Part shown: in pieces, positions 1 to 64,000 of the stretch
Position numbering within the stretch: position 1 is the first letter of the stretch
Layout of the letters: each line of letters begins with the position of its first letter
Origin: Belliella pelovolcani
GTDB lineage: Bacteria > Bacteroidota > Bacteroidia > Cytophagales > Cyclobacteriaceae
Direction of reading: 5' to 3'
Length of the DNA stretch: 64,000 bases
Assembly: GCF_900156785.1 (NCBI RefSeq)
Contig: NZ_FTOP01000002.1
Location: 62,001-126,000 of the forward strand
Made by a program: the position numbers and the translations under genes
The notes under the pieces: model-generated
What the model was told of the DNA's origin: nothing
What the model saw: the letters and a program-made list of their open reading frames with translations, nothing else
The model's database searches: none

Positions 1-72
1 GATATTACTAAGAAGCAATCATAAATTTATTTTTCATGCAGTTGAAAAGAAAACATACCATATTATTTACGC

Positions 73-537
73 TTATTGAAAATGATAAAGGAAAACCAAA
101 ACGCCTGAAAAGGCTGGTTTCTTCTGGTCTTTGATTTCCAGCTTCACATTGACTTCAGCTTTGACCGTACCGCGAAGATTGACCACTGATTTGAGGTTGG
201 CGTTGAGTCGCACTTCGTTGTTGACCAATACTGCTTGGGCAAATCTCAAGGACTCTATGCCATAATTGATCATCATCTTCAGGTTATGCACATCCACAAT
301 CTGACCCCAGAGATAAGGTACAATAGATAATGTAAGGTATCCATGTGCAATGGTATCGCCAAAGGCACCCTCAACCTTTGCCTTTACTGGATCGGTGTGG
401 ATCCATTGATGATCCAGTGTAGCAGTGGCAAACTGATTGATCTGTTCTTGCGTGATTTGATGGTAGTCAGAGACACCTAGGTCTTTCCCGATATATTGTT
501 CAAACTCTTCGAAACTTCCAATTCTTACTAAACTCAT
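73..537 (-). CDS. MaoC-like (R)-specific enoyl-CoA hydratase family protein
   Basis: A 154-residue single hot-dog-fold protein of the MaoC/NodN type. The family hydrates trans-2-enoyl-CoA to (R)-3-hydroxyacyl-CoA in the cytoplasm, for polyester, lipid or beta-oxidation side pathways. The signature region is visible near residues 32-67: a QINQFA segment, then DHQWIHTDP with the D...H pair expected of the hydratase motif, then GDTIAHGYLTLS, which matches the conserved AHG-x-L segment. The length fits a stand-alone MaoC protein. It points away from the methyltransferase gene, and the roughly 80 bp between the two starts probably holds both promoters. The family is clear from motifs; the acyl-chain specificity is not. 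Confidence 0.88.
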   Translation of the reverse strand: MSLVRIGSFEEFEQYIGKDLGVSDYHQITQEQINQFATATLDHQWIHTDPVKAKVEGAFGDTIAHGYLTLSIVPYLWGQIVDVHNLKMMINYGIESLRFAQAVLVNNEVRLNANLKSVVNLRGTVKAEVNVKLEIKDQKKPAFSGVLVFLYHFQ

Positions 538-617
538 ATGCTAATAGGTTTTAAAAAAATTAAAGGTACTAATTTTCCCATTATTTTCAGTTTAATTTGC
601 TTGAGAATACCAATGAT

Positions 618-1436
618 ATGACCGAGAAGCATACACCCAAGTACATTCATGGCTACTTAGATGAAGAGCAGGAACGTCTGAGACATCAAGCACTTGTGAT
701 TGAACGACCTATATATGATTACATAGATTTTTCGGAGTATAAAAATTTACTAGAGATAGGCTCTGGAGTAGGTGCACAGACAGAAATTCTGCTGAGAAGA
801 TACCCACAACTACAGATCACAGGTGTAGAATACGAACCCAAGCAAATCGCAAAAGCAGAAAAAAACATGCAAGAGCTAGGCTATACTGCGCCGCGAGTTC
901 AATTTATTCAACAAGATGCCAAGGACTTACAGCTTTCAGAAAAATACGATGCTGCATTCATCTGCTGGGTATTGGAGCATATTTCTGATCCAGTTCAGGT
1001 ATTGCATAGCATGAAGCCTTCCCTTCTGCCTGGAGCCAAGGTAGTCATTACGGAGGTTTTCAATGCCACTTTTTACACCTATCCCGAAATGCCAACCGTA
1101 AAAAAATATTGGCAAATCTACAATGACTACCAAGTTGAGATCGGTGGAGACCCACAGGTAGGTGCTAGGCTTGGTGATCTATTAGAAATTGCTGGCTACA
1201 GGGATATATCACTGCGCTCAGGGGGATTTCACTTAGATAGTCGCAATCCCGATGACAGAAATACAGTCATTACATATTGGAAAAACTTGATGAGCAGCGG
1301 TGCGCCAGCTTTGCTGGAAGCAGGATTGATAGACCAAAAGCTGCTACTGAAAATGCAGAAAGAGATGGATGAATTGAAAGCTCGAAAAGATGCAGTATTT
1401 TACTATAGGTTTATCCAAGCTACTGCTTTTGCTTAA
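618..1436 (+). CDS. Class I SAM-dependent methyltransferase
   Basis: A Rossmann-type methyltransferase of about 272 residues. Motif I reads LLEIGSGVGAQT, followed by an acidic residue at the end of beta 2 (GVEYEP) for the ribose hydroxyls, and a CWVLEHISDP segment typical of the Methyltransf_11/25 group. I chose the ATG at 618. The frame is open from a TTG at 597, but that start lacks a clear ribosome binding site. The substrate is unknown; small-molecule or lipid targets are usual for this group. The mtgA gene begins 10 bp after the stop, so the two are probably cotranscribed. Confidence 0.85.
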   Translation: MTEKHTPKYIHGYLDEEQERLRHQALVIERPIYDYIDFSEYKNLLEIGSGVGAQTEILLRRYPQLQITGVEYEPKQIAKAEKNMQELGYTAPRVQFIQQDAKDLQLSEKYDAAFICWVLEHISDPVQVLHSMKPSLLPGAKVVITEVFNATFYTYPEMPTVKKYWQIYNDYQVEIGGDPQVGARLGDLLEIAGYRDISLRSGGFHLDSRNPDDRNTVITYWKNLMSSGAPALLEAGLIDQKLLLKMQKEMDELKARKDAVFYYRFIQATAFA

Positions 1437-1445
1437 ATTGGAAAT

Positions 1446-2141
1446 ATGAAAGTTTTGAAATGGGTACTTAGACTTATAGCCAAAATTATCCTTTGGTTTT
1501 TTGTGATCACGATAGGTTTGACTGTTGTTTACAAATTTGTTCCTATACCCATCACGCCCTTGATGCTTATTCGTGTATGGGAGCAAGCTTTCGACGATAA
1601 GAAGGAAGTAAGGCTTTACAAAGACTGGGTTCCTATGTCTAAGATATCAAAACACCTCCCTCAAGCAGTCTATGCGGCCGAAGATCAAAAATTCATGGAC
1701 CATCATGGATTTGATAGAGAAGCCATGAAAAAGGCCTGGGAGAATAATCAGAAAGGAAACCGGGTTAAAGGAGCCAGCACCATTTCACAACAAACATCCA
1801 AGAATGTATTTCTTTGGCCGGCGAGAACCTTGGTCAGGAAAGGCTTTGAGGCTTATTTTACTGTTTTGATTGAATTCATTTGGGGCAAAGAGCGTATCAT
1901 GGAAGTTTACCTCAATGTCATTGAAATGGGAGAGGGCATCTATGGTGCTGAAGCAGCCGCGCAATATTATTTCAAAAAATCAGCAGCACAGCTCACAAGA
2001 CAAGAGGCGGCCTTGATTGCAGCGACCCTGCCAAATCCAAGACGATGGTCTCCTGCTAGACCGACACCTTATATATATGGTAGGCAAGCTTGGATCTTGA
2101 GGCAGATGAATAACCTGAACCCATTAGGCTTTGGATCATAG
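1446..2141 (+). CDS. mtgA: Monofunctional biosynthetic peptidoglycan transglycosylase
   Basis: A GT51 glycosyltransferase of 231 residues that polymerises lipid II into glycan strands without a transpeptidase domain. An N-terminal membrane anchor lies at about residues 10-32. The catalytic-glutamate motif AAEDQKFMDHHGFD is near residue 77, followed by the family motifs GASTISQQTSKN, the KERIMEVYLN segment and EMGEGIYGAEAAAQYYF. The length matches MtgA proteins rather than bifunctional PBPs. It sits directly behind the methyltransferase gene and ends just before the terminator that serves the oppositely oriented tRNA-like array. Confidence 0.95.
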   Translation: MKVLKWVLRLIAKIILWFFVITIGLTVVYKFVPIPITPLMLIRVWEQAFDDKKEVRLYKDWVPMSKISKHLPQAVYAAEDQKFMDHHGFDREAMKKAWENNQKGNRVKGASTISQQTSKNVFLWPARTLVRKGFEAYFTVLIEFIWGKERIMEVYLNVIEMGEGIYGAEAAAQYYFKKSAAQLTRQEAALIAATLPNPRRWSPARPTPYIYGRQAWILRQMNNLNPLGFGS

Positions 2142-2153
2142 TGAGTATAAAAT

Positions 2154-2183
2154 AAAAAAGCCGCGAAACAAAGTTTCACAGCT
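2154..2183 (-). terminator. Rho-independent terminator of the tRNA-like array
   Basis: An 11-bp stem with a 3-nt loop, followed on the minus strand by a T-rich tract. Read as minus-strand RNA, two positions form G-U pairs and the stem is unbroken. Read as plus-strand RNA, the same positions are C-A mismatches. This fixes the direction: the structure terminates minus-strand transcription coming out of the array at 2217-2873, not mtgA. Confidence 0.8.
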
Positions 2184-2216
2184 TTAGTCAATTAACAATA
2201 AACCCAAAATAACCAG

Positions 2217-2341
2217 CTGTAGGAGAAGGATTCGAACCTCCACGGGGCAGTTGGGCAAAAACACGAGCTCGATATTTGCTTTATCCTGTGATCCCCACCC
2301 CCGAGACAGGAGGGCTTGTCTGCCAATTTCAACATCCTACA
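2217..2341 (-). ncRNA. tRNA-like RNA, copy 1
   Basis: Read on the minus strand, the ends form a perfect 7-bp acceptor stem (TGTAGGA with TCCTACA). A T-arm carries the canonical loop GGTTCGAATCC, and the D-arm resembles tRNA-Leu (TTG, loop AAATTGGCAGA, CAA). No CCA is encoded. At about 125 nt it is far longer than a class II tRNA, because the variable region holds an extended stem-loop of about 55 nt around CGAGCTCG. An anticodon-like arm can be drawn (CCCTC/GGGGG), but its loop CTGTCTC would read GUC with a pyrimidine at position 37, unlike a working tRNA. A structured RNA is well supported; its role is unknown. Confidence 0.6.
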
Positions 2342-2389
2342 GTATCATATCATCAATTTATAAATTCTGATCTTTTATCAGAATCTCAG

Positions 2390-2521
2390 CTGTAGGAGAA
2401 GGATTCGAACCTCCACGGGTCAGTTGGGCAAAAACACGAGCTCGATATTTGCTTTATCCTGTGATCCCCACCCCCGAGACAGTCCCGATAGCTATCGGGA
2501 TGCCAATTTCAACATCCTACA
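2390..2521 (-). ncRNA. tRNA-like RNA, copy 2 (palindromic hairpin variant)
   Basis: It has the same acceptor, T-arm and variable domain as copy 1, but the segment that would supply the D-stem 3' half and the anticodon-stem 5' half is replaced by the perfect palindrome TCCCGATAGCTATCGGGA (2483-2500). No anticodon arm can form in the normal place, so this copy cannot be a standard tRNA. In the variable-domain stem one base differs (ACCC in place of CCCC). Confidence 0.55.
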
Positions 2522-2569
2522 GTATCATATCATCAATTTATAAATTCTGATCTTTTATCAGAATCTCAG

Positions 2570-2701
2570 CTGTAGGAGAAGGATTCGAACCTCCACGGGG
2601 CAGTTGGGCAAAAACACGAGCTCGACATTTGCATTATCCTGTGATCCCCACCCCCGAGACAGTCCCGATAGCTATCGGGATGCCAATTTCAACATCCTAC
2701 A
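2570..2701 (-). ncRNA. tRNA-like RNA, copy 3 (palindromic hairpin variant)
   Basis: Close to copy 2, with the same palindrome at 2663-2680. Small changes in the variable arm (GCAAATG in place of GCAAATA, and ATAATGC in place of ATAAAGC) leave the arm able to fold. Acceptor stem and T-loop are unchanged. Confidence 0.55.
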
Positions 2702-2749
2702 GTATCATATCATCAATTTATAAATTCTGATCTTTTATCAGAATCTCAG

Positions 2750-2873
2750 CTGTAGGAGAAGGATTCGAACCTCCACGAAGCAGTTAGGCGAAACACGAGC
2801 TCGATGTTTGCTTTATGCTGTGATCTTCACCCCCGAGACAGGAGGGCTTGTCTGCCAGTTTCAACATCCTACA
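2750..2873 (-). ncRNA. tRNA-like RNA, copy 4 (diverged, first in transcript)
   Basis: The most diverged copy, carrying the same hairpin type as copy 1. The variable-domain base stem has changed on both sides: GGGG/CCCC in copies 1 and 3 is GAAG/CTTC here (plus-strand positions 2777-2780 and 2825-2828). This double compensatory change is direct evidence that the stem is under selection. The inner stem has also drifted, but still pairs as GCAAACA against TGTTTCGC with one bulged C. Confidence 0.6.
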
Positions 2874-2923
2874 ATTTGTCTTTATTTCAAACTCCTTTGA
2901 CCTTTTGTCTTTGTTTGATATTT

Positions 2924-2931
2924 CAAAGGTA
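2924..2931 (-). promoter_or_regulatory. Candidate -7 box for the tRNA-like array
   Basis: The minus strand reads TACCTTTG, a match to the Bacteroidota -7 consensus TAnnTTTG, about 50 bp upstream of the first tRNA-like copy. No convincing TTG element was found at the -33 spacing, so the call is weak. Confidence 0.35.
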
Positions 2932-3142
2932 ATAAAACATTCCTTTTGTTAAAATTTTTGTAACAAATTAGCTTAAAATTTACAGTTAATTTAATTTTTA
3001 TGCTTTTTTAATACAACATCTATAATTAGAGCAGGGATTTTTCTGTATGAATTAGAAATTTGAAAATGCGATAGTTGGATATCAATGAAAGTTGATCCAT
3101 TACGCTTGAAAAAAGTCGAACAATCATGAAAATTAATATGTA

Positions 3143-3265
3143 TATCCGCAATTATACCACTAACCAAATTAAATAAGAGCCTAGATTAACCCGATATTTA
3201 TTGATGTAGGCTTGAAATCATAGGTTTATTCCACTCTTAAAGTTCCACTGGTAAGAAAGCAGATA
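3143..3265 (+). repeat. Dispersed TIR element, copy D (subfamily 2)
   Basis: Begins TATCCGCAATTATACCACTAA and ends with TTCCACTGGTAAGAAAGCAGA plus TA, which form imperfect terminal inverted repeats. The right half (GGCTTGAAATCATAGGTTTA and onward) matches the element at 47657-47799. It lies between the tRNA-like array and the 3' end of the TPR gene. There is no coding content. Confidence 0.7.
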
Positions 3266-3275
3266 ATCATAAAAT

Positions 3276-4472
3276 TTAATTACAAATACGCTGACTTGCA
3301 GCTATTGCTTCATTCATTCCCCAAATCGCAGCTTGATGTAAATCTGCACAAGCGGCAGACTGATTACCCAAGCGGTATTGTGTAATTCCCCTTTGATAGT
3401 AGGCTTCTTTGTGATTAGGCTGGTAGATGATGACCATGCGATATGCCTGCAAGGCATCTTGGTAGTTTTTGGCTTTGTACAGTACATTTCCTTTGGCCAT
3501 CCAAGCTGCAAGGTGATCAGCTTGCCTTGTCGTCACACGCTGCAAACAAACAAGGGCCTCTTGATAACGCCCAAGCCCCTCCAAACTCAATCCTAAATAG
3601 TAAGTAGCTTCCACGTCTTCAGGCTCCAAATTCAAAACCATCGAAAAATCTTCATGCGCTTCCTTCCATTGTTTTGAGATCAAGCGTTGATAGCCTCTTT
3701 GCTTGTAAGCTGTGGGATTTTCTGGCGCATTTTCAATACTTTGACTGAAATACTTTTCTGCCAGCAGACTTTCCCCTGATTCTTTGGCCAACTCAGCAAG
3801 GTACTGATAAGCCATGGGGTGATATGGATTCAAAGACAAAGCCTTGGCAAAATTCTCTTCTGCGGCTTTTGTGTTGTTAAGTATCAGTAAAGACTTGCCA
3901 CGACTCAAATAGTAATCTGGCTCTGTGGCATTGATCTGAATGGCCTTCGTAAAGTATTGTATAGCCAAATCATGCCGTCCCAAACCTTGTTCGCACAGGC
4001 CAAGGTGATGATAGAGATAGTCAATTTGTTCATTTTGCCTGCTGAGAATTTTATCTACGCCAGATTTATAAGTTGGTCTTCGGTAAATGATTTCCACGGT
4101 TTCTCCCCTTGGAATGTCAAGCAAAACTTTGAAATCATCAATGGCTGATTCGTATTGCCCCATTTTATAACGCATCAAACCCCTGGCAAAATACGCCTCG
4201 GAATGGTATGGGTTGAGTTCTAGCAGGATATTGAAGTCAGTCAATGCTGCCTCAGTATCCCCGATTTTTTCATAAACCAAAGCCCTATAATAATATGGCT
4301 CAGCAAAAAATGGTCGCTCTCTTATCACATCTGAAAAAACAAGCAAGGCTTCCAAATCATCCCCTGCGTCCCATTGCTTGAGCGCTTCCTCCATGCGCTG
4401 ATCTATAGAAGCGTACTGTGCCCAAGTCTTGGGAATACAGAACAACAGTAATATAAAAACAAGGACTCTCAT
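3276..4472 (-). CDS. Secreted or periplasmic TPR-repeat protein
   Basis: From the ATG at 4472 the protein has 398 residues with a classic signal peptide (MRVLVFILLLFCIPKTWAQ). I prefer this start over an upstream ATG at 4508, which would bury the signal sequence. The mature part is almost entirely tetratricopeptide repeats, about ten, with the usual spacing of W/L-G-Y-A-F-A-P residues, for example PYHSEAYFARGLMRYKMGQY and EPDYYLSRGKSLL. TPR proteins are protein-binding scaffolds; no enzymatic domain is visible. It is probably monocistronic. Confidence 0.85.
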   Translation of the reverse strand: MRVLVFILLLFCIPKTWAQYASIDQRMEEALKQWDAGDDLEALLVFSDVIRERPFFAEPYYYRALVYEKIGDTEAALTDFNILLELNPYHSEAYFARGLMRYKMGQYESAIDDFKVLLDIPRGETVEIIYRRPTYKSGVDKILSRQNEQIDYLYHHLGLCEQGLGRHDLAIQYFTKAIQINATEPDYYLSRGKSLLILNNTKAAEENFAKALSLNPYHPMAYQYLAELAKESGESLLAEKYFSQSIENAPENPTAYKQRGYQRLISKQWKEAHEDFSMVLNLEPEDVEATYYLGLSLEGLGRYQEALVCLQRVTTRQADHLAAWMAKGNVLYKAKNYQDALQAYRMVIIYQPNHKEAYYQRGITQYRLGNQSAACADLHQAAIWGMNEAIAASQRICN

Positions 4473-4645
4473 AGAATTGACTAAAGCAGTGAAAGTACAA
4501 TTTGACAATGATCTGCGCTCGGCTATCTAACCCGAATAAAGGATCAAGGTTCAGTATAAATCCAAGGAAGGGTGATTTCTCAAGATTTATATAGCAATCT
4601 AATCAATAACTTAAGAACCTGAAAGATGTTAACCTATTCGCTAGG

Positions 4646-5911
4646 TTAGTTCTCTTCCTCGAAACCTGACATGTCAATGGTTTCGCTTTCGAGGTAGTGC
4701 GGGTACATCTTCTTATGCTCTTTTTTTACTTCCCTGACCAATGCTTCTCTAAATTCCTCTACATTCGTACCATTCTCAGCTGCCATAAACACTGGATTAA
4801 TTCCGAATTTCTTTTTGTATGCTTCAGCTAATTTTTCAAAATCAAGAAAATTCCGCTCCTCCAATTCAATTTCCGTCATTTGCATCTGCTCCTCATCGGT
4901 TGGCATTTGGTCTACAAGATCAATTTTATTGAAAACCAGCAGCACTGGTTTATTGCTCGCTCCAATTTCAGTGAGGGTTTGATTGACTACTGCGATATGG
5001 TCTTCAAAACCTGGATGACTAATATCAACCACATGAATCAACAAATCAGCCTCTCTGATTTCATCCAAGGTAGATTTGAAGGATTCAATCAAGTGAGTTG
5101 GGAGTTTTCTGATAAAACCCACCGTATCCGAAAGGAGAAAAGGAATATTCTCCAAAACAACTTTTCTCACTGTAGAATCTACTGTAGCGAATAGCTTGTT
5201 TTCTGCAAGAATATCGGTCTTGGTGATCAGGTTCATCAAGGTACTCTTGCCCACATTGGTATAGCCTACGAGAGAAACCCTAACAATTCCTTTTCTACTT
5301 TTTCGCTGAGTCACTCCTTGCTTTTCAATGTCTCTTAGCTTCTCCTTTAGGAGCGTAATCCTTCCCCTAATATCCCTCTTATCTGTCTCGATTTCCTTTT
5401 CACCGGACCCACCCCTCGTGGTCGTACCGCCTCGCTGTCGCTCCAAGTGAGTCCACATTCTAGTCAATCTTGGCAGCAAGTATTGAAATCTTGCTAATTC
5501 CACCTGCGTTTTGGCTTGAGCAGTCTGTGCTCTTTGGAGGAAAATATCTAAGATCAATAGAGACCTGTCGTATACTTTGACCTTCAATTCGTTTTCCAAA
5601 TTCCGCATTTGAGAAGGGGAAAGGTCATCATCAAAAATCACCATGTCAACCTCAAAGTGCTGCACATAAGCTTGTATCTCTTCCAGCTTTCCAGATCCTA
5701 CAAAAGTCCTCACATCGGGTTTCTCCATTCTTTGGGTGAACCTGTAGACAGTTTTGGCTCCCAATGTTTCTGTCAAAAATGCCAGCTCGTCCAAGTATTC
5801 GTCCACCTGATGGTCTGACTGCCCTTGTTTGATCAAGGCAACGAGTACCGCGGTATCCTGTTTGGGAGCTGTTTCGTGTAGTTTTTGTAATTTTCTGGAG
5901 TATTTGCTCAT
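4646..5911 (-). CDS. hflX: GTPase HflX
   Basis: HflX is a ribosome-associated GTPase that splits stalled or hibernating 70S ribosomes. The N-terminal HflX domain shows RTFVGSGKLEEI and FDDDLSPSQMRNLE, the helical linker carries LPRLTRMWTHLERQRGG and a TRGGSGEKEIETD stretch. The G domain has G1 (GYTNVGKSTL), G3 (DTVGF) and G4 (NKID). The ATG at 5911 gives 421 residues, the usual length; an ATG at 5980 would add 23 residues unlike the family. It stands alone, divergent from rfbC. Confidence 0.95.
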   Translation of the reverse strand: MSKYSRKLQKLHETAPKQDTAVLVALIKQGQSDHQVDEYLDELAFLTETLGAKTVYRFTQRMEKPDVRTFVGSGKLEEIQAYVQHFEVDMVIFDDDLSPSQMRNLENELKVKVYDRSLLILDIFLQRAQTAQAKTQVELARFQYLLPRLTRMWTHLERQRGGTTTRGGSGEKEIETDKRDIRGRITLLKEKLRDIEKQGVTQRKSRKGIVRVSLVGYTNVGKSTLMNLITKTDILAENKLFATVDSTVRKVVLENIPFLLSDTVGFIRKLPTHLIESFKSTLDEIREADLLIHVVDISHPGFEDHIAVVNQTLTEIGASNKPVLLVFNKIDLVDQMPTDEEQMQMTEIELEERNFLDFEKLAEAYKKKFGINPVFMAAENGTNVEEFREALVREVKKEHKKMYPHYLESETIDMSGFEEEN

Positions 5912-6155
5912 AAAATGTTTAGACCTTTTGATAAATAAGGTAAGGTATTGGTGATTAGTTCCCTGAGGATTGGAGAGCAAAGTTACGAATCAAGCGCTAA
6001 TTATAAGGTGTTGGACTGACAGAAGGTATTTAAAAATTAAAATTGAATTTGGGAAAAAGCACATCGCTAGAATAACTGTTATATTTGAACTCTGATCCCT
6101 TAGCCAATTGACGGGATAATTTTGATCGCAACAAATATTTAACTAATCCATTTTC

Positions 6156-6704
6156 ATGAAAATCAATGCTACACCCATCGCAGGCTTATTCGAAATTACC
6201 CCAACGGTTTTTGAAGACAGTCGCGGGTACTTTTTTGAATCATTTAGAAAAGAGATGCTTGAAAAAGCTGGAATAAGGCAAGATTGGGTACAAGAGAATC
6301 AATCTTTCTCTAAAAAAGGGACGGTTCGGGGACTCCATTTTCAAGCTGGTGAACATGCACAAGCTAAGTTGGTGAGCGTGATCCAGGGCAAAGTCTTAGA
6401 TGTGGTCTTGGATTTGCGCAAAGATTCTCAGACTTATGGAGACATTTACACCATCGTATTGGATGCAGAAAAACACAACATGCTCTACATTCCAGAAGGA
6501 TTTGCACATGGTTTTTCGGTATTAGAAGATGCTATCTTTTCTTATAAATGCTCTGCCTATTACCATAAAGAAAGCGAGGGGGGTATCTTGTGGAGCGATC
6601 CCAAGCTAAAGATTGACTGGAAAGTGGAAACGCCAATCCTCTCTGAGAAAGATCAACTTTGGCCCACATTAGAGACATTTACTAAGGAAAAAGGAGGATT
6701 GTAA
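6156..6704 (+). CDS. rfbC: dTDP-4-dehydrorhamnose 3,5-epimerase
   Basis: The third enzyme of dTDP-L-rhamnose synthesis (RmlC), a cupin-fold epimerase of 182 residues. Family motifs are EDSRGYFFESFR, QENQSFSKKGTVRGLHFQ with the catalytic-region histidine, YIPEGFAHGFSVLEDA and the active-site tyrosine region CSAYYHKESEGGILW-DP. rfbA, rfbB and rfbD are not in the window. The stop overlaps the next start by one base (TAATG), so it is translationally coupled to the phosphatase gene. It supplies or diversifies nucleotide sugars for the polysaccharide genes at 15-33 kb. Confidence 0.93.
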   Translation: MKINATPIAGLFEITPTVFEDSRGYFFESFRKEMLEKAGIRQDWVQENQSFSKKGTVRGLHFQAGEHAQAKLVSVIQGKVLDVVLDLRKDSQTYGDIYTIVLDAEKHNMLYIPEGFAHGFSVLEDAIFSYKCSAYYHKESEGGILWSDPKLKIDWKVETPILSEKDQLWPTLETFTKEKGGL

Positions 6705-7450
6705 TGGGACTACTAGATTTCTTCAAAAGAGAGCAAAAAAAAACGCTTCCACTAGATTTAAGCTGGATGGAAACAGACATGCATTCTCACTTGATACCAG
6801 GAATAGATGATGGTGCGAAGACTTTGGATCAGTCAATTGCACTCATCAAAAGACTCCAAGGATACGGATTGAAGAAAATCATCACGACACCACATATCAT
6901 GGTGGAGTTTTATAAGAACACTCCCGAAATCATCCTCTCTGGACTAGAAAAGCTCCAAAAAGGGCTTGTCAGCAATGGCATGGATATCTCTGTCAAAGCT
7001 GCCGCTGAATACAACATTGATGAAGCATTCTTAGAAATGGTGAGAAATGGCGAGGAGTTATTGACAATCAATGATAATCTCATCTTGGTAGAAACCAGTT
7101 TTATCAATAAACCATCCATTTTATTAGACACTTTATTTGAGTTGGAGCTCAGAGGATTCCAGCCTATCCTAGCCCATCCTGAGCGTTATTTTTATTTGAT
7201 GGCTGACAAAAGCCTTCAAGAAGACCTGCTCGATAGAAATATCTACTTCCAAGCCAATCTGCTTTCATTTACTGGTTTTTATTCGAAGGATGTACAGCGA
7301 TTTGCAGAACTATTAGTGGACGAAAAAAGAATCAAGCTAGTAGGAACTGACTGCCATAATATGCGTTATTTGGATAACATGGAGTTGCTCAGCTCAAGTA
7401 AGTATTACGAAAAGCTTCAAGGCTTGAATTTGCTCAACCATACATTATGA
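6704..7450 (+). CDS. CpsB/YwqE-type tyrosine-protein phosphatase (PHP fold)
   Basis: A 248-residue PHP-superfamily metal-dependent phosphatase. The metal-binding signature METDMHSHLIPGIDDGAKT is at residues 21-39, followed by ITTPHIM, an AAEYNIDE block, PILAHPERY and the C-terminal GTDCHNM motif. Together these supply the His and Asp ligands of CpsB, CapC and YwqE. Such enzymes dephosphorylate bacterial tyrosine kinases that control capsule chain length. Its gene overlaps both neighbours (TAATG before, ATGA after). The Wzz-like protein in this window has no kinase domain, so the substrate kinase must lie elsewhere. Confidence 0.88.
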   Translation: MGLLDFFKREQKKTLPLDLSWMETDMHSHLIPGIDDGAKTLDQSIALIKRLQGYGLKKIITTPHIMVEFYKNTPEIILSGLEKLQKGLVSNGMDISVKAAAEYNIDEAFLEMVRNGEELLTINDNLILVETSFINKPSILLDTLFELELRGFQPILAHPERYFYLMADKSLQEDLLDRNIYFQANLLSFTGFYSKDVQRFAELLVDEKRIKLVGTDCHNMRYLDNMELLSSSKYYEKLQGLNLLNHTL

Positions 7451-8406
7451 AAATATTAATCACCGGTGCCACTGGTTTGGTAGGAAGATATTTAGCTCGG
7501 AGTTTTTCTGAATTAGGAGAAATTTATGGACTTAAGCGATCAGATAGCCAAATAGAAGACCTTGATATACCAACAATTCAATGGCGAACAGGTGACATTA
7601 CCGATTATCAATCCTTGGAAGTTGCATTTGAAGGCATGGATGTGATCATACATGCTGCGGCATTGGTCTCATACGAGTCTAAGGATGCAGATCGATTGAT
7701 GAAAATCAATGTGGAGGGTACTACAAATGTGGTCAATGTCATGCTAGATCAAGGTATCAAAAAGTTAATTCATATCAGTTCAGTAGCTGCTTTGGGTAGA
7801 TCGCCAGAACTCACTGAAATTGACGAAACACACAAATGGATCGCCTCTCCACTTAACACGCCTTATGCCATTTCCAAATATCATGCAGACTTAGAAGTAT
7901 GGAGAGGAGCCCAAGAAGGACTCTCAGTGATGGTACTTTATCCCTCAGTGGTACTTGGGAAAATAGCAGACAATCGTAGCAGTACACAGATGTACAATTA
8001 TGTATTGGAGGAAAACAAATATTATCCAAAAGGTACAGTAAACTACATTGACGTCAGAGATTTAAGTGCGGCAACGGTTAAACTTTACCAAGCCGGTCGC
8101 TGGGGTGAGCATTTTATTCTAAGTGCGGGGGCTATTTCTTATAAAGCTTTCTTTGAAGAGTTGGCAAAAGCTTTTGATAAAAAAGCACCGTACAAACCTG
8201 TCACCGCCATTTCCCTCAAATTACTTCTATTCTTTACCAAAATTGCAAAGGCATTTAGTATCAATAAACTACCGCTAAGCCCTCAAACTGCCATGCTTGC
8301 CCAGCGTAAGTTTATACTTTCCAATAAAAAACTCATTTCGGCTATAGATTACGAGTTTCACACCCTACAAAACACCCTCAAATGGGCCAGAAGGAACGAT
8401 TCCTAA
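7447..8406 (+). CDS. NAD-dependent epimerase/dehydratase (extended SDR)
   Basis: A 319-residue extended short-chain dehydrogenase. The N-terminal nucleotide-binding motif is GATGLVGRYLA, and the catalytic pair is in YAISKYHAD (YxxxK) with a serine upstream in HISSVAALG. It resembles dihydroflavonol-4-reductase/nucleoside-diphosphate-sugar epimerases, but the substrate cannot be read from sequence. The start overlaps the phosphatase stop (ATGA), giving a three-gene operon rfbC-phosphatase-epimerase. Confidence 0.85.
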   Translation: MKILITGATGLVGRYLARSFSELGEIYGLKRSDSQIEDLDIPTIQWRTGDITDYQSLEVAFEGMDVIIHAAALVSYESKDADRLMKINVEGTTNVVNVMLDQGIKKLIHISSVAALGRSPELTEIDETHKWIASPLNTPYAISKYHADLEVWRGAQEGLSVMVLYPSVVLGKIADNRSSTQMYNYVLEENKYYPKGTVNYIDVRDLSAATVKLYQAGRWGEHFILSAGAISYKAFFEELAKAFDKKAPYKPVTAISLKLLLFFTKIAKAFSINKLPLSPQTAMLAQRKFILSNKKLISAIDYEFHTLQNTLKWARRNDS

Positions 8407-8556
8407 TACTCGGCCGTTTGTAATTTTACTTTAACCCAGAATCTGCATTTGATGTGTGGAAAAATAAAAAGGTCTTAAAGACAAAAAATTAAATCAACTG
8501 ATTTTGAGACACTGATTTTATTGGTATCTTAATCACTAGAAATTAACCTGACGCCG

Positions 8557-9960
8557 ATGACCGGAGATTTTGAAAACGAATGGAACAATGATAAGGAGCT
8601 GGTTGAAAGGTATGAAAGTTCACTGAAGGCCAACCTTGATCTTTATTTTGAAGAGGAGGAATTAGAGGACATCATCCGGTATTATTTTGATAATCAAAAA
8701 TACCTCAAAGCCCTAAAGGCTGCCAATCATGCATTGGAAAGATTCCCTTTCAGTATAGAGGTAAAGTTGCTCAAAGCGCAATGTCTCATTTTCAATGATG
8801 AATTAGAAGAGGGATTGGAATTATTGGAAAATATCAACAACATCTCCCCTAACAATGAAGACATCATTTTGGCTTTGACCAATGCAATGATGCTATCGGA
8901 CAATACCAAAGAAGCTATTAGCATCTTAGAGGAGTTTTTACCTTTGGCAGAAGACAAAGCAGAAGTCTATTATTGCCTAGGTAATTTTTACAGAAGCGAA
9001 GACAATAAGGAGAAAGCGGTCTTCTACTACAAAGAATGTGTAAAACTGAAAATCAACCACGAGGATGCGCTTTTTCAGTTGGCAATGATCACCGAAGAAG
9101 AGGGTTCTTTTGATGAAATACTGGAATTCTATCAGGAGTTTATCGATCAAGACCCATATTCAGCAGGCGCTTGGTACAACTTAGGCGTGGTTTACAATAG
9201 ACTCGGTAAATTTGAAGATGCCATCAAAGCCTACGATTATGCCTTGATTATCGATGACACCTTTGCTTCGGCCTATTTCAATTTGGGTAACGCCTACATG
9301 AATACGGAGCAGTTTGAGCTGGCACTTGAGGCCTATCAAAATACGATAAATTGCGAAGGTGCAAATTCAGAAAATTGCTGCTATCTAGGTGCTGCTTATG
9401 AAAAGCTGGGACAGATAGATCAAGCTTTCAAATATTTTAAAAAGTCAGCAAAACTAGACCCAGAGTATGATGATGCTTGGTTTGGATTAGGCATGTGTAT
9501 GCTGAAAAAGGAAAAATACTTTGAAGCGATACACTACTTCAAAAAGGCTATCAAAATCACCAAAGAAAACCCTAATTACTGGGTGGGCTTAGCGGATGCA
9601 GAATATCATTTGGGCAATCTGCATGCGAGTTCTGAGGCTTATGAAGAAGCCATCAACCTTGAACCGGGGATGGTAGAAACCTACATCAACCTATCCATCA
9701 TCTATTTTGACCAAAACAGATTTGAAGAAGCCGAAGATGTGATCAAAGAAGGGATAGAAGAATTACCTGAAAATGCTGAATTATACTATAGATTAGTAGT
9801 ATTTCTTATCAAATCAGGGAAATACAAGGAAGCCTTTTCATATTTAGAAAATGCATTAACTTTGGACTTCGAAAAACATGCCATTCTCTATGAATTGATG
9901 CCTGAAGTCAAGCATCAAAAGGCAATTTTCAAGATTATCTCTCAATTCAAGGAAGGTTGA
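8557..9960 (+). CDS. Cytoplasmic TPR-repeat protein
   Basis: 467 acidic residues with no signal peptide. From about residue 60 to the end there are roughly eleven tandem TPRs, such as PYSAGAWYNLGVVYNRLGKF, ASAYFNLGNAYMNTEQFELA and NPNYWVGLADAEYHLGNLHA. The N-terminal 40 residues are highly charged. Proteins of this type are widespread in Cytophagales as scaffolds of unknown partner. It precedes the phosphosulfolactate synthase gene by 42 bp in the same direction and may share its transcript. Confidence 0.82.
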   Translation: MTGDFENEWNNDKELVERYESSLKANLDLYFEEEELEDIIRYYFDNQKYLKALKAANHALERFPFSIEVKLLKAQCLIFNDELEEGLELLENINNISPNNEDIILALTNAMMLSDNTKEAISILEEFLPLAEDKAEVYYCLGNFYRSEDNKEKAVFYYKECVKLKINHEDALFQLAMITEEEGSFDEILEFYQEFIDQDPYSAGAWYNLGVVYNRLGKFEDAIKAYDYALIIDDTFASAYFNLGNAYMNTEQFELALEAYQNTINCEGANSENCCYLGAAYEKLGQIDQAFKYFKKSAKLDPEYDDAWFGLGMCMLKKEKYFEAIHYFKKAIKITKENPNYWVGLADAEYHLGNLHASSEAYEEAINLEPGMVETYINLSIIYFDQNRFEEAEDVIKEGIEELPENAELYYRLVVFLIKSGKYKEAFSYLENALTLDFEKHAILYELMPEVKHQKAIFKIISQFKEG

Positions 9961-10002
9961 TACCTTTTTGAAAATCTATTTACCAGCAAAAAATCTCAAA
10001 GA

Positions 10003-10773
10003 ATGAATTACGTTCTCAAGAACATCCCTGTACGTACTCAAAAACCACGTACTTCAGGATTTACCATGGTCATGGACAAGGGCCTAAGCATTAGAGAAGT
10101 AGAAAACTTTTTGGACGCCAATGCAGATTATGTGGACATCGTCAAGCTAGGCTGGGCGACCTCTTACCTTACCAAAAATCTCGCTGAGAAAATAAGCCTT
10201 TACCATGATGCCGGTGTGCCGGTCTACTTGGGAGGAACACTCTTCGAAGCCTTTGTCATTAGAGATCAATTTGATGATTACAGAAGAGTGTTAGAAAAAT
10301 ATGACCTGAAATTCGCTGAGGTATCAGATGGTTCTGTAAGTATGCCACATGATATGAAGTGTGAGTTTATTGCTACTTTGGCCAAAGATGTTACTGTGCT
10401 TTCTGAGGTAGGATCCAAAGATGCCGCCAAGATTATCCCCCCATACAAGTGGATTGAGCAGATGGAAAAAGAATTACAAGCCGGCTCATGGAAGGTAATT
10501 GGTGAAGCCAGAGAGGGAGGAACTGTTGGTCTATTTAGAGATTCGGGAGAAGTAAGACAAGGCTTGGTAGAGGAGATTCTTACCAAAATCCCCGAAGAAA
10601 GAATTCTCTGGGAAGCTCCACAAAAAGAGCAACAAGTATGGTTTGTCAAGTTACTTGGTGCCAATGTAAATTTAGGAAATATCGCTCCATCGGAGTTGAT
10701 TCCTTTAGAAACTATCCGCTTGGGGCTCAGGGGTGACACTTTCGATCACTTCCTCGGAGACATCAAATTATAA
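10003..10773 (+). CDS. comA: Phosphosulfolactate synthase (ComA family)
   Basis: A 256-residue TIM-barrel enzyme of the ComA family, which adds sulfite to phosphoenolpyruvate to give (2R)-phospho-3-sulfolactate. The N-terminal PRTSGFTMVMDKGLSIREVE, the YVDIVKLGWATSYL block, PVYLGGTLFEAF, the EVSDGSVSMP motif and EAREGGTVGLFRDSG are all family features. In methanogens the reaction opens coenzyme M synthesis. In Bacteroidota a link to sulfonolipid (capnine-type) synthesis through cysteate is a reasonable inference, not shown here. A hairpin terminator follows. Confidence 0.88.
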   Translation: MNYVLKNIPVRTQKPRTSGFTMVMDKGLSIREVENFLDANADYVDIVKLGWATSYLTKNLAEKISLYHDAGVPVYLGGTLFEAFVIRDQFDDYRRVLEKYDLKFAEVSDGSVSMPHDMKCEFIATLAKDVTVLSEVGSKDAAKIIPPYKWIEQMEKELQAGSWKVIGEAREGGTVGLFRDSGEVRQGLVEEILTKIPEERILWEAPQKEQQVWFVKLLGANVNLGNIAPSELIPLETIRLGLRGDTFDHFLGDIKL

Positions 10774-10781
10774 ATTATTTT

Positions 10782-10820
10782 GGACTGCCTGATGATATTA
10801 GGCAGTCCATTTCGTTTTTC
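10782..10820 (+). terminator. Hairpin terminator or attenuator after comA
   Basis: A perfect 9-bp stem (GGACTGCCT with AGGCAGTCC), 9-nt loop, followed by ATTTCGTTTTTC. It lies immediately upstream of the DUF368 start at 10825, so some read-through may feed the next gene. Confidence 0.65.
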
Positions 10821-10824
10821 ATTC

Positions 10825-11760
10825 ATGAACCGACTCAAAGATTACTTACTCACCTATCTCAAAGGTATGGCTATGGGGGCTGCTGATATTGTTCCAGGCG
10901 TATCAGGTGGGTCCATTGCCTTGATTACTGGCATTTACGAAAAACTCCTCGATAGCATCAAGTCATTTGACCAAACGGCTGTCAAGCATCTTTTCAAATT
11001 TGAAATCAAAGAATTGTGGAAGCATGTCAATGGAAATTTTTTGGCAACGCTACTCTTTGGGATACTCAGCAGCATTTTTGCATTGTCAAAGATCATCACC
11101 TACTTGATAGACGAGCATCCCATTCCAGTTTGGTCTTTTTTCTGTGGGCTCATCATTATTTCAGCTATCATTATCCTGAGAGATATCAAGAGTTGGAGCA
11201 TTGCTGTAGTTGTGGCCATTGTATTGGGTATTGTCAGCGCTTACCTATTTACCAGTATCCCACCGGTCAATTCACCTGATGGTCAATGGTTCACATTTGT
11301 AGCTGGGGCTGTCGCTATCTGTGCGATGATATTGCCAGGGGTATCGGGAAGTTTTCTGCTACTGATGCTTGGGCAATATGAAAGAATACTAGCGGCAGTT
11401 TCCGAAAAAGACCTTGTCATCATTGCCATATTTGGAGCGGGTTGTATTACAGGTTTATTGGCCTTTAGTAGATTGATCTCTTGGCTATTGAAAAAATATC
11501 ATGCCATCACCATCGGCATGCTTTCGGGTTTTATGCTTGGATCCATCAATAAGCTTTGGCCATGGAAGCTTGTGTTGAGTTATAGAATGTCATCTTCGGG
11601 CGTTCAAAAGCCTTTTATGACAGAAAATATACTTCCTCAGTATTATTTAGAGCAAACTGGACAAGATTCTTTATTTTTACAGGCGATACTAGCATTTTCA
11701 TTTGGTGTACTGATAGTCCTAGGCATTGAGAGACTAGCCTATTATATGAAAAGATCATGA
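10825..11760 (+). CDS. DUF368 membrane protein, polyprenyl-phosphate transporter type (PopT-like)
   Basis: From the ATG at 10825 the protein has 311 residues and about eight membrane segments. The two halves carry matching motifs, IVPGVSGGSIALITGIYE near the N-terminus and ILPGVSGSFLLLMLGQYE in the middle, an internal duplication typical of DUF368. Members of this family have been shown to recycle undecaprenyl phosphate across the membrane, a carrier needed for peptidoglycan and polysaccharide synthesis. An upstream ATG at 10780 would run through the terminator hairpin and is unlikely. aroE starts inside its stop codon. Confidence 0.85.
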   Translation: MNRLKDYLLTYLKGMAMGAADIVPGVSGGSIALITGIYEKLLDSIKSFDQTAVKHLFKFEIKELWKHVNGNFLATLLFGILSSIFALSKIITYLIDEHPIPVWSFFCGLIIISAIIILRDIKSWSIAVVVAIVLGIVSAYLFTSIPPVNSPDGQWFTFVAGAVAICAMILPGVSGSFLLLMLGQYERILAAVSEKDLVIIAIFGAGCITGLLAFSRLISWLLKKYHAITIGMLSGFMLGSINKLWPWKLVLSYRMSSSGVQKPFMTENILPQYYLEQTGQDSLFLQAILAFSFGVLIVLGIERLAYYMKRS

Positions 11761-12497
11761 GAAAATTTGGCCTGATAGGATTTCCGTTGACACATTCCTT
11801 TTCAAAAAAATACTTTACCGAAAAATTTGATAAGGAAGGGTTGTCTGAGTGTCAATTTGATCTTTATGAAATAGAGGATGTCAGCCTTTTTCCAAAAATA
11901 CTACAAGAAAATCCAGAACTGGAAGGCTTGAGTGTCACCATTCCTTACAAAGAAAAAGTCATTGAATACCTAGATGGCTTAGATCCAGCTTGTGAAGCAA
12001 TAGGTGCCGTGAATTGTATCAAGGTAAGGGATGGAAAGCTGATAGGATACAATACAGATTACATTGGTTTCAAAGATTCTCTCGACAATTGGCTGGGAAA
12101 AGCCAAACCCAAAGCACTTGTGCTAGGAACTGGAGGAGCGTCAAAAGCTGTGATACAAGCGCTCAAAGATCTCAATATAGACTATTTGATCGTCTCAAGG
12201 TCAACAAGCAATCAACCCAATTGGATTACATACGAAGACCTTAAAAACGACCAAAAAATTCTTCAACAACATCACTTGATTATCAACACCACGCCGCTAG
12301 GAACCTACCCCAATACAGAAGTAATGGCTGATATCAATTCGAGTTTGATTTCAAGTGAGCATAAAGTATATGACTTGGTCTACAACCCAGAAAAAACTTT
12401 TTTGATGCGCTCTTTGGAAGCGCGTGGTGCAGTAGTAAAAAATGGTTTGGAAATGCTTCATCTTCAGGCAGAAGCTGCTTGGAAGATTTGGAATTGA
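11757..12497 (+). CDS. aroE: Shikimate 5-dehydrogenase
   Basis: AroE reduces 3-dehydroshikimate to shikimate with NADPH in the aromatic pathway. The substrate-binding motif GFPLTHSFSKKYF is at the N-terminus, SVTIPYKEKV supplies the catalytic lysine, NTDYIGF is conserved, and the NADP-binding GTGGASKAV loop follows. At 246 residues it is slightly shorter than many AroE proteins but complete. The start overlaps the DUF368 stop by four bases (ATGA), so the two genes are coupled. Confidence 0.94.
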   Translation: MRKFGLIGFPLTHSFSKKYFTEKFDKEGLSECQFDLYEIEDVSLFPKILQENPELEGLSVTIPYKEKVIEYLDGLDPACEAIGAVNCIKVRDGKLIGYNTDYIGFKDSLDNWLGKAKPKALVLGTGGASKAVIQALKDLNIDYLIVSRSTSNQPNWITYEDLKNDQKILQQHHLIINTTPLGTYPNTEVMADINSSLISSEHKVYDLVYNPEKTFLMRSLEARGAVVKNGLEMLHLQAEAAWKIWN

Positions 12498-12522
12498 TCT
12501 CAACCCATTTTATATTATTACC

Positions 12523-13788
12523 ATGTACTGGAAAAAGTTATCACACGAACAAATCAAAGAAACAGTATTCAAAGCCCTTGGCGAGAACTTGGACTACAGA
12601 GGAGAGCGACCTATTTTGGGAATCCCGGGGACATATTTAGATACTACAGAATTCTATCCTGATGCACCCTTTCTTCAGGATGCACCCTACATGTCAGCTA
12701 TGGTCCGCAACCCTAATCACATTGGGGTACACACGCTGAGCGAAGAGTCCGTTTTGGAAGTCTTCGAAGGAACGCAAAAGATCGAAAGAGATCTCATCAG
12801 GCTCGTAGCTGAGGAAGTTTTCAATGGAGAACCCAATGGTCAAGATGGCTACGTGGCCACAGGTGGCACAGAAGCCAACATCCAAGCCATGTGGGTTTAC
12901 CGCAATTATTTTATCAAAGAAAAAGGTGCTCGATTGGGTGAAATTGCCTTGGTCTATTCTGAGGATTCCCATTATAGCATGCCTAAGGGTGCCAATATCC
13001 TGAACCTTCAGAACATCATCCTTGAAGTAAATCCTGAGACAAGAGAAATTCTCCAAAGCTCCCTAGAGTCTAAAATCAAAGAAGCCATGCAGGATGGTAT
13101 CAAATACTTTATTGTCATCGCCAACTTGTCAACAACGATGTTTGGGTCTGTAGATGATATAGATGCATTGGGAGACTTCTTTACAGATCAAAATGTAGAT
13201 TTCAGAATACACGTTGATGCAGCTTATGGGGGTTTTATTTATCCTTTTACCAATCCCACAAGTCGATTTACTTTCCAAAATCCATATATGAGTTCTATCA
13301 CAGCAGATGGACATAAAATGTTACAAACTCCGTATGGAACAGGACTTTTCCTAATCAGAAAGGGCTATATAGAATATGTCAAGACTGACGAAGCGCAGTA
13401 TATCCCAGGTAAAGACTATACCATCAGTGGAAGCCGGTCAGGAGCCAATGCCATATCGATGTGGATGATTTTGAAGATTCACGGCTCAGAAGGGTGGAAA
13501 TACAAAATGGAATCCCTATGTGATAAGACCGAGCGTATCTGCAAAAAACTAGATAGGATGGGTGTGGAGTATTTCCGAAATCCCTATAATAACATCATCG
13601 CCATCAAAGCCAAGTACATGTCTGCTGAGCTAGCGGATAAATTTTACCTGGTAGCCAATAGCTATGAATTTGAGCCAGAGTGGTACAAAATCGTCGTGAT
13701 GCCACATGTCAAACAAGGTACTATCGATAGCTTTCTGATCGAGCTTGAAGGGGAGCAAAAGTCAAGGAAATCTAACCAAAAAGGGTAA
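12523..13788 (+). CDS. PLP-dependent (group II) amino-acid decarboxylase
   Basis: 421 residues from the ATG at 12523. The fold type I features are visible: ATGGTEANIQAMW in the phosphate-binding region, HVDAAYGGF with the Asp that contacts the PLP ring nitrogen, and TADGHKMLQTPYGTG with the Schiff-base lysine at residue 265. It belongs to the glutamate/aspartate/tyrosine decarboxylase superfamily. The substrate is not determinable from motifs. It follows aroE by 25 bp and precedes the radical SAM gene by two bases, so it is probably part of the comA-to-radical SAM gene string. Confidence 0.82.
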   Translation: MYWKKLSHEQIKETVFKALGENLDYRGERPILGIPGTYLDTTEFYPDAPFLQDAPYMSAMVRNPNHIGVHTLSEESVLEVFEGTQKIERDLIRLVAEEVFNGEPNGQDGYVATGGTEANIQAMWVYRNYFIKEKGARLGEIALVYSEDSHYSMPKGANILNLQNIILEVNPETREILQSSLESKIKEAMQDGIKYFIVIANLSTTMFGSVDDIDALGDFFTDQNVDFRIHVDAAYGGFIYPFTNPTSRFTFQNPYMSSITADGHKMLQTPYGTGLFLIRKGYIEYVKTDEAQYIPGKDYTISGSRSGANAISMWMILKIHGSEGWKYKMESLCDKTERICKKLDRMGVEYFRNPYNNIIAIKAKYMSAELADKFYLVANSYEFEPEWYKIVVMPHVKQGTIDSFLIELEGEQKSRKSNQKG

Positions 13789-13790
13789 AC

Positions 13791-14792
13791 TTGAATCAAC
13801 TTATTTCGGCATATGGTTATTTGAAATTTTTGAGCTGGAGGAAGTTATTGAACTACCTCCAGCTTGTTTTATCATTTCACTACAGCCGCTGGTTCAAAAA
13901 ACCTATCATTTGGGGTCAGCCCACTACGCTTTCCATAGAACCCACGACCAGCTGCAACCTCCGCTGCCCAGAGTGCCCCAGTGGTCTAAGAAGTTTTACC
14001 AGACCTACTGGAATGATCCAAGAGTCACTTTTCAAAAAGATCATTGACGAAAATGGCAACTCTTTGACCTATTTGCATTTATATTTTCAAGGAGAACCTT
14101 ATTTGCATCCCAAGTTCCTCGATCTTGTAGCCTATGCCAATCAAAAAGGAATCTACACGGCGACCTCCACCAATGCACATTATCTCAACGAGGAAAACGT
14201 CACTAAGACCCTGGACTCAGGACTCCAGCAGCTGATCATCTCAATGGATGGCATCACGCAAGAAATTTACGAGGATTACCGCATAGGCGGTCAACTTTCA
14301 AAAGTACAAGCTGGGCTCAAATTACTTTTAGAAAAAAGAGTAATACGCAAACAGAAATTCCCACGCGTGATAGTTCAGTTTCTGGTAACTGGAAAAAACG
14401 AACATCAAATAGAACAGCTAAAGTACTGGGCAAAATCAATGCAAGTGGACGAACTTCAGCTGAAAACAACTCAAGTGTATGATTTCGAGCATGGTTCGGA
14501 CTTGATTCCTACTGACTTAAAATACTCCCGATATATTCCCACAGGGGATGGAAAGTGGAAACTCAAAAAGGACATTGAAAATAAATGTTGGCGAATGTGG
14601 CAAGGTGCTGTAGTCACATGGGATGGCAGGGTAGTGCCTTGTTGTTTTGACAAGGACGGTGCTCATGTGATGGGACAGTTGAGTTTCAAGCCCATGAAAG
14701 AAATCTGGAAAAACACTGCCTATCAAACGTTTAGAAAGCAGCTTTTAGAAGACAGAAAGCAAATAGAAATCTGCAAAAACTGCACGGAATGA
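13791..14792 (+). CDS. Radical SAM protein with SPASM-type C-terminus
   Basis: 333 residues beginning at a TTG two bases after the decarboxylase stop; a purine-rich AAAAAGGG precedes it. Cys55, Cys59 and Cys62 in TSCNLRCPECPSG form the CxxxCxxC site for the SAM-binding 4Fe-4S cluster. Near the C-terminus, VVPCCFDKDG and ICKNC supply cysteines for an auxiliary cluster of the SPASM kind. The family includes peptide- and small-molecule-modifying enzymes. No precursor peptide gene was seen beside it. The first 40 residues are a hydrophobic/basic segment that may associate with membrane. Confidence 0.83.
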   Translation: MNQLISAYGYLKFLSWRKLLNYLQLVLSFHYSRWFKKPIIWGQPTTLSIEPTTSCNLRCPECPSGLRSFTRPTGMIQESLFKKIIDENGNSLTYLHLYFQGEPYLHPKFLDLVAYANQKGIYTATSTNAHYLNEENVTKTLDSGLQQLIISMDGITQEIYEDYRIGGQLSKVQAGLKLLLEKRVIRKQKFPRVIVQFLVTGKNEHQIEQLKYWAKSMQVDELQLKTTQVYDFEHGSDLIPTDLKYSRYIPTGDGKWKLKKDIENKCWRMWQGAVVTWDGRVVPCCFDKDGAHVMGQLSFKPMKEIWKNTAYQTFRKQLLEDRKQIEICKNCTE

Positions 14793-14889
14793 TACCATCC
14801 AACTTGAAAAAGGCTTCGTGGCTATTTCTTTACACCTTGGAATAATTATCTTTACGAAAGTTTTATTTTATAATGCGATCATACTAATC

Positions 14890-14930
14890 AAGATAATCAG
14901 CTCCGCAGTTTTACGGATCTATTTTATCTT
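14890..14930 (+). promoter_or_regulatory. Inverted repeat in leader of the exopolysaccharide operon
   Basis: AAGATAA and TTATCTT flank a further TCCG/CGGA inner pair in the untranslated leader just upstream of the SLBB exporter start at 14942. It could be a leader RNA hairpin or a protein site. No T-tract follows, so a simple terminator is not likely. Confidence 0.3.
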
Positions 14931-14941
14931 GGTCATAAATC

Positions 14942-17578
14942 ATGGTAAATCCTATGCATTTTCAACACAAGGCAATCCTCAGGGTCCTCACTATCATCCT
15001 ACTCTTTACTTCGACGCTGATCAGCATCAATCCCACGACAGTACAAGCACAATCACTCAGCGAACTCTCAAATCTAAATGTAGACGAGCTATCTGACGCA
15101 CAAATCAGAGAGCTGATCAGAAGAGCAGGTGAACTTGGATTGAGTGAAACAGAGCTACTCCAGATGGCCAAATTGCGTGGTCTATCTGATTTTCAAATAG
15201 AGAAACTCAAAAACAGGATCGAAGGACTAGATTCTTCGGCTATGGGCTCCGCCAGGTCTAGCTCCCAAGCTGGAAAAAGGGATGCTAGAAGCCAGGGTGA
15301 TTTGAACGAAATTACACAGGGCTTTTTCAAATATCAGCAAGAGCTATTTTTCTTTGAAGAGGAAAGTTCTCCGTACTTCGGCGGTGATCTTTTTTACAAT
15401 AAAAACAGAAAGCTGACCTTCGAACCCAACATCAATATCCCTACGCCAAAAAATTACATTTTGGGCCCTGGTGATATGATCTACATTGACATCTATGGGC
15501 AATCCGAAAGATACATGGAGGTCAATATCAACCCAGATGGATTTGCGATTGTTGAAAACATTGGGCCAATCAGTTTGTCAGGAAAATCCATAGAAGAAGC
15601 TACCAACATCCTCAAAAACAGGCTTTCTAATTTTTATGAAGGCATGCGCGGGTCTAACCCAAACACCTATTTGCAAGTGACTTTGGGAAATGTCCGATCA
15701 ATCCAAGTGCATTTGGTAGGCGAACTTAGACTTCCTGGCACTTTTACTTTGAGTTCTTTCAGTACGGTGTTTAATGCGCTCTATGCTGCGGGCGGCCCTA
15801 GTGAAAACGGAACTTATAGAAACATCAAACTGATCCGTAAGAATAAGACGATATCGACAATAGACATCTATGACTTTATCACTAATGGCAAGGCTGATCT
15901 CAACTTGCAGCTGGAAGATCAAGATGTAATCTTGGTAGAGCCTTTTGAAGGAAGGGCAACAGTGGAAGGAGAAGTCAAGAGGCCGAAAATCTTCGAAGTG
16001 AAAAATGGAGAAACCTTTGCTGACTTGCTCAGGTATACGGGTGGATTTACAGACGAGGCTTTTCAAGATAGGATTGCTGTGTCAAGAATCACTGGCAAAG
16101 AACGATCTGTGTCAGATATTTTCAAAAATCAATTTGACATCTTCACTGTCAAAGGTGGTGATAAATATACCATCAATAAAGTCTTGAATAGATTCACCAA
16201 CAGGGTACAAATCAAGGGAGCGGTATTCAGGGAAGGTAACTACGCACTGACAGAAGGGCTGACTTTGAAACAACTTATAGCCAATGCAGATGGAGTGCGC
16301 GGTGAGGCATATCTTGAACGAGCCAGTATACTTCGCACAAGTGAGGATTTGAGTACAGAAGTCTTGACAGTAAATGTCAGAGATATTCTCAATGGAAGCG
16401 CAGCAGACATCCCGCTCCAAAGAGAAGATGTAATTCGCATATCCAGCATTTATGATTTGCAGGAGGAATTTTATGTACAGGTGACAGGAGAAGTTAGAAA
16501 CCCAGGTACTTACCCATTTTCAAAACAGATGACCGTGGAGGACTTGATCATCTTAGCTGGTGGATTAAGAGAAGCAGCAAGTACCAAAGACATAGAAATC
16601 GCAAGGAGGGTAGGAACACCACAAGAAGGGCTTTTCTCCACTTTGATTCCTGTGAATGTAGATAAATCTCTGGTTCCGAGTGACAATCCTCAAGTCCTTG
16701 AGCCATTCGATAATGTAATCATCCGAAGAAAGCCTAATTTCAATTTGGAAAAGATCGTGTACATCGAAGGGCAGGTTAATTCTCCGGGTGCTTTTGCGGT
16801 GCAATCTGCCCAAGAACGTATCTCAGACGTTATCTCCCGCGCTGGGGGATTGACAACTTTTGCGTATGCCAAAGGAGCAACACTAATCCGCCGAACTGAA
16901 TACTTCAATACAGAATCCGAGCAACTGAGGAGGCAAAAAAACTTGATGGATTTACAACTTAAGCTGCAAGCTGATCCTAATAATACAGAAGCACAGGAAC
17001 TACTCCTTGAACGACTTTTCAAAGACCTTGGCAATAAGGATGCAGCAAAAAGTGCAGTAGAAAGTGCCGCTGTTTCCGAAGTTAAAAGAGAGACAGTAGC
17101 TGGAATCGCAGAAAGCAAAGGAGATTTTGGTCAGGTAAAAATCCGTGAGACTGAAGCTGTAGCTATTGATTTGGAAAAAATCATGAACAACCCCGGATCA
17201 GCATTTGACCTGATCTTAGAAGAGGGAGATATTATTTCAATTCCAAGACAGTTGCAGACAGTACGATTGAGAGGAGATATTGTCTACCCTACAACTGTAC
17301 GCTATGAAAACACTAGAGGACTGAAGCATTATATCAACAAAGCAGGAGGCTTCGACAACAGAGCCAATAGAAAACGGACTTATGTAGTCTATGCAAACGG
17401 TGATGTCGCCCGCACAAGAAGCTTCTTAGGCCTGAGATCATACCCATCGATAGAACCAGGTGCAGAGGTTTTCGTGCCAACCAAAGGGCCAAGGGTACCG
17501 ATAAGACCTGGTGAACTCGTAGGACTGACCACTGGCTTGGCTACTTTGGTATTGATTATTTCACAGATCACACAATAA
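14942..17578 (+). CDS. Polysaccharide export outer-membrane protein with SLBB domains (Wza-like)
   Basis: 878 residues. A signal peptide ends near TTVQAQSLSEL. Next is a polysaccharide-export (Poly_export) domain from about residue 170 (YILGPGDMIYIDIYGQSERY), then several SLBB domains; repeated V-x-GEVRNPGTYPF-type segments occur near residues 240, 335, 425, 515, 605 and 755. A hydrophobic segment closes the C-terminus. The protein is much longer than enterobacterial Wza, as is usual in Bacteroidota. It should form the outer-membrane exit pore. The Wzz-like gene starts five bases after its stop. Confidence 0.9.
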   Translation: MVNPMHFQHKAILRVLTIILLFTSTLISINPTTVQAQSLSELSNLNVDELSDAQIRELIRRAGELGLSETELLQMAKLRGLSDFQIEKLKNRIEGLDSSAMGSARSSSQAGKRDARSQGDLNEITQGFFKYQQELFFFEEESSPYFGGDLFYNKNRKLTFEPNINIPTPKNYILGPGDMIYIDIYGQSERYMEVNINPDGFAIVENIGPISLSGKSIEEATNILKNRLSNFYEGMRGSNPNTYLQVTLGNVRSIQVHLVGELRLPGTFTLSSFSTVFNALYAAGGPSENGTYRNIKLIRKNKTISTIDIYDFITNGKADLNLQLEDQDVILVEPFEGRATVEGEVKRPKIFEVKNGETFADLLRYTGGFTDEAFQDRIAVSRITGKERSVSDIFKNQFDIFTVKGGDKYTINKVLNRFTNRVQIKGAVFREGNYALTEGLTLKQLIANADGVRGEAYLERASILRTSEDLSTEVLTVNVRDILNGSAADIPLQREDVIRISSIYDLQEEFYVQVTGEVRNPGTYPFSKQMTVEDLIILAGGLREAASTKDIEIARRVGTPQEGLFSTLIPVNVDKSLVPSDNPQVLEPFDNVIIRRKPNFNLEKIVYIEGQVNSPGAFAVQSAQERISDVISRAGGLTTFAYAKGATLIRRTEYFNTESEQLRRQKNLMDLQLKLQADPNNTEAQELLLERLFKDLGNKDAAKSAVESAAVSEVKRETVAGIAESKGDFGQVKIRETEAVAIDLEKIMNNPGSAFDLILEEGDIISIPRQLQTVRLRGDIVYPTTVRYENTRGLKHYINKAGGFDNRANRKRTYVVYANGDVARTRSFLGLRSYPSIEPGAEVFVPTKGPRVPIRPGELVGLTTGLATLVLIISQITQ

Positions 17579-17583
17579 CCGAC

Positions 17584-18645
17584 ATGTCAGAAAAGCATAT
17601 ATTGGACGATAAGATCACTTTGAGAGAAGTTGTTTTGAGACTACGTGAGTGGATCAAGTATTTCCGTTCAAAGTGGAAAACCATTTTTATTTGGGTAGCA
17701 CTTGGAGCTGGATTAGGTGCCTTGGTATCTATTGTCAAAAAACCAGTCTACGTAGCAGAGACCTCATTTGTATTAGAGGAATCTGATGGAGGTGGATTGG
17801 GACAAATGTCAGGTTTGGCAACTTTGGTTGGTGTAAACATCGGCTCACTTGGTGGTTCAAGCGGCCTATTTCAAGGAGACAATATCATAGAACTGTATCG
17901 ATCCAATAATATGCTTAGCAAAACCCTCTTGAGCCCTTTTCAAGGAGAGGAGTTATTGATTCATAGGTATATTGCATTCAATGAATTGGATCAAAAATGG
18001 AAAAAAACGGTAGATCTAAATAGCTTAGATTTTACCTTACCAAGGGAGGAATTCTCAGTGACCCAAGATTCAGTGATGCGGGAGCTATCCAAGATCATTC
18101 GTGAACAACACCTTTCCGTAGCCAAGCCAGATCGAAAATTATCGATTATCAAAGTAGACATTTCCGGAAAAGACGAGGCTTTTGCCAAGGAATTCAATGA
18201 AAGGCTGGTAGAGAATGTGAATAACTTCTACTTCGAAACCAAAACCAAAAAGACCTCTGAAAATCTCCAAATCCTACAATCTCAAGCTGATTCTGTGCGG
18301 AAGATTCTAGATAGAAGCTTGGAGGAACTCGCATTTCTTTCTGACAAAACACCTAATCCAAACCCGCTCTTACAGTCGGGAAATATAGATATTAGGAAGA
18401 AGCAAATCGATGTTCAGGCAAATTCTGCGATCTACTCCGAAATCGTCAAAAATCTAGAAGTAGCCAAGGTCAATCAGCGAAACAATTCTCCATTGATTCA
18501 GATTATCGATAGCCCAAGGTATCCCTTGAATCGATATGAGATAAAATTAATATGGGGTTTATTGTATGGGTCTATTATAACATTTATACTTTGTCTTGCG
18601 ATTCTTTATTTCCAAAAATCATACGGCAAATTACTGTCAAAATGA
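17584..18645 (+). CDS. Wzz/GumC-like chain-length determinant, no kinase domain
   Basis: 353 residues. The N-terminal membrane segment is at about 35-55 (WVALGAGLGALVSIV), then a glycine-rich stretch, a long periplasmic helical region with coiled-coil character, a PRYPLNRYE proline motif and the second membrane segment near 325-345. This is polysaccharide co-polymerase architecture. The protein ends after FQKSYGKLLSK, so the cytoplasmic Walker-type tyrosine kinase found in many relatives is absent. It should set polymer length together with the Wza-like exporter encoded upstream. Confidence 0.88.
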   Translation: MSEKHILDDKITLREVVLRLREWIKYFRSKWKTIFIWVALGAGLGALVSIVKKPVYVAETSFVLEESDGGGLGQMSGLATLVGVNIGSLGGSSGLFQGDNIIELYRSNNMLSKTLLSPFQGEELLIHRYIAFNELDQKWKKTVDLNSLDFTLPREEFSVTQDSVMRELSKIIREQHLSVAKPDRKLSIIKVDISGKDEAFAKEFNERLVENVNNFYFETKTKKTSENLQILQSQADSVRKILDRSLEELAFLSDKTPNPNPLLQSGNIDIRKKQIDVQANSAIYSEIVKNLEVAKVNQRNNSPLIQIIDSPRYPLNRYEIKLIWGLLYGSIITFILCLAILYFQKSYGKLLSK

Positions 18646-19979
18646 ATTGTTTAATTTTAAATATGCTTCAAAAAATCTTGCGTTTATCTCTATTAAATTC
18701 TTTAAAAAATAAGTCATTTCAGAACTTTATATTTCTTAGTTCTATTCAAGTCTCTAATATTTTAATCAATTTAGTTTCAATGCCTATTTTAATAACCTCT
18801 ATAGGTGTTGATCAATTTGGTTTAGTTAATTTATCTTTATCTATAATAGTAATTTCAAATATTTTTGTAAGTTTTGGTTTTAACTTAAGTGGTCCAAGAG
18901 AAACAGCTATTAATCAAAAAAGCAAAAAAGAACTATCAATTCTATTATCAAGAATAACGGTTAGTAAGCTCCTACTGGCTACTGTTGTAGCTATTCTTTT
19001 GACAATGGGAATATTCATTTTTAACATTTTTCAAGAGTATCAGTCAATATTAGTTTTTTCGTTACTTATTCTTTATTCTGAAGCGACATTTAGTTTGTGG
19101 TTTTTTCAAGGTTTAGAGAAATTGAAGTTAATATCAATCGCAAATGTATTTAGTAAACTTTTATATTTATTGGGTATTGTTTTGTTTATAGATCAGCCTA
19201 ATCATTCAAAGTTTGTAAATTTTTTGCTTGGGGCAAGCGGTTTAACTATTAATGTTCTTGTTATTTTTTATATCAAATTTAAAATGAAAATAGCATTAAT
19301 ATTTCCTCAAATTAAAGAGATATATAATTCACTTAAATCAAATATTAACTTTTTCCTTTCAAACTTAACCTCCTATATTTCTATCAATGGAGGATTGATA
19401 ATGTTAAGCTTTTATTCTACTCCTGAAACTCTAGGCAATTATAGCCTTTCAGAAAAAATAACTATGATCATCAGACTTTTTCCCGCTATATTAACACAAT
19501 CCATTTACCCCAATGTTGTTAAACTATTCCATAATAATTTAGATGGGTTTTTCAAATTTGCGAGAAAGGCATACTTCTTAGGATTATCAATATCCTTAAT
19601 AATTTCTATATTTATTTACTCTACAGCACCATTCATCATAAAACTACTTTCAAAAAATGATATACAAGAATCTATATTTTATTTGAAAATTCTATCATTT
19701 ATCCCATTTTTAGCTAGTCTAAATTTGTTAAATGTATTAATTCTTTTAATCAAAAACGAGCAGGAACTTTTTTTTAAAATCTCGTCAATTGCGTGTTTTT
19801 GTATGCTTTCTCTTGGAGGTTTTCTGGCTTCAAATTATGGTGCTATTGGGATTTGTATTGCTCTTTTAGCTACAGAATTAATTTATTTCTTTTTATTTTC
19901 ATTAGTTTTAGTTAAAAATTCAAGAGAAGTTTTTTACCGAATTTATTTTAACAAAAACATTATGACTAAGAACGTCTGA
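18642..19979 (+). CDS. Wzx-like oligosaccharide flippase
   Basis: A MATE/PST-family polytopic protein of about 445 residues with roughly 12 hydrophobic segments. It starts FIFLSSIQVSNILINLVSMP, with the early VDQFGLVNLS segment typical of Wzx/RfbX flippases. I chose the ATG at 18642, which overlaps the Wzz-like stop (ATGA); another ATG at 18663 is possible. The product should flip lipid-linked repeat units to the periplasm. Composition becomes markedly AT-rich exactly at this gene, unlike the Wzz-like gene before it, which marks the left edge of an exchanged cluster core. Confidence 0.85.
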   Translation: MNCLILNMLQKILRLSLLNSLKNKSFQNFIFLSSIQVSNILINLVSMPILITSIGVDQFGLVNLSLSIIVISNIFVSFGFNLSGPRETAINQKSKKELSILLSRITVSKLLLATVVAILLTMGIFIFNIFQEYQSILVFSLLILYSEATFSLWFFQGLEKLKLISIANVFSKLLYLLGIVLFIDQPNHSKFVNFLLGASGLTINVLVIFYIKFKMKIALIFPQIKEIYNSLKSNINFFLSNLTSYISINGGLIMLSFYSTPETLGNYSLSEKITMIIRLFPAILTQSIYPNVVKLFHNNLDGFFKFARKAYFLGLSISLIISIFIYSTAPFIIKLLSKNDIQESIFYLKILSFIPFLASLNLLNVLILLIKNEQELFFKISSIACFCMLSLGGFLASNYGAIGICIALLATELIYFFLFSLVLVKNSREVFYRIYFNKNIMTKNV

Positions 19980-20200
19980 ATACAAATTATGATTGCAAAA
20001 AATTGATACAAAGAAAAGGACCGAGAAAGGTCATCTTAGTATTCCTTTTCCAAGGTGATATTTAAAAATATAGGAATTATTTAAAAGCCTACTTAATACT
20101 CCTAAGCTTTTCAGAATACTAAAGAAAAATAAATTAGGGTTTGTTACTAATTTCGTAACTATCTGAATTTTAATAAAATAATTAACAAAAACATAATGTA

Positions 20201-20250
20201 AAAACCCCGAAATTAGCTGTTTTGAGCTTTTTTGGGGTTTTCTTTTTTCT
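20201..20250 (+). terminator. Terminator-like hairpin downstream of the flippase
   Basis: AAAACCCC (20201-20208) pairs with GGGGTTTT (20234-20241), an inner AGCT/AGCT pair lies between, and a T-rich tract follows. It probably ends flippase transcription, although it might also mark the left end of the degraded insertion sequence that follows. The rest of 19980-20366 shows no gene I can support. Confidence 0.5.
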
Positions 20251-20366
20251 ATTTTAAGGTTGCAGAATAAAATAAAATTAAAGATATGGGGCAGCTCCCT
20301 CTTTTCAAAGACTTCGACGGATATTCTCAAAAATATCACTTTTTCAAGAATTCATTGTTTGGCTAG

Positions 20367-21628
20367 GTGCTTGATTGCATTCCTTGGGATGAGCTGGTTC
20401 ACAGTCTGCCCAAAGAACGTTCAGGAAGGGGTATACCAAGTTGGTTCGGCTCAAAGGGTATGTTTAACCTTATGATCCTGAAGTCCTATCTGAATATCAA
20501 AGACTGGCAGTTGCTGGAGCGTTATAATTCGGACTGGATGCTACAGTATTTCTGTGACAAGGTTCTAGCAGAGGACCAACAGGTTAGGGACATGACCATT
20601 TTGACAATGATCAGGGCCTATCTGGAAAAACATTGTGAATGGAAAATACTTAAGGAAGTGCTCACCAGCCTTTGGAAACCTGATGTCAACAATACCCTTG
20701 TGCTTTTAATGGATGCCAACTGTTACGAATCCTACATAAGGTTTCCGACAGATGTCAAGCTACTCTGGGAATTCGGTGATTGGTTATTCGAAGATCAGCT
20801 TTTCAGGATCTGCAGTGTTTTGGGAATAAGAAGGCAAAGGTCAAAATATAGGGAGCAGAAGATTGAACAGATGTCCTGCTTCAGGAAAAGAAAGAACAGT
20901 TTCAAAAAAACACTCAAAAGAAGGAAGGCACTGGTTTACCTCCTTGGAAAAGGTATCGCCTAGCTCCAGGAAATTCTTGACGGCCACCGGGGAGCAGGTC
21001 TTGATCTTAAGGACTTCTCAAGACTGGTAGTGGTAAAAAAGGTAAACACCCAGCAACAGTTCCTGCTTACCAATCATACCTCTGAACTGAAGGACAGGAT
21101 ATATCCCTGCACAAGCCATATCTCAGACCTATAGTCAGGGGCAAAGTGAACAAACCTGTTGAATTCGGTGCCAAGGTACATAACCTTTAGGTGGACGGAC
21201 TCACATTTATCGATAAACTCGACTTCAAGGCTTTCAACGAGTGTACAAGGCTAAAGCTTTCGGTGACCAAACACAAAAGGTTTTTCGGACCTTCCAATCA
21301 GCTGGATGCGGACAGGATCTATTCTACCAACAGTAACCGCAGATTCTGTATGGAAAACAGAATATTCACCTGATTTCCCAAGAAAGGCCCAAAAAAGCAG
21401 AGCAAATAAGAAAAAGTAATGAGTTTAGAGATATCAAAACAGAAGGCGACTGTAATGGAAGGTGTTTTTGGTACAAACAAGGATTTTTATGGCCTTCGCA
21501 AAATCAAGGTGAAAGAGGAAAAAAGGGAGAAACAGATGATATTTCTCGGAATAATAACAGCAAATGCGGTAAAAATCGCCAAAAGAAGAAGCGAAAAAGA
21601 AAATCCACCGGAAAGAAAATCGGCTTAA
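20367..21628 (+). pseudogene. Degraded DDE transposase (IS5/IS1182-like)
   Basis: Three blocks in different frames make up one former transposase. The N-terminal block at 20367-20963 has WFGSKGMFNLMILKSY, a transposase N-domain segment. A middle block follows, in which RPIVRGKVNKPVEFGAKVH can be recovered across a frameshift and stops at about 20970-21190. The C-terminal block at 21191-21628 has LDADRIYSTNSNRRFC and ATVMEGVFGTNKDFYGLRKI, the final E-containing block of the DDE fold. At least two stops and frameshifts make it inactive. Exact family assignment needs a database comparison. No clean inverted repeats were identified by eye. Confidence 0.75.
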
Positions 21629-21765
21629 AAACCAGCACAGAAAAGTCAATCAAGGGATAAGTGTGCCCATACCTCAAATACGCCCTATATTAAAGTCGAA
21701 CAGCTAGAAAAATTGTACTTTTCCGCACTCAAATTGACTCGATTTATGAGAAATAAAGCATAAAA

Positions 21766-21804
21766 AAAGTGGAGCAAGGTGAATTATTTACCTTACTCCA
21801 CTTT
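21766..21804. other. Inverted repeat (15-bp arms) downstream of transposase remnant
   Basis: AAAGTGGAGCAAGGT (21766-21780) is complementary to ACCTTACTCCACTTT (21790-21804) apart from one mismatch, with a 9-nt loop. A related hairpin sharing AAAGTGGAGC lies at 21878-21916. Both sit between convergent genes and could be terminators for either strand. Confidence 0.45.
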
Positions 21805-21877
21805 TACGGAATGAATTTTACAAGAAGCCCTAAATTAAATTTTACAGCAAACACTTGCTTCATATTGAAAGTATTGA

Positions 21878-21916
21878 AACAGAAAGTGGAGCTAAATCTA
21901 AGCTCTACTTTCTGTT
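21878..21916 (-). terminator. Candidate terminator of the metalloprotease gene
   Basis: Arms AACAGAAAGTGGAGCT and AGCTCTACTTTCTGTT with a 7-nt loop and one mismatch, about 80 bp past the stop of the minus-strand metalloprotease. The following T-tract is short. Confidence 0.4.
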
Positions 21917-21993
21917 TTCAAAAGAATTTCTCAAAAATGTCAATCTATAAACATTAGTATCTAACGTTTTATTAATTCAAGAAATTAACTATA

Positions 21994-23262
21994 TTATTTG
22001 CCCACATAAAATGCAATACCTCCTCCTGACCAACCAGAGCCACTCATCCAAGCGTCATTAAAATTACTTGTAAAAAAATGGCCTTCACTACTATTATAGT
22101 ATTCATAAACTGGAATATTATCTTCACTTGGACTATTATAAACATAGCCAATTAATACTCTATTTTGAAAATCAGGGAAATTTGTTTGTAAATTTGGATT
22201 CCTTGACAAATAATAATAACCTACACTGTTTTGATATCTATATAAAGGCACTGTTTGTGATTTTTGATAATTATAAATAAATCCAGTAACTCCTCTATAG
22301 GTAAAGCCATTAGCAGAAAGACCGAATTCATTCCAATTTCCAGTCCAATTATGTGATTTTTTATTTCCAGAAAGATTTTTGTAGTATGTGTAAAGTGGTC
22401 TTTCACCATTATCAAAAGGGTATATGGTTCTACCAGCTAAAATGTCATATCGAGAAAAATTTTGCCAGTTTGGAATATTAGGATGAAATAATCCTGAATT
22501 CATAACTGAAGCATTATCATTGTTCCAAGTACCTCTAACTAAATTAGCACCAATTACGCCCTGACCTTCGTTCTGTAGGTTCCAATCCGTATGTCTAAAA
22601 CCCAAAGTATGACCAATCTCGTGTGCCATTACAAAAGTTTTTTGAGAACTTGGTAAATTTGAGTAATTCAAATTTACTCTTATAATTGTACCTGGGTTTC
22701 CATTCTGAGGCCAACTTGCACTTGCTATTGCGCTCATATTATTAAATTCAACAAAGGTAATGTCAGCTGTTGAACTTGTTGTTTCAACAAAATTAAAGTT
22801 GAAATTTCTGATATTCGACCAGGCAGCCATAGCCTCTTGAATATTTGGTCTCCAATTTTGTGGCCCAGATGTTGGGATGTCTGCTATTCTATATGTAATT
22901 GTCCTTTTAACTCCAGGGGTATAATTAATTAGCGCATTAGTTGTAGCCTGTAAATTTTCGCCATTTAGCTTATTACCACTTATTTTTTTTGCGAAATTCC
23001 TGTTTAATTCTTCTTTGGTTAAATGAATACAACCATCAATCAAGAAATGATCATCATGTTCGCTGATTTTATCATTTGGAATATTATACGTCCTTAAGAA
23101 CAAATTTAATGACTCAATAAATTCTGTATCTTGGGAATCTAGAGAAACGAGTTCCTTTTCCAATTCTATTCCATCTTCAATTTCTGTAGAGCAAGAAAAT
23201 AAGCATGTTATTCCTAAAAGGAAAAAAATGCAAATGATTTTAGTAAATGTCATTAGTTTCAT
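21994..23262 (-). CDS. HEIGH-type zinc metalloprotease lipoprotein with C-terminal repeat domain
   Basis: 422 residues. A lipoprotein signal peptide ends at LFSCSTE, with lipobox cysteine near residue 24. The catalytic site is AHEIGHTLGFRHTDW (HExxHxxGFxH), matching the M57 'dual-action HEIGH' or matrixin-like metalloproteases. The C-terminal part from about residue 285 holds three repeats of a PLYxYY...hF.S.n pattern (GERPLYTYYKN, VPLYRYQNSVGYYYLSRNP, IPVYEYYNSSEGHFFTSN), a DUF5648-like module. It should be cell-surface or periplasmic. It is an oddity in a polysaccharide locus and is bracketed by dead transposases, which suggests transfer. Confidence 0.85.
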   Translation of the reverse strand: MKLMTFTKIICIFFLLGITCLFSCSTEIEDGIELEKELVSLDSQDTEFIESLNLFLRTYNIPNDKISEHDDHFLIDGCIHLTKEELNRNFAKKISGNKLNGENLQATTNALINYTPGVKRTITYRIADIPTSGPQNWRPNIQEAMAAWSNIRNFNFNFVETTSSTADITFVEFNNMSAIASASWPQNGNPGTIIRVNLNYSNLPSSQKTFVMAHEIGHTLGFRHTDWNLQNEGQGVIGANLVRGTWNNDNASVMNSGLFHPNIPNWQNFSRYDILAGRTIYPFDNGERPLYTYYKNLSGNKKSHNWTGNWNEFGLSANGFTYRGVTGFIYNYQKSQTVPLYRYQNSVGYYYLSRNPNLQTNFPDFQNRVLIGYVYNSPSEDNIPVYEYYNSSEGHFFTSNFNDAWMSGSGWSGGGIAFYVGK

Positions 23263-23408
23263 ACATGTTTTGTTTAAGAAATTTGATCAGATTTAATAAC
23301 AATATTTATTTCATAATATTAAATTATTTATAATTAAAAAACAAATGTTGATGTAAAAAAAAACTAAAAAATTTTTATATACATAAGTTAGTATTACTTT
23401 ATAATGAT

Positions 23409-23547
23409 TATCCGAAATGACACCAGTAATTCAATAAAACAAAAGGATCAAGCGGATAATCGTCGACGGACGACAGTTGATAGTCTACAACAGCTGAAGT
23501 TAAGGTGTGTGCGTAATAAATTATGGTTACTGGTGCGAAAGCGGATA
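23409..23547 (+). repeat. Dispersed TIR element, copy A (subfamily 1)
   Basis: 139 bp with terminal inverted repeats: TATCCGAAATGACACCAGTA at the left and TTACTGGTGCGAAAGCGGAT plus A at the right. The left half also folds on itself, GATTATCCG (23406-23414) with CGGATAATC (23453-23461). The copy at 56012-56150 has the same length and about 80% visible identity; the inverted copy is at 34811-34950. It lies between the divergent metalloprotease and IS1595-like remnants. The rest of 23263-23671 is AT-rich with no gene. Confidence 0.8.
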
Positions 23548-23671
23548 CACATATATTTTATTATCTAACTATTCGGAATCATACACTTAGCAAAATAATT
23601 TTTGTCATTTAGTGTCAATGATTTTTTAAGTTTGTTTTATTGATGTTTCCTGGTTAAAAATACATAAAGCC

Positions 23672-24599
23672 ATGAATATCTTTGAATTTATTAGTCATTT
23701 TCCAAACGAGAAAAGTTATGTGAGCTTTTTAAATACACATCGAGAGAATACCAGCATCTATTGTAAGACCTGCAAATGCATCTCAAAGCACTATTGGTTC
23801 AGCGGGAGGAAGTTCTTTGAGTGCAGCAAATGCAGAAGAAGATATTCTCTTAAATCCGGTACAGTCATGGAGTCGAGTAATCTTTCTTTACACACGTGGC
23901 TTACTGCTTTTCTGTTGATGTCAACTACCAATAAAAGGATTTTCTTGACTTAAATTTCAAAGACAATTGGGTTTGGAAAGATATGAGACTGCGTTTAATC
24001 TCATGCACAAGATAAGATCAGTAATGGGGAAAAGAGATGATTTGTATTTTCTCAAAGGTATGGTAGAATATGATGAAGCTTATGTTAGAAAAGCAACCCA
24101 ACATGAAGTCCAAAAGCGTCTCAAACATGGCAAGGGAAGCCAAAAACCATGCTATTGTTGCAGTGGCATCAGAATCAACTCCATTGGAGGATCCAGATTC
24201 TGGTATAAAAAGCTGACATTGTGGGTTCTTTAAATGAGAGTACTTCAGGAGGTGACCAAAGAATCTTTAGAGAAGTTTGTGTCAGATGTAGTAACTCCAA
24301 AATCGGTCCTTATTACCGATAAAAATACTGCTTATTACAATCTTGAAAGACTTGTAGAAGATCATGGTAAGGTTAAATCATCTCCAGATTCCACAAAAGG
24401 AGATTTAAACTGGGTACATGTGGCAATAAGTAATCTAAAAAAGAACCTATTGTGAATATATCATATGGTCAGTGAGAAGTATTTACAGAATTACCTCAAT
24501 GAGATTGTCTAAAAACTCAACCGAAGGTACTTTAGAGAAAAATTGTTCAACAGATTAATTGTAGCTTCTATTTACCCGTACGTGCAACATTACGAATAG
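23672..24599 (+). pseudogene. Degraded IS1595-family transposase
   Basis: An N-terminal zinc-ribbon (CKTCKCISKHYWFSGRKFFE with a following CSKCRRRYSLKSGT) at 23672-23953 runs into a frameshift. The next block (LGLERYETAFNLMHKIRSVM, then VEYDEAYVRKA) continues to about 24180. After another shift, SVLITDKNTAYYNLERLV and LNWVHVAISNLKKNLL lead to a TGA at 24453. The frame then resumes as IYHMVSEKYLQNYLNEIV, another stop, and KLNRRYFREKLFNRLIVAS, ending at 24599. This is the IS1595 layout with at least two frameshifts and two nonsense codons, so it is inactive. Confidence 0.85.
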
Positions 24600-24606
24600 A
24601 CAGATT

Positions 24607-24900
24607 TTATAATGAATATCCGCTTGTATACAAGTAAGGGCAAATGCTTGTAATAACCAATCTGTCAAAGAGTTTTTTACCAAAGTATCTTCGGTTTACT
24701 TTGTATCCGAATTCATTGAAATACTTTTGAAGCATCTTTTCTGCAACCATATGGAACTTATGCAGAATTCTTTTGAGTTCACTTTGACCATTATATGCCC
24801 TTGTGGTACAATCTGAAAACTGTCTCGTATCTGCACCATCTCCTTTCGGAGTTTCAGGTAGTAAAACCCCTTATTGGTAGCGCTTACAAGTGTCATTCAA
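24607..24900 (-). pseudogene. 3' fragment of a second IS1595-like transposase
   Basis: On the minus strand the frame reads ELKRILHKFHMVAEKMLQKY, then NEFGYKVNRRYFGKKLFDRL and VITSICPYLYTSGYSL, stop at 24607-24609. It is clearly homologous to the C-terminus of the plus-strand remnant next door, but the sequence differs, so it comes from a separate element. The two lie tail to tail eight bases apart. The N-terminal two thirds are missing. Confidence 0.7.
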
Positions 24901-25365
24901 TGGACCTAGATCCTAAATGTGCAACTAACTTTTTTCAATAACCATACCACTATTCAGGCTTGTCCTAAATTCATAATGTTTATATTTAAACATATTGAGA
25001 GATTTAAGCCATTAGTGTTCACTGGACTTACAATTTGTTGTTTATCATTCTTTCACTTTGTACCTTAAAAAAATGAATGTAAATTGGTTAATCAGGATGT
25101 TTTGCATTGAATTGAAAAATATTCATAACTTTTTATTTACTTTAGGGCAAGAAAACACCTATAACCTAGCCTTGAAGCATTTTGACACTTATTTTCAAAG
25201 AATAAAATTTACCTACTTGTATTTGGGTAAATATTCATATTTTATTTTTCATATTACTGGTACATTATAAAAATAATCCCAAAATGACATATTTAAAGTG
25301 TCAGGAAATTAAACATTCCTAAGAACGATTAATTCATCGGTAAATAATTATAAAAAATAACAAAT
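24901..25365. other. AT-rich intergenic stretch, nothing recognised
   Basis: No coding region, RNA or repeat could be supported here. A 70-codon open frame at 25058-25270 has no recognisable features and composition like the surrounding non-coding DNA. The promoter of the methyltransferase gene at 25366 may lie at its right end. Confidence 0.5.
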
Positions 25366-26289
25366 ATGTCAGAAAAATTTAAATGTTTAGTTTGCGATAG
25401 TTATGAAAAAAGAAAGTCCTATTTTATTCCTGAAAATATGTTTGGTTGGAAACATTTGTTTTTATACGAAGAATGTGTTGATTGCCGTTCTTTGCAAATT
25501 AAGGATATACCAATCAATCTAGAAGATTATTATTCAAATCAATATTACACATCTAAAGACTTGATTTTCAGCAATCCACTTAAGATTTTTTATAAAAGAT
25601 TAAGATGGAAGCTTTTTAAAAGAAATATTTTTAGATTCAAGAAAATAAAATTTTTAGATTGGATAAGCCCGCTAGATTTGAATTTGAATGACAAAATTGC
25701 AGATATAGGTTGTGGAAATGGTCAATTACTTTATGAAATGTATTGTTCTGGTTTCAGTAATCTTCATGGCTACGATCCATTTTTAAATAAAGAGTTATCG
25801 ATGAATGGATTAGTTTTAGAAAAATGTCAATTAGAAGAAATTAAAGAAAGTTTTGATGTAATTATGTTACATCATTCTTTTGAGCATATGCCAGACCCGA
25901 AGAGTTCTTTTAAAAAACTTGCTTCACTATTAAATCCAAATGGAAAATTATTGATACGGGTACCTGTGACAGATGCTGAAATTTGGGAAAAAGAAAATAT
26001 AAATTGGTTTCAACTAGACGCACCAAGGCACTTATTTATACCTAGTGTTAAAGCAATGAGGATTATGGGGGATTTAGAAGGTTTGAGTTTGACAAAAATT
26101 ATTTTTGACAGTAATGAAAAGCAATTTGTAATCACTGAAATGTATAAAAAGGGATTTTCGTTAAAGGATAGTGATCCAGAAAAATTTGTTAATAGAAAAA
26201 TGAAAATGGAATTATTAATGAAAGCTAAGCTCCTAAATAAAATTCAAAAAGGGGATCAAGCTTGCTTCTATTTTAAAAAAGCAAGATAG
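25366..26289 (+). CDS. SAM-dependent methyltransferase of the polysaccharide locus
   Basis: 307 residues. The N-terminus has two CxxC pairs (KCLVCDSY and CVDCRSL), likely a small zinc-binding knuckle as in some sugar methyltransferases. The Rossmann core shows IADIGCGNGQLLYEM (motif I) and MLHHSFEHMPDPKSS. It belongs to the Methyltransf_23-like group and probably methylates a sugar or nucleotide sugar during repeat-unit assembly. The gene is AT-rich like its neighbours, and the GT2 gene follows after 22 bp. Confidence 0.8.
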   Translation: MSEKFKCLVCDSYEKRKSYFIPENMFGWKHLFLYEECVDCRSLQIKDIPINLEDYYSNQYYTSKDLIFSNPLKIFYKRLRWKLFKRNIFRFKKIKFLDWISPLDLNLNDKIADIGCGNGQLLYEMYCSGFSNLHGYDPFLNKELSMNGLVLEKCQLEEIKESFDVIMLHHSFEHMPDPKSSFKKLASLLNPNGKLLIRVPVTDAEIWEKENINWFQLDAPRHLFIPSVKAMRIMGDLEGLSLTKIIFDSNEKQFVITEMYKKGFSLKDSDPEKFVNRKMKMELLMKAKLLNKIQKGDQACFYFKKAR

Positions 26290-26311
26290 TCAAACATTAA
26301 AATTCAGAATA

Positions 26312-27238
26312 ATGATTAAATATCCATCTGTTGCTATTATTATAATTAATTGGAATAATTACGAAGACACAGAAAAGTGCCTTGATTCTTTGAAAATGTG
26401 CAATTATCCAAACTTTAAGTCTATTGTTGTTGACAATGATTCAAAAGATGGATCAGGTTTAGCATTAGAAAAAAAATATAAAGATTTTAGTGATTTTATT
26501 TTTTCTGAGACCAATTTGGGATTTTCTGGAGGAAATAATTTAGGTATTAAACATGCAATGAATGAAAACTACGAATATATCTTGGAGCTTAACAATGATA
26601 CAGAAGTAGAACCTGACTTTCTAAATATATTGGTCGAGTCTGTAGATAATCGGCCAGATTATGGCGCTGTTCAACCATTGATTTTTTACAACACACCAAA
26701 TAGACATTTGATATGGAACGGGGGTGGTAAATATATAAAAGCATTAGGTTTATCAATTACTAAATTTAAAAATGAAGTAAAATCAAAAAAAATATATCCA
26801 TCAGACACTGAATGGATTACAGGATGTGCTTTTCTTATTAAATCAAAAGTATTAAAAAAAACTGGATTATTAAGAGAATTCTATTTTTTCGGATCTTTTG
26901 AGGATGTTGATTTATCAATAAGAATTAAAAATCAAGGTTATAAACTTTGGTTTGAACCAAAGGCAGAAATCTATCATTCTGTAGGAAGTTCATCAAAAAC
27001 CAAAGTTAAGGGTAAAGAAGGTTTCTTAAATCCTCAATTCCATTATCTAACTCAAAGAAATCAAATGATTTTTATCAACCACCATACTCCGACTATATTT
27101 AAACCCGTCGCCGTCCTAACACAAGTTATCAAGTTGCTTGCTTATTCCTTATATTTTTTAGTTCTTTGGAGGCCTATAAAGCTAAAGATGGTCTGGAAAG
27201 GCTTTAAAGATGGATTATTTAAAACTTACCATGATTAA
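26312..27238 (+). CDS. Family 2 glycosyltransferase (rhamnosyltransferase-like)
   Basis: 308 residues with a GT-A fold. The N-terminal SVAIIIINWNNYEDTEKCLD and IVVDNDSKDGSG nucleotide-binding segments are followed by ETNLGFSGGNNLGI and LELNNDTEVEP, the DxD-like metal site. GSFEDVDLSIRIKNQGYKLWF is the ED catalytic region. A hydrophobic C-terminal segment may touch the membrane. It resembles WbbL-like rhamnosyltransferases; the donor is not certain. Its stop overlaps the next start (ATGATTAA), coupling it to the oxygenase. Confidence 0.87.
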   Translation: MIKYPSVAIIIINWNNYEDTEKCLDSLKMCNYPNFKSIVVDNDSKDGSGLALEKKYKDFSDFIFSETNLGFSGGNNLGIKHAMNENYEYILELNNDTEVEPDFLNILVESVDNRPDYGAVQPLIFYNTPNRHLIWNGGGKYIKALGLSITKFKNEVKSKKIYPSDTEWITGCAFLIKSKVLKKTGLLREFYFFGSFEDVDLSIRIKNQGYKLWFEPKAEIYHSVGSSSKTKVKGKEGFLNPQFHYLTQRNQMIFINHHTPTIFKPVAVLTQVIKLLAYSLYFLVLWRPIKLKMVWKGFKDGLFKTYHD

Positions 27239-28007
27239 TACTGAAATTATTAGAAATGGAATTGAGGTTTACAAAGCAGCTAAACCATTTCCCCATTTGG
27301 TTATAGATGATTTTTTGGATTTTGAACTAGCTCAAAAATTATCCAATGAATTTCCCGATATCAATGACAAAAGCCTTTTCAATTATTCTAATCCGTTAGA
27401 AAAAAAATCTGCTTTGAATGATTGGAATAAGTTTCCTTCAAACACTTACAGTTTTTTTGAATTTCTTTGTTCAAATGATTTTGTCAATCAGCTGGGAGAA
27501 ATTCTAGGGATAAAATTATTCCCTGATTTTGGCCTTCATGGAGGTGGATGGCACATGCATCCAGATGGTGGCAAGCTTAACCCCCATTTGGATTATAATA
27601 TACATCCCAAACTAGGGTTACAAAGAAGAATCAATCTGATTATCTATTTATCGGAGGATTGGAAACCTGAGTATGGAGGCCATTTCGGTCTGTGGAGCAA
27701 CAATGAAGAAACAAACAGTCCAGACAAACTAATTAAAGAAGTAGAAATCAAATTTAATAGAGCGGTGATTTTCGATACTAGTTTACAGTCTTGGCATGGA
27801 CTTAGTCGCCAGGTCACTTCTGATGGTCAGAAAATCAGGAAATCACTGGCTATATATTATCTTTGCGAGCCACCTGCCACTTATGTTGACAGACAACGTG
27901 CGCTTTACGCACCTACTGAAGATCAGAAAAACGATCCCGAGATTAATGAACTTATCAAGAAAAGATCGGATAGTCAGCAATATAAAAATCATTATATTAC
28001 CAGGTAA
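27231..28007 (+). CDS. 2-oxoglutarate/Fe(II)-dependent oxygenase (prolyl 4-hydroxylase type)
   Basis: About 258 residues from the ATG at 27231, which overlaps the GT2 stop. The iron ligands are in LNPHLDYNIHP (HxD) and SWHGLSRQV (distal His), and the 2-oxoglutarate-binding basic residue is in KIRKSLAIYYL. FPHLVIDDFLDFELAQKL at the N-terminus matches the P4Hc family start. In a polysaccharide locus it may hydroxylate a sugar, an acyl or an amino-acid substituent. The exact substrate is unknown. Composition shifts back toward the host average near its 3' end. Confidence 0.83.
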   Translation: MINTEIIRNGIEVYKAAKPFPHLVIDDFLDFELAQKLSNEFPDINDKSLFNYSNPLEKKSALNDWNKFPSNTYSFFEFLCSNDFVNQLGEILGIKLFPDFGLHGGGWHMHPDGGKLNPHLDYNIHPKLGLQRRINLIIYLSEDWKPEYGGHFGLWSNNEETNSPDKLIKEVEIKFNRAVIFDTSLQSWHGLSRQVTSDGQKIRKSLAIYYLCEPPATYVDRQRALYAPTEDQKNDPEINELIKKRSDSQQYKNHYITR

Positions 28008-28123
28008 GTAAGCTTTGGAATATAATGATCTAATCAATGGAGACTCTACTCTTATCTTCCATTCACTACTCTATATTATGGTTACAATAATGATCTTCAT
28101 GAAGGATAATTACCTCAAGCTAT

Positions 28124-29515
28124 ATGTTATTTATAATTTTCTTCATAACGGTATTTATTTTGTGTTTTATCACCTTCAAAAACATTGTTTTTAGAGGTAA
28201 ATGGGAGTATGTCATATTTTTTGCCGCTATGTTCTTTCCTTTTTATATTACAATTATCAGTACGGTATATAGTACAACTAAATCCATCGTGATTTTTTCT
28301 ATATTTCAATATATCAAGGAAATAGTCATGCTAATTGCTTTTATAGGTTTCTTTGTGTACCAGAAGAACCTATCCAATTACCCTCTGAGATTGAATGGTC
28401 TAGACTATAGCTTTATATTTTTTTACTTATTAGTCATTTGCTTTTTAATCTTACCGATTGGAGAAGCTACCGTGTACAGCAAGTTGCTCTATTTCAAAAA
28501 TGTCGCCTTGATGGGTCTCTTCTATTTCTTTGGAAGAAACAGCCATTTTGATGATCGAGAGCTTAAGAAGTTATTGCACGCCATTCTACTAATCGCTGGT
28601 TTAGCATTGACCTTGAATATCATTGAATTCAGTATTGATACCCACTTCCAGCAGTATACTGGATATGCAGTATTCAATGAAGAAATCAATAATATAAGTC
28701 CTAAGGGTAACCATGGTTTGACATGGACTTTTGAGACTCCAACTTACGCCAAAAGGTTTGCTTCATTCTTCTCGGATCCACTTGAGTTGGCTATTTCATC
28801 AATCATGATGTTTGCAACAGCTTTGATTATGTATTTGACCACCAAAAGGGGAGAAGCTACACCTTACCTATTCATGATAGGAGCTACTGCTGCAACATTG
28901 GTGTTTTCTTATTCAAGATCATCTATGGCAGCTTTGCTTGTTATGTTAGTATATATTTCATTCTTGTTCAAACTATACAAAATCATCTTTGCAGTAATTG
29001 CCTTTGTCCTTACTATTTTGGTATACATTCTTTTCTTTAGCTCGGACGAGTTCAGGTACTTTCTTATAGATACGATCACTTTACAAGACTCCTCTTCTTT
29101 GGGACATCTTGTAGAATGGCTCGCAGCCATAGAATCTATGATAAGCAACCCAATGGGAATAGGACTAGCTACAAGTGGGAACATTGGAGCAGTCGATGAA
29201 GAACTCCGGGTAGGTGGAGAAAATCAATTCCTAGTATTTGGTGTACAAATAGGTTGGATAGGGATGATCTTGTATATCCTCATGCTATTTGGGTCAATTG
29301 TCTACTGCTACAAGGCTTTTGGCCAACTGAAAAATACTGGTGAAGCGAGGATTGCATTCATTGCGACCACCGTTAAGTTTGCAGCAATATTTCCCCTCTT
29401 TACTTCCAATGCAGAGAAATTTTTATTTGTTTCGCTCATAACTTGGTGGATGGTGGGGTACACCGTCAATGCTATCCACAGGCAAAAGCTTAAAGAAATC
29501 ATCAGTCATGGGTAA
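28124..29515 (+). CDS. Wzy/O-antigen-ligase-like polysaccharide polymerase
   Basis: 463 residues, strongly hydrophobic, with about 11 membrane segments and a large periplasmic loop around residues 170-225. The late ENQFLVFGVQIGWIGMILY and the AAIFPLFTSNAEKF segments resemble Wzy_C/O-antigen-ligase proteins. It is the only candidate polymerase in the locus. Its stop overlaps the next glycosyltransferase start by eight bases. Assignment rests on topology and context, since Wzy proteins have little shared sequence. Confidence 0.7.
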   Translation: MLFIIFFITVFILCFITFKNIVFRGKWEYVIFFAAMFFPFYITIISTVYSTTKSIVIFSIFQYIKEIVMLIAFIGFFVYQKNLSNYPLRLNGLDYSFIFFYLLVICFLILPIGEATVYSKLLYFKNVALMGLFYFFGRNSHFDDRELKKLLHAILLIAGLALTLNIIEFSIDTHFQQYTGYAVFNEEINNISPKGNHGLTWTFETPTYAKRFASFFSDPLELAISSIMMFATALIMYLTTKRGEATPYLFMIGATAATLVFSYSRSSMAALLVMLVYISFLFKLYKIIFAVIAFVLTILVYILFFSSDEFRYFLIDTITLQDSSSLGHLVEWLAAIESMISNPMGIGLATSGNIGAVDEELRVGGENQFLVFGVQIGWIGMILYILMLFGSIVYCYKAFGQLKNTGEARIAFIATTVKFAAIFPLFTSNAEKFLFVSLITWWMVGYTVNAIHRQKLKEIISHG

Positions 29516-30599
29516 GATTAGAGTGGGTTTTGACTCCAGAGACTTATTTTTTGCGCAAACGGGCACAAAAACTTTTTCAGAAGAACTGATCAAAGAAATT
29601 CAGCAAGACCCAACAGTAGAATTGGTATTATTGAGTCCTAAAAATGCCAAAGCACCCAGTTCACTATGGAGTAAAGCCCTCGCACATTTTCAATTTATCA
29701 TTTGGAAACTGTGGACCCTTCCTAGAAAAGCAAGGCAAGCTCATGTGGATTACCTCCTTTGTCCAGATTATGTAGCACCATCTCTTTTTCTCGGTAAGGT
29801 CAAAACCCTCCCCGTTTTCCACGGCTGCAATATTTGGGAAATCCCTCAAAATTATAATGCTGTCTGGAGGTGGTACTTTTCTGCACTTGCCATGCAAGGA
29901 GAGAAAAAGGCACACCGTGTATTGACAGTATCACAATTCTCCAAATCTAAACTTATAGATGTCTTGGGTATTGCAGGCGCCAAGATAAAGGTCATTCCAA
30001 TAGGTGCCAAAGCAACTCAAACGAGTGTGGATAACTCTGCTCAGAGACCAATTCCTGATGAATACATCCTCCACATTGGTGTATTGGACAAGAGAAAAAA
30101 TCTCCCTCGCCTTATCCATGCTTTTGCTTTGCTTGAGGATAAATCTATTCATTTGGTTTTGGGAGGAGGTAGGCCTTCAAAAATTTTCAATGACAGCTAT
30201 CCTGAAATCCTAGCAACGATCAAAGAACTTGGCTTGGAAAATCGTGTTCATTTGACGGGTTATTTGAAAGATGAGATGCTAGCCCTATATTATCAACATG
30301 CCAAAGCTTATGTTTTCCCTTCTACTTATGAAGGTTTTGGAATTCCCGTTTTAGAGGCTTTTCAACATGGGCTGCCTGTGGCGACTTCGAATATATCTTC
30401 CTTGCCGGAGGTAGTAGGACAAGGAGGTCTATTATTCGACCCTTACAATATTCAAGATATGGCCTCACAGATAGAGGCGCTTTTCAGTCTTGGCGATTCA
30501 GCGCTATCCACAATGAAGAGTGAACAACAAAAACTCCTTTCTTGGTACAATTGGAGCAATTCTTGGAAAGAAATCAAAAAATTAATTTATGAAAGGTAA
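29508..30599 (+). CDS. Family 4 (group 1) glycosyltransferase
   Basis: 363 residues from the ATG at 29508. It has the GT-B fold, with an N-terminal domain starting KIRVGFDSRDLFFAQTGTKT and a C-terminal domain with YILHIGVLDKRKNLPRLIHA. The donor-binding motif is in FPSTYEGFGIPVLEAFQHGL (E-x7-E). It is similar to mannosyltransferases of the WbaZ type. Both ends overlap neighbouring genes, which fits a single operon. Confidence 0.86.
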   Translation: MGKIRVGFDSRDLFFAQTGTKTFSEELIKEIQQDPTVELVLLSPKNAKAPSSLWSKALAHFQFIIWKLWTLPRKARQAHVDYLLCPDYVAPSLFLGKVKTLPVFHGCNIWEIPQNYNAVWRWYFSALAMQGEKKAHRVLTVSQFSKSKLIDVLGIAGAKIKVIPIGAKATQTSVDNSAQRPIPDEYILHIGVLDKRKNLPRLIHAFALLEDKSIHLVLGGGRPSKIFNDSYPEILATIKELGLENRVHLTGYLKDEMLALYYQHAKAYVFPSTYEGFGIPVLEAFQHGLPVATSNISSLPEVVGQGGLLFDPYNIQDMASQIEALFSLGDSALSTMKSEQQKLLSWYNWSNSWKEIKKLIYER

Positions 30600-31743
30600 A
30601 AAAGTTCTAGTACTACATTCAAGTTCTGATTTGTATGGAGCAAGTAATAGTTTATATAGATCCTTAATATCACTACAAAACCTAGGCTTAAAACCCATGC
30701 TTATTCTCTCTGAGAACGGTCCCCTTACTGCCAAAGTAAAGGAACTAGGAGTAGAAACCAGAATACTAAGACTTGGTGTTCTCCGTAAAAAATATTTCAA
30801 TATTCCAGGATTTTTAAATAGGTCATATTATTTCATAAAATCAACCATAAAAATTATTAATTTAATTAAAAGTGAAAAGTATGAATTAATATTAACAAAT
30901 ACATCAGTAATCTTATCTGGAGCACTTGCTGCAAAATTGACCAAAACTAAACACATTTGGCATATTCGTGAGATAATCGTAAAGCCTGTTTTTTTGAAAA
31001 ACTTTATAGCGCATTATTTAAATTTTACTGGAGATTTGAATGTTTTCGTTTCCGAAGCTACAAAGTGTAATTATTCACCAATTTTAAATTTAACGAAATC
31101 CAAGGTAATATTTAATGGAATTGATTATTCAAAGTTTGAAAAATCAACATATAACTTAAAATCAGAATTGAATTTAGATAATGAAGTTATTATAATTAGT
31201 ATGATTGCTAGAGTAAATCAATGGAAAGGACAATTGTATTTCCTTGAAATTGCAAACAAGCTTTCAAAAATAAATAAAAAATTACATTTTGTTTTAGTTG
31301 GAGATCCTTATCCAGGATTTGAGTTTTTACTTAAAGAAATAGACTCGTTTATCAAAATTTCAAACTTGAGTTCTATAGTTTCTGATCTTGGTTTTAGATT
31401 AGACACATATAATATTTTATCTGGGACAGATATTTTTATTCTTCCTTCAACCCTTCCTGATCCATTGCCCACAACTGTATTGGAAGCCATGGCTTCAAGA
31501 AAACCGGTCATAGCAACTAATCATGGTGGAGCACTGGAAATGGTCGTCAATGGAGAAACAGGTTTCTTGATTCCTCATGATGATGCAAAAGTAGCTGCAG
31601 AAAAAATCCAAGAGCTAATTGACAACCCAGAGTTGCGCAGACAAATGGGAATCAAGGGACAAGATAGGTTGAAACAATATTTTTCGATTGATGCCTATCT
31701 GGAGAATTTTGGTAAGGCTGTCCTTGAGGTAATGAACCAATAA
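30589..31743 (+). CDS. Family 4 glycosyltransferase with mosaic composition
   Basis: 384 residues, GT-B fold. The N-terminus KVLVLHSSSDLYGASNSLYR is typical of glycosyltransferases of this kind, and the C-terminal domain has MIARVNQWKGQLYFLEIANK, then LPDPLPTTVLEAMASRKPVI with the E-x7-E site. The first ~200 bp and the last ~280 bp have near-host composition, but the middle (about 30800-31440) is strongly AT-rich. This suggests recombination inside the gene. The start overlaps the preceding gene by 11 bases. Confidence 0.85.
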   Translation: MKGKKVLVLHSSSDLYGASNSLYRSLISLQNLGLKPMLILSENGPLTAKVKELGVETRILRLGVLRKKYFNIPGFLNRSYYFIKSTIKIINLIKSEKYELILTNTSVILSGALAAKLTKTKHIWHIREIIVKPVFLKNFIAHYLNFTGDLNVFVSEATKCNYSPILNLTKSKVIFNGIDYSKFEKSTYNLKSELNLDNEVIIISMIARVNQWKGQLYFLEIANKLSKINKKLHFVLVGDPYPGFEFLLKEIDSFIKISNLSSIVSDLGFRLDTYNILSGTDIFILPSTLPDPLPTTVLEAMASRKPVIATNHGGALEMVVNGETGFLIPHDDAKVAAEKIQELIDNPELRRQMGIKGQDRLKQYFSIDAYLENFGKAVLEVMNQ

Positions 31744-31793
31744 GGTAATTTTAAAAAAGCCTTTTATCTTTACCTCTTAAACAATTATTTTTC

Positions 31794-32408
31794 ATGAAGC
31801 AAAAAAGAAAATCAGCTTTAACACAAGGTGAAATTCAAGCCATCGATCATAAACCTTTTATCGAGCCAGAAGTAGATGCTCGATATTATCTGCAACTACC
31901 TGTGGATAAGTTCATCATCAATATGTCAGCACCCATGAAAGCTGGATATGGCCACTTTTTCTTTTTGGAGCTGATCCAAAAACTATCTCAGAAATACGAC
32001 CAACTTTATTTTTTGATCACTACGAATGAAGTGGATCCAAATTTTGAAGAAGATTTACTTGAAAAACTTGACCAACCGAGCCTTTATGGAAAGGTGTCTT
32101 ACCTCAAATTTGGAAAAGAGCTTCCTGACATCCTCAAAGCCTCTGACATCTTTGTATCTCCCTATAAGGCTGAAGGTATATTTCCAAGCATTATCCTTAA
32201 GGCCATGGCAACGGCATTGCCTGTTATTTCCATTCAGTCCAAATTATCTGAGTTGGTGATTCTTGATCAGGTCACAGGCTTGTTGATCCAAGAAAATGAT
32301 CTTGACCAAGCCGTAGCAAAGTTATCCACATTGATTGAAGATAGAGCGCTTTCTTCTGAGTTGGGCTCAAATGGTCAAAAGCGAGTCATAGAGCATTTCA
32401 GCTTGTAA
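31794..32408 (+). CDS. Stand-alone glycosyltransferase C-terminal domain (truncated GT4)
   Basis: 204 residues that match only the donor-binding half of a GT4 enzyme: FIINMSAPMKAGYGHFFFLE, the DIFVSPYKAEGIFPSIILKA motif with E-x7-K where E is usual, and a closing DRALSSELGSNGQKRVIEHF. The acceptor-binding N-terminal domain is absent, and no matching coding sequence lies upstream. It could be a degraded gene that is still open, or a partner subunit of another transferase. A TATCTTTAC element about 20 bp upstream may be a promoter. The next gene starts 10 bp later. Confidence 0.7.
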   Translation: MKQKRKSALTQGEIQAIDHKPFIEPEVDARYYLQLPVDKFIINMSAPMKAGYGHFFFLELIQKLSQKYDQLYFLITTNEVDPNFEEDLLEKLDQPSLYGKVSYLKFGKELPDILKASDIFVSPYKAEGIFPSIILKAMATALPVISIQSKLSELVILDQVTGLLIQENDLDQAVAKLSTLIEDRALSSELGSNGQKRVIEHFSL

Positions 32409-32418
32409 ATCAACAATC

Positions 32419-33603
32419 ATGAACAGCAAGAAAGACCAAAAGTTAAAAGTGGCCATCTTAGGAGCAAAGGGATATCCCTATGTCTATGGTGGCTATGATA
32501 CCATGGTCAAAGAACTGGGAGAACGACTCCAAAAAAAGGGCGTAGAAGTAACCGTTTATTGCCATCGAGCACTTTTCAAGAATCGCCCACCCTATGTCAA
32601 TGGCATCAAACTCGTCTATACACCTGCAATAGAAAAGAAAAGTTTAACGCAATTGACACATTCATTTGTCTCCATGTTACACGCCTGTTTTTCTGATGTA
32701 GATGTGATATTTGTAGTCAACTCTGGTAATGGCCCTTTTGGGATCATTTCCAAAATCTTTAGAAAACCCACAGCCATCAATGTGGATGGCTTAGAATGGC
32801 TTCGTCCAAAATGGAAAGGCTTTGGGTCTAAATACTTTTTTTGGGCCTCCAAGATGGCTACCAAATTTTACGATCAGATCATCAACGACTCTGACGAAAT
32901 GCAGCGGATTTACAAAGAGCTCTTCAATGCTGATTCCAAAGTAATTGCTTATGGAGCCAACCCCTCTCTGAGTTCTGATGCTCGGAAAATTCAAAACTGG
33001 GGATTGGAAAAGGAAGGCTATTTCTTGATTGTTGGCAGACTTGTTCCTGATAATAATGCAGATATCATCATTTCAGGTTTTGTAAAGTCCAATTCCAAAC
33101 GAAAACTTGTAATCGTGGGCGATGTGCCTTTTCAGGATGACTATGTGGATAACTTAAAAGCCATTCAAGACAAACGCTTGCTATTCACAGGCTATGTGAC
33201 AGACCCTGAGGAACTCAAAGCTTTGTATCACAATTGCTATGGGTATTTCCATGGTCATGAATACGGAGGAACCAACCCTGCCATGCTCAAGGCCCTAGGT
33301 TATGGTTGCGCGATATTGGCTTTGAATACTGCCTTCAATCAAGAAATGCTTCAAAATGGGAAGCATGGATGGTATTTTGAAAAGAATCCAAAAGCAGTAT
33401 CCGAACTTATCCACAAAGCAGAATCCCAACCTGAGGCCATGCAATCTCTCCGAGACAACGCCCGCTCCGGCCTCACCCAAAAATACAACTGGGACCACGT
33501 CACCGATCAATACCTAGAGGTATTTCAGCATTTATCCAAAAATGAAGCTCACAGATTACACAGATTTAGAATTGATAATTCTGATCAAATTTTCTTTGTC
33601 TAA
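32419..33603 (+). CDS. DUF1972/GT4 rhamnosyltransferase-like protein with altered C-terminus
   Basis: 394 residues. The N-terminus VAILGAKGYPYVYGGYDTMV is the DUF1972 signature of beta-1,4-rhamnosyltransferase-like enzymes. The GT-B second half shows YFLIVGRLVPDNNADIIISG and GHEYGGTNPAMLKALGYGCA. The last about 20 residues (after LEVFQHLSKN) are encoded by sequence of the GxxExxY cassette, including a CACAGATTACACAGATTTAG repeat, and overlap the 3' end of the oppositely oriented gene. The original C-terminus therefore appears to have been replaced by insertion. The catalytic core is intact. Confidence 0.82.
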   Translation: MNSKKDQKLKVAILGAKGYPYVYGGYDTMVKELGERLQKKGVEVTVYCHRALFKNRPPYVNGIKLVYTPAIEKKSLTQLTHSFVSMLHACFSDVDVIFVVNSGNGPFGIISKIFRKPTAINVDGLEWLRPKWKGFGSKYFFWASKMATKFYDQIINDSDEMQRIYKELFNADSKVIAYGANPSLSSDARKIQNWGLEKEGYFLIVGRLVPDNNADIIISGFVKSNSKRKLVIVGDVPFQDDYVDNLKAIQDKRLLFTGYVTDPEELKALYHNCYGYFHGHEYGGTNPAMLKALGYGCAILALNTAFNQEMLQNGKHGWYFEKNPKAVSELIHKAESQPEAMQSLRDNARSGLTQKYNWDHVTDQYLEVFQHLSKNEAHRLHRFRIDNSDQIFFV

Positions 33604-33942
33604 TGATTTAGCATTGAAATTTACCAGAAAACCTAATTCCTTTTTGGCTATTTTGAGGTAAGTTAAAACCTGCTTCTTATGCACTGAATTAAGCATTTCT
33701 ACAGACTTCAACTCAATAATAATTTCATTATCTACTAAGATATCAATCCGAAACCCTAAACCAAGATTAAAATTTCTATAAACCACAGGTAAAGCAACTT
33801 GTTTTTCAGTTGAAAAACCCTGCAACTCTAATTCATAGATTAATGCTCTTTCATAAACACTTTCTAATAATCCAGGTCCTAATATATTATGAACATTAAA
33901 ACATGCTCTTCTTATATTATAGCTTTTCTCGTTGATATCCAT
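33556..33942 (-). CDS. GxxExxY protein, PD-(D/E)XK nuclease-like
   Basis: 128 residues. The name-giving motif is in GPGLLESVYERALIYEL (G-x2-E-x2-Y) at about residues 22-38. A PD-(D/E)XK-like core follows: FRIDILVDNEIIIELKSVE with the D...ExK residues. The family (PDDEXK_3) is common in Bacteroidota and is typically found in short cassettes flanked by repetitive DNA; its function is unknown. Here the gene is inserted at the end of a glycosyltransferase gene and overlaps it by 48 bases in convergent orientation. Confidence 0.9.
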   Translation of the reverse strand: MDINEKSYNIRRACFNVHNILGPGLLESVYERALIYELELQGFSTEKQVALPVVYRNFNLGLGFRIDILVDNEIIIELKSVEMLNSVHKKQVLTYLKIAKKELGFLVNFNAKSLDKENLIRIINSKSV

Positions 33943-34028
33943 AAAAAGTTAAATCTAAAAACTCAATTTTATCTAAATTTATAAAATTATAGAGAGCCTT
34001 CAATCTAAACGGCTCAAAATAAATATAA

Positions 34029-34334
34029 ATAAATCTGCGAAATCCGCGGAATCCGCGAGCCATTAATTTTAGATGTTAGATTTTAGATTTAGCCTCTTGC
34101 AATGCTTGACAAGATGCAGAAAGCAAAATAAGTTTAGATTTGAATTTTATCTAGTGTTCATCTGTGTCTATCTGTGGTAAAATAAATCTGCGAAATCCGC
34201 GGAATCCGCGAGCCATTAATTTTAGATCTTAGATTTTAGATTTGGGCTCTTACAAAGCTTGACATGGTACAGAAAGCATAATAGGTTTAGATTTGAATTT
34301 TACCTAGTGTTCATCTGTGTCTATCCGTGGTAAA
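34029..34334. repeat. Tandem direct repeat, two units of 153 bp
   Basis: Two near-identical units starting at 34029 and 34182, each with AAATCTGCGAAATCCGCGGA, the phrase TTAGATTTTAGATTT, and a CATCTGTGTCTATC-GTGG ending. The unit belongs to the repetitive DNA typically seen beside GxxExxY genes. The remaining part of 33943-34376 is AT-rich and non-coding. Confidence 0.85.
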
Positions 34335-34376
34335 TTAAACTTGCAAGCAACATAAAACAACAAACTAACCTAATAA

Positions 34377-34757
34377 ATGGAAAAAGAAATCATCTATTCA
34401 GCAGAAGCGCCTGCGCCAATTGGTCCATACAGTCAGGCCGTAAAAGCAGGCAACACCCTTTATGTTTCAGGTCAAATAGCTCTTGATGCTGATTCAGGAG
34501 AACTGATCAATGAAAACATTACCGAAGAAACACATGCTGTCATGAAAAACTTAGAAGCTGTACTTCGACAAGCAGGTTATGGTTTTGCTAATGTGGTCAA
34601 GTGCACCATCTTTATCAAAGATATGGGTCAATTCGGCACCATCAATGAAGCATACGGTCAGTACTTCAAGTCAAATCCCCCTGCAAGGGAAACCGTAGAG
34701 GTCAGCAGACTTCCCAAAGATGTCAATGTAGAAATTTCTTGCATTGCAGTGAAATAG
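34377..34757 (+). CDS. ridA: RidA family reactive-intermediate deaminase
   Basis: 126 residues with the full Rid/YjgF/UK114 pattern: YSAEAPAPIGPYSQAVKAGN at the start, LYVSGQIALDADSGEL, VVKCTIFIKDM and the closing NPPARETVEVSRLPKDVNVE, which includes the conserved arginine in PPARE. The enzyme hydrolyses enamine/imine intermediates such as 2-aminoacrylate released by PLP enzymes. Length is typical. It lies between repeat-rich stretches and has no operon partner. Confidence 0.95.
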   Translation: MEKEIIYSAEAPAPIGPYSQAVKAGNTLYVSGQIALDADSGELINENITEETHAVMKNLEAVLRQAGYGFANVVKCTIFIKDMGQFGTINEAYGQYFKSNPPARETVEVSRLPKDVNVEISCIAVK

Positions 34758-34810
34758 GGGAAGAAAGGGGAAAGGTTAAAGGTACTATCAAGCTTTCCTC
34801 TTACTTTATA

Positions 34811-34950
34811 TACCCCCTTTTACACCAGTAGCCATCTATAATATTGTATGCCGTTAATTTCAATCAGCTGTGGTCGGTAAACTGTGGACTATTGACGATT
34901 ATTCGCATTGATACACGTGAAATATTTAAACATTGCTGTCATTGCGGATA
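34811..34950 (-). repeat. Dispersed TIR element, copy C (subfamily 1, inverted)
   Basis: 140 bp. On the minus strand it begins TATCCGCAATGACAGCAATG and ends GGCTACTGGTGTAAAAGGGG plus GTA, matching copies A and B. It is the most diverged of subfamily 1 at the right end. It lies between the convergent ridA and DUF2867 genes, where it may also act as a bidirectional terminator. Confidence 0.7.
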
Positions 34951-34960
34951 ATCATTTAAA

Positions 34961-35416
34961 TTATTTTACAATCGCACGAAACATCTGTGTAAAGATAAAA
35001 TAGTGTAAAGGCTTCACTAAATACCAATATACCCTCCCAAATGCGCCTTTAGGAATAAATTCTATTTTTTGAAAGAATCGATTGGCTTTAATTTCATAAG
35101 TTATCCACACTTTGCCTGGCAATTTCATTTCTGCCTGGAGCTTCAAATACTTGCGAGACTTATCCACACCTACAACCCTCCAAAAATCAACTTGATCTCC
35201 ATTTCGTAATTCTCTAAATGGCCTACCTTTTCTATATCCAATTCCACCGAGCAACTTATCTACAGCTCCTCGGGTTTTCCAAAGTATGGTTCCATAGTAC
35301 CAGCCTTGTTCTCCTCCGATAGCTTCAATTTTTTTCCAAACACTATCTTCCCGCCCCGATACATCGGCTTCCCATATTTCAATTAATGTGTATTCATAGG
35401 AATTCAAATTTTCCAC
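34961..35416 (-). CDS. DUF2867 domain protein
   Basis: 151 residues. Family features are GWYYGTILWKTRGAVDKLLGG, then GDQVDFWRVVGVD, LQAEMKLPGKVWITYEI and a tail YWYLVKPLHYFIFTQMF. DUF2867 is usually the C-terminal part of YbjT-like SDR proteins and has an SRPBCC-like lipid-binding character. Here it stands alone. Function is unknown. It is divergent from the small membrane protein at 35480 with a 64 bp gap. Confidence 0.83.
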   Translation of the reverse strand: MENLNSYEYTLIEIWEADVSGREDSVWKKIEAIGGEQGWYYGTILWKTRGAVDKLLGGIGYRKGRPFRELRNGDQVDFWRVVGVDKSRKYLKLQAEMKLPGKVWITYEIKANRFFQKIEFIPKGAFGRVYWYLVKPLHYFIFTQMFRAIVK

Positions 35417-35450
35417 AGTGTATAAATTAAAAACTAGCCGATCTAATAAC

Positions 35451-35458
35451 TAACTTTG
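35451..35458 (+). promoter_or_regulatory. Candidate -7 promoter box
   Basis: TAACTTTG matches the Bacteroidota TAnnTTTG -7 consensus, about 22 bp before the start at 35480. No TTG at the expected -33 distance was found. Confidence 0.4.
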
Positions 35459-35479
35459 CCCTGACGAAGTTATGCTGCT

Positions 35480-35962
35480 ATGCCCTTTTTCCCATCTCAA
35501 AGCGAAGTCTTGGTTTCTTCATTGCATAAAGATGAAGTCTTGGCCAACTTACAAGAAGTTACCAAACAAGTAAATTACCTGGATTATGACTTCAAGGGAG
35601 AAAAGCCTCATCAATTCAATGGCAGCATCACCAATGATCAATTCAGGCTATCTTTGGTCATTCAAAAAGCAGATAGTTTTCTCCCACTGATCAAAGGTCG
35701 AGTAGAAGAGACGCCAAAAGGTTCTATCCTTTTTCTGACCTATCGTCTATTTCCCAGCTCTTCCTTTTTCCTGGGATTTTGGAGTTTTGTATGCCTTGCA
35801 TTAGTCTTCTTTTTCTTTTTTGTAGCTGAAAAACCCCTCTATGCTGCAGGCAGTTTGGTATTTGGACTGTTCAATTACAGTTTTGCTTGGCTTCATTTCA
35901 AAAGGAAAATCAAAATCTCTCAAGATATCTTCCATCAACTTCTCGACAAAAATCAACCGTAG
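35480..35962 (+). CDS. Small membrane protein of unknown function
   Basis: 160 residues. The first 85 residues are a mixed alpha/beta soluble segment (VLVSSLHKDEVLANLQEVT), followed by two closely spaced membrane helices at about 95-113 and 120-138 and a short basic tail. The soluble part resembles an SRPBCC-like or DUF domain, but I do not recognise a named family. No operon partner. Confidence 0.65.
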   Translation: MPFFPSQSEVLVSSLHKDEVLANLQEVTKQVNYLDYDFKGEKPHQFNGSITNDQFRLSLVIQKADSFLPLIKGRVEETPKGSILFLTYRLFPSSSFFLGFWSFVCLALVFFFFFVAEKPLYAAGSLVFGLFNYSFAWLHFKRKIKISQDIFHQLLDKNQP

Positions 35963-36067
35963 CAATCAGCAAACTATAAGAGTAAATCCATCAATGGCTA
36001 TGGATTATAAGCATCAGGTAGTAATTTAGCAGACTCAAAGTTAAAACATAAAAAAACCTATATACAC

Positions 36068-37468
36068 ATGAGCATCAGGATAGAAAAAGACACCATGGGG
36101 CCTGTAGAAGTCCCTGCTGACAAGTACTGGGGAGCACAAACCCAAAGATCTATCAACAATTTCAAGATTGGCGGGGAGAGAAACCGCATGCCAATCGAAA
36201 TCATCAGAGCTTTTGCCATCCTGAAAAAGTCTGCAGCCTTAACCAATGCCGAACTTGGCGTATTGGCACAAGATAAAGCGGATATCATTGCCAAGGTCTG
36301 TGATGAAGTCCTAGCTGGTCAGCATGACGATCAATTCCCACTCGTCATTTGGCAGACAGGCTCTGGTACGCAGTCCAATATGAACTCCAACGAGGTGATT
36401 GCTTACAGAGCTCACGTATTATTGGGAGGTTCTTTGGAAGATGAAAAGAAAAAAATCCATCCGAATGATGATGTGAACAAATCTCAATCATCCAATGACA
36501 CTTTTCCTACAGCCATGCACATCGCTGCTTACAAAATGATCGTAGAAACAACCATTCCAGGCATAGAAAAACTTAGAGATACCCTCCAAGCCAAGTCTGA
36601 ACAATTTATGAATGTGGTCAAAATCGGTAGAACACACTTCATGGATGCTACTCCGCTGACTTTAGGGCAAGAGTTTTCTGGCTATGTGGCGCAATTGAAT
36701 CATGGCTTGAGAGCATTGAAAAACACCCTTCCTCACCTCTCTGAATTAGCCCTTGGTGGTACGGCAGTAGGCACTGGGTTGAATACTCCAAAAGGCTATG
36801 CTGAACTTGTAGCCAAGAAAATCGCAGAATTTTCTGGTCAACCGCTAGTTACAGCACCAAATAAGTTTGAGGCATTGGCAGCACATGATGCCATCGTGGA
36901 AGCCCATGGAGCATTGAAGCAATTGGCAGTTAGCTTGATGAAAATCGCCAATGATATCAGAATGCTTTCCTCTGGTCCAAGATCCGGTATTGGAGAAATC
37001 TTAATTCCTGAAAATGAACCAGGTTCTTCCATCATGCCTGGAAAAGTGAACCCTACGCAAGTAGAGGCCATGACCATGGTCGCTGCACAAGTGATGGGTA
37101 ATGATGTAGCCATTTCAGTAGGTGGCTCCAATGGTCACTTTGAATTGAATGTGTTCAAACCAATGATGATCGCCAATTTCCTTCAATCTGCAAGATTGCT
37201 AGGAGATGCCGCAGTATCATTCAATGACAACTGTGCCATTGGCATCGAACCGAACACGCCTTTCATCAAGCAACACTTAGAAAATTCTTTGATGTTAGTT
37301 ACAGCTTTGAACCCACATATAGGTTATGAAAACGCTGCTGCTATTGCTAAGAAAGCACATAAGGAAGGAACTAGCCTCAGAGAAGCTGCTATTGCACTAG
37401 GATTATTGACTAGCGAGCAGTTTGACGAATGGGTGAAACCTGAAGACATGATTGGTAGTTTAAAATAA
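36068..37468 (+). CDS. fumC: Class II fumarate hydratase
   Basis: The iron-independent fumarase of the TCA cycle, 466 residues. The superfamily signature [13 protein letters not shown] is near residue 320, together with [19 protein letters not shown], the [14 protein letters not shown] substrate loop and [20 protein letters not shown]. Length is normal. It is monocistronic and followed by a hairpin terminator. Confidence 0.96.
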
Positions 37469-37481
37469 GTCAAATAACAAG

Positions 37482-37515
37482 CGGAAGCTCAGTCTCAAAA
37501 TTGGGCTTCCTTTTC
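37482..37515 (+). terminator. Terminator after fumC
   Basis: GGAAGC pairs with GCTTCC across a short loop region, followed by TTTTCATTTT, directly behind the fumC stop. Confidence 0.6.
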
Positions 37516-37532
37516 ATTTTAAAATTAATCAT

Positions 37533-37850
37533 ATGAAGAAGTTTTTTATCAACATCTGCTTCGCAATCCTACTTTTTGGAGGAACAGCAACTGCAGCATT
37601 TGCTAAAGGGGAGACTACTACAAAAGATGTAGAAATAGCTCCAGAGGTAAAAGTCAGATTGGACGAAATTGAATCCAGAGTCAATGAAATCAAGGCCATG
37701 GATTTCACCGAACTTAGCAAAGAAGAAAGAAAGGAAATTCGATCGGAATTAAAAGAATTGAAGAAAGAAGCAAAAAGCAATGGCGGTGGACTTTATATCT
37801 CCACAGGTGCCTTGATTGTGATTCTTATTCTATTGATTATCCTTCTTTAA
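37533..37850 (+). CDS. Small envelope protein with signal peptide and C-terminal membrane helix
   Basis: 105 residues. A signal peptide ends near ATAAFAKGE (residue 25), a charged helical segment with coiled-coil spacing runs from 40 to 86, and a membrane helix LYISTGALIVILILLIILL closes the protein. It therefore probably crosses the inner membrane with its charged part in the periplasm. No named family is recognised, although small proteins of this plan are common in Bacteroidota. A terminator hairpin follows. Confidence 0.7.
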   Translation: MKKFFINICFAILLFGGTATAAFAKGETTTKDVEIAPEVKVRLDEIESRVNEIKAMDFTELSKEERKEIRSELKELKKEAKSNGGGLYISTGALIVILILLIILL

Positions 37851-37922
37851 TCTAACCCACAGGTTCTTTGTAAGGTTTTGTGTTGTTCGCATCAATACAA
37901 AAGATGGAGAACTGTGTTTTAT

Positions 37923-37962
37923 AAAACCTTTGGGAACACTCGTTTCTCAAAGGTTTTGTTTT
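37923..37962 (+). terminator. Terminator downstream of the small envelope protein
   Basis: AAAACCTTTG (37923-37932) pairs perfectly with CAAAGGTTTT (37948-37957), followed by GTTTTGAT. A clear stem-loop about 75 bp past the stop. Confidence 0.65.
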
Positions 37963-38082
37963 GATAAATAAACGATAAGATCAATAAAGTTTTTCAAAAG
38001 TCTGATTTTTTAGCATTTAGGCAACGTGAAGCGGCAATTTTCCAACGCTTTCGACTAATTTTAGATTCAAATCTATTGAATT

Positions 38083-38937
38083 ATGCAAAAAGCAACGCTT
38101 ATCATCCAATGCCCTGATCAGAAAGGAATCGTGGCAGTAGTTTCAGACTTTCTATATAAGCATCATGGCAATATTTTGGAAATTGACCAACATGTGGATC
38201 AAGAACTTGGACTATTTTTTATGCGAGCTTGCTGGGAGCTCGATAGTTTTGGATTGGATAAATCAGCCATTCAGGAAGTGTTTGAGCAAGAAATTGGGCT
38301 GAGGTTTAAAATGGATTTTCAGCTCTATTTCAATGATAGAAAGCCAAGGATGGCGATTTTTGTTTCCAAGCTTTCTCACTGTCTTTTTGATATATTGAGC
38401 AGGTACTATGCGGGACAGTTTGAGGTAGAGATTCCCTTGATCATTTCCAATCATCGGGATCTCAAGCGGGTGGTCGAAGCATTTAGAATTCCCTTTCATT
38501 ATATACCCATGGATAAGGCAAACAAATCAGCCATTGAGGACAAGCAAATAGCCTTATTAGAAGAAAATCATGTTGATTTCATTGTCTTGGCTAGATACAT
38601 GCAGATTCTCAGCGGAGACTTTATCAAAAAGTACCCCAACAGAATCATCAATATTCACCATTCATTCCTACCCGCTTTTGTAGGAGCAAAACCATACCAT
38701 GCAGCATACCAACGTGGAGTGAAAATTATCGGAGCCACCGCACACTATGTCACAGAAGAACTCGATGCAGGGCCGATCATAGAGCAAGATGTGTCTCGGG
38801 TAAGGCACCACAATACCGTCGCTGACCTGGTACAGATGGGGCAAGACATAGAAAAAGTGGTGCTTTCAAAAGCCATCAAATACCACTTGGAGCACAAGGT
38901 CCATGCAATCGGCAATAAAACCGTCATCTTCTACTGA
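38083..38937 (+). CDS. purU: Formyltetrahydrofolate deformylase
   Basis: 284 residues. An N-terminal ACT regulatory domain (LIIQCPDQKGIVAVVSDFLY) is followed by the formyltransferase-fold catalytic domain. The active site lies in NIHHSFLPAFVGAKPYHAAY and GATAHYVTEELDAGPIIEQD (conserved N...H...D). PurU releases formate from 10-formyl-THF to balance one-carbon units and feed PurT. Length is typical. Confidence 0.95.
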   Translation: MQKATLIIQCPDQKGIVAVVSDFLYKHHGNILEIDQHVDQELGLFFMRACWELDSFGLDKSAIQEVFEQEIGLRFKMDFQLYFNDRKPRMAIFVSKLSHCLFDILSRYYAGQFEVEIPLIISNHRDLKRVVEAFRIPFHYIPMDKANKSAIEDKQIALLEENHVDFIVLARYMQILSGDFIKKYPNRIINIHHSFLPAFVGAKPYHAAYQRGVKIIGATAHYVTEELDAGPIIEQDVSRVRHHNTVADLVQMGQDIEKVVLSKAIKYHLEHKVHAIGNKTVIFY

Positions 38938-38939
38938 TG

Positions 38940-39120
38940 GAACGCTTATGGAACGCGGATAACGCTGATCTTACTGATCTTCGCGGATGAATTTTGAATC
39001 ATTAAATCCGTGACTATCCGCTCAATCCGTGTCATTCCGATAGTGATCGGAACAGGTCCTGTGGTCAATGGAACGCTGATTTTACGGATTTACGCAGATG
39101 ATCTTTTGATTATTTCAACC
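38940..39120. repeat. Degenerate 'GGAACGC..GCGGATGA' repeats with a palindrome
   Basis: Two diverged copies of a TGGAACGC-x-TGATTTTAC/CTTACTGAT-x-CGCGGATGA phrase near 38938-38990 and 39068-39105, of the same general type as the repeats around the GxxExxY gene. Between them lies the hairpin TTCCGATAGTGATCGGAA (39035-39052). No gene is present. Confidence 0.6.
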
Positions 39121-39190
39121 CTATTTCTATTGTATTTCCACAATATTTCTATCGTATTTCAGTTTATTTCCAATATCCAATCATATCAAC

Positions 39191-40180
39191 TTAATATCCA
39201 TCAATATCAATTTCAATAATCCCCTTCCCAATCACCTTCCTATCCAACATATCCTGTAAAGCTTGAGGGGCTTGGTCTAAGGCATAGGTTTTATAAATGT
39301 GCTGGGAAATTTTTCCTGATTGAATCAGTTTTACAAGCTCCATGATATTCTGCTGGCTTTGCTTGGGTTCCTCTTTAGAGAATCTTCCCCAGAAAACCCC
39401 CATCACAGCACAACCCTTTAGCAGAGCGAGGTTGAAGGGTAAATTGGGGATTTCACCTCCCGCAAAGCCAACCACCAAATATCTTCCTTTCCAAGCTATC
39501 CCTCGCAAAGCTGGCTCCGCATACTTATCACCCACTACATCCAAGACTACATCTACCCCTTTGCCATCGGTAATGGACTTGATCCGCTCTTTGAGGTCTT
39601 CTTGTTCATAATTGATCAATTCGCTGGCTCCTTGGGAAGCACAGGCTTCAAGCTTTTCGGCTGTTGAAGCTGCGGCGATTACTTTAGCTCCCATGACTTT
39701 CCCCAATGCAACTGCCGCCAAACCCACACCTCCAGAAGCGCCCAGTACTAAAAGGGTCTCTCCAGTCTGTAAATTTGCCCTATCCTTCAAGGCATGATAA
39801 GCTGTCCCAAATGTGTACAATGTAGAAGCAGCGGTGATAAAGTCCATCTGAGGAGGAATAGGGAAAACCCGACCGGCCTCCACTTTCACCTTTTCTGCAA
39901 AACCTCCCCAGCCGCAAAGTGCCAAGACACGTTGCCCTACTTGTAGGTGCTTCACAGCACTTCCTACCTTTTCCACTATGCCTGACACTTCCCCTCCAGG
40001 AGAGAAAGGTAGCTCTGGTTTGAATTGGTATTTGTTCTGAATGATCAGCACATCAGGAAAATTCACTGCACAAGCGGCAACCTGAATCAGTACTTCTCCT
40101 TCGCTAATTTCAGGCTCGGGCACATCACTATAGGTCAATGATTCAGGTAGTCCGTGTTTTTGACAAAGTATCGCTTTCAT
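39191..40180 (-). CDS. NADPH:quinone oxidoreductase (medium-chain dehydrogenase/reductase)
   Basis: 329 residues, zeta-crystallin/Qor type without zinc ligands. The N-terminal GroES-like domain (PEPEISEGEVLIQVAACAVN, then FPDVLIIQNKYQ) is followed by PFSPGGEVSGIVEKVG and the Rossmann motif LVLGASGGVGLAAVALGK. Members reduce quinones or 2-alkenals with NADPH. The final residues (EIDIDGY) are encoded in a simple repetitive stretch rich in ATCAATATC, which may be a recent 3' change. Substrate is not determined. Confidence 0.88.
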   Translation of the reverse strand: MKAILCQKHGLPESLTYSDVPEPEISEGEVLIQVAACAVNFPDVLIIQNKYQFKPELPFSPGGEVSGIVEKVGSAVKHLQVGQRVLALCGWGGFAEKVKVEAGRVFPIPPQMDFITAASTLYTFGTAYHALKDRANLQTGETLLVLGASGGVGLAAVALGKVMGAKVIAAASTAEKLEACASQGASELINYEQEDLKERIKSITDGKGVDVVLDVVGDKYAEPALRGIAWKGRYLVVGFAGGEIPNLPFNLALLKGCAVMGVFWGRFSKEEPKQSQQNIMELVKLIQSGKISQHIYKTYALDQAPQALQDMLDRKVIGKGIIEIDIDGY

Positions 40181-40343
40181 AGATAAAAGTTTTGACTAAA
40201 ATAGGCAATTCTTATTATATCCCGTAATTTTGAGGCATTGTGAAAATCAGCACTTTGACTGCATCAGGCATCAAAGTACCTGTTTTTGATCAGCCTTGTA
40301 GCTGCAAAAGTGTTTGACGAAGTATTAAAACCAAAACCCAAGT

Positions 40344-41732
40344 ATGTCAGTAAAACAGTATATTCAAGACAATCAGGAGAAATTTCTGAGTGAACTTTTA
40401 GACTTACTGAGAATCCCATCGGTAAGTGCAGATCCCAAATTCAAAGATGATGTATTCGCTGCGGCGGAATTTGTGAGGGCAAGCTTAGAAAAAGCTGGTG
40501 CCGACAAAGTAGAACTTTGCCAGACTGCTGGATACCCTATTGTCTATGGAGAGAAAATCATCAATCCTGAACTGCCGACTGTTTTGGTCTATGGGCACTA
40601 TGATGTGCAGCCTGCTGATCCCTATGAACTTTGGGATTCGCCTCCTTTTGAGCCAGTCATCAAAAAGACCGAAAGACATCCCGAGGGAGCCATCTTCGCC
40701 AGAGGTTCAGCCGATGATAAGGGACAGTTTTACATGCATGTCAAAGCCTTCGAAGCCATGATGGCCAATGAAGACCTGCCTTGCAACATCAAATTCATGA
40801 TAGAAGGAGAAGAAGAAGTTGGCTCTGAGCACTTGGATATTTTTGTGAAAGAAAACAAGGAAAAGCTCAAAGCTGATGTGGTATTGGTATCTGATACACA
40901 CATGATTTCTTTGGAAAACCCTTCCGTAACTGTAGGCTTGCGAGGACTTGCCTACATGCAGGTGGAAGTGACTGGTCCAAATAGAGACCTACACTCAGGA
41001 ACTTACGGAGGAGCTGTGGCCAACCCGATCAACATCCTTTGCAAAATGATCGCTTCTCTTCAGGATGAGAATAACCACATTACCATCCCTGGCTTTTATG
41101 ACAAAGTAGAAAATTACTCCGTTGACTATAGAAAAGCCCTGAATGATGCGCCATTTGATATAGAAGCTTATAAAAAGGAGCTTGATATCAATGAGGTACA
41201 CGGAGAAGTGGGCTACTCCACCATCGAGCGTGTGGGTATCCGACCTACTTTGGACGTAAACGGCATCTGGGGAGGCTATACAGGAGAAGGCGCCAAGACA
41301 GTACTTCCTTCTAAAGCCTACGCTAAAATCTCCATGCGCTTGGTGCCCAACCAAGACCATAAGGAAATTGCTAAGCTTTTTGAAGCACATTTCAAAGCTA
41401 TCGCACCAGATTCAGTGAAAGTGACAGTCACTCCACATCATGGAGGTCAAGCGGCAGTAGTCTCTACCGATACAGCTGGCTACAGAGCAGCTGACCTAGC
41501 GATACAAGAAGCCTTCGGCAAAAAAGCCATTCCTACTCGTGAAGGAGGTTCCATTCCAATTTGCTCGCTTTTCCAGCAAGAACTTGGGCTAGACCCTATT
41601 TTGCTAGGCTTTGGACTAGATACTGATGCGCTGCATTCGCCAAATGAACACTATGGCGTGAAAAACTACTACATGGGCATCGAAACCATCGCACTCTTCT
41701 TCAAACACTTCAAAAATGAAGCAAGCAAATAA
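40344..41732 (+). CDS. M20 family dipeptidase
   Basis: 462 residues, similar to cytosolic non-specific dipeptidases/CNDP. Metal ligands are in LVYGHYDVQPADP, FARGSADDKGQ, MIEGEEEVGSEH and near the C-terminus GLDTDALHSPNE; the lid domain is in between (GPNRDLHSGTYGG). It is a two-zinc cytoplasmic peptidase. Length is typical. A strong hairpin terminator follows. Confidence 0.93.
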   Translation: MSVKQYIQDNQEKFLSELLDLLRIPSVSADPKFKDDVFAAAEFVRASLEKAGADKVELCQTAGYPIVYGEKIINPELPTVLVYGHYDVQPADPYELWDSPPFEPVIKKTERHPEGAIFARGSADDKGQFYMHVKAFEAMMANEDLPCNIKFMIEGEEEVGSEHLDIFVKENKEKLKADVVLVSDTHMISLENPSVTVGLRGLAYMQVEVTGPNRDLHSGTYGGAVANPINILCKMIASLQDENNHITIPGFYDKVENYSVDYRKALNDAPFDIEAYKKELDINEVHGEVGYSTIERVGIRPTLDVNGIWGGYTGEGAKTVLPSKAYAKISMRLVPNQDHKEIAKLFEAHFKAIAPDSVKVTVTPHHGGQAAVVSTDTAGYRAADLAIQEAFGKKAIPTREGGSIPICSLFQQELGLDPILLGFGLDTDALHSPNEHYGVKNYYMGIETIALFFKHFKNEASK

Positions 41733-41746
41733 GTTATAGTAAGCCT

Positions 41747-41786
41747 ACTCCAAGTAAAACATGTTGTTTTGCTTGGAGTTTTGGTT
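41747..41786 (+). terminator. Terminator after the M20 dipeptidase
   Basis: ACTCCAAG-T-AAAAC pairs with GTTTT-G-CTTGGAGT over a 5-nt loop, then a TTTTGGTTT tail. Confidence 0.7.
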
Positions 41787-41829
41787 TATCAGCTTAGCAT
41801 TGGAACATTTCTCACTGAACTTTCCTCGC

Positions 41830-41837
41830 TATTTTTG
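41830..41837 (+). promoter_or_regulatory. Candidate -7 box for the DsbD-like gene
   Basis: TATTTTTG matches TAnnTTTG 35 bp before the start at 41873. The nearest TTG upstream is 27 bp away rather than the usual 19, so support is partial. Confidence 0.35.
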
Positions 41838-41872
41838 CCTTTTTACATTCAGTTTAGCATTCAACTACGATC

Positions 41873-43942
41873 ATGTCAAAATTTCTCAAATCTTCACTGA
41901 TTTTATCCTTCCTTTTTCTTATTGGCACAGCTGCATTTGCACAGATGATTGCACCGCCTCGATGGAGCATTGAGTTGGCTACCAAAGACCTCAAAGTAGG
42001 AGACGAGGTGAAAATTACATTCAAAGCTCAAATTCCAAAGGACTGGTACATCTATTCCAATGATTTTGATCCAGAATTGGGTCCCATGCTGACCGAATTG
42101 AATCTGGATAAAGCAAAATCTAAAGGCTTTAGCCTAGTAGGTGGACTCAAAGCCATCAACCCAAAAAAGAAGTTTGACGAGGTTTGGGAAGGTGATGTTA
42201 CTTATTTTGAAGTTTCGGGGACTTTCGAACAGTTGATCAAAATCACCGCAGAAGATATTGTCATTGATGGCTACCTAGGCTATCAAATGTGTACTGATGT
42301 GACTGGGCAATGCGTGCCTTTTGACGAAGACTTCAGCATCAAAGCCAAAGCAACAGCGACTCATGCATCAGTAGCTGAGGCAATATCCACAGAATCAAGC
42401 GAAACAGAAACAGTTGTTGCCGAAGAAAGCACAGTAGCTGAAGCAGCTGAAATTACTCCTACGCAAGAGGAGCGCTCTTACATAGACCTTGCAGCTGGCG
42501 AAGAGCAAGAAAGTCTTTGGGGCTTTATGATATTGGCGTTTTTGGCGGGGTTGGCTGCTTTGCTGACGCCATGTGTATTCCCGATGATTCCGATGACCGT
42601 GACCTTTTTCACAGGTCGCTCCAAATCCAGAGCCAAGGGAATCAAAAATGCCCTGATATATGGGATTTCCATCATCGGAATCTACACCATAGCTGGTACG
42701 GCTGTAGCAGCCATCCAAGGGCCAGAGTTTGCTAACTGGCTTTCTACCCATTGGGTACCCAATGTCTTTTTCTTCTTGGTATTTATCTTCTTTGCCTTCG
42801 CATTCCTAGGCATGTTTGAGCTTACCCTCCCAAGCAGTTTTGTCAATAAAATAGATGCTAAAGCGGATAAGGGTGGATTATCCGGAATTTTCTTTATGGC
42901 CTTTACCTTGGTATTGGTTTCCTTTTCTTGTACCGGCCCGATCGTAGGTTCTATCTTGATCAGTTCGGCAGGAGGAGCCTTGGTGAAGCCTATTTTGGGC
43001 ATGTTTGCCTTCTCTTTGGCATTTGCGATTCCTTTCGCAATATTCGCCGTATTCCCAGAGTGGCTCAACTCCCTTCCTAAGTCAGGTGGTTGGCTGAATT
43101 CTGTGAAGGTGGTCCTGGGCTTCCTCGAACTCGCCTTGGCGTTCAAATTCCTCTCCGTAGCAGATCAGGTCTATCACTGGGGACTTTTGGATAGGGATAT
43201 CTACATCGCCATTTGGGTTGTGATTTTTGCCTTATTGGGTTTCTATCTCCTTGGAAAGATTCGAACCAAACACGATTCACCCATGGACTACATCAGTGTG
43301 CCAAGGCTGATGTTAGCGATCAGCACCTTTGTCTTTGTGGTCTATCTGATTCCAGGCTTATGGGGCGCTCCGCTGAAGGCACTTAGTGGCTACTTGCCTC
43401 CGATGGCTACCCACGACTTCAATATCCTAGAAAATAGAAGTTTGAGCATGTCTGAAGTCAACACCCTAGATGACGTGCCGAAATATGCCGAGTTCTTACA
43501 TTTCCCACATGGAATCCAAGGTTACTTCGACTATGACCAAGCCCTAGCTGCTGCTAAGCGAACAGGCAAACCGCTTTTTATCGATTTTACGGGTCATGGC
43601 TGTGTGAATTGTAGAGAAATGGAAGCCCGTGTATGGTCTGATGCACAGGTACTGAAGAGGCTCAATGAAGATTTTATCATGGTGGCCTTATATATCGACG
43701 AGCGCTTTGAATTGCCAGAGTCGGAGTGGTATGTATCGGAATATGATGGCAAGGAGAAAAAAACCATCGGCAAGCAAAACGCCGATTTTCAAATCACCCG
43801 CTTCAACAACAATGCGCAGCCCTACTATGTAATCCTAGACCACAATGAAGAACTCCTCGTCAGGCCCAAAGCCTACGATACCAATATCCAAAACTTCGTC
43901 AACTTCTTGGAAGAAGCAAAAGTGGAGTTTGGAAGGAGATGA
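41873..43942 (+). CDS. DsbD-like thiol:disulfide interchange protein
   Basis: 689 residues. A signal peptide (to about AAFAQ) leads to a periplasmic N-terminal DsbD-alpha-like domain, then eight membrane helices with the redox cysteines in TPCVFPMIP and FSCTGPIVG. The C-terminal thioredoxin domain has DFTGHGCVNCREME (CxxC). Electrons pass from cytoplasmic thioredoxin through the membrane cysteines to periplasmic targets, for example for cytochrome c maturation or disulfide repair. A Glu/Ala-rich linker lies near residues 165-205. Confidence 0.92.
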   Translation: MSKFLKSSLILSFLFLIGTAAFAQMIAPPRWSIELATKDLKVGDEVKITFKAQIPKDWYIYSNDFDPELGPMLTELNLDKAKSKGFSLVGGLKAINPKKKFDEVWEGDVTYFEVSGTFEQLIKITAEDIVIDGYLGYQMCTDVTGQCVPFDEDFSIKAKATATHASVAEAISTESSETETVVAEESTVAEAAEITPTQEERSYIDLAAGEEQESLWGFMILAFLAGLAALLTPCVFPMIPMTVTFFTGRSKSRAKGIKNALIYGISIIGIYTIAGTAVAAIQGPEFANWLSTHWVPNVFFFLVFIFFAFAFLGMFELTLPSSFVNKIDAKADKGGLSGIFFMAFTLVLVSFSCTGPIVGSILISSAGGALVKPILGMFAFSLAFAIPFAIFAVFPEWLNSLPKSGGWLNSVKVVLGFLELALAFKFLSVADQVYHWGLLDRDIYIAIWVVIFALLGFYLLGKIRTKHDSPMDYISVPRLMLAISTFVFVVYLIPGLWGAPLKALSGYLPPMATHDFNILENRSLSMSEVNTLDDVPKYAEFLHFPHGIQGYFDYDQALAAAKRTGKPLFIDFTGHGCVNCREMEARVWSDAQVLKRLNEDFIMVALYIDERFELPESEWYVSEYDGKEKKTIGKQNADFQITRFNNNAQPYYVILDHNEELLVRPKAYDTNIQNFVNFLEEAKVEFGRR

Positions 43943-44025
43943 TTTAAATGATATTTGGATATTGAGATAATAGGATATTGTTGAGGTAGGGAAGAGGGTT
44001 TTGAATAGAATCATTATCTTTCAAC

Positions 44026-44976
44026 ATGCACGAGGAATTAGAATTTTACATAAAGGGCCTAAGTAGACTAAAGAGGGGTTCCACAAAGTTTGGTCAAGCT
44101 CCACATAAGCCTATTCTTCTTCTAACTTTAATTCAGCTGATTGAAGAAGGCGATGTGGTGAAAAATGAGTTTTATGTCGATGCTCTTCTCGTTGCTAAAT
44201 TTCAAGAGGTTTGGGGTAATTACGTAGATACTTTACATCAGGCTGATTTTACTCAACCCTTTTATTACCTCCAAAATGATCAGTACAAGAAGAAACACTT
44301 TTGGTATTTAAAGCCTAAGGCTGGGTACTCTATAAACTCACATATTAAAAGTGTTTTTACATTATCTGATGTTTTGGAGTATGGTTATTTAGATCCAAGC
44401 CTCTTTCAACTTCTTCAAGACCCTACCAAAAGGGAGTTTTTAAAATCAAACTTGATCAATCAATATTTTCCAAATAAAGGTCTGAATTATCAAACTGGTG
44501 TAACAAGCTATATCAATCATATTGAAAGTGAAATTCTAAACGAGCCAATTGAACCTTACAAAAGAATTATCTCAACAAAAGAGGATGAAGTATATGTAAG
44601 AAATGGTATTTTCAAACGTGTAATTCCTAAAATTTATGAATCACAATGTAGCTTCACAGGAATGAAGTTAGTTTCGATGCATGGATATAGTTTGATAGAT
44701 GCTTGCCATATTATTCCTTTCAGTGTTTCTCAAAATGATAAAGTTGAAAACGGAATAGCATTATGCCCAAATATTCACAGGGCATTTGATAGGGGACTTG
44801 TAAGCTTAGATCAAGACTACAAAATATTAGTTTCTGATCACTTTGAAGAAGATGCAGAAAACTCATATAGCATAAGAAAATTAAAAGGTAAAAAAGCTTT
44901 ACTGCCTAGCAAAGCAAAATACCAACCCTCAAGAGATAATTTGGAATGGCATAGAAGTAATATTTTTAAGTCTTAA
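44026..44976 (+). CDS. HNH endonuclease, predicted restriction type
   Basis: 316 residues. The N-terminal region (APHKPILLLTLIQLIEEGDV and YFQNDQ-like segments) resembles the N-domain of predicted HNH restriction endonucleases (COG3440). The C-terminal HNH domain has CSFTGMKLVSMHGYSLIDAC, then HIIPFSVSQND, NGIALCPNIHRAFDRGLVSL and a tail SRDNLEWHRSNIF. No methyltransferase or specificity subunit is adjacent, so it is a solitary nuclease, perhaps modification-dependent. It is flanked on the left by a short TGGATATTGAGATAATAGGA repeat. Confidence 0.82.
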   Translation: MHEELEFYIKGLSRLKRGSTKFGQAPHKPILLLTLIQLIEEGDVVKNEFYVDALLVAKFQEVWGNYVDTLHQADFTQPFYYLQNDQYKKKHFWYLKPKAGYSINSHIKSVFTLSDVLEYGYLDPSLFQLLQDPTKREFLKSNLINQYFPNKGLNYQTGVTSYINHIESEILNEPIEPYKRIISTKEDEVYVRNGIFKRVIPKIYESQCSFTGMKLVSMHGYSLIDACHIIPFSVSQNDKVENGIALCPNIHRAFDRGLVSLDQDYKILVSDHFEEDAENSYSIRKLKGKKALLPSKAKYQPSRDNLEWHRSNIFKS

Positions 44977-45061
44977 GAATTCCATCAACAACCTTCCCCA
45001 TCCCGTAATCTATTACAGGTACTTTTAGTCATCACAATCTTTTAATTTAAATTGAGCGAAC

Positions 45062-45177
45062 ATAAAATTCCCAATTCTGCTGCCCTTATTGTTATTCCTG
45101 TTTTCAACTGCCTTTGCACAGCAAGTTCGACTAGATGCGGGGCTTAGAATTGGAACGACCTTTCATGATGGCTAGAT
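45062..45177 (+). pseudogene. Remnant of an exported protein gene (signal peptide only)
   Basis: An open stretch reads IKFPILLPLLLFLFSTAFAQ, then QVRLDAGLRIGTTFHDG and stop: a perfect signal peptide plus the beginning of an outer-membrane-type barrel. The start codon position is ATA, and the rest of the gene is missing. The remaining sequence up to 45311 shows no gene. Confidence 0.55.
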
Positions 45178-45311
45178 AGGGTCTGGCAAGGTGCTTTTTA
45201 CTTCCGCACTGACTTAAGAATTCACGTCGAGGTTTGTGTTTGGTTTAGATTTTCTTCTATGCAAAATATGACCTGATACGCATAACTAATCATCTCACTT
45301 CCTTTACAAAC

Positions 45312-45346
45312 AAAAATGCCGCAGATTAGACCCTGCGGCATTTTTT
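45312..45346. terminator. Bidirectional terminator
   Basis: A 13-bp perfect stem AAAAATGCCGCAG / CTGCGGCATTTTT with the loop ATTAGACC and T/A tracts on both sides. It can stop both the plus-strand remnant and hflKC transcription from the right. Confidence 0.75.
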
Positions 45347-45486
45347 GTTAATATCAATTGACTGTATGCACTTTCTCCAATAACCTCAGGCTATCGTATT
45401 CATGTTCACTCTTGATCAATACCTTATCAAACCAAGAAGTGCCTATTTTCATATACCACCTGAGAACCAAACTTCAGTTTTACTTA

Positions 45487-46425
45487 TCAATTCAACCTCC
45501 TCAAATACCTGAAGAACTCAGAATCTGTGGAAAGCACTAGGCTGGTATTTTCGTCCATGGATTTTTCGAAACTCTCCATCGTTCTCAAGAACTTGTAGAG
45601 CTCTATGGATTGTCTGTTTTTGTTGTAGGCGGATGCGTAGATATTGGTAGCTTCTGCATCTGCACGACCCTTGATCTCTTCTGCTTCCTTGAAAGCTTCA
45701 GATTGAATCTGCGCCAAATCTCGCTCCTTGTTGCCTTCTATCACCCTAGCGCGACCTTGACCTTCAGAACGGAACTGATCGGCAATCCTATTTCTCTCAG
45801 AAATCATCCTGTCATATACGCGGTCTCTTACTTCGTCCACATAGTTCATGCGCTTGAATCTGAAATCAAGAATCCTTACACCGAGGTCAGTGGTTCTTTC
45901 ATTGGCTTTTTCCAGAATGATCTTTTCGATCTTATCTCTACCGACGGAGATATCTTCGAGGATTTCGATTTCTTCCATAAAGTCCTCGGTGATTTCTGGA
46001 TCTCTATTGCTAGACCTTACCAAGTCCAGCAAGTCATGACTGGCAATGGCATTTCTAGTCTCTCCATCCAAGATATCATCCAACCTAGACTGCGCTGAGC
46101 GCTCATCCCTCAATCGGATAAAGAACTGTAGGGGGTTGGTGATTTCCCATCTGGCATAAGTATCTACAAAGATGAATTTCTTATCCTTGGTAGGCACCTG
46201 ATTCTTATCGCCGTCCCACTCTAGGTAGCGCTTGTCAAAAAACTGCACCTTGTGCAAAAACGGGGTCTTGAAATTGATGCCTGGAGAAGTTCTCGGCTCG
46301 CCAACTGGCTTACCAAACTGCGTGACGATGGCTTGCTGTGTTTCGTCTAGGATAAAATAACTATTGAAAAGCAGCACTGCCAAAATGGCTCCGATGACGA
46401 GGTATCCTATTCTATTTTTTTTCAT
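45487..46425 (-). CDS. hflC: HflC-type SPFH membrane protein (FtsH modulator)
   Basis: 312 residues. The N-terminal membrane helix (IGYLVIGAILAVLLFNSYFI) precedes the SPFH/band 7 domain starting ETQQAIVTQFGKPVGEPR and a helical C-terminal region with ERDLAQIQSEAFKEAEEIKG. With HflK it forms a cage on the periplasmic face that encloses and regulates FtsH protease. The start overlaps the hflK stop (ATGA), so the pair is coupled as in most bacteria. Confidence 0.92.
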   Translation of the reverse strand: MKKNRIGYLVIGAILAVLLFNSYFILDETQQAIVTQFGKPVGEPRTSPGINFKTPFLHKVQFFDKRYLEWDGDKNQVPTKDKKFIFVDTYARWEITNPLQFFIRLRDERSAQSRLDDILDGETRNAIASHDLLDLVRSSNRDPEITEDFMEEIEILEDISVGRDKIEKIILEKANERTTDLGVRILDFRFKRMNYVDEVRDRVYDRMISERNRIADQFRSEGQGRARVIEGNKERDLAQIQSEAFKEAEEIKGRADAEATNIYASAYNKNRQSIELYKFLRTMESFEKSMDENTSLVLSTDSEFFRYLRRLN

Positions 46426-47399
46426 TGTGTAGGTGCTTTAACTTTATCGATATTCAAAAGTGGCAATACATTATTACCTTTCTCATCCACGATGATCTTA
46501 TTACCGATCTTAGGTAGGATGCGCTCCATGGTCTCTAGGTAGATTCTTTGCTTGGTTACTTCTGGCGCTTTGACATAAGCATCATAGAGGGCATTGAATC
46601 TCTCTGCCTCACCCATAGCCCTATTGACCCTGTTGAGTGCAAAAGCTTCTGCCAACTGAATGGTCTCCTCTGCTTCTCCTCTCGCCCTAGGGATGACTCT
46701 GTTGTATTCTGCTTCTGCTTGATTGATCAAAGTCTCTCTTTCTTGCTGCGCTTGATTGACCGCATTGAAGCTAGGCTTGACTGGCTCTGGTGGGTTGACA
46801 TCCTGCAATACGACCTGATCGATGCGAATACCATTTTCGTATTCATCACACATGGCTTGCAAGAGCACTTCTACACTTGATGCTACCTCTTGCCTACCTA
46901 CTGTGAGGACTTCATTGACCGTTCTGTCACCCACGATTTTTCTCATGGCAGACTCAGACATATCACGAAGCGTTTTTTCTGCATTTCTTACTCTGAAGAG
47001 AAACTTATACGAATCGGTGATTCTATACTGCACCACCCATTCCACATCGGTGAGGTTGAGGTCTCCCGTGAGCATCATACTCTCGTCACCAAAACCCGAT
47101 TTGGCATAATCTGACCTTTGCGAAGAACTGGTAGTTCTGAATCCAAACTCCTGCTTCAGCTGTCGCTGTACAGGAATCTTGTGCATCTTCTCTATGCCAA
47201 AAGGCAACATAAAATTCAATCCCGGCTGCACTGTTCGGTTGTATTCGCCGAGCTGAATGACCACTCCTTCTTCTTCTGGACCTACCGTCCTGACACTTGA
47301 TCCTAGCGCCACGATGACTATTAGTCCGACTACAATCTTGCCCAGATACTTTTTGATCCAGTCAGGATTGATGTTGATTTCATAATTTTTGTCTTCCAT
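46422..47399 (-). CDS. hflK: HflK-type SPFH membrane protein (FtsH modulator)
   Basis: 325 residues. The N-terminal anchor (LGKIVVGLIVIVALGSSVR) is followed by the SPFH domain (EEGVVIQLGEYNRTVQPGLN) and the typical DLNLTDVEWVVQYRI, MRKIVGDRTVNEVLTVGR and QDVNPPEPVKPSFNAVNQA segments. The Gly/Pro-rich N-terminal extension of enterobacterial HflK is absent. It is the first gene of the hflKC operon. Confidence 0.93.
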   Translation of the reverse strand: MEDKNYEININPDWIKKYLGKIVVGLIVIVALGSSVRTVGPEEEGVVIQLGEYNRTVQPGLNFMLPFGIEKMHKIPVQRQLKQEFGFRTTSSSQRSDYAKSGFGDESMMLTGDLNLTDVEWVVQYRITDSYKFLFRVRNAEKTLRDMSESAMRKIVGDRTVNEVLTVGRQEVASSVEVLLQAMCDEYENGIRIDQVVLQDVNPPEPVKPSFNAVNQAQQERETLINQAEAEYNRVIPRARGEAEETIQLAEAFALNRVNRAMGEAERFNALYDAYVKAPEVTKQRIYLETMERILPKIGNKIIVDEKGNNVLPLLNIDKVKAPTQ

Positions 47400-47656
47400 T
47401 GAATTTTATTATTTTTTGATCTCTGCTATTTTAAAAGGTGTTAAATATAATATTCATCATAGATTTTTAAGCGCCAAAGTCGGCTATATGTCTTTGATGA
47501 TTGCTTCATCTTTAGTCATGATGTCCAATTAATTATTCGGTCAATCGCGAATAATTAAATTTCCAATACGTAAAATTGTCCACTTTCGGATATCAAAAAG
47601 CTTCTCTTTGCTAAGAATAAGGCAAATTTTCCTCAAAATGAAATATAATTTAAATG

Positions 47657-47799
47657 TATCCGCAAAAATGACTAGTAAATAAAATATATTGATATTAGTA
47701 GATATTGGATCCGCCACGGCGGACGAGTTATTCATTGATATTGGCTTGGAATCATAGGCTTATACCACTTTTTAGGTTCTACTGGCAAGAAAGCGGATA
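47657..47799 (+). repeat. Dispersed TIR element, copy E (subfamily 2), with inserted palindrome
   Basis: 143 bp. Starts TATCCGCAAAAATGACTAGT and ends TTCTACTGGCAAGAAAGCGG plus ATA. Its right half is shared with copy D. The perfect palindrome TCCGCCACGGCGGA (47710-47723) sits in the left half and is not found in copy D. The element lies upstream of hflK. The rest of 47400-47817 is AT-rich with no gene. Confidence 0.7.
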
Positions 47800-47817
47800 T
47801 ATATAAATCATAATAAA

Positions 47818-48426
47818 TCAAAAGGAGATTACAAAAATCAAGAACAAGACCAGCCAAATCAAGTCCATGAAATGCCAGTATTTGGTAAAGAGCTCTATGC
47901 GCATTTTTTCAAATGGATTGGTCAACATGATCAGATGCTGTACTTGGTCTTTTTCCCGCTTGTTGTATTGCACCACCATGATCAAAGCAAATACCATCGC
48001 CCCAATCAGGTGAAAAATATGGATACCACTGAGCACATACAGGAAGCTCCCGCTCGGTAAGCCTCTGAAATCCACGCCCATTCCTGTGAGTTCTTTCCAG
48101 CCCATCAATTGAAGTGCGGTGAAAATCAGCCCCATAAAAAAAGTGCTCAAAAGGCTATTTTTGACTTTTTTGATAGATTCTTCCTTGAAATAAAGCAGCA
48201 TTTTGGACACCGTGTAGCCTGAAAATAAGATTACCAAAGTGCTCAAAATAAAAGAGCGGGGCATCTTAAAGCCCAAACCATCCATCTGACCATAGCCCGA
48301 GGCTAAAAAAGCAACCGTCAAAAAAAGAAATATCAATCCGCTACCAAACATCCCCAAATACATCAGGGTCTGATAAGGATGCATACTTTCTATTTTTTGA
48401 AACCAGGTTTGCTGTTTTTGACTCAT
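47818..48426 (-). CDS. Cytochrome c oxidase subunit III (heme-copper oxidase)
   Basis: 202 residues with five membrane helices, the short form common in Bacteroidota. Family features are HPYQTLMYLGMFGSGLIFLF, the central SGIHIFHLIGAMVFALIMVV and the C-terminal TKYWHFMDLIWLVLFLIFV. Subunit III stabilises the proton-pumping core in the inner membrane. Subunits I and II are not adjacent, so this gene stands apart from a full cox operon. Confidence 0.88.
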   Translation of the reverse strand: MSQKQQTWFQKIESMHPYQTLMYLGMFGSGLIFLFLTVAFLASGYGQMDGLGFKMPRSFILSTLVILFSGYTVSKMLLYFKEESIKKVKNSLLSTFFMGLIFTALQLMGWKELTGMGVDFRGLPSGSFLYVLSGIHIFHLIGAMVFALIMVVQYNKREKDQVQHLIMLTNPFEKMRIELFTKYWHFMDLIWLVLFLIFVISF

Positions 48427-48573
48427 GGGTAATGTTGTACTTTGTTTCTAAACATTTTAAAAGGGCATAGGTTCAGGATTATACTTCACAAATTCAAAAT
48501 AGTCTCTATAAGGAAGGAAACAAATCAATTTCCTAACTTGCCGACTCATTGAACACCGCAATTTCTAAGCATT

Positions 48574-51500
48574 TTGGATAAATCAGCATTTCTAAGCCTC
48601 TACGAAAAAGATCCTTTTGTACAGACTTTTTCAGAGAAATTAAAATACCGTAGAAACCGTCAATTTCAGTTAAAGGGGGTTTCAGGGAGTTTGGATATGG
48701 TGCTCTTCACGAGCCTATTCAAAAGCCTAGGCGGATTTCATCTCATCATAGCACATGATAAGGAAGAGGCGGCCTACCTCAACTCAGATCTGCAAGAGCT
48801 CCTTGGTAAAAAAGACACCTTACTCTTTCCCTCAAGCTACAAGCGCCCTTATCATTTTGAGGAGGTAGAAAATGCGAATATCCTACTCAGAGCAGAGATT
48901 CTCAACAAAATCTCAGAGAGGCAAGAAAAAAACGAAATCGTCATCACCTATGCGGAAGCACTTTACGAAAAAGTAATCAACAAGCGCTCCCTCAAAGAAA
49001 ACACCTTTACGGCCAAGGTGGGAGAAAAGGTAGACATGGAGTTTATCGCGGAATTGCTGATGACCTATGATTTCGAAAAATCCGATTTCGTCTACGAGCC
49101 AGGACAGTTTTCTATTCGCGGCGGAATCTTGGATGTTTATTCATACGCCAATGATTTGCCCTACAGAATAGAGCTTTTTGGTCGGGAGATCGAAAGCATC
49201 AGAACTTTCGATCCAGAAACACAGCTTTCTGTTGACCCTATCCAATCCATCAGCATCATTCCCAATGTACAGACGCGATTGCTTCAGGAGGTGAGGCAAT
49301 CATTTCTGGATTTTTTGCCCAATGACACGACTATCTGGTTCAAGGATTTTCAATTTACGCTAGATGTTTTGGATGAAAACTTTGAAAAAGCCAAAAGGCA
49401 TTTTGAGCAGGAAGTGGACAAGTCTAAATCTGATAGGCTCCTACCCAAGCCAGAAGATTTGTTTGATGATGCTTCAAGCTTTCAGCAGCTCTGCCAGTCC
49501 TTTGTACAGGTAGAATTTGGACATAAGTTTTATGCCAAAGATGCTGAGGTGGTTACTTTTGACTCCCAGCCACAGCCTTCTTTCAATAAAAACTTTGATC
49601 TTCTGGTCGAAAACTTGGTCAGCAATGAAAAAAATGGCTGGGTGAATATCATTTGCTCCGAAAATGACAAGCAAATCAATCGATTGGATAATATTTTCCA
49701 AGAATTAGATCCCACACTGAAAACCCAATCTATGCTGATTGGCTTGCGAGAGGGATTTGTGGACAGGACTTTGCAGATCGCTTGCTACACGGATCATCAG
49801 ATTTTTGAGCGCTTTCACAGGTACAAAACCAAGGCGCGCTCTAGCAAGTCCAAGGCACTGACGCTCAAAGAAATCAAATCCTTGCATCCTGGAGATTACG
49901 TGGTGCATATCGACTATGGCGTGGGAAGATTTGCGGGCTTGGAAAAAGTAAATGTCAATGGCAAACTACAAGAAGCTGTACGCTTAGTCTTCCGAGACGA
50001 CGATTTGCTCTACGTCAATATTCACGCCTTGCATAAAATCTCCAAATATTCTGGTCAGGAAGGTACAGCCCCATCCATGTCCAAGCTTGGCTCTCCGGAA
50101 TGGGACAATAAGAAAAAGAAGGTCAAGAGTAAAGTAAAAGACATCGCCAAGGACCTAATAGCCCTTTACGCCAAAAGAAGAAACGCACCAGGATTTCAAT
50201 TTTCACCAGATTCCGTGCTACAAGTGGAATTGGAAAGTTCCTTTGTCTTTGAAGATACGCCAGACCAAGCTTCGGCTACAGCAGATGTGAAAACAGATAT
50301 GGAAAAACCCTATCCTATGGATAGACTAGTCTGTGGAGATGTTGGATTTGGCAAAACAGAAGTAGCCATCCGTGCAGCCTTCAAGGCAGTCAACGATAGG
50401 AAGCAAGTAGCCATCTTGGTACCGACCACCATCCTTGCGATGCAGCATTATCAGACCTTCAAAGAAAGGCTAGAAGCATTCCCTGTAAAAGTGGATTACA
50501 TCAATCGCTTTCGCACTGCCAAGGAAATCAAAGAAATCACCAAGCAGGTCACTTCAGGGGAAATCGACATACTCGTAGGTACCCATAGAATCGTCAACAA
50601 AGACATCAAATTCAAAAATTTGGGACTTTTGGTCATTGACGAGGAGCAGAAGTTTGGTGTAAAAGTCAAGGATCAACTCAAGGAAATGAAGCTAAATGTA
50701 GATGTATTGACATTGACGGCTACGCCTATTCCTAGAACTTTACACTTTTCATTGATGGGAGCGCGTGATTTGTCCGTGATTGCTACACCTCCACCCAATA
50801 GACAGCCGGTAACAACAGAAATTCATACTTTTGAAGAAGAGGTAATTCGTGATGCTGTAGCCTTTGAATTGAGGAGAGGAGGGCAAGTGTTTTTCGTTCA
50901 CAACAGGGTCGGCGAAATCGACACCATTGCCAATACCATCATGCGTTTGGTACCAGATGCAAGGGTAGCTGGAGCCCATGGACAAATGGATGGCAAGACC
51001 TTGGAAAAAATCATGGTCAAATTCATCGAAGGTGAATTTGATGTGCTCGTCTCCACCAACATCATCGAATCAGGATTGGACATTCCAAATGCCAATACCA
51101 TCATCATCAATCGTGCACACATGTTTGGTTTGAGTGACCTGCATCAGATGCGTGGTCGAGTAGGAAGAAGCAACAAGAAGGCTTTTTGTTACCTCTTGAC
51201 TACCCCAACTACAGGCCTGACTTCTGAGGCAAGAAAGCGCTTGCAAACTTTAGAAGAGTTTTCAGACTTGGGTGATGGCTTCAAAGTCGCCATGCGAGAT
51301 TTGGATATCAGAGGAGCCGGCAACTTGCTCGGCGCAGAGCAAAGTGGATTTATTACAGATTTGGGCTTCGACATGTATCATAAAATTCTGGATGAAGCCG
51401 TACAGGAATTGAAGGAAAATGAATTTGCAGCACTCTTCGAGGTAGACCTCAAAGAGAAGGTAGAGATCTTGGTACAGGATTGTGTGATTGAGACAGACAT

Positions 51501-51933
51501 GGAGCTTTTGATCCCAGAAGAATATGTAAGCAATATATCGGAAAGACTGAGCCTCTACTCCAAGCTAGACAATATCAAAAAGGAGGATGAACTTCAGGCC
51601 TATATCAAGACGATTCAAGATCGATTTGGTCCAATTCCAGAGGTAGTCAATGACCTCTTCGAAACTGTGAGGCTACGCTGGATGGCGGAGCAGTTAGGTT
51701 TTGAGAAATTGATCTTAAAAAATGAAAGCATGAAATGTTTCTTTGTCCCATCAACCAAAGAGCAGTATTTCAAATCCGAGACCTTCGGACAGGTCTTGCA
51801 ATATGTATCTTCCCAGCCTAAGCATTGTAAAATGAAGGAGTACAAAAACCGTTTGATCCTCACAATCAGCGGAGTGAAGACCATTCAGCGGGCCAAACAA
51901 TGGCTAAATGAGATGAAAATCAAAAAAAGTTAA
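48574..51933 (+). CDS. mfd: Transcription-repair coupling factor Mfd
   Basis: 1119 residues from a TTG start; no earlier ATG is in frame and the N-terminus aligns with family beginnings. The UvrB-homology region lies at the N-terminus, the RNA polymerase-interacting (CarD-like) domain around HPGDYVVHIDYGVGRFAGLE. The helicase core shows CGDVGFGKTEVAIRAAF (Walker A), DEEQKFGV (DEEQ box), LTATPIPRTLH and GRVGRSNKKAFCYLL, and the C-terminal TRCF domain follows. It removes stalled RNA polymerase and recruits UvrA to lesions. No operon partner. Confidence 0.96.
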   Translation: MDKSAFLSLYEKDPFVQTFSEKLKYRRNRQFQLKGVSGSLDMVLFTSLFKSLGGFHLIIAHDKEEAAYLNSDLQELLGKKDTLLFPSSYKRPYHFEEVENANILLRAEILNKISERQEKNEIVITYAEALYEKVINKRSLKENTFTAKVGEKVDMEFIAELLMTYDFEKSDFVYEPGQFSIRGGILDVYSYANDLPYRIELFGREIESIRTFDPETQLSVDPIQSISIIPNVQTRLLQEVRQSFLDFLPNDTTIWFKDFQFTLDVLDENFEKAKRHFEQEVDKSKSDRLLPKPEDLFDDASSFQQLCQSFVQVEFGHKFYAKDAEVVTFDSQPQPSFNKNFDLLVENLVSNEKNGWVNIICSENDKQINRLDNIFQELDPTLKTQSMLIGLREGFVDRTLQIACYTDHQIFERFHRYKTKARSSKSKALTLKEIKSLHPGDYVVHIDYGVGRFAGLEKVNVNGKLQEAVRLVFRDDDLLYVNIHALHKISKYSGQEGTAPSMSKLGSPEWDNKKKKVKSKVKDIAKDLIALYAKRRNAPGFQFSPDSVLQVELESSFVFEDTPDQASATADVKTDMEKPYPMDRLVCGDVGFGKTEVAIRAAFKAVNDRKQVAILVPTTILAMQHYQTFKERLEAFPVKVDYINRFRTAKEIKEITKQVTSGEIDILVGTHRIVNKDIKFKNLGLLVIDEEQKFGVKVKDQLKEMKLNVDVLTLTATPIPRTLHFSLMGARDLSVIATPPPNRQPVTTEIHTFEEEVIRDAVAFELRRGGQVFFVHNRVGEIDTIANTIMRLVPDARVAGAHGQMDGKTLEKIMVKFIEGEFDVLVSTNIIESGLDIPNANTIIINRAHMFGLSDLHQMRGRVGRSNKKAFCYLLTTPTTGLTSEARKRLQTLEEFSDLGDGFKVAMRDLDIRGAGNLLGAEQSGFITDLGFDMYHKILDEAVQELKENEFAALFEVDLKEKVEILVQDCVIETDMELLIPEEYVSNISERLSLYSKLDNIKKEDELQAYIKTIQDRFGPIPEVVNDLFETVRLRWMAEQLGFEKLILKNESMKCFFVPSTKEQYFKSETFGQVLQYVSSQPKHCKMKEYKNRLILTISGVKTIQRAKQWLNEMKIKKS

Positions 51934-52099
51934 AAAATTTTGATAAGCTTAAATTTGCCTCTTTGTAGACAAATTTTGTATCATATTGCTAAAATCCACA
52001 AATTTCAGCCTTTTGGATTGGCAAAAGAGAAAAAATAATATTGTGATAAGATATTATACATTATATATTAGCGTTCTATTTGTGCACAAAAAACACTAA

Positions 52100-53329
52100 A
52101 TGTTTATGGTTTTTGGAAAAAATAAATTCGGATTGGTCGCTACCGCATTGCTTTTTGTGGCGGTAAGTATCCTTTCTTCTTGTAACAAAACCCCTGGTTA
52201 TGGAAGAAGAACTGCGGCTAAACCTGGTAAAGTAAGTGCGACTACAGGTGCGCAATTCAGCTTTGACGCGAATGACAGCACCAATTTTGTAGTCACCAGA
52301 ATGGCAAAGCAAATCGTCGGACCCAACCTGAAATATATCCAAGGTGGTCGTGCGGTACTTGGTTCTCAAGAGCAAGATATCATGGCTTTCCGTGACAATG
52401 TAGAGCGTACAGTGACGATCGCTTCTTTCTACATGGACGAAACCGAAATCACAAACAATGACTACAAGGAATTTTTGTTCAATATGCGCAAAGCCGTAAG
52501 TGCAGACTCTGTAGGCAAGCTAGAGCCCTCCGATCGCGTATGGGAAGGTGCCATGTCTTACAATGATGTCTATGACACTTACTATTTCAGATTCCCTGGT
52601 TTCAACTTCTATCCTGTAGCAGGTGTGACTTGGTCTCAAGCCAACGCTTATACCAAATGGAGAACCCAATATGTAAATGAACTGATGCGCCAAAAGCAAG
52701 GCATAGACAGTACGCTGACCAAAAACCAATTGATCGAAAGAGGTGTAGCTATGCCAGAGTATAGACTACCAAGTGAAGCCGAATGGGAATATGCTGCAAA
52801 AGCGATGATCGGTACTCAGTACATGGACGAGAATCAGGAATATGGCAGAATCTATCCTTGGGATGGTAGAGGTGTCAGAAACCCTTACAACATCAAGAGA
52901 AAAGGGAAGCAAGGAGATATGCTTGCTAACTTCAAAAGAGGTAGAGGTGACTACGCAGGTATCGCAGGTGGTATCTCCAATGATGGAGACATCATCCCAA
53001 CCAACGTATACGATTACCCGCCAAATGATTTCGGTCTGTATAACATGGCTGGTAACATGAACGAATGGGTACAGGATGTCTATAGACCACTTTCGTATAC
53101 AGATTTTGATGATTTGAACCCACTGAGAAAAGATGGTATCTTCGATGAAGCCAAAGATTACGGTACTACTTTGATCGATGACAATTACAGAGTGTATAAA
53201 GGTGGTTCTTGGAGAGATGTTGCCTATTGGTTATCTCCAGGTACGAGAAGATTTATGCATCAAGACTCAGCAACCAACCACATCGGATTCAGATGTGCGA
53301 TGATTTCGGTAGGTGCTGTAGGAAAATAA
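52100..53329 (+). CDS. gldJ: Gliding-motility lipoprotein GldJ-like (SUMF1/FGE fold)
   Basis: 409 residues. A lipoprotein signal peptide ends at SILSSCNKT (lipobox cysteine near residue 28). The rest is a formylglycine-generating-enzyme-like domain: LKYIQGGRAVLGSQEQD, the FYMDETEITNNDYKEFLF block, YPVAGVTWSQANAYTKWRT, RLPSEAEWEYAAKA, GLYNMAGNMNEWVQDVY and YKGGSWRDVAYWLSPGTRRF. In GldJ/GldK the fold is structural rather than catalytic. These proteins are part of the gliding and type IX secretion machinery in Bacteroidota. GldK is the main alternative. Confidence 0.75.
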   Translation: MFMVFGKNKFGLVATALLFVAVSILSSCNKTPGYGRRTAAKPGKVSATTGAQFSFDANDSTNFVVTRMAKQIVGPNLKYIQGGRAVLGSQEQDIMAFRDNVERTVTIASFYMDETEITNNDYKEFLFNMRKAVSADSVGKLEPSDRVWEGAMSYNDVYDTYYFRFPGFNFYPVAGVTWSQANAYTKWRTQYVNELMRQKQGIDSTLTKNQLIERGVAMPEYRLPSEAEWEYAAKAMIGTQYMDENQEYGRIYPWDGRGVRNPYNIKRKGKQGDMLANFKRGRGDYAGIAGGISNDGDIIPTNVYDYPPNDFGLYNMAGNMNEWVQDVYRPLSYTDFDDLNPLRKDGIFDEAKDYGTTLIDDNYRVYKGGSWRDVAYWLSPGTRRFMHQDSATNHIGFRCAMISVGAVGK

Positions 53330-53350
53330 GAAGACTTAGATTTAATTCAC

Positions 53351-53378
53351 AAAAGGAGCCAATTGGCTCCTTTTTTAT
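53351..53378 (+). terminator. Terminator after gldJ
   Basis: A perfect 12-bp inverted repeat AAAAGGAGCCAA/TTGGCTCCTTTT with minimal loop, followed by a T-tract. Confidence 0.8.
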
Positions 53379-53489
53379 TTTCTAAGCCCCAGATATGACC
53401 GCTCATATCATGTAGGGCAATCCAAGTCAAAAAAAATAGCTAAACTGTACTTTAAGCTGTAAATTTCTATAATTAAACGAACTAATGCT

Positions 53490-55925
53490 ATGCTATATTC
53501 ACTACGAAAAACGCTAAGTGCATCACTGATAGTTTGTCTGGCCTGGTTGGTTACCAACCCACAGGCAAATGCCCAAAATGCACTTACTTATCAAACCCCA
53601 CCAAAAGAAATCGCTGACTTGGTAAAGGCTCCTTCTACGCCTTCTGTCAGCTTCAGTAGAACAGGCGACTTTATGTTGCTTTTGGAGCGCTCTGGCAACC
53701 CATCCATTGAGGACTTGGCTCAACCTGAGCTAAGAATCGCCGGTATGCGAATCAACCCAGCTACCAATGGCCCGAGCCGTTCTGGTGCTGTGGAGAATGT
53801 AAAAATCAAAATGACCAAATCAGGCGAGGAATTCCAAATCAAGGGACTTCCTGCCAATGCAAGATTGGGTGGATTCTCAGTAAGCAAAGATGAAAAATAT
53901 GCTGCTGTGACCAACACCACCAATACTGGTATCAGTCTATGGGTAGTTGACTTGACTACTTATGAAGCAAAAAAATTAACTGACGAGATTGTAAACGATG
54001 TCATGGGTGGAACCCTTAGCTGGACTCCTGACAATAAAATCTTGTTGAAAGCGATCAACCCAAATAGAGGTCAGATGCCTAAGGCTCCGCTTGCTCCCGT
54101 AGGGCCAACCGTTCAGGAGACTTCTGGAAATGCTGCTCCTTCTAGAACATATCAAGATTTGTTGGCTAATCCACATGATGAAGCTTTGTTTGCATACTTC
54201 ATGGATTCACAGCTGATGATGATCGACCTAGATGGAAAAGCAACACCATTCGGTAAGCCAGGCATGTTCAAATCTGTCAGTGTTTCTCCTGATGGTAATT
54301 ATGTCATGGTAGATATCATCCAAAGACCTTTCTCTTACTTAGTTCCTGCTTCAAGATTCCCTTACAATGTAGAAGTATGGGACAGAACTGGTAAAAATGT
54401 AAAAACCATGGCTGAATTGCCATTGGATGAGGTAAGACCTACGGGATTTGATGCTACTGTAACAGGTCCGAGATCCATCAACTGGAGAGCTGACAAGCCT
54501 GCTACACTTTACTGGGTAGAAACTCAAGATGGTGGTGACGGTAGAGTTGCCATGGAGGAAAGAGACATTGTCTATACTTTGGACGCACCTTTTACTGCTC
54601 AAAGAACAAAACTGGTAAGTACACCATACAGATATGGCGGCATTTCTTGGTCTGATGACAACTTTGCGCTTTTCAACGAAAGATGGTCTGCGACTAGAAA
54701 GCAAATCGTCAGAGTAATCAATCCTTCAAAGCCAGGTGATAACGGCAGAATCATCATCGAGAGATCTTCTGATGACATCTACAATGATCCAGGAAGTCCA
54801 CTTTTCGTCACCAACGAATACGGTAGATCTGTAATACAAAGAAAAGGAGATGAAATCTTCATGACAAGTGAAGGCGGCTCTCCAGAGGGTAGTATGCCTT
54901 ACCTTTCTACTTTCAATGCCAAAACCAAGACAGAGAAAATCCTTTGGAGATCTCAGGCACCTTACTACGAGAGAGTAGTGAAAGTATTGAATGACAATGC
55001 TACTGAATTTGTAACTGTAAAAGAGAGTACTGACATTCAGCCAAACTACTGGTTAGTAAACACCAGAAGAAGAGTAGCGCCTATCCAAATCACCAACTTT
55101 GACAACCCTTACGAGTCAATCAAAGGTATCAATAAGCAATTGGTGAAATACAAGAGAAACGATGGGCTAGACCTATCAGCTGTACTTTACACGCCAGAAG
55201 GCTATGACCCTGCACGAGATGGCCGTCTTCCTGTGTTGATGTGGGCATATCCTAGAGAGTATAAGTCTGCAGAAGTAGCGGCACAAGTAAGAGGTTCTCA
55301 ATATAGATTCACCAGACTGAGCTGGGGTTCTCCACTTTACTGGGTAACTCAAGGCTACGCCATCATGGATCAGACAGAGATGCCTATCGTGGGTGAGGGT
55401 GACCTAGAGCCAAATGATTTCTTCTTGGAGCAATTGGTGGCTAATGCTGAAGCTGCTATCGATTATGTGGTAGAGTCAGGTGTAGGTGACAGAAATAGAA
55501 TAGGTGTAGGTGGACACTCTTATGGTGCGTTCATGACTGCTAACTTGCTGTCACACTCTAATCTATTTGCAGCTGGTATCGCAAGATCAGGTGCTTACAA
55601 CAGAACTTTGACGCCTTTTGGATTCCAGTACGAGCAGAGAACTTTCTGGGAAGCTCCAGATGTGTACTTCAACATGGCTCCATTCATGCATGCAGACAAA
55701 GTAAAAACACCAATCCTATTGATCCATGGTGAAGCAGACAACAACTCTGGTACTTTCCCTATACAGTCTGAGCGTTACTACAATGCATTGAAAGGTCACG
55801 GAGCAACTACTAGATTGGTATTCTTACCTCACGAATCACATGGCTATGCAGCTGAAGAGTCTATTCTTCACACCCTTTGGGAGCAGCATCAGTGGTTAGA
55901 AAAATATGTGAAAAACAGGAAATAA
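53490..55925 (+). CDS. S9 family prolyl-oligopeptidase-like peptidase
   Basis: 811 residues. A signal peptide ends near NPQANAQNA (residue 29), so it is exported. A seven-bladed propeller-like N-terminal part runs to about residue 540, followed by an alpha/beta-hydrolase catalytic domain. The nucleophile Ser677 is in GVGGHSYGAFM, Asp750 in LLIHGEADNN and His784 in LPHESHGY. It is most similar to S9C/S9D (glutamyl endopeptidase-like) enzymes. A terminator hairpin follows. Confidence 0.9.
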   Translation: MLYSLRKTLSASLIVCLAWLVTNPQANAQNALTYQTPPKEIADLVKAPSTPSVSFSRTGDFMLLLERSGNPSIEDLAQPELRIAGMRINPATNGPSRSGAVENVKIKMTKSGEEFQIKGLPANARLGGFSVSKDEKYAAVTNTTNTGISLWVVDLTTYEAKKLTDEIVNDVMGGTLSWTPDNKILLKAINPNRGQMPKAPLAPVGPTVQETSGNAAPSRTYQDLLANPHDEALFAYFMDSQLMMIDLDGKATPFGKPGMFKSVSVSPDGNYVMVDIIQRPFSYLVPASRFPYNVEVWDRTGKNVKTMAELPLDEVRPTGFDATVTGPRSINWRADKPATLYWVETQDGGDGRVAMEERDIVYTLDAPFTAQRTKLVSTPYRYGGISWSDDNFALFNERWSATRKQIVRVINPSKPGDNGRIIIERSSDDIYNDPGSPLFVTNEYGRSVIQRKGDEIFMTSEGGSPEGSMPYLSTFNAKTKTEKILWRSQAPYYERVVKVLNDNATEFVTVKESTDIQPNYWLVNTRRRVAPIQITNFDNPYESIKGINKQLVKYKRNDGLDLSAVLYTPEGYDPARDGRLPVLMWAYPREYKSAEVAAQVRGSQYRFTRLSWGSPLYWVTQGYAIMDQTEMPIVGEGDLEPNDFFLEQLVANAEAAIDYVVESGVGDRNRIGVGGHSYGAFMTANLLSHSNLFAAGIARSGAYNRTLTPFGFQYEQRTFWEAPDVYFNMAPFMHADKVKTPILLIHGEADNNSGTFPIQSERYYNALKGHGATTRLVFLPHESHGYAAEESILHTLWEQHQWLEKYVKNRK

Positions 55926-55944
55926 ACCCTTGTAATGATTATTC

Positions 55945-55977
55945 AAAAAGCCTTCATGAAAATGGAGGCTTTTTTTG
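55945..55977 (+). terminator. Terminator after the S9 peptidase
   Basis: AAAAAGCCTTCAT pairs with ATGGAGGCTTTTT (one G-U pair) over the loop GAAA, then a T-tract. Confidence 0.75.
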
Positions 55978-56011
55978 TTTAATCCTCAATACTCAAAAAA
56001 ATTAATATGAT

Positions 56012-56150
56012 TATCCACAATGACACCAGTAATTCAATAAAACGAAAGAATCAAGCGGATAATCGTCGACTGATGACGGTCGACCGTCGACAACAGCTGA
56101 GTTTTAGGTATGAGCCTAATAAAATATGGTTACTGGTGTGAAAGCGGATA
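56012..56150 (+). repeat. Dispersed TIR element, copy B (subfamily 1)
   Basis: 139 bp, the same length as copy A, with TATCCACAATGACACCAGTA at the left and TTACTGGTGTGAAAGCGGAT plus A at the right. The centre has a GTCGAC-rich palindromic stretch that is longer than in copy A (GGTCGACC at its core). It lies between the S9 peptidase terminator and the gene at 56211. Confidence 0.8.
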
Positions 56151-56210
56151 TACATATAAATTATTCAAAAAGGAGAACAAAAATGATGAAATTAGACTTA
56201 ATTCTCTAAG

Positions 56211-56648
56211 ATGGATATTACGATAGAAACTACAGTAGCGCAAGATTACTTGCAAGTTAAGGAAGGATTTGATGAAACCTTGTTTACCAAATTGAGCCCT
56301 CCATTTCCACCTGTCAAATTACTTCGATTCGATGGTTCTAAGACTGGAGACTTGGTGACGCTAGAATTGAATTTTATCTTTTTCAAACAAAAATGGACTT
56401 CCGAGATCACTGATGATCAGACCGATGAGCAGGAGTTTTTTTTCATAGATGAAGGAGTCGTCTTACCATTTTTCCTCAAAAAGTGGAAACACAAGCACCG
56501 AATCATCAAAGCAAAAAATGGCAGTATCATCAGAGACGAAATCAGCTATGAAGGTCCATTTGGATTGATGACCTTATTGCTTTATCCAGCACTCTACTTG
56601 CAGTTTTTGTATCGCAAGCCGATATATAAGAAGATTTTTGGCAAATAA
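56211..56648 (+). CDS. SRPBCC-fold protein of unknown function
   Basis: 145 residues. The pattern (DITIETTVAQDYLQVKEGFD, TKLSPPFPPVKLLRFDGSKT, then FFFIDEGVVLPFFLKKWKHK) resembles ligand-binding SRPBCC/START-like domains, in which a helix and curved sheet form a hydrophobic cavity. The C-terminus is hydrophobic. It converges with the Fur-family gene, the two stops being adjacent with no gap. The ligand is unknown. Confidence 0.7.
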   Translation: MDITIETTVAQDYLQVKEGFDETLFTKLSPPFPPVKLLRFDGSKTGDLVTLELNFIFFKQKWTSEITDDQTDEQEFFFIDEGVVLPFFLKKWKHKHRIIKAKNGSIIRDEISYEGPFGLMTLLLYPALYLQFLYRKPIYKKIFGK

Positions 56649-57116
56649 TTAATATTGCAAATTGTCACAATCCTGAATCTGACAATCTCCATAGAGTACC
56701 AAGGAATGGCTTGTGATGGCAGATTGAAACTCCCTACCCATGGCTTCCTTGATCAAATTGAGACGCTCGTCTGAAAACTCACGGATTTTTCTACACTGAT
56801 TACATACATGATGGTCATGATGCTTGTAAGTCAAAGCCTGTTCGTACAGCGCCACTTTATCTTTGAACTGATGCTTGACAGCCAATCCACACTCTACCAA
56901 GAGGTCAAGAGTATTGTAAATCGTCGCACGACTGATAGAGTAACCTTTATTTCGCATCAAGAGAAAAAGTCCCTCTACATCTATATGTTCGTCTTGAGGT
57001 AGGGCATAAAGTTCATCGATGACAGAAAATCGTTCAGGGGTCTTTCTACTGCCCTGACGCAACAAGAAGTTTTCAAATATTTTTTTTGCTTTTTCTACTA
57101 CCGACTTTTCTGCCAT
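56649..57116 (-). CDS. Fur family metalloregulator
   Basis: 155 residues. The winged-helix DNA-binding domain (TPERFSVIDELYALPQDEHI, then ISRATIYNTLDLLVECGL) is followed by the dimerisation domain. That domain has the regulatory metal site HHDHHVCNQC and a second CxxxxC (CQIQDC) that completes a structural Zn(Cys)4 site. It could be a Fur, PerR or Zur homologue; motifs alone do not separate them. It is transcribed away from the aspartyl protease gene, and a palindrome lies in the 146-bp gap. Confidence 0.9.
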   Translation of the reverse strand: MAEKSVVEKAKKIFENFLLRQGSRKTPERFSVIDELYALPQDEHIDVEGLFLLMRNKGYSISRATIYNTLDLLVECGLAVKHQFKDKVALYEQALTYKHHDHHVCNQCRKIREFSDERLNLIKEAMGREFQSAITSHSLVLYGDCQIQDCDNLQY

Positions 57117-57171
57117 GACTCTATCTATCTAAAAAACTAAGATGCGGGTTTTTTTAGATTTTTTCAACTTT

Positions 57172-57186
57172 ATAGATTCTATCTAT
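57172..57186. promoter_or_regulatory. Candidate metalloregulator operator
   Basis: ATAGATTCTATCTAT is a perfect 6-3-6 inverted repeat 56 bp upstream of the Fur-family start and 77 bp upstream of the divergent protease gene. A related TCTATCTATC half is nearer the regulator start at 57121-57130. Autoregulation is plausible but unproven. Confidence 0.35.
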
Positions 57187-57262
57187 CAGAAAAAAATCTC
57201 TTGGAATAAAAATCAAAGCGAATTCAAAACATAATTCTCGTTTTTTTCTTCTTATATTAAGA

Positions 57263-58546
57263 ATGACAAAAGCAGACTCTAAAATTCACATGCGTAGAAT
57301 TCTGTCTCTGATTATCACCCAAATATGCCTCCTACTGAGTAGTCCAGTATGGTCTCAAATTCCTGGTTTTTTTATAAAAAATGAGGAAAGAAAGACTGTT
57401 GTACCTTTTTTGAATTCCAATAACCTGATCATCGTTCCCCTTTCTATCAATGGCAATCCACCCATTAATTTTCTATTGGATACTGGGGTAAGGACTAACA
57501 TTCTGTTCAGTAAAACCCTTGGTGACCAGCTAGGGTTGCAATATAGTCGTACACTTAATCTGGTAGGAGCAGATGGTAAAACCGTCCTTTCGGCTTCTGT
57601 GACTGTGAATAATCATATTGACTTGGGCAATGTAGAAGGCATCAGTCAAACCTTGTTGGTGTTAGATGAAGACTTTTTTGAATTGGAAAGTGTCATAGGC
57701 ATTCCCGTCTACGGAGTGATTGGCTACGAATTTTTCAAATTCAATCCGATGAAAATCAATTATGACAAAGGCCAAATTACTTTCTATCAGCCAAACAAAA
57801 TGAGGTGGCGTCCTTTGGGTTACAGAAAAATCGCTATCAGCATAGAGAACAGCAAACCATACGTAACTGCCAAAGTAAATCAACTATCAGGACCTAGATT
57901 AAATACCAAACTGCTGATAGATACAGGTGCTAACCATGGTCTACTACTCAACCCAGAAACCTCCGATGATATCAAACTGCCACCTTTGACATTAGCGTCT
58001 GACTTGGGAAGGTCCTTGGGTGGAGATCTGTTTGGGTGGATCGGTAGAGCTAAGCAATTGAATTTGGGTGGTCTCAAATTCTACAATGTCATTACTTCCT
58101 TTCCCGAAGAAAACGACTATAGCTATGTCATCAAAGAAACAGGAAGACAAGGAAGTCTTGGTTCTGAGGTGCTAAGTAGAATGGAATTGATTTTAGATTA
58201 TCCCAGAGAGCGCATGCTCTTCAAGAAATCCTCGACTTTTTTGAATCCCTTTGAATATGACATGAGTGGGATTACACCTAAGCTACTACCAACAGAGCAA
58301 AGGAGAGTCTACATAGCTGGTTTGAAAGAGAATTCACCAGCAAAGCAAGCTGGACTTGAGGTTTTGGATGAAATCACCAAAGTCAATAACATACCCATAG
58401 ATTTCTGGGAAATTTCAGACTTGATCAAGGTCTTCAGATCGGAAGTAGGAAGAAAGATTAATTTAACGATTCTGAGAGCAAATCCTGAAAACGAAACAAA
58501 TCCAATAGAGATGGACTTTTCGTTCATCCTACGAAGACAGATTTAA
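57263..58546 (+). CDS. Retropepsin-like aspartyl protease with C-terminal PDZ domain
   Basis: 427 residues. A signal peptide ends near SSPVWSQ. Two DTG motifs, NFLLDTGVRTN (Asp73) and LLIDTGANHG (Asp220), give a complete pepsin-like pair in one chain. The last about 95 residues form a PDZ domain (GLKENSPAKQAGLEVLDEIT, KVNNIPID). This single-chain protease-PDZ plan is common in Bacteroidota exported proteins. Substrates are unknown; PDZ suggests substrate-tail recognition in the periplasm. Confidence 0.87.
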   Translation: MTKADSKIHMRRILSLIITQICLLLSSPVWSQIPGFFIKNEERKTVVPFLNSNNLIIVPLSINGNPPINFLLDTGVRTNILFSKTLGDQLGLQYSRTLNLVGADGKTVLSASVTVNNHIDLGNVEGISQTLLVLDEDFFELESVIGIPVYGVIGYEFFKFNPMKINYDKGQITFYQPNKMRWRPLGYRKIAISIENSKPYVTAKVNQLSGPRLNTKLLIDTGANHGLLLNPETSDDIKLPPLTLASDLGRSLGGDLFGWIGRAKQLNLGGLKFYNVITSFPEENDYSYVIKETGRQGSLGSEVLSRMELILDYPRERMLFKKSSTFLNPFEYDMSGITPKLLPTEQRRVYIAGLKENSPAKQAGLEVLDEITKVNNIPIDFWEISDLIKVFRSEVGRKINLTILRANPENETNPIEMDFSFILRRQI

Positions 58547-58573
58547 AAATATCTTTAGTTAAGCTTCATTGCC

Positions 58574-58602
58574 TTGAAATCCTACTGAAATTAGTAACTT
58601 TG
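58574..58602 (+). promoter_or_regulatory. Bacteroidota-type promoter for the PAS kinase
   Basis: TTG (58574-58576), an 18-bp spacer and TAACTTTG (58595-58602), close to the TTTG-N19-TAnnTTTG consensus of the primary sigma factor, 67 bp before the start codon. It is the best promoter match found in the window. Confidence 0.6.
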
Positions 58603-58668
58603 TACTAAGTATTTTTTTAGACCTGAAAGGTTTAAAATGATGAAAATAAATATTTTATCCATTATAAA

Positions 58669-61600
58669 ATGAAGCCAAATCAAATTCACAATAGCTTCGA
58701 TAATATACTACTGACTCTTAAAAAGTACAGCAATGATACTTATGAATTACTGTATATCTCTTCAGAAATAAGAGGGCTGATCAACGGAGACAGTAAATTC
58801 TTCCAAGAAAGTTTTTTTGAACATATTTTTCCAACTTTACCAAAACCCATTTTCAATTACCTCTTCAAAGCATTGGGAAATGGTGACAAATTCTCTTGTC
58901 CTATATTGATCAAAAACAAGTACTTTCAATGGGTAAAAATAGAAGGATATGTCATCAGTCAGGAGGATAATTCTTATTTGATCAATGCATTGATCTCACC
59001 TCAGGCCATTTCTTCAGATATCCCATTTAGTTGGTTGATAACTGATGGGCAGACAGTGCAACTCACTAGAAATAATGGTTATGATTTAGATTGGGAAAAA
59101 CTCATCGGGAGTAGGTTTCCATTTTTGGATCAAAGCAGTTTAGATACATTTAAAAATCAAGAAGGAGAAGCCTATCTCTGTATTTTTCCCAACAGGCTTT
59201 ATCTCACCAAGAGAATATTAGCGGAAAATGTATTCCTGATTCAGCTAGAATACCATAACAACCAAACGGCGATGGAGTTGGGCTTACCAAATCCTCAAGA
59301 AAGCAACTTGGTCTACTACGAACTCGATGTCGTGACAGGCGAAATGATTCTGACGGGAGCGGTAGAAAATGTCTTAGGATATCAGACTGAATTTTTCGAG
59401 AACTTTACACAGTCTCGATGGAGAAAATTGATCCATCCAGACGATGATCGTGTCTATGACCATGGATTCGAACATAGTAAAACCATCGTTTACAAATTTC
59501 TTCATGCTGATGGGCATTATATTTTTCTTCAAGATGAAATAGAAAAACTCAGCCAAGAGGACAGGGAAAATAAACATCTTAAGCTTGGTGTCATTGGAGA
59601 CATATCAGAACTCAAAGAGATCGAAAAAAACCTACTTGACAACAAGAGTATTCTTGATGAACTGACAGGAGTAGTTCCTGGAATTGTATACATGCTCAAG
59701 TCTTTTCCTGATGGAACACACCAGTATATTTTTATCAGTGAGGGAAGTAGGGAATTAGCAGGACTAGAACCCAAAGAAATACTTGAAGATGAAAAATCAT
59801 TTGAAGCATTGATTCTTAGAGAAGATATCAATCAGGTGCTCCAAGCAGATAGAGATGCTTATAACAACAACCAAAAATTTGAATCCCAATTCCGAATCAA
59901 AACCAAAGATGGGCAAATCAAATGGATCTATGGCGCATCTAATAGACTGGAAAAATATCAGAACCAATCTATCTGGGCGGGTTTATTCATAGATATCACC
60001 CAAAGTAAAATTAAAGAGGAAGAAGCATTGCTTCAACAGTTAAAGTACAAACTACTCTTTGATGAAAACCCAGTGCCTATCTTTCAGTATGATCGAAATG
60101 GTAATATCTTAACGGCAAATCAAGCTTTCTTATCGAATATTGGACTAGTAAAAGAATCAGAAGTCAAAGGACAAAATCTTTTCGAATTGATTGGAGATCA
60201 ACCCATCCGTCAGGCATATATTGACAGTATTCAGAAAGGATCTGGCTTCTATGAAGGTCCCTATATTAGCTACTTTAGCAAAAAACTATTTCACTTAAGG
60301 GTCAATGCAAAACCCATAGACAATGACAGTTTTCAAGCAATCCTTGAGAATATTACTGAGCAAGAATATGTACAAAATATCCTTGCTGAATTGACAGAAA
60401 GAACCTCTAAATTTAGTGGAACAGCATTTTTTGACCAATTGACACTATTCCTTTCAGAAAAACTTGGTACCGAATATTGCTTCATTTCGGAGGTAGATGA
60501 TAGCTTAGAAAAGGCAGAAGTTATATCTATGTTCAAAAACGGAGAAAAGCAGGAAAATTTCATTTATGAAATCGCCAATTCTCCTTGTGAACATTGCTTG
60601 CAGTCTTCAAGTCCATTGATCATTCTCAATGATGCATCCAAGCTTTTTCCAAAAGACGAAGAGTTGGTAAAGCTAAATATCAGCACCTATATGGGGGTGA
60701 CGATATCAGATATCAATAATAAGAATCTGGGGATGTTGGTCTTGATGAACACCAAGCCTGTTCAGTACAGCCCAGCTTACGAGACTGTATTAAAAATACT
60801 TGCTGATAGGATCGGTGCAGAATTGAGTAGAATCAATTACGAGCGTTTATTGATCAATTCTGAAATGCTTTTCAGAAGTATAGCTGAGAATTTTCCCAAA
60901 GGCACAGTAGAGGTATTAGATACTGACTTCACCTATGTCTACACAGATGGCAAAGAGTACCATCAGCAAGGTATCAACCCTAAGGACCTCATTGGCAAAT
61001 CAATTATATCGAGGTATTCAGAAGAAATTGGAGATAAGATCAAGACTCAGCTTGAGAAAGTATTGGCAGGGGAGTCTGTAATGTTTGAAATGCTCATTGA
61101 TCAACAGCAATACCTGAAAAGTGGTGTTCCATTGAAAAATGAGCAAAATCAAATAGATCGGGTATTGCTAGTCACTCAAAATATCACTGAAACAAAAAAG
61201 GCAGAAGAAGAGAGAAATCAACTGATCAAGGACCTTAAATCACAGAATGAAGAGTTGCAGCGATTTGCCTATATCATTTCTCATAATCTTCGAGCTCCAA
61301 TTGTCAACATCACCGCTTTGCTTGATTTGTATAATAGTATTGATCCAGAAGACCCCGAAAATATTGAAGTAATAGATAATCTAAAGACAGCAACAGGTAT
61401 TTTAAACAACACACTTCAAGACCTCATTGATGTAGTTGCTATCAAGAAAAATAAGCTTCCAAAAATCGAGAAGATTGATTTCAAAATGCTATCTTCCAAT
61501 ATTGAGACGAGTTTGAGCAAACAGATAGAAGAGTCAGGCGCTGTAATCACCAAGGACTTTTCCAGCGCTCCAAGCATCAATTACATTTATTCGCATTTGG

Positions 61601-61953
61601 AAAATTTCCTAACAAACTTAACTACCAATGCAATTAAGTACAGAAAACCTGATGAGGATCTTCAGATAGGGATAAAAACCTACGAAGATGGTGAATATAT
61701 GGTCATTGAATTCAAGGATAATGGCATTGGGATAGACTTAGAAAGATATGGAGATAGACTATTTGGACTGTACCAAAGATTCCATTCACATGTAGAGGGC
61801 AAAGGCTTGGGACTTTATTTGGTAAGAGAGCAGATCCGAGCGCATGATGGAAATCTTCATGTAGAAAGTGAAGTAGGAAAAGGGACTACTTTCTATATTT
61901 ACCTCAAAAACCTGATAGTCAACACAGAGGACATACTTACCACATCAAATTAA
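58669..61953 (+). CDS. Multi-PAS/GAF sensor histidine kinase
   Basis: 1094 residues, no membrane segment, so a cytoplasmic sensor. PAS-like domains lie at about 1-150, 215-325, 335-450, 455-560 and 735-850, with a GAF domain at about 565-725. The HisKA dimerisation helix carries the phosphorylated His872 in IISHNLRAPIVN. The HATPase_c domain shows NLTTNAIKYRKP (N box), KDNGIGID and GKGLGLYLVREQI. No response regulator gene is adjacent, so its partner is elsewhere. The ligand or redox cofactor of the PAS domains cannot be told from the sequence. Confidence 0.92.
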   Translation: MKPNQIHNSFDNILLTLKKYSNDTYELLYISSEIRGLINGDSKFFQESFFEHIFPTLPKPIFNYLFKALGNGDKFSCPILIKNKYFQWVKIEGYVISQEDNSYLINALISPQAISSDIPFSWLITDGQTVQLTRNNGYDLDWEKLIGSRFPFLDQSSLDTFKNQEGEAYLCIFPNRLYLTKRILAENVFLIQLEYHNNQTAMELGLPNPQESNLVYYELDVVTGEMILTGAVENVLGYQTEFFENFTQSRWRKLIHPDDDRVYDHGFEHSKTIVYKFLHADGHYIFLQDEIEKLSQEDRENKHLKLGVIGDISELKEIEKNLLDNKSILDELTGVVPGIVYMLKSFPDGTHQYIFISEGSRELAGLEPKEILEDEKSFEALILREDINQVLQADRDAYNNNQKFESQFRIKTKDGQIKWIYGASNRLEKYQNQSIWAGLFIDITQSKIKEEEALLQQLKYKLLFDENPVPIFQYDRNGNILTANQAFLSNIGLVKESEVKGQNLFELIGDQPIRQAYIDSIQKGSGFYEGPYISYFSKKLFHLRVNAKPIDNDSFQAILENITEQEYVQNILAELTERTSKFSGTAFFDQLTLFLSEKLGTEYCFISEVDDSLEKAEVISMFKNGEKQENFIYEIANSPCEHCLQSSSPLIILNDASKLFPKDEELVKLNISTYMGVTISDINNKNLGMLVLMNTKPVQYSPAYETVLKILADRIGAELSRINYERLLINSEMLFRSIAENFPKGTVEVLDTDFTYVYTDGKEYHQQGINPKDLIGKSIISRYSEEIGDKIKTQLEKVLAGESVMFEMLIDQQQYLKSGVPLKNEQNQIDRVLLVTQNITETKKAEEERNQLIKDLKSQNEELQRFAYIISHNLRAPIVNITALLDLYNSIDPEDPENIEVIDNLKTATGILNNTLQDLIDVVAIKKNKLPKIEKIDFKMLSSNIETSLSKQIEESGAVITKDFSSAPSINYIYSHLENFLTNLTTNAIKYRKPDEDLQIGIKTYEDGEYMVIEFKDNGIGIDLERYGDRLFGLYQRFHSHVEGKGLGLYLVREQIRAHDGNLHVESEVGKGTTFYIYLKNLIVNTEDILTTSN

Positions 61954-62019
61954 ATATAAAAAGCAACATACGCTTTAAATTTACGTCTTTTACCAGCAAT
62001 GTTTAAAATCTAAAAACAA

Positions 62020-62610
62020 ATGAAAAAAGCATTAATCCCTATTCTTGTCATTGCTCTTATTGGGCTATTTGTCTACACCAAAGCAGTAGGCGTTTACAAT
62101 ACTTTTGTACAAACAGAAGAAACCATCAATGGACAGTGGGCTGAAGTTGAAACCCAATATCAAAGAAGAGCCGATCTGATTCCTAACCTGGTCAACACAG
62201 TGAAAGGTTATGCGGATTTTGAACAACAAACCTTAACCAATGTGATCGAAGCCAGATCCAAAGCGACCGCTATCACCTTGCAAGCAGATGATCTTACACC
62301 TGAAAATCTTGCCAAATTCCAACAAGCTCAGGATCAGCTCAGTGGCTCACTCAGCAGGCTTTTAGTAGCGGTAGAAAGATATCCAGACTTGAAAGCCAAT
62401 CAAAATTTCCTAGAACTTCAGGCGCAGCTTGAAGGTACTGAAAACCGGATCGCAGTAGCCAGAAGAAACTTCAACCAGTCTGTCCAGGGATATAATTCCA
62501 ACCTAAGAACCTTCCCCAACAATATTTTTGCGGGATGGTATGGTTTTGAGAGAAAAGGTTACTTTGAGGCTACTGCAGGTGCAGAAAATGCCCCAACTGT
62601 AGAATTTTAA
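62020..62610 (+). CDS. lemA: LemA family protein
   Basis: 196 residues. An N-terminal membrane anchor (IPILVIALIGLFVYTKAVGV) is followed by the LemA coiled-coil domain: YNTFVQTEETINGQWAEVET, QYQRRADLIPNLVNTVKGYA and AQLEGTENRIAVARRNFNQS. LemA proteins are membrane-anchored with a conserved but unresolved role. It leads a three-gene cluster with two TPM-domain proteins, a common arrangement that suggests joint function at the membrane. Confidence 0.95.
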   Translation: MKKALIPILVIALIGLFVYTKAVGVYNTFVQTEETINGQWAEVETQYQRRADLIPNLVNTVKGYADFEQQTLTNVIEARSKATAITLQADDLTPENLAKFQQAQDQLSGSLSRLLVAVERYPDLKANQNFLELQAQLEGTENRIAVARRNFNQSVQGYNSNLRTFPNNIFAGWYGFERKGYFEATAGAENAPTVEF

Positions 62611-62620
62611 ATCAATAATC

Positions 62621-63055
62621 ATGGCAGAAAAACTATTCAGCACAGCTGACCGAGAAATCATCATCGAAGCGATCAGAGCTGCCGAAAAAGAAACTTCGGG
62701 AGAGATTCAAGTACACATCGAAAACCATACAAGTGGTGATGTATTGGATCGTGCTGCTGAAGTATTCGAAACCCTCAAAATGCACCAAACACAGCACCGC
62801 AATGCGGTGCTTTTTTATCTTGCTGTAGAAGACCACCAATTCGCTATATTGGGCGATGCAGGCATCAATCGGGTCGTGCCTAAAAACTTCTGGGAAAATA
62901 TCAAAGAAGAAATGATCGTCCATTTCAAAAAAGGATCATACACGGAGGGCTTGAGAAAAGGCATAGAAATGTCTGGTCAACAATTGCAGCAACATTTTCC
63001 ATTCGAACAAAAAGGAGACATCAACGAGCTCCCTGATGAAATATCCTTTGGATAA
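62621..63055 (+). CDS. TPM domain protein (TLP18.3/Psb32/MOLO-1 type), soluble
   Basis: 144 residues with no signal peptide. The TPM fold is recognisable from IIEAIRAAEKETSGEIQVHI, FYLAVEDHQFAILGDAGINR and VPKNFWENIKEEMIVHFKKG. It starts 10 bp after lemA and ends four bases before the next gene's start. The family has been linked to membrane-protein repair and phosphatase activity in other organisms; here the role is inferred from co-occurrence only. Confidence 0.85.
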   Translation: MAEKLFSTADREIIIEAIRAAEKETSGEIQVHIENHTSGDVLDRAAEVFETLKMHQTQHRNAVLFYLAVEDHQFAILGDAGINRVVPKNFWENIKEEMIVHFKKGSYTEGLRKGIEMSGQQLQQHFPFEQKGDINELPDEISFG

Positions 63056-63059
63056 AAAC

Positions 63060-63869
63060 ATGATCAAAAACACAATTTTCACCCTTATCATCTTATTTTC
63101 ATTGACCCTGACAGGTTGGACTCAAGGAGACTTTCCAGAAAAACCCAACCCTCCTAAACTTGTCAATGACTTCTCCAATACACTTTCTGATCTAGAGATC
63201 CGAAAGTTAGAAAGTAAACTTCTTGCTTACAATGACAGCACTTCCTCCCAGGTGAGCATCGTTCTGATCAATTCTGTAGGTCCTTATGATATCAGTGACT
63301 ACGCTTTTCAACTTGGGGATCGTTGGGGAATTGGAAGGAAAGAAAAAGATAACGGCATCTTGATCCTTGCAGCCATGAAGGATAGGAAAGTATTCATAGC
63401 CACTGGATATGGGATGGAAGGTGCTATTCCTGATGCTCTAGCCAAAAGGATTGTAGACCAGTTGATTGTGCCAAATTTCCGCATGGAATCTTATTATACG
63501 GGTCTGGACAAGGCCACAGATATGATATTCAAATTGGCTTCAGGGGAGTACCAAGCAGACAAAGTAACATCAAGTGGTAATTCAGGTGGAGCTTTATTGA
63601 TGTTTTTGTTTTTCATCTTCATTTTCGTGATTCTACCAATGATCAAAAACAGAAAGGACAATGATAACCACATGGGTGGTAAAGGCGGAGGAGTAGACCT
63701 CTTCACAACGATCATGCTAGCCAATATGCTCAAAGGAAGTAGCAGAGGAAAATTCGGTGACTTCTCTTCTGGAAGAGGAGGATTTGGAGGTGGTAGCTTT
63801 GGCGGGGGTTCATTTGGTGGATTTGGAGGTGGTAGCTTCGGTGGAGGTGGAGCTGGTGGAAGCTGGTAA
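63060..63869 (+). CDS. TPM domain protein, YgcG family, with Gly-rich tail
   Basis: About 269 residues from the ATG at 63060. A signal peptide ends near TLTGWTQGD. The TPM domain shows LVNDFSNTLSDLEIRKLESK, ILILAAMKDRKVFIATGYGM and EGAIPDALAKRIVDQLIVPN. A membrane helix lies at about 182-198 and the C-terminus is a low-complexity Gly/Phe/Ser stretch (RGGFGGGSFGGGSFGG). An in-frame ATG at 63036 overlaps the previous gene and would spoil the signal peptide. It completes the lemA-TPM-TPM cluster. Confidence 0.88.
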   Translation: MIKNTIFTLIILFSLTLTGWTQGDFPEKPNPPKLVNDFSNTLSDLEIRKLESKLLAYNDSTSSQVSIVLINSVGPYDISDYAFQLGDRWGIGRKEKDNGILILAAMKDRKVFIATGYGMEGAIPDALAKRIVDQLIVPNFRMESYYTGLDKATDMIFKLASGEYQADKVTSSGNSGGALLMFLFFIFIFVILPMIKNRKDNDNHMGGKGGGVDLFTTIMLANMLKGSSRGKFGDFSSGRGGFGGGSFGGGSFGGFGGGSFGGGGAGGSW

Positions 63870-63873
63870 AATA

Positions 63874-64000
63874 TTAATATCTACCTGCCGCAATGACGGC
63901 CATATCTACCTGTGCTACACCTGACTGATGTAGGGTGTTGGCACAGGCTACCAAGGTAGCACCTGTGGTCATCACATCATCTACTAGAAGGACACGAAGC
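63874..64000 (-). CDS. ComF-like phosphoribosyltransferase, C-terminal part (cut by window edge)
   Basis: The minus strand is open to the window end and reads LRVLLVDDVMTTGATLVACA, then NTLHQSGVAQVDMAVIAAGR and Y before the stop. VDDVMTTGAT is the PRPP-binding signature of type I phosphoribosyltransferases and, with the short C-terminus, points to the ComF family. The start lies beyond 64000. Confidence 0.8.
   Translation of the reverse strand, partial: LRVLLVDDVMTTGATLVACANTLHQSGVAQVDMAVIAAGRY

Follow-up and report, generated by a model that had tools for sequence, protein, structure and literature searches.

The window analysed here, a stretch of 64,000 nt from the 4.1-Mb genome of Belliella pelovolcani, carries four tandem tRNA-like units, all on the minus strand and placed between a promoter-like box and a terminator, and raises the question of what kind of RNA they specify. 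ARAGORN called no tRNA in the window, and no Rfam 15 family, RF00005 and tmRNA included, was matched at gathering score anywhere along it; the weak Rfam matches of the window RNA all fell far below the gathering scores. A preliminary description of the locus had proposed a selected, structured RNA family distinct from ordinary tRNAs, possibly a tRNA mimic. This view is borne out by phylum-wide homologues, covariation, promoter-like boxes and terminators, and the label of tRNA mimic fits the family. The RNA family is large, is found across many Bacteroidota and some giant phages, and matches no Rfam family. A literature search, which had most subscription papers outside its reach and so provides a weak negative, returned no description of it.

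The Array in Belliella pelovolcani

In order of transcription, the array consists of unit 4 (positions 2750..2873, 124 nt), unit 3 (2570..2701, 132 nt), unit 2 (2390..2521, 132 nt) and unit 1 (2217..2341, 125 nt), lengths that agree with the range of 124–132 nt first reported. Reading all four units also confirmed the 7-bp acceptor stem (TGTAGGA/TCCTACA in each), the Leu-like D arm and the canonical T arm. Units 4 and 1 are intact and score 141.8 and 141.3 bits, respectively, with the covariance model R2 (see below). Units 2 and 3, which share 98% identity, have an anticodon arm damaged by an 18-nt perfect palindrome, TCCCGATAGCTATCGGGA, that replaces the 5' anticodon strand in unit 3 (2663..2680) and the 5' half of the anticodon arm in unit 2 (2483..2500). 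The arm had been described as absent from these two copies, which is slightly too strong: the 5' half is indeed replaced, but the loop and the 3' half remain. The palindrome or a one-base variant of it also lies within RNA copies of other genomes (L116, L008, L179 and L225), at different positions of the hairpins, and thus behaves as an insertion. Units 2 and 3 look damaged by it, and units 1 and 4 look like the working copies. Loss of the anticodon arm as a feature of the family is not supported, since in copies 2 and 3 it results from the palindrome insertion, while the anticodon loop is among the most conserved parts of the RNA. In its insertion at varying hairpin positions of the RNA, TCCCGATAGCTATCGGGA resembles a miniature mobile element.

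The promoter-like box TACCTTTG (consensus TAnnTTTG) is situated at 2924..2931 on the minus strand, 51 nt upstream of the first-transcribed unit, and no clear -33 element was seen upstream of the array. We take TAnnTTTG to be the -7 element of Bacteroidota. At the other end, a 3' trailer that is a variant of TTTTTGGGTTWATGTTGTTTA (2187..2212, minus strand) is followed by an intrinsic terminator (2157..2185, minus strand) with a 13-pair stem, a loop of 3 and a T-rich tail, so that the minus-strand terminator reported earlier is indeed present, reading from 2185 to 2157. Related trailers follow the arrays of a number of relatives.

Conserved Structure and Covariation

Folding of single sequences gave z scores of -0.36 to -1.57 for the six units folded, i.e., no unusual stability, and single-sequence folding by itself would have missed this RNA. 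The structure becomes apparent on comparison. Across 75 distinct sequences, 97.4% of pair cells are standard and both partners vary in 20 of the 33 pairs, with a covariation score of 0.318 against 0.145 when shuffled and 0.06–0.08 when slid; across 127 distinct sequences, 95.3% of cells are paired, 22 pairs change on both sides and the score is 0.390, the alignments in both cases having been fitted to a covariance model, which favours structure. Given this covariation among relatives and matches in all eight genus genomes searched, the array is not a product of chance.

The helices comprise the acceptor, D, anticodon and T stems and two conserved stems in the variable domain. The body is that of a canonical tRNA, with a 7-bp acceptor stem, a 5-bp T stem, a D arm and the tertiary bases of the elbow: A14, A15 and U48 are present in 173 of 173 representatives and the D-loop GG in 172. 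Complete members in the aligned sets range from 108 to 210 nt. In unit 4, the base stem of the variable domain had been noted to carry GAAG/CTTC in place of GGGG/CCCC; this change is confirmed, and 20 of the 173 representatives have GAAG/CTTC as well. Beyond the stems lies a conserved internal loop, AYAAA/CUAA, with one base and then A[UC]AAA on its 5' side in at least 82 of 93 representatives and CUAA on its 3' side in 88, and this leads to an apical hairpin that is free in both sequence and length. A kissing loop formed through the palindromic loop UCGAGCUCG was considered and dropped as a family trait, the apical hairpin ranging from UUCG to about 70 nt. An apical motif, GG(G)TWGACCAC, is shared by 66 of the 262 distinct members, and both phage and chromosomal copies have it.

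Distribution in Bacteroidota

A DNA search gave matches in 8 of 8 genomes of the genus and in 248 of 295 of the family, three of which (G044, G057 and G060) were not confirmed as members by the covariance model, reaching tRNA-like scores at most (G057 has a copy cut by a contig end). The preliminary description had pointed to a covariance-model search as the way forward, and by this means homologues were found to recur across the phylum with strong covariation, separated from the background of ordinary tRNAs. With a first model, R1, built from 16 sequences, members (70 bits or more) were found in 50 of 64 genomes searched, against a background of 49–58 bits at 82–86 nt; those background matches that were checked in viral loci are tRNA-Leu genes. 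With model R2, about 212 of 291 sampled genomes of the order carry members, counting those with a best E of 3e-16 or lower; the other 48 of the 260 matches are weaker and mostly tRNA-like background, but six of the weaker ones come from genus g96 at E 2e-13 to 6e-13, and two of these (G306 and G496) were shown to be a compact form of the RNA (see below). The same model found members in 50 of 295 sampled genomes of the class (listed match of at least 70 bits), 40 of them outside the order, and in the phylum sample 32 of 296 genomes pass an E of 2e-12, of which two, with three copies each, lie outside the class. A pattern search with a GTCTCG-containing pattern returned at least 119 stretches, and the 80 titles used among the matches listed were all Bacteroidota, either by name or by genera that we take to belong there, among them Algoriphagus, Cyclobacterium, Echinicola, Fulvivirga, Marivirga, Chitinophaga, Niabella, Terrimonas, Portibacter and Phaeodactylibacter. 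Such patterns, used for these title-listed stretches and for the viral scan below, bias counts of loop bases, and the 93 representatives found by model search only are free of them. Some genomes have lost the RNA or retain it in decayed form only, so it is not essential everywhere. A plasmid search gave no match for the RNA, and a plasmid origin was dropped.

The 189 clusters in the loci examined, which like the loci behind the counts of expression signals and Lrp neighbours are not all independent (e.g., L135 and L228 are one genome), comprise 131 with a single copy and 58 with several, up to 11, at a median spacer of 50 nt. Signals like those of the window recur around them. Among 168 distinct regions upstream of first copies, 98 have TAnnTTTG at -60..-1, against a mean of 7.0 in shuffles, and our own scan detected a terminator-like site no more than 160 nt downstream for 107 of 164 clusters, against 0–2 in five shuffles. 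The strict TTTTTGGGTTWATGTTGTTTA pattern is present in 14 of 164 downstream regions and in none for each of 50 shuffles, and there are hints that this trailer has a role of its own.

Copies in Large Phages

A pattern scan of IMG/VR found 26 viral contigs with the RNA, all scoring 70.7–114 bits with the covariance model, although several carry identical or near-identical copies and there are fewer than 26 independent finds. ARAGORN, applied to 20 of the 26 loci, found between one and 14 tRNA or tmRNA genes in 15 and none in the other five within the stretch scanned; in L325, for example, the RNA lies between tRNA-Ser(gct) and tRNA-Gly(tcc). An unannotated 636-kb uncultured phage, LR756504.1, holds a copy that scores 96 bits and is flanked by tRNA genes on either side; the anticodon stem of this copy, UCUCC/GGAGA, is quite different while enclosing the same loop, CUGUCUC. 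When a phage collection was searched, a chromosomal copy found no match, and of two phage-type copies used as queries, one found none and the other a single match.

Some features of the phage loci deserve separate mention. In L334, a 275-aa ORF (7086–7913, minus strand) matches only the core of class II D/K/N synthetases (PF00152). It and a nucleotidyltransferase ORF follow one another in line, immediately upstream of the phage RNA (6435–6582, minus strand); further ORFs in the vicinity are one resembling glutamine synthetase and two of the Mom family. The synthetase-core ORF was rejected as a linked phage gene, as it adjoins the RNA in one of the 26 viral contigs only and has no homologue in the other viral loci examined. 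The tRNA clusters of phages also contain a second class of oversize Leu-like RNAs, with near-constant ends, AGTCAGG...CCTGACTA, and a middle of roughly 60–100 nt that differs between copies (L340:5065–5185, L340:5270–5412, L341:7479–7599, L325:7683–7830, L327:9980–10112 and L328:10651–10808). A phage tRNA-Leu(UAA)-like gene in L333 (12502–12613, minus strand) has, by eye, an insertion of about 27 nt in its anticodon loop.

Association with an Lrp/AsnC Regulator

A gene for an Lrp/AsnC regulator of about 155 aa is divergent to the array in 54 of 100 loci and missing from the other 46. The proteins have a median pairwise identity of 56% (53 proteins; Pfam assignment on three), and the gap between array and gene is 121–252 nt in the 52 loci measured. 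A SufB homologue follows the Lrp gene in up to 22 loci; the Pfam assignments of SufB, C, D and S come from L122 only. In a comparison of 76 genomes hand-picked by RNA status, an Lrp orthologue (E of 1e-50 or lower) was present in all 36 that carry the RNA and in 11 of the 40 that do not. Among these 11, G015 and G048 keep decayed RNA copies beside the gene, G057 has an RNA copy cut at a contig end, in G075 the sequence ends 85 nt upstream of the gene, and G036 and G319 have no RNA copy beside it, only the trailer. The TTTTTGGGTTWATGTTGTTTA trailer together with a terminator-like hairpin was likewise seen to persist beside Lrp in L349, L350 and L356, where the RNA is lost or decayed.

In Belliella itself the Lrp orthologue is on another contig than the array. 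This separation, and the absence of the gene from many loci, imply that the RNA either acts in trans or has been relocated repeatedly, and the link to Lrp may represent ancestral gene order only. A k-mer search of the 52 array–Lrp intergenic regions for a shared Lrp operator found only promoter-like words and AGTTCTT, which is present in 17 of the 52 (1.7 expected) and lies, by eye, just upstream of the RNA; it resembles the rrn boxA.

A Compact Form in One Genus

Of 61 genomes of genus g96, 11 yield a 76-nt form of the RNA and no other, 44 have the long form and six neither, with none listed as having both (E of 1e-12 or lower). The compact form keeps the acceptor end, the D and T arms, and the loop CUAUCUC with loop bases 35–38, and has the variable domain replaced by about 7 nt. 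ARAGORN calls it tRNA-Asp(atc) in 11 of 11 cases, while the long forms L410–L412 gave no call. None of 11 short-form loci has Lrp beside it within the stretch fetched, as against three of three long-form loci. Since the conserved core is made up of both ends of the tRNA L, the comparison of the two forms suggests a protein partner that would read both ends, such as a synthetase. The compact form is also a natural minimal version of the RNA, suited to direct charging tests.

Acceptor End, Anticodon Loop and Candidate Partner

Both ends of the L are strongly conserved. U1-A72, G2-C71 and G73 are present in all 93 representatives of the model-only set, G1-C72 in none, and base 10 is A in 62, T in 25 and G in six. 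G73 is likewise invariant in the wider set of 173 representatives. In each of 164 clusters, the G73 of the last unit is followed by C, and base 74 is also C in 30 of 30 ordinary tRNA genes examined in the host genome (39 found). The encoded C74 points to normal tRNA processing at least as much as to the decoy for processing enzymes that had been raised as a possibility, and 3' maturation would probably be tRNA-like.

The 92 seven-base loops of the model-only set all have U35, C36 and C38. G34 occurs in 86 of them and U33 in 67, and position 37 is occupied by a pyrimidine in 88 and by a purine in four. A decoding-competent loop needs U33 and a purine at 37. With a pyrimidine at 37 and a variable base 33, decoding by this RNA in the normal way is unlikely.

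The likeness to class II tRNA-Leu lies in the body: a D-loop of the AAATTGGCAGA type, A14, the A15-U48 pair and GG of the hinge and, by eye against tRNA-Leu(taa), the geometry at the base of the variable arm (T44, stem, GT, T-stem). The RNA differs in having G73 rather than A73, a pyrimidine at 37, an anticodon loop of consensus C/U-N-G-U-C-U-C, and a far larger variable domain with the AYAAA/CUAA internal loop. In the part of PMC9976931 consulted, A73 is described as crucial for leucine identity in E. coli, and the G73 of the RNA argues against leucylation. The same source gives G73, G34, U35, C36 and C38 as strong determinants of aspartate identity (PMC9976931). All five occur together in 166 of 173 representatives, and G2-C71, also shared with tRNA-Asp, in 173, in a set partly chosen by a GTCTC-containing pattern. 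The RNA departs from tRNA-Asp in its U1-A72, rare G10, Leu-type body, U37 and long variable domain, and also in base 34 of genus g96, where all 41 copies read (30 of the long form and 11 of the short) have C or A, which should weaken recognition by AspRS. Because most members have the Asp determinant set on a Leu-type body, AspRS would be the likeliest partner. A special AspRS or AsnRS was looked for and none was found: asnS and aspS each score above the cut-off in 59 of 60 genomes, whether or not the RNA is present, and there is thus no special synthetase whose occurrence follows that of the RNA.

Possible Functions

Our preferred reading, held tentatively and with less than even confidence, is that the array specifies a dedicated, non-decoding tRNA-like RNA that is processed as a tRNA, bound or charged by a synthetase (most likely AspRS), and active outside elongation. 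Such an RNA would descend from a class II, Leu-type tRNA and would be matured by RNase P, RNase Z and the CCA enzyme; a synthetase reading both ends of the L, most likely AspRS, would then bind or charge it, and the charged or bound RNA might serve as an amino-acid donor or as a sensor of the state of the synthetase or amino acid. The arrangement of the RNA gene divergent to an Lrp/AsnC feast/famine regulator looks ancestral, and the regulator may control the RNA. Phages have a copy of their own, often set among their tRNA genes.

A regulator of tRNA shape that donates no amino acid, matured like a tRNA and then acting as a decoy or sensor of AspRS or another tRNA enzyme, or in the manner of tRNAOther, is possible, if on the whole doubtful. 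It would suit a loop that probably does not decode and an Lrp/AsnC gene next to the RNA in about half of the loci, and it has a precedent in the tRNAOther of B. cereus, which is described in the available part of PMC3399842 as poorly aminoacylated and off polysomes. Strict retention of G73, C74 and U1-A72/G2-C71 is, however, not something that a pure decoy would require. As tRNA-like RNAs that work outside translation and are tied to regulation, tRNAOther and other pseudo-tRNAs are alike in kind to the present family, and tRNAOther is the closest precedent seen; judged by its description, it differs in having a Trp anticodon, in being part of a longer transcript and in being known, in that account, only from Bacilli (PMC3399842). 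The loop also bears on whether the RNA could be an unusual decoding or suppressor tRNA for GAN codons, with which N34-U35-C36 would pair, and ARAGORN does call the compact form tRNA-Asp(atc); this is very unlikely given the pyrimidine at 37 in 88 of 92 loops, U33 in only 67 and the presence of ordinary tRNA-Asp and tRNA-Glu genes. Allo-tRNAs, whose branches are of the 8/4 or 9/3 type, also come from unusual tRNA-like genes of bacteria, and some of them have odd anticodons. The present family is likewise unusual and bacterial, but keeps the 7/5 division of acceptor and T-stem.

Serine is quite unlikely as the amino acid accepted. A Leu-type class II body with G73 could be a substrate of SerRS, which ignores the anticodon, and G73 is invariant here; a change from A73 to G73 can turn Leu tRNAs towards Ser, as stated in the consulted part of PMC9976931. 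The hinge, however, is of Leu type (A15-U48 and GG in the D-loop), SerRS would leave the conserved U35, C36 and C38 of the loop unexplained, and the compact form is without the variable arm that Ser identity uses. That the units are functionless debris, tRNA-Leu genes expanded by repeats or insertions, would account for the decay of copies 2 and 3 and of some relics and for the insertion-like behaviour of the palindrome, yet this is extremely improbable, being already contradicted by phylum-wide conservation with covariation, and carriage by phages and the promoter-like and terminator signals also speak against it. Beyond the preferred reading of a non-decoding, synthetase-bound or charged RNA, it could be speculated that the family is a third kind of tRNA-shaped RNA beside tRNA and tmRNA throughout the phylum, an acceptor of an acidic amino acid (Asp or other) that becomes charged yet is kept out of decoding, that supplies a non-ribosomal pathway or a starvation sensor governed by Lrp/AsnC, and that giant phages also carry; we regard this wider proposal as rather unlikely.

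A large share of the Bacteroidota, and large phages too, thus harbour a conserved RNA that Rfam passes over, as does ARAGORN when the RNA is in its long form. Few amino-acid acceptors are known whose sole task lies outside translation; this RNA, if charged, would join them and would be, to our knowledge, the most widespread of the sort.
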